Positions 1 through 23,121 of a stretch of DNA of 23,121 nt are shown here, in pieces. Source of the stretch: a virus; IMG/VR virus record IMGVR_UViG_3300005532_000043, positions 1-23,121 of that record; one strand, 5' to 3'. The notes beneath the pieces are model-generated. The model was given only the letters and a program-made list of their open reading frames with translations. It ran no database searches and was not told the origin of the DNA. Position 1 is the first letter of the stretch; the number at the start of each line of letters is the position of its first letter. Both the position numbers and the translations under genes were made by a program.

Positions 1-525
1 CCGCAAGCCGACCAGCAATTCCTTGAAACCCGCAAATTTCAGGTTTCCGAGATTTGTCGCATCTTCCGCGTGCCTCCGCACTTCATTTTCGAGCTTGACC
101 GCGCCACATTCGCGAATATCGAGCAGCAATCGCTCGAATTTGTCATCTACAACCTGCGTCCATGGCTCGTGAAGTGGGAGCAGGAGATGAAGCGCAAACT
201 ATTCGGCCTCGGTTCCCAATTTTTCGCGGAGTTCAATGTTGATGGCCTGCTTCGCGGCGACTTCAAGTCGCGTATGGAAGGCTACGGCGCCGCCATTCAG
301 TGGGGCCTGATGACGCGCAACCAGATCAATCGCCTCGAGAATCGGCCTCCGCTGCCGGCGGAACAGCGCGGAGACGAAATCATGGTGCCGGTCAACATGC
401 GCTTTGTCACCGACCCCCAGCCGGCCCCGGGCGCGCCGCCCGATGGAACGCCCTTCGGTGGGGCAAGTTCGCGCGCGAATGGCAGCGAAGAGCATGTCTA
501 TGGAGGCAAGCCAAATGCTCACTGA
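1..525 (+). CDS. HK97-family phage portal protein, C-terminal part (5' end outside window)
   Basis: The frame is open from base 1, so only the last 174 residues are present. Portal proteins form the dodecameric ring at the capsid vertex through which DNA is packaged and to which the tail attaches. The visible segment VPPHFIFELDRATFANIEQQ (about residues 23-42) matches the conserved C-terminal block of HK97-type portals (VPP-H-x-x, then NIEQQ followed by a hydrophobic helix and a basic stretch). Next comes the usual GAAIQWGLMTRNQINRLENRPPL segment split over residues 92-114, with a disordered Pro/Gly-rich tail. Its stop codon overlaps the start of the protease gene, which implies coupled translation. 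Because the start is missing, total length cannot be judged. Confidence 0.93.
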   Translation, partial: PQADQQFLETRKFQVSEICRIFRVPPHFIFELDRATFANIEQQSLEFVIYNLRPWLVKWEQEMKRKLFGLGSQFFAEFNVDGLLRGDFKSRMEGYGAAIQWGLMTRNQINRLENRPPLPAEQRGDEIMVPVNMRFVTDPQPAPGAPPDGTPFGGASSRANGSEEHVYGGKPNAH

Positions 526-1243
526 TGAACGAATCGCGCAATTGCGCGGGCAACTCGCAAAGCGCGAGCGCGAACGGCGCCGCTATGCCGCCGAGTTCAA
601 GCTGGAACTGGCCTCGGCTGGAGGCCGGAAGAAAATCGAAGGCTATGCCGCCGTGTTCGGCCAAGACTCCCTTCCGATGTGGTTCGGCACGGAAGAGATC
701 GCGCCTGGCACTTTCGCCCAGACAATTCAGCAGGACGACATCCGCGCGCTGTTTAACCACGACGACAATTATGTGCTCGGCAGAAACACCGCTGGGACGC
801 TCACGCTTCGCGAGGATTCGCACGGCCTGCAAATGGAGATTCGGCCAGCGGACACGTCTTATGCGCGCGACCTCGAAGTTTTGCTGGAACGGCGGGACGT
901 GACGCAGGCGTCCTTCGGCTTCGTGACGCTAGACGATGCGTGGTCGATGAAAAACGGGCAGGCACACCGGACGCTGACCCGCGTCCAACTTTTCGACGTG
1001 TCTCCGGTCACGTTCCCCGCATTCACGCAGACCGACGTGGGCGTGCGCAGCTTGGAAATGCGGGCCTTAATGGCGCTCGGCAAGTTGCGCGACAAAATTT
1101 CTCTGACCCCGGACGACCTGGCGGCGATGGATGCTGCGTTCCCCGACTTTCGGAGCGCTGCGGACGTTCGCTCGCCGGAAGCGGAAGCGAGGCGGCGACG
1201 TTTGCGGCTCGCCGAGGCGGAGATGGTTCCCCAGAACTTCTAA
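515..1243 (+). CDS. HK97-family prohead protease (peptidase U35/S78)
   Basis: This serine protease cleaves the scaffold-like N-terminal part of the capsid protein during prohead maturation. I chose the ATG at 515 because GGAGG lies at 502-506, eight bases upstream; this gives 242 aa and an overlap with the portal stop. The frame is open further upstream (ATG at 404), but that part lies over portal sequence and looks non-coding. Family landmarks are visible: ALFNHDDNYVLGR with the probable catalytic His82, ASFGF with the probable nucleophile Ser133, and the conserved strand HRTLTRVQLFDVSPVTFPAF at about 151-170. A charged C-terminal tail follows. The portal-protease-capsid order is typical of HK97-like phages. 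Confidence 0.93.
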   Translation: MLTDERIAQLRGQLAKRERERRRYAAEFKLELASAGGRKKIEGYAAVFGQDSLPMWFGTEEIAPGTFAQTIQQDDIRALFNHDDNYVLGRNTAGTLTLREDSHGLQMEIRPADTSYARDLEVLLERRDVTQASFGFVTLDDAWSMKNGQAHRTLTRVQLFDVSPVTFPAFTQTDVGVRSLEMRALMALGKLRDKISLTPDDLAAMDAAFPDFRSAADVRSPEAEARRRRLRLAEAEMVPQNF

Positions 1244-1255
1244 GGAGGAGGAGAC

Positions 1256-2632
1256 ATGCGGAAATTGATTGAGTTGCGGCAAGCACGCGCCGCGTTGATT
1301 GCTGAAGCTCGGGCCATCCAGGATAAAGCCGACAGCGAGAAGCGCGCGTTGACTGCGCAAGAATCGGACCTGTTTGACCAGAAAATGTCGAAGTCGGATG
1401 AACTGCAAACCGAAATCGATAACCTCGCGAAGGCCGAGCAGCGGAAGCAGCGGCTTGCCGAGGTCGAAGCCTCGCTCGAACATCGCGACGACCCTGCTGC
1501 TGGCGGGAGTCGCGACAACGGCGCAAGCGCGCGGAGCGTCCTGGAGTTCAAATCCCGTGCGCCATGGTCTCAGCGTCGCATGGAAATCGACGGCGACGAA
1601 TACGGGATGACTTCGCGGCCCGAGTACCGTCGCGCGTGGGCCTATGCCTGGCGCGCGTTCGCGGCGCAGAAGGACGACCCCGCGCTGGCGAAGCGGCTCA
1701 TGGCAAAGGCCGAAGTCGAGTTGCGTTCGATGCAGATGGACCTGAATACGGCTGGCGGCTTCCTCGTTCCGCCGCTGCAATTCATCGCGGACCTCATCAT
1801 GGCCGTCGACGATCAGGTTTTCATCCGCCAGCTCGCGACGGTGCAAACGTTGACGAATGCGGTTTCGCTCGGAGCGCCCACGCTCGACAGCCAAGCTGAC
1901 GATGCGGACTGGACTTCCGAGCTTGCCGTCGGTAACGAATCCGCCGGGCCGACGATTGGCCGTCGCGATTTGACCCCGCACCCGCTCGCGAAGTTCATCA
2001 AGGTCTCGAATAAGCTGCTGCGTGCGGCCGCGATTGACCCCGAGGCCCTGATTCGCGACCGCTTGGCCTACAAGTTCGCCATCTCGCAGGAGAAGGCGTT
2101 CATGAGCGGCACGGGCGCGGCCCAGCCGCTCGGCCTCTTTACCGCATCCCCATTCGGCATCTCGACGAATCAGGATAAGTCGACGGGCTCGGCGACAGGC
2201 TTCCTGGCCGACAATCTCATCGACGCGAAGTATGCGCTCAAGCCGCAATACTGGCCGCGCGCGCGCTGGCTCTTCCATCGCAACGCCATCGCCGCGATCC
2301 GCAAGCTGAAGGATTCGCAGGGGCAGTACCTCTGGAATCCGGGCGCGATCTCGGGTACGGCGGGCACCGGCTTGATTGCTGGTTCTCCCGACCGGCTGCT
2401 CGACCTGCCCCTCACCATCTCGGAATACTGCCCTGGCACGCTGACGACCGGGCTGTACGTCGGGATGCTCGCTGACTTCTCGAAGTACTGGATTGTCGAT
2501 GCGCTGAGCATGAGCTTGCAGCGCCTGGTGGAACTCTTTGCCATGACAAACCAGACCGCCTTCGTGCTGCGCATGGAACTCGACGCCATGCCGGTTATCG
2601 AAGAAGCCTTCATCCGGCTGAAGACTGCCTAA
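1256..2632 (+). CDS. Major capsid protein, HK97 gp5 fold
   Basis: 458 aa, preceded by a strong SD site (AAGGAGGAGG, about 1242-1251). Residues 1 to about 80 are charged and predicted coiled coil, which fits the delta domain that acts as scaffold and is removed by the upstream protease. The mature part begins around residue 95-115. The segment AGGFLVPP (166-173) marks the entry to the HK97 fold, and ISQEKAFMSGTGAAQPLGL (276-294) is the family's most recognisable block. The C-terminus (LFAMTNQTAFVLRMELDA) also fits the family. The protein assembles the icosahedral shell. A Lys/Asn crosslinking pair as in HK97 cannot be assigned by eye. Confidence 0.95.
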   Translation: MRKLIELRQARAALIAEARAIQDKADSEKRALTAQESDLFDQKMSKSDELQTEIDNLAKAEQRKQRLAEVEASLEHRDDPAAGGSRDNGASARSVLEFKSRAPWSQRRMEIDGDEYGMTSRPEYRRAWAYAWRAFAAQKDDPALAKRLMAKAEVELRSMQMDLNTAGGFLVPPLQFIADLIMAVDDQVFIRQLATVQTLTNAVSLGAPTLDSQADDADWTSELAVGNESAGPTIGRRDLTPHPLAKFIKVSNKLLRAAAIDPEALIRDRLAYKFAISQEKAFMSGTGAAQPLGLFTASPFGISTNQDKSTGSATGFLADNLIDAKYALKPQYWPRARWLFHRNAIAAIRKLKDSQGQYLWNPGAISGTAGTGLIAGSPDRLLDLPLTISEYCPGTLTTGLYVGMLADFSKYWIVDALSMSLQRLVELFAMTNQTAFVLRMELDAMPVIEEAFIRLKTA

Positions 2633-2670
2633 GTCTCAGCCGCCAAAATCTCAAGCGAAGGGAGAATCTC

Positions 2671-3120
2671 GTGGAACAGAATCTTGGCAGTTTGTTTGGC
2701 GGCGCCCTCGTTGCAGTGCCTCAGACGGCCGTCGGAACAACTTCGGTCAACGGCTCGGCCATCGACATGCAAGGCTATGACGGCGTTACGTTCATCGGCG
2801 TCGTCGGAGCCTTCACGGATGGCAGCTTCGACCTGAAAGCACAGGATGACACGTCGGTTGGAATGGGAGCGGCTTCGGACCTTGCCGGGACAAAAACCTC
2901 GGCGACGGCCTCGAATAAGCTCGTCATTCTCGACGTGTATCGCCCGCAGAAGCGGTTCATCCGTCCGGTTGTCGCGCGCGGCGGTGCGACGGGGTCCGTC
3001 ATCGGGTCCGTCGTTGCCATTCGCTATGTCGGCGACAAAAACCCGGTGCCCGCCGCGGCACAGGATGCCTCGATTGCCGCAATCAAATCGCTGGCGTCGC
3101 CTGCAAACGGCACGGCGTAA
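2671..3120 (+). CDS. Small capsid-linked phage protein, possibly head decoration
   Basis: 149 aa with a GTG start; GAAGGGAG at about 2656-2663 is a suitable SD site. The sequence is rich in Gly, Ala, Val, Ser and Thr, with alternating hydrophobic residues that predict a beta-rich fold (for example GYDGVTFIGVVGAF and SVIGSVVAIRYVGDKNPVP). There is no signal peptide or membrane segment. Its place directly after the capsid gene and before the connector is where many siphophages carry a head-stabilising or decoration protein. Proteins of this general appearance recur at this locus, but I do not recognise a named family. It is the last gene before the terminator at 3147-3178, so it should be made at capsid-like levels. 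The structural role is inferred from position. Confidence 0.8.
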   Translation: MEQNLGSLFGGALVAVPQTAVGTTSVNGSAIDMQGYDGVTFIGVVGAFTDGSFDLKAQDDTSVGMGAASDLAGTKTSATASNKLVILDVYRPQKRFIRPVVARGGATGSVIGSVVAIRYVGDKNPVPAAAQDASIAAIKSLASPANGTA

Positions 3121-3146
3121 GACGGGCCCGAGTAAATCGACAGACG

Positions 3147-3178
3147 GGGCGGCTCTTCGGAGCCGCCCTTAGTTTTTT
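3147..3178 (+). terminator. Strong intrinsic terminator after the capsid block
   Basis: A 9-bp perfect GC-rich stem (GGGCGGCTC / GAGCCGCCC, 3147-3155 with 3160-3168) closes a TTCG tetraloop and is followed by TTAGTTTTTT. This is a textbook Rho-independent terminator with the especially stable UUCG loop. It separates the capsid genes from the connector and tail genes, and ends only three bases before the next ATG. It probably lowers, rather than abolishes, downstream transcription, giving a high capsid-to-connector ratio. Confidence 0.92.
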
Positions 3179-3181
3179 CCA

Positions 3182-3829
3182 ATGCCGAATTTCATCCGCG
3201 TAAAAGAGCCTGAGGCCGACCCGGTGACGCTCGACGAGGTGAAACAGTACTTGCGCGTCACGAGCAGTGCGGATGATGACGTTTTGGAGCGCCTGATTGC
3301 GGTCGCGACGCGCTCCGTCGAGGGATGGCTGGGCCGCTCACTGATTCAGCAGCAGTGGCAACTCACGCTCGATAGCTTCCCATACCGGATGTTCCGGCAA
3401 GGCGTTCCATTCGCCGCCTTCAGAGACATTCGCTTGCCGCGCGCTCCGCTCGTCAGCGTCGATTCCATTTCCTATGTGGATGCTGGCGGCCAGACGCAAA
3501 GCATCGATCCCGCGACAGTGCAAGTCGACAAGTTCTCGCTGCCGCCATTCATCCGGCCTGCCTTCGGCAAGACCTGGCCGCCAACACAGGCTGTCGTCAA
3601 TGCCGTCACGATTCTCTATACCTGCGGTTACGCCGACGCCGACAGCGTGCCCGAGACAATCAAGCTGGCGATTATCAGCCTCATTGCGCATTTCAACGAG
3701 AATCGTGAGCCGTTCCTTGTCAACGCAACAGTCCAAAAGCTCCCGCTTCACATCGAGAACATGCTATGGAACGAACGCATTCCACCATTCGACTTTACCG
3801 ACGGCTGCTTAGCTCAGTTGTCCTGCTGA
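3182..3829 (+). CDS. Head-tail connector protein (gp6-like / phiE125 gp8 family)
   Basis: 215 aa. Proteins of this family form the ring below the portal. The N-terminus has the typical layout: PVTLDEVKQYLRV (about 14-26), then DDDVLERLIAVATRSVEGWLGRSLIQQQWQLTL, in which helices pack the ring. After this come a beta segment (IRLPRAPLVSVDSISYVD) and the conserved VTILYTCGYAD, and then PETIKLAIISLIAHFNENREPF. The start sits directly after the terminator with no SD site in front of it, so initiation is probably weak or leaderless-like. The last ~20 residues overlap the next gene's start and look atypical for the family, so the C-terminus may have been remodelled when the downstream cassette arrived. 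Confidence 0.88.
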   Translation: MPNFIRVKEPEADPVTLDEVKQYLRVTSSADDDVLERLIAVATRSVEGWLGRSLIQQQWQLTLDSFPYRMFRQGVPFAAFRDIRLPRAPLVSVDSISYVDAGGQTQSIDPATVQVDKFSLPPFIRPAFGKTWPPTQAVVNAVTILYTCGYADADSVPETIKLAIISLIAHFNENREPFLVNATVQKLPLHIENMLWNERIPPFDFTDGCLAQLSC

Positions 3830-4620
3830 CGCTGCTATTCGCGGCGAGCGCGAAGGCTCAGCAGAAGACTACCGTCTCGGACTCGCTCAGCGTCATTTCA
3901 GGCACGATCACCGGCTCGCTGACGATCACCGCAAATCAGACGTTCACGACCGTCGACGGATTCACGATTCTGGCGGGCACGAAGACGACGGTCTCGATTG
4001 GTCTGGCCGGGCATTTCAGCGTCGACCTGCCGCCTACCGTTCTCGCCGCGCCCGCGGGCAGCAGCTATTCGGTCGACTATGCGACGAACAAGGCGCGGTA
4101 TCACGAAGTCTGGACGGTGCCAATCAGCGCCTCGCCTGTCGGCCTCTCCGCCGTTCGCGTGCTGTGGCCGAAAGACCCGACGGTTAGCATTCCCGCGGCG
4201 CAGTTTCTTCCGCCGCCTGGCTGCGTTTCGACGGAAGTGCTGCGCTGGACTTCGACTGTCGGCTGGATCTGCGCTCCCGACAACACCGGCTCGATTACGT
4301 TTTCTCTTGAGAATCCGCAGCCATCCGACTCCGGGCTGTTTCAGTGGAAGCCAAAGAATGGCCTGACGCTGACGCGCATCTCCTGCTCGACCGACGGCGG
4401 CACGGCAGCAATCAATTTGGAAGTGCGCAGCGAGGCGTCTCCAAACGCGGCTGGCACTCAGATTTTATCGACGCCACTTTCATGCAGCCCGAGTACGGCG
4501 TCAACCACGAGCTTTTCGGCCTCCAGCGTTCCCGGGTCGTCTCCTGTGGCGCTCATCGTATCGAGCACATCGGGTGCGCCCATTGTCGTTAGGGTCCACG
4601 CGGAATACCAACTCAACTAA
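3766..4620 (+). CDS. Secreted beta-rich protein of unknown function (fibre-like?)
   Basis: 284 aa, starting inside the connector gene (64-base overlap) with no good SD site, so translation is probably coupled. Residues 1-31 form a clear Sec signal peptide: a basic n-region (RLYRR), a hydrophobic core LLSSVVLLTLLFAASA, and an AKA|QQ cleavage site. The mature part is Thr/Ser/Gly rich and beta-type: VSDSLSVISGTITGSLTI, then a segment FSVDLPPTVLAAPAGSSYSV followed by YHEVWTVP. I associate that last arrangement with fibre or adhesin-like domains in soil-bacterial prophages. The C-terminal half (from about residue 175) resembles another beta-sandwich. Sec export is unusual for a gene between two virion head proteins. 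No enzymatic motif is visible and the function is unknown. Confidence 0.78.
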   Translation: MERTHSTIRLYRRLLSSVVLLTLLFAASAKAQQKTTVSDSLSVISGTITGSLTITANQTFTTVDGFTILAGTKTTVSIGLAGHFSVDLPPTVLAAPAGSSYSVDYATNKARYHEVWTVPISASPVGLSAVRVLWPKDPTVSIPAAQFLPPPGCVSTEVLRWTSTVGWICAPDNTGSITFSLENPQPSDSGLFQWKPKNGLTLTRISCSTDGGTAAINLEVRSEASPNAAGTQILSTPLSCSPSTASTTSFSASSVPGSSPVALIVSSTSGAPIVVRVHAEYQLN

Positions 4621-4635
4621 ATAAGGAGCGGAACC

Positions 4636-5274
4636 ATGAAGTCACTCTTTCGTAAGGGTGTGCTCGGGAATTTCTTCGCGCACGCCGCGTTTTTTCTCGC
4701 ACTGCTCGCCATCGGCTCGACTGTCACTCCGGTAATCGGCGCGGGGCAGATCGGCGAGCGCACCATCGAAGAGAATCACGTCAACATCAGCGCGCGCCAC
4801 TGCGGAAAGTACGGGGTGCAGTATCTCTCTGGCAGGGAACTCGAAGTCGCGCAAACACTCTGCGCCAGCGATCCGACTACGCTCTACTACACTCACACGG
4901 ACCACAACCTGCGTACGAACGCCGGAGGCGACGCTCAGGCATCGCAGATGGGGAATACCGCTACCCAGGCAGCTGCATGCAACTACATCGCCCTGTCGAA
5001 TGACGCTACCGCGCCAGCGGCTGGCGATACTACCTTGGCCTCGGAGATTGCGGCGAACGGGCTATCGCGCGCACAAGGTACTTATGCCCACACGAACGGA
5101 ACGAGTTCGTTCACTATCCAGAAGGTGTTCACCGCGACAGGGACGCAGGCCAGCCAAAAGACCGGCCTGTTCAATGCGGCTTCGTCCGGGACGCTCTGCT
5201 TCGAGAACACCTATACGCAGGTGACGGTGAACTCCGGCGATACGCTGACCGTGACCTGGACGATCAACATTTAG
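4636..5274 (+). CDS. Exported protein with phage structural-type beta domain
   Basis: 212 aa, with a good SD site (AAGGAG) at about 4623-4628. A basic start (KSLFRK) is followed by a hydrophobic stretch of about 20 residues (FFAHAAFFLALLAIGSTVTP) and a plausible cleavage site near residue 35. From about residue 110 the sequence (NYIALSNDATAPAAGDTTLA) resembles a domain frequent in phage tail or fibre-type proteins: IAL, a T/A/P linker, 'GDT-LA-E', then beta strands ending with SGDTLTVTWTINI. Four Cys residues in the mature part could form disulfides, in keeping with export. It sits second in the exoprotein cassette and ends next to the convergent small genes on the minus strand. The role is not known; an exported fibre or adhesin is my best guess. 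Confidence 0.76.
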   Translation: MKSLFRKGVLGNFFAHAAFFLALLAIGSTVTPVIGAGQIGERTIEENHVNISARHCGKYGVQYLSGRELEVAQTLCASDPTTLYYTHTDHNLRTNAGGDAQASQMGNTATQAAACNYIALSNDATAPAAGDTTLASEIAANGLSRAQGTYAHTNGTSSFTIQKVFTATGTQASQKTGLFNAASSGTLCFENTYTQVTVNSGDTLTVTWTINI

Positions 5275-5303
5275 CTTTTTTGCGCTACTGCGGTGATTGA
5301 TAG

Positions 5304-5471
5304 CTACGCGGAAGCTATTCGACTTCGCTCTTGGCGGTAGGCCGAAAGGTCGACGCCCTTCAGCTTCAGATAGGCAAGAAGCGTCCAGCGGCGATACCAC
5401 GGCCAGTGAGCCAGCCATGACAACGCCGATGATGCTCGCGGATCGCTGTGATCGAAACGCGTCCAATTCAT
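5304..5471 (-). CDS. Small Trp-rich protein, second gene of an antisense pair
   Basis: 55 aa on the minus strand. The ATG at 5471 overlaps the TGA of the upstream minus-strand gene (ATGA), and a strong SD site (GGAGGAAGAG) lies just before it inside that gene's last codons. This coupling is hard to explain by chance. The protein has five Trp and an amphipathic, basic middle part (ALSWLAHWPWYRRWTLLAYL) followed by a charged tail. I do not recognise a family. The size, coupling and amphipathic helix would fit a toxin-like or membrane-active peptide, a regulator or a phage moron, but none of these is shown. The ORF in the opposite direction (N-terminal extension of the repeat protein) reads like antisense noise here. 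Confidence 0.66.
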   Translation of the reverse strand: MNWTRFDHSDPRASSALSWLAHWPWYRRWTLLAYLKLKGVDLSAYRQERSRIASA

Positions 5472-5656
5472 TCTCTTCCTCCGGTTGCAACATAGTGATC
5501 GAGTCGCGCAGCCATCGCTTTTGCCGCGCGCTTCGCATCGCCGTGCTTCGTGGCGTCGAGATAATCCGCGCGAAGGTTTGCCGGCCAGTAGACCCGCGCA
5601 TCCTGCGGAGCGGCGAGAATCCGCGCTTTCAGGTCCCACAGTTCCTTCGTCTCCAT
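5468..5656 (-). CDS. Small charged helical protein, first gene of an antisense pair
   Basis: 62 aa on the minus strand, starting at ATG 5656. Composition is that of a real soluble helical protein: METKELWDLKARILAAPQ, then RADYLDATKHGDAKRAAKAM, with codon choice like the rest of the window. The nearest purine-rich stretch (AAGGAA) is too far upstream for a normal SD site, so the initiation signal is weak. A stop codon lies in frame ten codons upstream, which fixes the N-terminus within a short range. It is coupled through ATGA to the 55-aa gene. No family is recognised. It opposes the late operon and could be expressed in the lysogen; any promoter would have to lie in the 5' part of the repeat-protein gene, and I could not identify one. 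Confidence 0.66.
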   Translation of the reverse strand: METKELWDLKARILAAPQDARVYWPANLRADYLDATKHGDAKRAAKAMAARLDHYVATGGRE

Positions 5657-7546
5657 AGGGCGGCAGTCTATCTGTTCCTTCCGCTACTAGCAATCGCGCA
5701 AGGGACCTACGGGCAGACTCCGGCATTCGTGCAGTCGTGGGGCGTCTTCAGCCCCAGCTCAGTGAATGTCACGCAGACTTCGGCGTCGAGTGTAAATCCC
5801 GGAGACACGGTGATTGTCCATGTGTTTTGCGGCGCGAATCCATGCACGGTAACCGTCTCCGGCAGTCGCGGCGAGACATACACGTCGCTGCGAGGGCAGG
5901 CTCTGGCCACGGACGGTGACTTTACGCAGGCGTGGTGCGGGAACCCAACGGGTACTGGCACAGATGACATCAGCGTGTCGCACAGCGGCGCAGTGGGGCT
6001 GGGGTTCATAGCGATTCACGTCACCGGAGCCAGTTGCACGACGGACGGAATCAATTCGAGCAATACGACGTGTTCTTCGGCGTGCACGAGCGGGAACATC
6101 ACCACGACGCTGGCCAACGACTTCCTGGTTGGCCTCTACGGCAACACAAACAACTTCAGCACGTCCGTTGCGCTGGGCACAGGATGGTCGAATCTCGGAT
6201 GTACGCGCACTACGGATGGCGCATTTCTCACCGGAGCGTCATGCTCCGGGCAGCGGACGATTACGGCTGTCGAGACACAACTGGCGTCAACTGCGGGTAC
6301 TTATGCGGCGACCTTCAACGCGTCAGTAAGCGATGAAACCGCAATCATCGTGATTGCGTTGCGAGCCTCCGCCGGAGCAGGTTCCTTTACCGCCAGCCCG
6401 AGCGTGACACTCACGACATCTGACAGCGTTGGCCGAGTTTCGTCGCGCAATATCAATGTGACCGAGTCGGCCTCGGTTGTTGATGCGACGGCCAACCAGT
6501 ATGCATTCCACATCGCAAAAGCGGAGACCCTGACAACCTCGGATGCGGGCGCGGTTGGACATTCCGAGTTTCGATCAGCCGCCGAAACGCTCTCAACCGT
6601 GGGCACCGTTGCGGTGATAAATGGCCGCAACCCGATTGAGAATCTGTCAACTGCTGGCAGCGTGGCAATCTCCGGCGTGTATTCACGCGGTCCTCCGGCG
6701 GAATCGCTGACCACGTCGGCCTCGGTGACGGCAACAAAGACGAAGCAGTTTGCAGTGAACGTGGCGGAATCCCTGATGGTGGAATCACTCCGTACAATAG
6801 ACTCGGCTTCGGCGCAGCCTGCCCATCTCGGATCAGTCACAGAAACTTTGAGTCATTCCGACACAGCGACGGCAACGTCGCCGCGCAGCATAATTGTGGT
6901 TGAGAGCATTGCGACACAGGACAGCGTTGGCAGCGCAAGCCCATCGAATATCGCGCCAACCGAAAACCTCACGACGAACTCGAGTGTCACTTGCATGTCC
7001 TGCGTGGGAAATTTCTCCGAAACACTGCACACGCTTGACGTTGTCTCGGCGCTGAAAAACGGCTCGCAAAGCTTTTCCGTGACGCCAGTCGAGAATCTGT
7101 CGACCTCGGGAAGCGTAACCGCCCGAGCGTCTTTCGTAAGAGCTGTTGGCGAAGTGACCTCATCCGTGGACTCAACGACAACCGCCAGGGCGCTCCATGC
7201 TGCTGCTGTCGAGTCACTGACAACTTCAAGCGGCATAACGACCGGAGGGGCGATCAGCCGAACGGTATCAGAGGCGCTGTCCACGACCGATTCGGGGGTC
7301 GGCGTGCTTGCGAATCCATCGAATCGCGGAGTCTCGGAAGCGCTGACAACGACTGCTAGCGTGGCAGTACGGCAGAGCAGGTCAGCCTCACTGACAGAGA
7401 GCCTTACTGCGGTAGACGTGGCGACGGCGGCGGTAGCTCACCGGCTCGGGCTGTTCGAGAATCTCACGCTCGCGGACCAGGTAAGTGTGGTCGTCCAACG
7501 CGTGGGCACTCATCTGCGGCGGTCTATGGTGATTGACACGCCGTGA
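5543..7546 (+). CDS. Exported repeat protein: beta-sandwich domain plus about 18 ESLTT-DSV repeats (start uncertain)
   Basis: The frame is open from a TTG at 5297, but 5297-5656 lies opposite two better-supported minus-strand genes and reads like noise. No ATG exists near the export signal at about 5660-5710 (AAVYLFLPLLAIAQGTYG). GTG 5543 is the nearest conventional start and is only a placeholder (667 aa). After the signal comes a ~215-residue beta domain with paired Cys. It has a pattern I associate with Acidobacteriota exoproteins: GSRGETYTSL, GLGFIAIHVTGASC and TSGNITTTLANDFLVGLYG. From about 6390 to the end there are ~18 degenerate repeats of 19-24 residues, consensus [VA]-x-E-[SNT]-L-[ST]-T-x-D-S-V-x-A. 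Such repeats usually form elongated stalks. The gene overlaps the next one by GTGA. The missing start may mean a 5' truncation. Confidence 0.68.
   Translation: MLRGVEIIRAKVCRPVDPRILRSGENPRFQVPQFLRLHRAAVYLFLPLLAIAQGTYGQTPAFVQSWGVFSPSSVNVTQTSASSVNPGDTVIVHVFCGANPCTVTVSGSRGETYTSLRGQALATDGDFTQAWCGNPTGTGTDDISVSHSGAVGLGFIAIHVTGASCTTDGINSSNTTCSSACTSGNITTTLANDFLVGLYGNTNNFSTSVALGTGWSNLGCTRTTDGAFLTGASCSGQRTITAVETQLASTAGTYAATFNASVSDETAIIVIALRASAGAGSFTASPSVTLTTSDSVGRVSSRNINVTESASVVDATANQYAFHIAKAETLTTSDAGAVGHSEFRSAAETLSTVGTVAVINGRNPIENLSTAGSVAISGVYSRGPPAESLTTSASVTATKTKQFAVNVAESLMVESLRTIDSASAQPAHLGSVTETLSHSDTATATSPRSIIVVESIATQDSVGSASPSNIAPTENLTTNSSVTCMSCVGNFSETLHTLDVVSALKNGSQSFSVTPVENLSTSGSVTARASFVRAVGEVTSSVDSTTTARALHAAAVESLTTSSGITTGGAISRTVSEALSTTDSGVGVLANPSNRGVSEALTTTASVAVRQSRSASLTESLTAVDVATAAVAHRLGLFENLTLADQVSVVVQRVGTHLRRSMVIDTP
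6390..7545 (+). repeat. Tandem degenerate protein repeats (~20 residues, ~18 copies)
   Basis: Translated units include AESLTTSASV, ENLTTNSSV, ENLSTSGSV, VESLTTSSGI, SEALSTTDSG, SEALTTTASV and TESLTAVDVA, spaced 19-24 residues apart. The DNA of the units has diverged, so this is an old protein-level repeat array and not a recent DNA tandem duplication or a CRISPR. One further unit (SESLATTDSV, about 7651-7680) sits at the mature N-terminus of the next gene product. Confidence 0.85.
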
Positions 7547-10110
7547 AGAAGCAGATCGCCATCGTCATCATCGGTCTGGCGCTCCTCACCGTCGCTTACG
7601 GTCAGCAGCAATGCTCCGTAACGCTCAATCGCGCACTTCACTTCGGACCCGTATCGGAGTCGCTTGCGACCACTGACTCGGTAGGGGCGTCCAAGTCAAG
7701 CTCTGGCGGCGGAGGTGGCATTCCCGCCTCAGCCGGATGGTTCTCGATCCCAAATACTGCGTGGACCAATTTGTGTCCGAATGCAGCGGGAGCGCGGCCT
7801 GATGTGCAAGGTCAAAGCGGTTGCAGCGCCGTGGTGGACGCGTGGGCTGGCGGTGCGGCTGACACAGTGCGAAACCGTCTCTATTTCACAGGTGGCGGTC
7901 ATCACGATTACTACGGCAACGAAATTTACGCGCTCGACCTGAACACGCTGACGATTTCGACACTAAACCGAGCGAGCGATGCCAGCAGCTTGAACACTAA
8001 TTCCAATTCGTACGACACGATGCCGGATGGGACGCCTGGCGCAAGGCACACTTACGGCGGCATCGCGTACTACCCGGATAATGACTCTATCGTGATGATG
8101 GGCGGAGGACCGCCTAATCCGGGCGGAACGGTTTCGACGACGTGGGCAATCAGCATCTCGAAGCTGAATCCGGCAACGACGATGGGCGTGCAACCCTCGG
8201 GCGCGGCAAAAAACATGAACCCGACTCTTGTCGGCGGTTCGCTTGTCGGTCAGTTCGGAAACGTCGAGGCGTACGACCCGAATATGCGGCTGATGTATCT
8301 GTGGGAACCGTGGGAGAGTCAGCCCGGCCAACTCTGGAGCTACAATCAGGCGACGAACACCTACACGTTCATTCGTTCGATGACTGATTCCGGCGCTTTT
8401 AGCGACGGAGACCAGAGCGGCACTTACGACCCTGTGCATCAGATTCTATACGCTGTCGGCAACGGAAAGATTCTCGCGGTAAGCATGGCGAGCGGGAGTA
8501 ATCACGTTCCAACGAATTACGGCAGCGCGAGCGGGTGCAACACTGCGGCTGTCTCATCCACTCATCCGGGCGTAGCTTATGATTACGCAGACGGCAATCT
8601 TGTCATCTGGAACGGCGGAAATTCCGTCACCGTTTTCAACTCAACTTCGCACACATGTACGACTGAGACTTACAGCGGCGGTCCGACAACGGTCGGTGCG
8701 AATGGCACATTTACGCGCTGGCAGTACTTCCCGTCGCTCGGTGTGTTTGCGGTCTGCAATTCGAAATCTGAAAATTGCTTCACGTTGCGTCGCACCGTGG
8801 ACGTAGTTTCCGCGAACGGCTTTGCGAATCGTGTTGCTGGAATCAACACGCCGGGCGGTGCAAGCTCGATTGTTAGTTGGCAGAGCTTCGATACCTACCC
8901 GCAGACAAACAAGCAGCAGTACTTCCAGACGAATATCGCGTCGCAGCTGAATACGGATTGCACGCAGGCTAACACGGATGGTTGCGCTCTCGAGTTTTCT
9001 TTCAAGAACGGCGACTTTCAGGCCGGGCCCGGCTGGTTCAACTACAATTTTTCTCCGAGTTTGACCGCGTTGTACGGCCAGAACTCAGAGTTTTACGTAC
9101 AGTACAAGGAACGCATCACATCGTCGGCGCTCTCGCGTTCGTCATGGGATAGCGGATTCACCGACTGGAAAATGGCGATTCTGCGCGAGGGCGACAGTAA
9201 TACTACGCAGGCAACGAACTGTTCTAGCACGCCTACGGATTTGGTGCTCGATTCGGATGCCGGGCACATTGCATCTGCGGTGATGCCGTGGGTGTATGTC
9301 AACTGCGGAAACGCAGGCACGCTGAATTTTCTTAACTCTCCGTTTCAGCCGATTCAGTATCCGCTGGTTTCTGGCGCAACGGACCTGCTGGACCAGCCAG
9401 CAAGCGGCGGTCCGCATTACGGCAGTGGAGTGAATGGCTCAACGGTGCCGGTAACGGACCCAACAGCGTGGAACTTCACGGCCAATGAGTGGTTTACGAT
9501 TCAGGCGCACGTGAAAATCGGCACATGGAATACGGCGACTTCGGTAATCGAGATGTGGGCGTGTCATCAGGGACAGCCATGCAGGCTGGTGACGAATGCG
9601 GCGGATGCTGCGCTGAACGACACGGGCGGAAGCGTCACTGACAAGTTCGGAGCTATTGTGCTGCTGCCCTACGCAACGGGCGCAACGTGGCTCACAAACG
9701 TGAACTACTGGTACGACGACCTGATTGTATCGAATCGGCGCATACCGGACCCGGATGTGGCGACGCCCAATGCGCCGGATTCGTTGTCGCTTTCCTCGAT
9801 TTCGAGTTCGAGCATCACCGTCAACTGGAGAGTGAACTCGAACAACGGAACGGCGCAGGACGACACGGGCTTTCTCGTCGAGCGATGCACCGGGACAGTT
9901 GGAACGTGCATGCCTAATCCGCAATCGGGCTTCACGCAGATTGGCACGACCGCGGCCCACGCTTCCAGCTACGTGGACAATACGGTGAGTGCGGGGCACA
10001 CGTACACGTATCGGGTGCGAGCCAAAAACGCGAACGGAAATTCCGCTTACACTGTCGCAATTTGTTTCAACTCGGGTTCTACTACTTGCGGCGGTACTGC
10101 GGCGATTTAG
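7543..10110 (+). CDS. Secreted multidomain protein: Kelch-like propeller, jelly-roll-like region, Fn3
   Basis: 855 aa with a GTG start overlapping the previous stop (GTGA). Residues 1-20 (MKKQIAIVIIGLALLTVAYG) are a classic Sec signal peptide. Residue ~39 onward carries one SESLATTDSV repeat and a Ser/Gly linker. About 65-440 shows recurring blade-like strands: RNRLYFTGGGHHDYYGNEIY, NDSIVMMGGGPP, YDPVHQILYAVGNGK and YDYADGNLVIWNGG. These fit a six- to seven-bladed Kelch/galactose-oxidase-like propeller. About 445-740 (CALEFSFKNGDFQAGPGW, then TDWKMAILREGD, and NEWFTIQAHVKIGTW) looks like a concanavalin/polysaccharide-lyase-type jelly roll. About 745-848 is an Fn3 domain (ITVNW ... YTYRVRAKNANGNS). 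The design suggests glycan binding or cleavage outside the cell; no catalytic residues can be assigned. Base composition appears less GC-rich than the capsid genes. Confidence 0.82.
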   Translation: MKKQIAIVIIGLALLTVAYGQQQCSVTLNRALHFGPVSESLATTDSVGASKSSSGGGGGIPASAGWFSIPNTAWTNLCPNAAGARPDVQGQSGCSAVVDAWAGGAADTVRNRLYFTGGGHHDYYGNEIYALDLNTLTISTLNRASDASSLNTNSNSYDTMPDGTPGARHTYGGIAYYPDNDSIVMMGGGPPNPGGTVSTTWAISISKLNPATTMGVQPSGAAKNMNPTLVGGSLVGQFGNVEAYDPNMRLMYLWEPWESQPGQLWSYNQATNTYTFIRSMTDSGAFSDGDQSGTYDPVHQILYAVGNGKILAVSMASGSNHVPTNYGSASGCNTAAVSSTHPGVAYDYADGNLVIWNGGNSVTVFNSTSHTCTTETYSGGPTTVGANGTFTRWQYFPSLGVFAVCNSKSENCFTLRRTVDVVSANGFANRVAGINTPGGASSIVSWQSFDTYPQTNKQQYFQTNIASQLNTDCTQANTDGCALEFSFKNGDFQAGPGWFNYNFSPSLTALYGQNSEFYVQYKERITSSALSRSSWDSGFTDWKMAILREGDSNTTQATNCSSTPTDLVLDSDAGHIASAVMPWVYVNCGNAGTLNFLNSPFQPIQYPLVSGATDLLDQPASGGPHYGSGVNGSTVPVTDPTAWNFTANEWFTIQAHVKIGTWNTATSVIEMWACHQGQPCRLVTNAADAALNDTGGSVTDKFGAIVLLPYATGATWLTNVNYWYDDLIVSNRRIPDPDVATPNAPDSLSLSSISSSSITVNWRVNSNNGTAQDDTGFLVERCTGTVGTCMPNPQSGFTQIGTTAAHASSYVDNTVSAGHTYTYRVRAKNANGNSAYTVAICFNSGSTTCGGTAAI

Positions 10111-10121
10111 GAGAGGACAGA

Positions 10122-10787
10122 ATGAGAATATTTTCCACGGTTCTTCTGATGTTTGCATGCGCAGCGCACGCTGCGGCCCAGAGTCAAACGTCCAACTCAT
10201 TGCCGTTTACCGCGTTCGCTGCGCCTCCCGCGCCGGTGCTGACTTCGCTCGGCGGCCTCACGGCGAAGGGCAATATCTACGCCGGCGCGAAGATGCCGAT
10301 TAACGGGACCGGCTTTTCGAGCTCCTGCATCGTCAATGTGGACGGCACAGCGCAGCCGACCTCGACATTTGCGTTTGTCTCGGCTACGGAAATCGACTAC
10401 ACGATTCCTGCGTCTCTGGGGTCTGTGGCGGGAAGCGCGCACACGCTGACTGTCAGTTGCCCGCAACCGGCGCTTGCCGAGAATATCCCGGTGACACTCC
10501 CAAACGCCGTGGCGAAAGTCGCATACTCGGCGGCCCTCACGAGCCAGTTCTCGGTCCAGAATGGGACCGCTCCGTATCGCTGGAATTTGTCGCAAGGTTC
10601 GTCACTTCCAACGGGCTTGTCTTTGTCGCCATCGACGGGCGTTGTAAGCGGCATCCCTTCCTCTGCCGCCTCCGTCGCCTTCAATTTTTTCGTCAGTGAC
10701 GCTGCGGGCGTCGCCTGCACGAATAGCACCGGGCTTCTCGCGGCAATGCTCAAGCCGGGCGTGCGAATCGGGGCGGCCGGAAAGTGA
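10122..10787 (+). CDS. Secreted IPT/TIG plus putative-Ig (He_PIG-like) protein
   Basis: 221 aa from ATG 10122, chosen because GGAGAGG lies about six bases upstream; an upstream in-frame ATG (10062) overlaps the previous gene and has no SD site. Residues 1-19 are a Sec signal peptide (RIFSTVLLMFACAAHAAA|QS). About 30-115 is an IPT/TIG-type Ig fold: LTSLGGLTAKGN, then INGTGFSSSCIVNVDG, then FVSATEIDYTIPASLG. About 135-200 matches the putative-Ig He_PIG pattern: APYRWNLSQGSSLPTGLSLS, then GVVSGIPSSAASVAFNFFVSDAAG. Both folds act as binding or spacer modules in surface proteins and are abundant in Acidobacteriota. The gene closes the exoprotein cassette and overlaps the next one by GTGA. Confidence 0.83.
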   Translation: MRIFSTVLLMFACAAHAAAQSQTSNSLPFTAFAAPPAPVLTSLGGLTAKGNIYAGAKMPINGTGFSSSCIVNVDGTAQPTSTFAFVSATEIDYTIPASLGSVAGSAHTLTVSCPQPALAENIPVTLPNAVAKVAYSAALTSQFSVQNGTAPYRWNLSQGSSLPTGLSLSPSTGVVSGIPSSAASVAFNFFVSDAAGVACTNSTGLLAAMLKPGVRIGAAGK

Positions 10788-11053
10788 CGGAATCCGTGAA
10801 CGGCATCTGGAAGAGCATCGCACTCTTCCTCGGCGGCGTCGTTCTCAGTCTCACCGCCATGTGGGCAACCTATGTGCGCGGGGCAATCTCACGCGCCGAC
10901 ATGGAGCAATACGTCAATCAGCGTTTCAGCTCCATCGAGCAGCGGCTTGCCGAACTCAGCCGAAATATGACGGAGCTGCGAGAACTGACCGCGCGGATCG
11001 ACGAGCGCACGGCTCGCGGCGCCGGCAAGCAACAAAAGGAGCAAGCCCAATGA
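10784..11053 (+). CDS. Small membrane protein with C-terminal coiled coil
   Basis: 89 aa with a GTG start overlapping the previous stop. One transmembrane helix (IALFLGGVVLSLTAMWATYV, about 11-30) precedes a periplasm- or cytoplasm-facing coiled coil (RFSSIEQRLAELSRNMTELR, about 46-65). This is the shape of spanin-like or XhlA-like accessory lysis proteins and of many unassigned phage membrane proteins. It shares an ATGA overlap with the next membrane protein, so the two are probably made together. The location between secreted proteins and head closure, far from the endolysin, is odd for a lysis function. No family is recognised with certainty. Confidence 0.75.
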   Translation: MTESVNGIWKSIALFLGGVVLSLTAMWATYVRGAISRADMEQYVNQRFSSIEQRLAELSRNMTELRELTARIDERTARGAGKQQKEQAQ

Positions 11054-11433
11054 GAGCGCTGCTGATGTTCTCGGGCACGACCGCGCTGACAAGTCTTGGC
11101 GTGTGGCTACTCTATCTTCTCGGCCAGTTCCTTCACGTCCTGCTGACGGCCAACCTCGCGGTGCACAGCAAGATCAACGGCATCGGGTCATTTGCCACCT
11201 ATTTCCGCACGCGCTGGATACCGATTGCTTGCCGCTTTTTTCTGACGACACTGACCTTCGTGCTCATCTGGAATAACCCGGACCTTTTCGATATCGAGCG
11301 CTTCGTGAAAACCACCGCGACTCGCATCGCCATCGCCGGGATCCTCGGCTGGTTCTCGGACAGCGCGTTTGACAAGGTGCTATCGCTGATTCCTTGGCTC
11401 CAGAAGGAGCTTCCCGCAGTTGACGCGACATGA
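11050..11433 (+). CDS. Multi-spanning small membrane protein (holin-like?)
   Basis: 127 aa from ATG 11050, preceded by a good SD site (AAGGAG, about 11036-11041); the longer upstream frame overlaps two other genes and is ignored. Hydrophobic segments lie at about 9-38 (ALTSLGVWLLYLLGQFLHVL), 56-75 (CRFFLTTLTFVLIW) and a weaker one at 92-115. The C-terminus is polar. Size and topology are compatible with a phage holin or superinfection-exclusion type membrane protein, but nothing in the sequence is diagnostic. It overlaps both neighbours by four bases and is therefore part of the late operon. Confidence 0.74.
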   Translation: MRALLMFSGTTALTSLGVWLLYLLGQFLHVLLTANLAVHSKINGIGSFATYFRTRWIPIACRFFLTTLTFVLIWNNPDLFDIERFVKTTATRIAIAGILGWFSDSAFDKVLSLIPWLQKELPAVDAT

Positions 11434-11750
11434 GGGCAGGCCAGCTCAAGGACTTCGTGACCATTCAGCGCCCGGTCGCGCAATCGGACTCCGCTGGCCA
11501 GCGTTCGGAGTGGGAAGTCCACGTTAAAGCCTATGCGGAAGTGGTTCAGTTGCAGGGCAAGGAGCTTGTGACTGCGCGTCAGATATTTTCGAGTGTCACG
11601 ACTCGCGTGCGCCTGCGATATTTCGACGGCGCGGGAGTGGATGCTTCCATGCAGGTGCTCGTCGATGGCCGGGTGCTCGACATTCTCTCCGTGATTGATC
11701 TCAACCGGAAGCATGAAACTCTCGAACTGATGTGCGGAGAGGCTGCATAG
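11430..11750 (+). CDS. Head closure / head-tail adaptor protein (SPP1 gp16-like)
   Basis: 106 aa, ATGA overlap with the upstream gene. The pattern MRAGQLKDFVTIQRP (start), then EWEVHVKAYAEVVQLQGKEL, ARQIFSSVTTRVRLRYFDGA and VLVDGRVLDILSVIDLNRKHE is that of the phage head-tail joining family (Phage_H_T_join). Members form the ring that plugs the connector and docks the tail. The length is normal for the family. It normally follows the connector gene directly; here more than 7 kb separates them. Confidence 0.9.
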   Translation: MRAGQLKDFVTIQRPVAQSDSAGQRSEWEVHVKAYAEVVQLQGKELVTARQIFSSVTTRVRLRYFDGAGVDASMQVLVDGRVLDILSVIDLNRKHETLELMCGEAA

Positions 11751-11752
11751 GG

Positions 11753-12208
11753 ATGGCGCTTTCTTCGGTCGGTCCAGAGATTGCCGTCTCGATAGACGGC
11801 CTCGACGAGCTGGAGAAGAACCTGCTCGCGCTGCCGGAAGATTTGGCAAAGAAGGCTCTCGGCGCGGCGGCGCGCAAGGCCATGCGCGGAATGCAGCAGA
11901 GAATCCAGCAATCGGCTCCGGTGAAAACCGGCAGGCTCAAGAAGGGTATTCAGGTCCGCTCGAAGTTCATCGGCGATGGAGTCCGCGGCGGAACAATCAT
12001 CGTCAGCATCGGTTTGCAACTGAAGCCTAAAGAGCAGTCGGTCTTCTATGGGAAGTTCGTCGAACTCGGCACGGTGAGAATCAAGACTCCGCACCCCTTC
12101 ATGAAGCCCGAATTTGACGCCTCGGCCGCGTCGACGATTCAGACGTTTGCCAACGAGCTGGGAGATGCCATCGAGCGCGTCGCGCGCAAGGCGAAACCAA
12201 AGCTGTGA
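11753..12208 (+). CDS. HK97 gp10-like tail/neck protein
   Basis: 151 aa from ATG 11753; GGAGAGG at 11736-11742 is the SD site, and the more upstream ATG (11732) lies within the preceding gene. Typical family features: VSIDGLDELEKNLLALPEDL near the N-terminus, SAPVKTGRLKKGIQVR at about 61-76 (the hallmark 'P-x-x-T-G-x-L' motif), and FYGKFVELGTVRIKTPHPFM at about 98-117. The family sits between head closure and tail terminator in HK97-like phages and acts in joining head to tail. Confidence 0.9.
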   Translation: MALSSVGPEIAVSIDGLDELEKNLLALPEDLAKKALGAAARKAMRGMQQRIQQSAPVKTGRLKKGIQVRSKFIGDGVRGGTIIVSIGLQLKPKEQSVFYGKFVELGTVRIKTPHPFMKPEFDASAASTIQTFANELGDAIERVARKAKPKL

Positions 12209-12618
12209 GCGAGGCAATGACCATCGAAGAAGTGATGCGCGCGCGACTGATGGCAGATACCGATCTCGGGCCGCTCATCGGCGACCGGATTGCGCCAGAT
12301 GTCGCACCGGGTAAGGCGCAATTCCCATTCTTGCTCTATCAGCGGCTGAGTGCGCAGGAAGAATATGACATCGAAGGCGCACCGTTCATGGAGATCGCGC
12401 GTATTCAATATTCCTCCCTTGGCGAAACGTGGATTGCGGCGCGACGCCTCAGCGATGCCGTGCGGTCTGTCGCGCTCGGCGTGCGGGGAACTTTCGATGG
12501 TATCGTCATCGATTCGGTTTACGTGGCCGACCAGCGGGACCAGGGCTATGACGAGATTGCGGGTTCCTACCGATGGGACTTGGACCTCGAAATCTATCGG
12601 ACTCAAATTCAAACTTGA
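12205..12618 (+). CDS. Tail terminator/completion protein (DUF3168-like)
   Basis: 137 aa with a GTG start overlapping the previous stop (GTGA); ATG 12217 is a possible alternative that would remove four residues. The layout fits the tail terminator family: an N-terminal helix (VMRARLMADTDLGPLIGDRI), then PFLLYQRLSAQEEYDIEG, then ARIQYSSLGETWIAARRLSD, and a C-terminal strand DLDLEIYRTQ. These proteins cap the tail tube and set the end of tail polymerisation. Gene order (gp10-like, terminator, tube) supports the call. Confidence 0.87.
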   Translation: MSEAMTIEEVMRARLMADTDLGPLIGDRIAPDVAPGKAQFPFLLYQRLSAQEEYDIEGAPFMEIARIQYSSLGETWIAARRLSDAVRSVALGVRGTFDGIVIDSVYVADQRDQGYDEIAGSYRWDLDLEIYRTQIQT

Positions 12619-12626
12619 GGTGAGAA

Positions 12627-12998
12627 ATGCCGAGAACCGCTTTAGCAGCCGGAGCATACAAGACAATCAAGGGGCCGAATCCGGGCACCGTGAATCCGGG
12701 CGACCTGACCTTTGCGCCAGTCGCCTCCGATAACACGAATGGCAATACCTTCGTGCCTGCCGTCGGCGACATCCTGCTGATTCAGAACACCCACGCGAGT
12801 CTTGCTCGTACCATTACGCTGACGAGCTTTCCCGATGAGCGCGGCCGCCTCGGCACGATTGCGAGCTATAGCCTTGCCGCCGGTGAAATCGCATTTTTCC
12901 ATTTCGGCGACCTGACCGGATGGAAGCAGTCCGATGGCACCATCTGGCTCGACAGCAGCGGGGCCGAAATCAAATACCTGATTCTTCGCAAGCAGTAA
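12627..12998 (+). CDS. Small beta-rich phage protein of unknown function
   Basis: 123 aa with an SD site (GAGGTGA) a few bases upstream of the ATG. The sequence is beta-rich, with a VGDILLIQNTHASLARTITL segment, then GEIAFFHFGDLTGWKQSDGT, and a terminal strand IKYLILRKQ. There is no signal peptide or membrane helix. It lies between tail terminator and tail tube, where a few siphophages place a small virion protein. The compact strand pattern would suit a decoration-type or fibre-type jelly roll, but I do not recognise the family. Confidence 0.8.
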   Translation: MPRTALAAGAYKTIKGPNPGTVNPGDLTFAPVASDNTNGNTFVPAVGDILLIQNTHASLARTITLTSFPDERGRLGTIASYSLAAGEIAFFHFGDLTGWKQSDGTIWLDSSGAEIKYLILRKQ

Positions 12999-13032
12999 TT
13001 CACGCACAATTTTCTGAGAGAGGAGAAATTTC

Positions 13033-13461
13033 GTGGCAAGTAACGCAAAAACGGCAATCGGTTCGCAGTTGAAGAGAGGCGATGGCGGCTCGCCAGAAAC
13101 ATTCTCCAAGATCGCGGAAATCAAGTCGATCAAGGGGCCATCGCAGGAAGCGGACCTTATCGAGGTCACAAACCTTGATTCGACAGGCGGCTATCAGGAG
13201 TTCATTCCCGGACTAAAGAAGGGCGGCACGCTCAGTTGCGAGGCGAACCTTGTCCCGCAGGATGCGACCTTCAAGACGGTGCTCTCGGACTTCGAGACGC
13301 AGCGGAAGGCCAACTGGCAGCTCGTTCTCTCCGATCCGTCGAACACAACGGCTTCATTTGCGGGCTACGTCTCGAAGCTCGACCGGACCTTCGACCCGAA
13401 GTCCGCGATGTCCGTCACCATCGAAATCACCATCACCGGCCAAATCACCTTCGCGCCGTAA
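13033..13461 (+). CDS. Major tail tube protein
   Basis: 142 aa with a GTG start and a strong SD region (GAGAGGAGAAA, about 13016-13027). Features of siphophage tube proteins: FSKIAEIKSIKGPSQEADLI early, DSTGGYQEFIPGLKKGGTLS, KANWQLVLSDPSNTTASFAG and a C-terminal KSAMSVTIEITITGQITFAP strand pair. The protein polymerises into the hollow tail tube around the tape measure. It is followed, as expected, by the assembly chaperone and tape-measure genes. Confidence 0.92.
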   Translation: MASNAKTAIGSQLKRGDGGSPETFSKIAEIKSIKGPSQEADLIEVTNLDSTGGYQEFIPGLKKGGTLSCEANLVPQDATFKTVLSDFETQRKANWQLVLSDPSNTTASFAGYVSKLDRTFDPKSAMSVTIEITITGQITFAP

Positions 13462-13482
13462 GACACGAAAGGAACGGCATCA

Positions 13483-13872
13483 ATGGGATACGTAGCCCCG
13501 TCCAGCATTACGATCTCGCTCGACCGCGAGCGAAAGTGGCAGTTCGACATGAACGCGATGATCGCCCTCCATCAGGCGCTCGGCGCTGATGCGTTCGAGC
13601 GGATCGAGCGCCTGAAACCGGAGGAAGGGCAGCCTGCTCCAAAGCTCACGCCTGAATCTCTGGAAGTCTTCCGCGCGCTCTTCTGGTGCGGGCTTGTCAC
13701 GGGAGATCCGAAGCTCACGCTCGAGGAGGCTGGCGCGCTTGCCACACCGCGCTCGCTTATCGAAGCGCTGCCCGGAATCCTCAAGGCGATGAACGAGGGC
13801 ATGTCGGACCCTACTGTCGCGGCGGCAGCGGAGCCGTCGCGGGAACAGACCTCTGGGCCTTCTCCAGAATAA
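13483..13872 (+). CDS. Tail assembly chaperone (lambda gpG-like)
   Basis: 129 aa with an AAGGAA SD site. The sequence (KWQFDMNAMIALHQALGADA, then SLEVFRALFWCGLVTGDPKL, then LEEAGALATPRSLIEAL) matches the tail assembly chaperone pattern of a small helical protein whose first part binds the tube protein. The C-terminus becomes disordered (AAAAEPSREQTSGPSPE). The -1 frame over the last ~40 codons and beyond encodes the second chaperone segment, as in the lambda G/GT pair. These proteins guide tube subunits onto the tape measure and are not part of the final virion. Confidence 0.88.
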   Translation: MGYVAPSSITISLDRERKWQFDMNAMIALHQALGADAFERIERLKPEEGQPAPKLTPESLEVFRALFWCGLVTGDPKLTLEEAGALATPRSLIEALPGILKAMNEGMSDPTVAAAAEPSREQTSGPSPE

Positions 13873-14138
13873 GTCTCGGCCTCACGGAAGCCGACTTCGA
13901 CAGTATCAGCCCGGCCCGCTTCTTCGCTCTTTGCAGAGAATGGCGGAAGAAAGAAGAGCGCGAAGACCGCAGGACGGCCCTGGTCGCGTTCACTATAGCA
14001 AGCTGCCTCGGCAAACGGCGCGATGGAGGCGACTTCCGCATCGAGGACTTCATGCCTGGCCCGCGCGAGCCAGAAGAGCAATCGCCCGAAGAAATGCTGC
14101 AAATTTTGAGGAGCATCGATGGCAGTAACAATCGGTGA
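13830..14138 (+). CDS. Tail assembly chaperone, T-part, -1 frame relative to gpG-like gene
   Basis: The frame is open from before 13686 to 14138 and has no usable start codon after 13686, so it is probably translated by a -1 ribosomal frameshift out of the gpG-like gene; the start given is only nominal. After the end of that gene it encodes LGLTEADFDSISPARFFALC, then REWRKKEEREDRRTALVAF, then a tail ending in EQSPEEMLQILRSIDGSNNR. This layout (GLT-x-x-x-F, aromatic 'F-x-x-x-x-x-x-W', charged helix) fits the T domain. It overlaps the tape-measure start by 20 bases. No classical X-XXY-YYZ heptamer could be found in the overlap. Confidence 0.72.
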   Translation, partial: GAVAGTDLWAFSRISLGLTEADFDSISPARFFALCREWRKKEEREDRRTALVAFTIASCLGKRRDGGDFRIEDFMPGPREPEEQSPEEMLQILRSIDGSNNR

Positions 14139-16134
14139 ACTGCTCGTAAACCTGCGAGCGTCTACTGCGGCATTCGCCAAAGACCTCGACAAGGCGCAGC
14201 AGCTCTCCCTCGATTCGGCAAAGGAAATCGAGCGCTCATTCACGCGCGTCAGTGGCGTAATCGCAACCGAGTTGGGCGCAGCCGCAACGGCGATAACCGC
14301 GGCCGTCGCCGGGGCAATCGAGAATGCCGATAAAATGGGCATTCTCGCGCATCAGGCAGGCCTCACGGCGGACCAATTCACCGCGCTGGCCTACGCCGCA
14401 AGCCTCAGCGATGTTTCCGCCGAAACGCTCAATTCCGCCCTCGTCAACCTATCGAAAAACCTCGAAAAGTCGAATCAAGAGACGCAGGAAGGCGCTGCCG
14501 CGCACACGGCGCTTGCCACTCTTTACGGCGGCTCAATTCCCACATTTAAGAATACGAACGATGCGTTCCTTGACATCGTTCAACGTCTCCATGACCTCGG
14601 ACCCGGCTACCAGCAGACGGCGCTCGCTTCGCAAATATTCGGACGGCAACTCGGCGCGCAACTGGTGCCCATGCTTGATTCAAAAAAAGGCATGGCCGAA
14701 CTGGCTGAGGAAGCCAAGTCCTTGGGCGTCGTCATCAGCGACGACCTCGCGAATAAGGCGAATCAATTAGATGATACTGTCCTAAAAATTGAGGACGGAC
14801 TAAAGGGCCTTGCGCTTCGCGTCGCAGTTGACCTCCTGCCTTATCTGCAAAAGCTCGCAGATCAATTCCTCGACAGCGAAAAGAACGCGCAAAAATTCGA
14901 TGACCGCGTTCAGAGCCTTGCTGCGGGCGTCAAAATCCTCGCTACAGGCGCTGTCGCAATTTACGGCGCGCTGCGATTTATCGCCGATGGCGCGGCTGAG
15001 GCTTACGTCGCGATAACGCTCCTCGGCAAGGCCTTGCTCAATCCGCAAACGGACTGGCGAGAGGGAATCGACCAACTAAAGGCTCTCGACAAGCAATGGG
15101 AAGATGACACGCGGAGCACCATCAGCACGATTCAGGGCCTCTGGACAGACCTGGGCAAGACCGTTGCATCCTCCGGCAGCGCAGGCGGAGGGGGCGGCGG
15201 CCTGGCCGGCGGCCTGTCGAAATCACAGAAGGATTTGCAGTCCGCAATCGATGCGACGGTCGCAAGCCTCTCGCACGAGATCAACGAGCTGACCCTCGGC
15301 GCGAACGCTACGCAACTCTATGAGCTTCAGGTCAAGGGCGCGAATGATGCAATCCTCAACTACGTCCAAACGCTGCAAACCTACGTCGAGCGCCTGAAAG
15401 ATGGGCGGGATGTGCTCACTGGCCTGCCGCCGCTCGTGCAATCGACCGCCGATGTCTCTGGCGAACTCGACACGACCTGGCAGGATTTGTATGAGCAAGG
15501 CGTTCGCCTCTGGTATGACACTCGCACAAACATCGAGAAATACGCGCTCGCACAGAACGAACTAAACGCCATCGTGGCCGTCTTCCCCGAATTTGCCGAC
15601 GCGGCAAAGCAGAAACTTCAGGAACTCGCTCAGCAGCTTGGCCTCGTCGCGCAGCCCGAGCAAAAACTGCATCTCGATTTTCGCGCCTTTGCGCGAGACA
15701 TGGTCGACGGGTTCGCTCAGGCCATCGTCGGCGCGCGGAGCTTCGGAGACGTTTTGCGGCAATTGGTGGTAGACCTGGAAGAGGCGATCCTAAAAACGCT
15801 CGTCTTCCAGCAAATCAGCAGCGCGCTGAGCGGCAAAACCGGAATCCTCGGCTTTATCGGCAGCATTTTCGGCGGCTTCCGTGCTTCCGGCGGCCCGGTA
15901 AGCGCCGGAACCTCCTACGTCGTCGGCGAAAAAGGCCCGGAGATCTTTACGCCAAGCACTTCCGGCATGATCGTGCCAAACGGCGGCGCTGGCGTCCAAG
16001 TTGTCTACAACATCGACGCGCGCGGAAGCTCGATTACCGAGCAGCAGTTCCGGCGCTCGCTTAAGGACAGCGAAGACCGCGCTGTTGCGCGCGCCCTTGT
16101 GACGCAGCGCGAACTCTCGCTTAGGACCGCATGA
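14119..16134 (+). CDS. Tail tape measure protein
   Basis: 671 aa with an SD site (GAGGAG, 14108-14113). Helical N-terminus MAVTIGELLVNLRASTAAFA with many Ala and Gln (about 1-60), a hydrophobic segment (AATAITAAVAGAIENA), and the typical LAHQAGLTADQFTALAYAAS phage tape-measure block (about 76-95). A second hydrophobic helix is near 270-285 and a Gly-rich linker is at about 354-366 (GSAGGGGGGLAGG). The C-terminus carries FRASGGPVSAGTSYVVGEKG and PEIFTPSTSGMIVPNG, highly typical of tape-measure C-termini. The protein sets tail length: with the usual ~0.15 nm per residue this would predict a tail of about 100 nm (inference). Confidence 0.95.
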   Translation: MAVTIGELLVNLRASTAAFAKDLDKAQQLSLDSAKEIERSFTRVSGVIATELGAAATAITAAVAGAIENADKMGILAHQAGLTADQFTALAYAASLSDVSAETLNSALVNLSKNLEKSNQETQEGAAAHTALATLYGGSIPTFKNTNDAFLDIVQRLHDLGPGYQQTALASQIFGRQLGAQLVPMLDSKKGMAELAEEAKSLGVVISDDLANKANQLDDTVLKIEDGLKGLALRVAVDLLPYLQKLADQFLDSEKNAQKFDDRVQSLAAGVKILATGAVAIYGALRFIADGAAEAYVAITLLGKALLNPQTDWREGIDQLKALDKQWEDDTRSTISTIQGLWTDLGKTVASSGSAGGGGGGLAGGLSKSQKDLQSAIDATVASLSHEINELTLGANATQLYELQVKGANDAILNYVQTLQTYVERLKDGRDVLTGLPPLVQSTADVSGELDTTWQDLYEQGVRLWYDTRTNIEKYALAQNELNAIVAVFPEFADAAKQKLQELAQQLGLVAQPEQKLHLDFRAFARDMVDGFAQAIVGARSFGDVLRQLVVDLEEAILKTLVFQQISSALSGKTGILGFIGSIFGGFRASGGPVSAGTSYVVGEKGPEIFTPSTSGMIVPNGGAGVQVVYNIDARGSSITEQQFRRSLKDSEDRAVARALVTQRELSLRTA

Positions 16135-16754
16135 GTATCACCTATCCGCTGTCGCTGCCCTCGTCTCCGCCCGGAATCGAGGCAATCGAGCTTTCGTCGA
16201 ATGACGTTGTAGGCATCGGCGCGTCTCCGTTCACCGGGCAGCAGCAGATTCTCGAATGGCCCGGTAACTGGTGGACGGCGCGCATCTCTCTCCCGCCGAT
16301 GTATCGCGTTGATGCCGAGCGATGGATCGCGTTTCTCGTGTCGCTCAAGGGCATGTCGGGAACTTTCCTGCTGGGCGATCCGAACGGAAAGACGCCGCTC
16401 GGAATCGCGACAGGAACGCCGCTCGTGAACGGCTCGAATCAGACCGGCAAGGTGCTGGCGACGAAAGGATGGACGCCGAGCATCGCTGGGATTCTGAAAG
16501 CTGGCGACTACCTGCAAATCGGCAGCGGCGCCACGACGCGCCTCTACAAGGCGATGAAGGATGCGAATAGCGACGCGTCGGGCAACTGCGTCGTGGATGT
16601 GTGGCCCTCAATCCGCGACCTGCCCGCGGACGGGGCCGCAATCGTCACTTCGTCGGCCAAAGGCACCTTCCGCCGAAACTCGAATCAGCAGGCGTGGACA
16701 ATCAACAAGGACAAGACGTACTCGATAGCCTTTGACGCCATAGAGGCGATATGA
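16131..16754 (+). CDS. Distal tail-associated protein
   Basis: 207 aa overlapping the tape measure by ATGA. The sequence is beta-rich with WPGNWWTARISLPPMYRVDA and WIAFLVSLKGMSGTFLLGDP near the middle, and VWPSIRDLPADGAAIV and KTYSIAFDAIEAI towards the end. This resembles the tail proteins found directly after the tape measure in phages whose next gene is a DUF2163-like protein, acting as the distal tail ring. I assign the role from the pattern and the gene order. No signal peptide or enzyme motif is seen. Confidence 0.82.
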   Translation: MSITYPLSLPSSPPGIEAIELSSNDVVGIGASPFTGQQQILEWPGNWWTARISLPPMYRVDAERWIAFLVSLKGMSGTFLLGDPNGKTPLGIATGTPLVNGSNQTGKVLATKGWTPSIAGILKAGDYLQIGSGATTRLYKAMKDANSDASGNCVVDVWPSIRDLPADGAAIVTSSAKGTFRRNSNQQAWTINKDKTYSIAFDAIEAI

Positions 16755-17386
16755 CGCGAGCGCTCACTAGCGCGATGGGTACTGCCATCGCCGCGGACAA
16801 GGTCTATCCGGTTGTCTTTGTCGAAATCAGCTTCGCTTCCGGCATCGTGAGATTTTGGTCGGGCCTCGGGCCAATCACCTGGAACGGCCTGACATGGTAC
16901 GGCACCGGCGCTCTCGGTTCGATGTCGCAGCTCCCGGAAACGAGCGATTTGCAGGCACAAGGCGTTTCGCTATCGCTCTCGGGCATCCCATCGGACATTC
17001 TCGCGGATTGTCTCGGCGAAGTGCGTCAGGGGAAGCCAGCGCGAATCTGGTTCGGCGCCATGGATGCATCCGGCGGCCTGATTGCCGACCCGTATCAGGC
17101 GATGGCGGGCCGCGTCGACGCCGTCAAGCTCTCCGAGGGCGGAGATACTTCGACGATTACGGTCAATGTGGAAACCCAACTCGTCGATATGCAGCGCGCG
17201 CGCGATCGCCGCTATACCGACAAGGACCAGCAGTTTTATTTTCCCGGCGACCTCGGTTTCCAATACGTGCCCGCGATGCAGACATGGACTGGCGTCTGGG
17301 GCCGCAAAACCACAAGCGCAAGCTCTGGCGGCGGAGGCGGCGGAAACGGCGGCGGAGGGTCGAAGAATCCGAGGTTTGCGGCCTGA
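16751..17386 (+). CDS. Tail protein, DUF2163-like (distal tail / baseplate hub component)
   Basis: 211 aa, ATGA overlap with the previous gene. The opening VVFVEISFASGIVRFWSGLG and PITWNGLTWYGTGALGSM fits this tail family, as do the LQAQGVSLSLSGIPSDILAD block and the ARDRRYTDKDQQFYFPGDLG segment near residue 160. The C-terminus is a Ser/Gly-rich flexible tail (about 190-205). In gene transfer agents and related siphophages this gene is followed by a cysteine peptidase and the tail-tip protein, exactly as here. Confidence 0.86.
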   Translation: MTRALTSAMGTAIAADKVYPVVFVEISFASGIVRFWSGLGPITWNGLTWYGTGALGSMSQLPETSDLQAQGVSLSLSGIPSDILADCLGEVRQGKPARIWFGAMDASGGLIADPYQAMAGRVDAVKLSEGGDTSTITVNVETQLVDMQRARDRRYTDKDQQFYFPGDLGFQYVPAMQTWTGVWGRKTTSASSGGGGGGNGGGGSKNPRFAA

Positions 17387-17808
17387 TGTCCTTGGAGCGG
17401 CTCGACGATTGGGACTTGCGACTGAATGAACTCGTTGCCGACCGCGGGAACTCGCCATTTTCATGGGGCGCAAACGATTGCATCCTGTTCGCCTGCGATT
17501 GCATTTTGGCGATCACGGGCACGGACCTTGCGGCGGAATTTCGCGGCAAATATCGAACACGATTGCAGGCAGCGCGCATCCTGAAGGACTTCGGCGGCCT
17601 CGAACGGTTGGCCGACAGCTTCGCTGCGAAGCATGAAATTCCGCGCCTCGAATTTCCGGCACTCGCGCAGCGCGGCGACGTTGGCCTTGTCGAATCAGGT
17701 CACGGCCTGGCGCTGACGGTAGTGGCCGACAGATACGTCGTCGCACCTGGCGCTTCCGCACTCGAATTTATTCCTTTCTCGCGCCTGACGCGCGCATGGA
17801 GAATCTGA
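17386..17808 (+). CDS. NlpC/P60-like tail peptidase domain protein (DUF6950-type)
   Basis: 140 aa from ATG 17386, sharing one base with the previous stop (TGATG). The motif FSWGANDCILFACDCI (about 25-40) carries the probable catalytic Cys32, in the same context as NlpC/P60-like phage tail proteins; GHGLALTVV (about 105-113) would supply His106. Between them lies the RGDVGLVESG strand typical of the fold. Such proteins are thought to open peptidoglycan locally during DNA entry or to assist tip assembly. Its place between the DUF2163-like and tail-tip genes is standard. Confidence 0.87.
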   Translation: MSLERLDDWDLRLNELVADRGNSPFSWGANDCILFACDCILAITGTDLAAEFRGKYRTRLQAARILKDFGGLERLADSFAAKHEIPRLEFPALAQRGDVGLVESGHGLALTVVADRYVVAPGASALEFIPFSRLTRAWRI

Positions 17809-17812
17809 CATT
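17798..17812 (+). promoter_or_regulatory. SD site GGAGAA placed for an ATT start codon
   Basis: GGAGAA (17798-17803) lies inside the last codons of the NlpC-like gene. It is six to eight bases upstream of ATT at 17810, the first codon of an uninterrupted hydrophobic reading frame leading into the tail-tip protein. No ATG, GTG or TTG occurs in that frame until 17906, and no SD site precedes that ATG. Confidence 0.6.
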
Positions 17813-20800
17813 CCGGTAATCGTTCCCATCCTGATCGGCCTCGGCATTGCGGCCTCGGCCGCGCCTATCGCCGTCGGCATTTTCGGCAGCATCTTTCTCT
17901 TCAACATGATGGTCGGCATCGGCCTGACGACGGTGCTGAGCGGCGTCGGGCGGCTCCTGCAAAAGCGCCCGAATCTCGCGCAACTCATTTCCGATTCCGC
18001 CAATCGCGCCGTCACCGTCAGGCAGCCGATCTCGTCCTGGCGCGTGATTTACGGATCGCTCGGGCAGGTTGGGGGCATCATCACGTTCATGCATGTCGAG
18101 GGCACGAGCAACGAGTTTCTGCATCTCGTCATCACGCTCGCGGGCCACAAGTTGCACGCCATCAATACCATGTACTTTGACGGTGTCGCCGTTCCGCTCG
18201 ATGGTTCCGGCAATGCGACGGGCAACTATGCTGGCTTCGTCTTTGTCGAAAAGAATCTCGGGACGACGACGCAGTCGGCTTTCGCCGATCTCGTCGCCAA
18301 ATCGGGCGGCAAATGGACTTCAGCACACAAGCAACTCGGCCGCGCGGGCGTCCATGTTCGCCTCAAATTCGACCAGAACAAATTTCCGAACGGCATCCCG
18401 AATATCACTTTCGACGTACAGGGCAAAGAGGTCTATGACCCGCGCACGAACGCGGCGGGATTCAGCAACAATGCGGCGCTCTGCATTGCAGACTATCTCA
18501 CGACGAAGGATTACGGGCTAAACGCCAAGACGCAGTTCGCGACGCGAATGCAAACCTCCGGCGGCTCGGCTCTGACGAAATCGATCTCGCAGGTAGTCAC
18601 GCCATCGGTCAACGCTCAGGATTACGAGCTGCTGTGCTTCGTCGAAAATATCGGCACGAAAGACGCACAACTGAACATGCGTGACACGGCAGGCTCGCTC
18701 GGGACGGTTCCCGTCCTCGTGAAGGCGGGCACTAAAGGGAACGTCTATCAGCGCGTGACCGGAGACGGCGTAGCCAATATCCAATTTTGCGTTCAAAGCA
18801 CGTCCGTCGGCGACTCGCTCGACCTGCTGCTGTTCAACCCCATCATCAGGCGCGCCGGGCTCGACGAGAACCTGCTGGCTTCGCAGGATTTCACAACCGG
18901 CTTTGGCACGCTCAGCGGCTCATCAGTTACGGTTACGCAAGGACATCTCGCCTCCGTCGAAATCGACCGCGCGGCGCTGATTACCGCCGCGAATATCTGC
19001 GATGAAGCCGTGACGCTGAAGGCTGGCGGTACGGAGGCGCGGTATACCTGCAACGGCGCTTTCGAGACAAGCACGGTCCCGTCCGAAATCATCGCCGGGA
19101 TGCTCAGCGCAATGGCCGGCCGCTTGGTCTACAGCGGCGGCGTCTTTCAAATCTTCGCAGGCTCCTACCTGACGCCGACGGCGACGGTTACAGATGGCGA
19201 TTTTCGCGGCCCGATGAGCCTCACACTGGCAAAATCGAAGCGCGACCTCTACAACGGCGTCAAGGGCGTCTACGTCTCGCCGCTCAATAACTGGCAGCCG
19301 AGCGACTTTCCTCCATTCCAGAACGCGGCCTATGTCGATGAGGATGGTGAGGAAATGTGGGCCGATGTCGAGATGCCCTTCACGACTTCGGCTCCGACAG
19401 CGCAGCGCCTCGCCAAAATCCAGCTTGAGCGCAATCGGCGGCAAATCACCGGCGTGCTTCCGCTGAAGCTATCGAAGTATGGCATTTCGACGCTCGACGT
19501 GATTCAGATCACGCACTCGCGTTTCGGCTGGACGAATAAAACATTCGAGGTTGTGTCGCTCAATCTCGTGCAGGATTCAGGCGGAAGCGATGGCGCTCTC
19601 ATCGGCGTAGACGTTTCGGTGCAGGAGACGGATTCCAACGTCTACGTCTGGACGCCATCGGTAGACGAGCAGAACGTTGACGCCTTCCCAGCCGTCAATC
19701 CCTATGACCCAACGCAGGTGGGCAGCGTCTCAAGCCTCGCCGTCGCCGCCGCAATTGTAACCACGCCTGACGGCGTGCAGATGCTTAAGGGCAGGCTGAG
19801 TTGGACTTCGCCCGCAGACGAGTTTGTCCTTGCCGGCGGCCGCATTCATATCTACGTGAAGAAGCATTCCGACGCGAACTATCTCCAGGCTGGCGTCGTG
19901 AGCGGACGCGAAGTTTCCTTCGACGTGCCGCTGATTCTGAGCGGCGTGGCCTACGACTATCAGGTCATCTGCGAGAACATCCACGGCGTCCTTGGCTCGG
20001 CCGTCACGCTCTCAAATCAGACCGTCAATTCCTCCGTCAGCGGAATGCTGACCTATCGCCCTCTGACGAATCCGCTGACCGCGCATGACGCCGGCGCGAC
20101 GGCGACGATCAATGTCGGGTCGTTCACGATGCGGATCCAGGGGATCGGCGACGTCAGCATAAACTCGGGAGCGATCACCGGGCTTTCGTTCAATACTCTC
20201 TATTTCATCTATTACGACGACGACCAGCTCGCCGGCGGCGCGGTGACATTCGTAGCGACTACGACAAAAGAGACCACACTCGACGGCAACGGCCGATTTT
20301 TCGTCGGATCGATCCTCACGCCGATCGACGGCTTCGCAGACACCGGCGGCAACAATGACGGGGGAAGCGGAGCGCAGAGCGGGATGCTGAATCGGGTCTA
20401 CTTGACGCAGATCTCGCAGTCGCTTTTCGGTAATGCGGCCGTAGCGAATGGCTTCCAGTTCGCGGACTCGGACGAGAGGACCAGCGCTGAGCTTTCGGCG
20501 ACGGCTAACGGCTCAAATAATTTTGGCACCTTGCGACTGACCGGCGGCGCGGGGATGAATCGCCGTTACACTTCGGCGACGCTGAATATCCTCTACTCAG
20601 TTCCTACCAACACGACCGCGGGCGGCCCCGCAGGAATTACCGTCGCTCAGGTCCTCGGCTGCATTCTCGGGAGCGACGGGAATCTATACGACTTTTTGGA
20701 CAACACGGCCTTGACGGTCAACATTCCGCAAGGCGGGGGCACCGTGGCGAAGACGAAAGTCTCTATCGCCATCCCGCCTGGTACGAATCTCAACCAGGTC

Positions 20801-20896
20801 TGCGCTGTCCTGAACGTTCTCTTCGGAAATACGGCCAGTAACTCCGGGCAGATCAAGATCGACGGATTTCTGGCTTATCTCGAGCTGGTTGAATAA
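17810..20896 (+). CDS. Tail-tip / host-specificity protein (lambda J-like), probable ATT start
   Basis: 1028 aa if translation starts at ATT 17810; 996 aa from ATG 17906. The extra N-terminus (PVIVPILIGLGIAASAAPIA and GIFGSIFLFNMMVGIGLTTV) is the hydrophobic segment typical of J-like central tail proteins, and it has an SD site, so I prefer it. Next come the NRAVTVRQPISSWRVIYG block (about 64-81), the NAALCIADYLTTKDYGLNA block (about 221-239) and IDRAALITAANICDEAVTLK (about 385-404), all J-family hallmarks. Between the last two lies an extra ~140-residue module, where most relatives join them within a few residues. An Fn3-like domain is near 640-740. The C-terminal ~300 residues are beta-rich and probably bind the receptor. 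The protein forms the tail tip and determines host range. Confidence 0.9.
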   Translation: MPVIVPILIGLGIAASAAPIAVGIFGSIFLFNMMVGIGLTTVLSGVGRLLQKRPNLAQLISDSANRAVTVRQPISSWRVIYGSLGQVGGIITFMHVEGTSNEFLHLVITLAGHKLHAINTMYFDGVAVPLDGSGNATGNYAGFVFVEKNLGTTTQSAFADLVAKSGGKWTSAHKQLGRAGVHVRLKFDQNKFPNGIPNITFDVQGKEVYDPRTNAAGFSNNAALCIADYLTTKDYGLNAKTQFATRMQTSGGSALTKSISQVVTPSVNAQDYELLCFVENIGTKDAQLNMRDTAGSLGTVPVLVKAGTKGNVYQRVTGDGVANIQFCVQSTSVGDSLDLLLFNPIIRRAGLDENLLASQDFTTGFGTLSGSSVTVTQGHLASVEIDRAALITAANICDEAVTLKAGGTEARYTCNGAFETSTVPSEIIAGMLSAMAGRLVYSGGVFQIFAGSYLTPTATVTDGDFRGPMSLTLAKSKRDLYNGVKGVYVSPLNNWQPSDFPPFQNAAYVDEDGEEMWADVEMPFTTSAPTAQRLAKIQLERNRRQITGVLPLKLSKYGISTLDVIQITHSRFGWTNKTFEVVSLNLVQDSGGSDGALIGVDVSVQETDSNVYVWTPSVDEQNVDAFPAVNPYDPTQVGSVSSLAVAAAIVTTPDGVQMLKGRLSWTSPADEFVLAGGRIHIYVKKHSDANYLQAGVVSGREVSFDVPLILSGVAYDYQVICENIHGVLGSAVTLSNQTVNSSVSGMLTYRPLTNPLTAHDAGATATINVGSFTMRIQGIGDVSINSGAITGLSFNTLYFIYYDDDQLAGGAVTFVATTTKETTLDGNGRFFVGSILTPIDGFADTGGNNDGGSGAQSGMLNRVYLTQISQSLFGNAAVANGFQFADSDERTSAELSATANGSNNFGTLRLTGGAGMNRRYTSATLNILYSVPTNTTAGGPAGITVAQVLGCILGSDGNLYDFLDNTALTVNIPQGGGTVAKTKVSIAIPPGTNLNQVCAVLNVLFGNTASNSGQIKIDGFLAYLELVE

Positions 20897-20905
20897 GGGC
20901 GCGAT

Positions 20906-21181
20906 ATGCAACTGACAATTAGCGTCGGAGATTATCGGGTCGTCGTCGACGTCCAGCGATGCGGCAAGGCGCATGACCTTCTCGACTTCGTCGCTACGTG
21001 CGAGGGCAAGACGGTCGCCGGCAGGATGACGGTCAGCGGCGGGCACGGAAAGACGCCCGAGCAGCTTGAGCGCGAAATCCGCGAATTTGCGGAGCGCATC
21101 GCGCATGAAGCCGCCGAAGACGCGCATCTGCATAAGCTGACTTCGAGCGTTCTCGAGCCACAACAAGGAGAAAGCCAATGA
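20906..21181 (+). CDS. Small acidic protein of unknown function
   Basis: 91 aa with an AAGGG SD site. The first half predicts beta strands (MQLTISVGDYRVVVDVQRC), the second half an acidic helix (PEQLEREIREFAERIAHEAA). It overlaps the next small membrane protein by ATGA. There is no signal peptide, membrane helix or known motif. Position between tail tip and lysis genes is common for unassigned phage ORFs. Confidence 0.78.
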   Translation: MQLTISVGDYRVVVDVQRCGKAHDLLDFVATCEGKTVAGRMTVSGGHGKTPEQLEREIREFAERIAHEAAEDAHLHKLTSSVLEPQQGESQ

Positions 21182-21369
21182 GCGTAGGCCAAGAACTGGA
21201 AAAAATCGAAAACACCGTCTATCTGCCGTTCACGCTTCGCGTCCTCGGAATCGCCGTGCTGACTGTGACCGTCTGGAAGGGCGTGCACGGCTTCTTTCCG
21301 ACCGCAGGCATCCTGATTGGCGGAGCCATGCTGCTCGTCGGCGGCATGTTCAACAAAATCTACAAATAG
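21178..21369 (+). CDS. Small two-helix membrane protein, candidate holin
   Basis: 63 aa with a strong SD site (AAGGAGA) and an ATGA overlap upstream. A short polar N-terminus is followed by hydrophobic segments at about 17-35 (LPFTLRVLGIAVLTVTVW) and 42-58 (TAGILIGGAMLLVGGMF), and the end is basic (NKIYK). Two helices, small size and position directly before the endopeptidase suggest a class II holin, which would permeabilise the inner membrane at lysis. Holins lack conserved sequence, so this rests on topology and context. Confidence 0.72.
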   Translation: MSVGQELEKIENTVYLPFTLRVLGIAVLTVTVWKGVHGFFPTAGILIGGAMLLVGGMFNKIYK

Positions 21370-21375
21370 GCGCCC

Positions 21376-21867
21376 GTGGACAACGTCTCGGAAGCAAACC
21401 TGGGCGGCGTGCATCCCGAGCTTGCCCGACGCGTGCGCAGACTCGCGGATAAGTGCGAGGCGAACGGCATCGCTATTCGAGTGACGCAAGGCCTGCGCAC
21501 TTGGGGCGCTCAGGACGCGCTCTATGCTCAGGGTCGCACGGCGCCGGGCAAAATCGTGACGAACGCGCCTGGCGGCCATTCGATGCACAACTTTGGCCTG
21601 GCGGTCGATATCGTTCCCGCAGCGGAAGGCTTTCCGTCCTTTGTGCCCGACTGGAACGCGATGGACTTGCGCTGGAAAAACGTGCTCGCGCTCGCGAAAA
21701 CGTGCGGTCTCGCGGAAGGTGCCGAGTGGCGAACCTTTCCAGACATGCCGCATTTGTACCTCGAAGAGTGTCCCGCGAATCCTGACGACAATCTGCGCTA
21801 CGCCTTCCGAGAAGGCGGACTCGAAGCCGTATGGCGCGAACTGAAGCTCCCGGAGGCGACAACGTGA
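21376..21867 (+). CDS. M15-family peptidoglycan L,D-endopeptidase (endolysin)
   Basis: 163 aa with a GTG start six bases after the previous stop. The motif S69-x-H71-x-x-G-x-A-x-D78 (in GGHSMHNFGLAVDI) supplies two zinc ligands, and MPHLYL with His126 the third. Asp123 just before it is the usual catalytic acid/base position. The spacing and the TQGLRTWGAQDALYAQGR entry segment match the VanY/CwlK/M15_4 type, which cleaves the stem-peptide L-Ala-D-Glu or related bond. There is no signal peptide, so export depends on a holin. It overlaps the lipoprotein gene by GTGA. This is the main lysis enzyme in the window. Confidence 0.93.
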   Translation: MDNVSEANLGGVHPELARRVRRLADKCEANGIAIRVTQGLRTWGAQDALYAQGRTAPGKIVTNAPGGHSMHNFGLAVDIVPAAEGFPSFVPDWNAMDLRWKNVLALAKTCGLAEGAEWRTFPDMPHLYLEECPANPDDNLRYAFREGGLEAVWRELKLPEATT

Positions 21868-22088
21868 AGCCCGCGGCGATTCCTGCATTGCTCGCGGCCC
21901 TATTGCTCGCCGGATGCGCTATGCGACGCGCCGACGTTCACCGCATCTGCGACCGATGGATGAGCGGCCCGCAAGTCCATCTGGAACGGTGGGGCGACGG
22001 CCTTGTGTGCGTCGAAGACTACAGCGGCGCGAGTGCCTACGCCGCAGCCGTGCCGGAGACGCAGATTCACTGCGAGGCAAAACAATGA
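21864..22088 (+). CDS. Small lipoprotein, candidate outer-membrane spanin
   Basis: 74 aa with a GTG start overlapping the endolysin stop; GGAGG at 21852-21856 is the SD site. The N-terminus KPAAIPALLAALLLAGC is a signal peptide ending in a perfect lipobox (LAGC, Cys18). The mature part is about 57 residues with three further Cys residues (28, 49, 71). Its position directly after the endolysin and before an Rz-like protein suggests an o-spanin (Rz1-type). However, it lacks the Pro-rich character of lambda Rz1 and precedes rather than nests in its partner, so another lipoprotein role is possible. Confidence 0.75.
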   Translation: MKPAAIPALLAALLLAGCAMRRADVHRICDRWMSGPQVHLERWGDGLVCVEDYSGASAYAAAVPETQIHCEAKQ

Positions 22089-22705
22089 CGGCGCGCGCAA
22101 AAATTGAGGTTGCTGTCGCGGTCGCTGCCGTCCTTGCGGCTGCGCTCGGATCGCGCTCTTGGCTCTCGGAGCATGACGCTCGACTGAAAGCCGAGGCCGA
22201 TTCAAGAGCGAATCAGCAGGCGATCGCGGCAAACCAGCTGCAGATCGCATCTCTCGCTCAGATGATCCAGCAGGTTCGCGACGACAATGCAAAGCAGGTC
22301 GCTGCGCTCAATCAGACCGTCGCCGCGCTCAAAACGCCTGGCGATCAGATGGCGTGGATCCTCGAGCAGCTCAAGACCTCGCAGCCAATCAACGTCAATA
22401 TCCCGAAGGACCCGAACCAGGCCGCGACGGCCGTCGTCCCTCAGGCCGATATCCCGCAGATCCTCGCGCAGGTTCAGGCCTGCCAGCAGTGCAAGCTCGA
22501 CCTCGCCGCGAAGGAGCAGGAACTCGGGTATGTCCAGCAACAGAATGCGAAACTCGCGGATTCGCTCAAAGCAACGACGGACGACCGCGACGAATGGAAA
22601 GCCACGGCTCAAGGCGGCACGAAATGGCAACGCTTCAAGCGCGCGGCGAAGTGGTTTGCGATCGGCGCGGCCGCGGGCGTCGTCGCCGACCGTCTGCATC
22701 ACTGA
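22085..22705 (+). CDS. Membrane-anchored coiled-coil protein, candidate inner-membrane spanin (Rz-like)
   Basis: 206 aa, ATGA overlap with the lipoprotein gene, GAGG SD site. An N-terminal membrane helix (VAVAVAAVLAAALGSRSW, about 9-26) is followed by a long Ala/Gln/Asp-rich coiled coil (about 30-85) and a second coiled coil around 140-175. A Gly/Ala-rich hydrophobic end (AKWFAIGAAAGVVADRL) may form a hairpin or a second membrane contact. The single anchor plus coiled coil fits Rz-type spanins, which bridge to the outer-membrane lipoprotein and fuse the membranes in Gram-negative lysis. It is longer than lambda Rz, so the identification is probable, not certain. Confidence 0.76.
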   Translation: MTARAKIEVAVAVAAVLAAALGSRSWLSEHDARLKAEADSRANQQAIAANQLQIASLAQMIQQVRDDNAKQVAALNQTVAALKTPGDQMAWILEQLKTSQPINVNIPKDPNQAATAVVPQADIPQILAQVQACQQCKLDLAAKEQELGYVQQQNAKLADSLKATTDDRDEWKATAQGGTKWQRFKRAAKWFAIGAAAGVVADRLHH

Positions 22706-22715
22706 GGGTTAATCG

Positions 22716-22848
22716 ATGTTGGGTCCGGCACGGCGAACCGCCGAACCTGACCGTCGACAATAACGGCGACACCTGCAACGCCGGCGCCGGCTCGATCCTC
22801 ACCCCGCAATGGCACGGCTTCCTCAGGAACGGCGAGCTCGTCACCTGA
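22716..22848 (+). pseudogene. Short broken frame at the end of the lysis block
   Basis: GAGGG (22704-22708) stands eight bases before ATG 22716, but that frame stops after 15 codons (22763). The frame one base later is open to the TGA at 22846-22848 and reads like real protein (NLTVDNNGDTCNAGAGSILT, then PQWHGFLRNGELVT). One indel would join them into a ~43-aa protein, so this looks like a small gene disabled by a frameshift or a 3' remnant. No family is recognised. Confidence 0.35.
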
Positions 22849-22870
22849 CTTTGCAGACGTCTGCAAAGTC
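22847..22870. repeat. 24-bp perfect palindrome
   Basis: Half-site GACTTTGCAGAC is followed at once by its exact reverse complement, with no spacer. It overlaps the last two bases of the preceding stop codon. There is no T-run after it, so it is not an ordinary intrinsic terminator. A binding site for a dimeric protein (integrase accessory, repressor or excisionase) close to the attachment site is possible. Confidence 0.75.
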
Positions 22871-22875
22871 TAGTC

Positions 22876-22895
22876 TGGTGGCAGTTGTGGTGGCA
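22876..22895. repeat. Short direct repeat TGGTGGCA with 12-bp period
   Basis: TGGTGGCA occurs at 22876-22883 and 22888-22895. A related inverted copy (CAGCCACC) lies at about 22920-22927. Clustered short repeats 75-130 bp from a tRNA-type core site resemble integrase arm-binding sites, but the pattern is short and could be chance. Confidence 0.3.
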
Positions 22896-23001
22896 CTTCG
22901 TTTTCCTTTTGTCCCTGCCTGCAGCCACCTCTAGCCGCTTGCATCCACTGACGACAAAGGACTTATCTCGCAACTACTTGAAAACGCGGGTGCCTTTCGC
23001 A

Positions 23002-23059
23002 GACTCAAAATCCAGTGGTACTTAGTACCGTGTGGGTTCGACCCCCTCCTCCGGGACCA
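23002..23059 (+). other. 3' fragment of tRNA-Leu(CAA): probable prophage attachment site (attR)
   Basis: The segment GACTCAAAATCCAG followed by GGTACTTAGTACC, GGGTTCGACCCC and CTCCGGGACCA is the 3' half of a class II tRNA. It has the anticodon loop CTCAAAA (anticodon CAA at 23006-23008), the 3' strand of the anticodon stem (TCCAG), a long variable arm (GGTAC-TTA-GTACC), a T-arm with TTCGA and an encoded CCA. The bases before 23002 do not complete the anticodon stem, and no D-arm or 5' acceptor strand exists upstream. This is what remains when a phage integrates at the anticodon loop of a tRNA gene: the intact tRNA should lie at the other end. The T-stem has one T-T mismatch. Confidence 0.78.
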
Positions 23060-23068
23060 GTGAACGCG

Positions 23069-23099
23069 TCGCGCGGGTTCAGCCTGGCTGCGATTTTTT
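23069..23099 (+). terminator. Possible tRNA terminator in flanking DNA
   Basis: An imperfect hairpin (TCGCG near 23069 with TGCGA at 23089-23093, one wobble pair) is followed by six T residues at 23094-23099. It would be the terminator of the tRNA-Leu gene whose 3' end lies just upstream. The stem is weak, so the call is tentative. Confidence 0.3.
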
Positions 23100-23121
23100 C
23101 CGCTCCTCAATAACGTTGCCA

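Follow-up and report, generated by a model that had tools for sequence, protein, structure and literature searches.

The window analysed here, by which we mean the whole 23,121-base stretch of DNA, is a virus record in which the head genes come first and are followed by a tail module (Table 1). Within this module, a DUF6950 gene is directly followed by a long reading frame, hereafter J, that encodes a tail-tip protein. The start codon of the DUF6950 gene, ATG 17386, overlaps the stop of the preceding gene, and an apparent start at CTG 17383 was rejected since this ATG is present. Between the head and tail genes, the region 5297-10110 encodes two large proteins of 749 and 855 residues without PHROG match, the 855-residue one showing weak Kelch and fn3 matches.

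The J frame lies in +1 relative to DUF6950 and is open from 17789 to 20896, its stop being at 20894-20896. A single base (C) separates the TGA of the DUF6950 gene from an ATT at 17810, and a GGAGAA ends six bases 5' of this ATT. No ATG, GTG or TTG occurs in the J frame between the TGA at 17786-17788 and the ATG at 17906. This layout agrees in its coordinates with the preliminary description, which had read the frame as open upstream of 17906, had proposed the ATT directly after the previous stop as the start and had foreseen that automatic annotation would begin at 17906 and lose 32 residues; indeed, a mechanical list of open reading frames begins J at 17906. Another ATG, at 17796, opens a seven-codon ORF (MENLTFR, then a stop); it is formed where an Ala codon meets a Trp codon (GCA TGG) and was judged to be due to chance.

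Table 1. Coordinates of the features discussed in the text, numbered from the first base of the window.
Feature	Position	Strand	Evidence
Major capsid protein, head gene	1256-2632		
Tape measure protein	14119-16134		
Distal tail protein	16131-16754		
Tail protein of phrog_2048	16751-17386		
DUF6950 gene, directly 5' of J; ATG start, C-terminus RAWRI-stop	17386-17808	+	Pfam PF22262, E=1.4e-38
TGA, closest in-frame stop 5' of J	17786-17788	+	
GGAGAA, Shine-Dalgarno-like, within the closing W-R codons of DUF6950	17798-17803	+	Anti-SD duplex; TGGA invariant in junction alignment
TGA that ends DUF6950, separated from ATT by one base	17806-17808	+	
ATT, very probable start of J (relatives: ATG, one GTG)	17810-17812	+	
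32 codons lost with a 17906 start; hydrophobic N-terminus, positional match to the megatron iris/penetration domain	17810-17905	+	
J-like tail-tip gene (central tail fibre/megatron type), 1028 residues from ATT	17810-20896	+	
Internal ATG, first ATG/GTG/TTG of the J frame; rejected as main start	17906-17908	+	
Extra segment of ~135 residues in J (residues 241-378)	18530-18943	+	Among aligned relatives only in L121 and L184
C-terminal part of J, apparently exchanged between window and L184	20243-20893	+	

J is a J-like or megatron tail-tip protein, as established by profile, sequence and fold matches. Its best profiles are phrog_5616 (E=1.2e-92) and phrog_31, annotated as central tail fiber J (E=1.2e-50), its sequence matches the T5 pb3 and lambda J chains, and Foldseek retrieves DT57C/T5 pb3 (2.0e-27), lambda J (4.5e-27) and a chain of the RcGTA virion (9.1e-12) from a model whose mean pLDDT is only 61; the likeness to the RcGTA virion is seen by fold only. 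The position of the gene, after those for the tape measure, the distal tail protein and DUF6950/peptidase-type proteins, is that expected of this family, and the order tape measure, distal tail protein, tail protein, DUF6950 and J is shared with RcGTA, R4C, T5 (pb3) and lambda (J). The window protein differs from these megatron and J-like proteins by its ATT start codon and by an extra segment of ~135 residues, which among 20 aligned sequences is found only in the window and in its closest relative L121, and additionally in the near-identical L184.

A hydrophobic N-terminal segment is present in all 19 aligned relatives. Such an N-terminus had been expected of J-like proteins in general, which proved right for the present family and for the megatrons of RcGTA and R4C, with which the window protein shares this feature, but not for every J, as lambda J starts with polar residues. 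In the megatrons of RcGTA (residues 1-46; PMC7296036) and R4C (residues 1-45; PMC10276861), this region forms an iris/penetration domain, the helices of which block the tail channel and have been proposed to insert into the outer membrane. The N-terminus of J agrees with this domain in position, length and hydrophobicity, and may correspond to a channel-gating iris/penetration segment. As AlphaFold models of residues 1-74 are of low confidence (mostly below pLDDT 50), it is by position, length and composition that this assignment is made.

The first canonical start in the J frame is ATG 17906, and the obvious alternative is that translation begins there (or at 17909), the frame upstream being open by chance or as a relic. 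Several features make this very improbable. From the 17906 start, only 49 residues precede an invariant Tyr-Gly motif, as against 81 from the ATT and 66-115 in 19 relatives, and the segment dropped would be the one that forms the channel gate in RcGTA and R4C. A Shine-Dalgarno site at normal spacing is present for ATT 17810 and absent for ATG 17906, the predicted pairing with the anti-SD being -6.4 and +1.2 kcal/mol, respectively. Furthermore, GC3 over 17813-17905 is 0.81 in the J frame, close to the 0.75 of the rest of J, versus 0.55 and 0.42 in the other two frames, a codon-position bias which suggests that this stretch is coding. CTG 17831 was also considered as a start and was rejected because its SD pairing is weaker (-3.0 kcal/mol) and the conserved Met-Pro would be lost. 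The GGAG Shine-Dalgarno of the ATT is itself a moderate one: about 7% of random positions pair with the 16S tail as well as ATT 17810 does, so that this signal is supportive and not proof by itself, and it is the codon-exact alignment of the ATT with the ATG of relatives, rather than the SD alone, that excludes chance.

This alignment was obtained from J-relative loci collected among viral and genomic contigs, and complemented by matching the junction as a DNA pattern. The starts of L006, L063, L040, L083, L014, L164 and L137 had been misplaced automatically and were corrected by eye. Among the 59 distinct homologous junctions of the hand-corrected set, ATG occupies the aligned codon in 57, GTG in one (L090) and ATT in one (L184). 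For the ATN scan of the junction pattern, the ATG count is a sample among the matches listed. The comparison is closest with L121, whose J is 41% identical to that of the window: the 18-base junction TGGAGAATCTGACATGCC of L121 and its counterpart TGGAGAATCTGACATTCC of the window are identical apart from ATG versus ATT. When 14 sequences are aligned as DNA, the ATT occupies precisely the column of the ATG, an invariant CC (proline codon) follows and TGGA is invariant too. The identity of the aligned codon in relatives was a check that the preliminary description had itself proposed, with ATG counting as strong support, and its outcome is positive; stop codons in the stretch matching 17810-17906, which that description had named as speaking against the ATT, are present in none of the aligned relatives. 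Searches among annotated phages returned only distant J homologues, with identities of at most 42% and none covering 80% of the protein, so that no close relative is annotated among them.

The same comparison bears on a second alternative, in which J would need no start codon and would be produced as an extension of DUF6950 by a +1 frameshift at the stop (AUC UGA C), as in RF2 (prfB). The J frame is indeed +1 to DUF6950, its stop is followed by C (UGA C) and a GGAG is found shortly before it. Yet relatives sharing the UGA C context carry their own ATG right after it, as in L121 and in the other J junctions in which TGAC directly precedes the start (L028, L102, L124, L137, L147, L150, L153, L155, L160, L161, L164, L176 and L210), which indicates that the context is inherited and that recoding is unnecessary; moreover, by codon-anticodon reasoning, the tRNA on AUC would re-pair poorly with UCU. 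Frameshifting was rejected on these grounds, as a highly unlikely origin of J. ATT 17810 is very probably the translation start of J, and most likely derives from an ancestral ATG by a change of the third base from G to T.

The second ATT carrier, L184 (IMGVR_UViG_3300027706_000050), is a distinct contig whose ATT is identical to that of the window; identity between the two is 98.4% over 10 kb and, in a 1-kb stretch farther along, 93.0%. Between 16152 and 20244, only one base differs over 4 kb, and on either side the divergence amounts to several percent. Both carry an intact J, with 1028 codons in the window and 1031 in L184; a single synonymous change is found over residues 1-811, and residues 812-1028 are heavily changed. 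The pattern of the C-terminal 217 residues suggests a swap of the receptor-binding tip between the window phage and L184, and, as read from the two contigs, there is block-wise mosaic exchange between these phages.

As both carriers are metagenomic contigs, with no isolate known, an error of sequencing or assembly was considered, and likewise a mutation that left J non-functional in a prophage undergoing decay. We regard either as extremely improbable: the contigs share the ATT despite differences of 1.5-7% elsewhere, and in both of them J has stayed intact (1028-1031 codons) while its receptor end was exchanged, which speaks for a functional gene. As the surroundings of the ATT are identical in the two carriers, the pair represents one lineage and does not demonstrate persistence of the ATT through divergence.

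Initiation at the ATT would proceed with the fMet initiator tRNA reading the codon as a near-cognate start, aided by the GGAG Shine-Dalgarno just 5'. The AUU codon forms a third-base mismatch with the CAU anticodon of this tRNA, and IF3, which accepts third-base pairs of the Watson-Crick or G/U type, opposes weaker ones, AUU/CAU included (PMC10158994). The layout, in which a single base separates stop from start and the SD is embedded in the last codons of the preceding gene, fits translational coupling from DUF6950 to J, and ribosomes fresh from the DUF6950 stop would probably help by re-initiation, a process that an SD strengthens and that excess IF3 reduces when the stop is adjacent (PMC2268962). 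The product would begin with fMet-Pro-Val-Ile, to be compared with fMet-Pro-Pro-Val-Ile in relatives, and would keep the hydrophobic, putative iris/penetration segment, presumably with a yield below that of an ATG start.

AUU-initiated genes are already known as a kind. The preliminary description had named infC as the known case; it is one, but not the only one, since pcnB of Escherichia coli (for infC and pcnB, PMC1780047; PMC4245954) and cvfC1 of Staphylococcus aureus also start with AUU, non-canonical starts in cvfC1 yielding ~10% of AUG expression (PMC13009471). As with J, annotation programs place the start of infC (IF3; E. coli and other bacteria) downstream, an error corrected by peptides in Xanthomonas (PMC5559785). 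The two differ in that the AUU of infC occurs in several bacteria and functions in the autoregulation of a host factor, whereas J is a structural gene of one phage lineage with relatives that use ATG. The AUU of pcnB, a host gene, is likewise rare, and was shown by measurement to limit synthesis. Like J, cvfC1 combines AUU with an upstream SD (PMC13009471), but there the SD is extended and the AUU is conserved within staphylococci, while the window has an ordinary GGAG and ATG relatives.

The preliminary description had suggested that an ATT would keep expression low, to suit a protein required in only a few copies. These precedents raise the question of whether the ATT, besides serving as the start, was selected as a regulator that makes synthesis of a three-copy protein low-level, IF3-sensitive and tied to translation of DUF6950. 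AUU lowers the yield (in cvfC1 of S. aureus, to ~10% of that from AUG; PMC13009471), AUU starts regulate infC and limit pcnB (PMC1780047), each R4C virion contains three copies of its megatron protein (PMC10276861) and J directly follows the adjacent stop. Should the AUU act as a working control, J would depend on the host IF3 level and on DUF6950 translation, and a channel-gating, membrane-active tip would be made in small, regulated amounts. We nevertheless think such a role unlikely: ATG serves in relatives that share the gene order and presumably the copy number as well, so that a low-copy protein can do without ATT, and the change is known from one lineage only.

Switches from AUG to AUU are very rare, with 1 among 61,358 ancestral AUG starts of cellular genes in a survey of closely related bacteria and archaea (PMC5622118). 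A literature search of limited scope returned no description of a phage gene that begins with AUU/ATT, and as far as this search goes the window case is new. Few genes are documented to start with AUU, and here the switch is pinned to one base of a structural phage gene which is probably essential. With an ATT start, gene finders that accept only ATG, GTG or TTG would cut off the segment that may close and open the tail channel, and similar annotation errors may occur elsewhere in viral databases. Furthermore, the ATG of L121 and the ATT of the window constitute a matched natural pair for gauging the efficiency of AUU directly after a stop codon.

A complete scan for non-ATG codons in the A-W-R-stop-C context gave ten stretches, among which only L184 is a J junction, and a scan for overlapping TGATT starts in the A-W-R-stop context gave 43 stretches and no J. 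A non-J gene pair seen in L247, L255 and L260 has an upstream gene ending in ARAWRI-stop that overlaps ATT CCT CCA (pattern TGATTCC; IPPHIVGMAFQLCQ...), with an ATG eight codons on.
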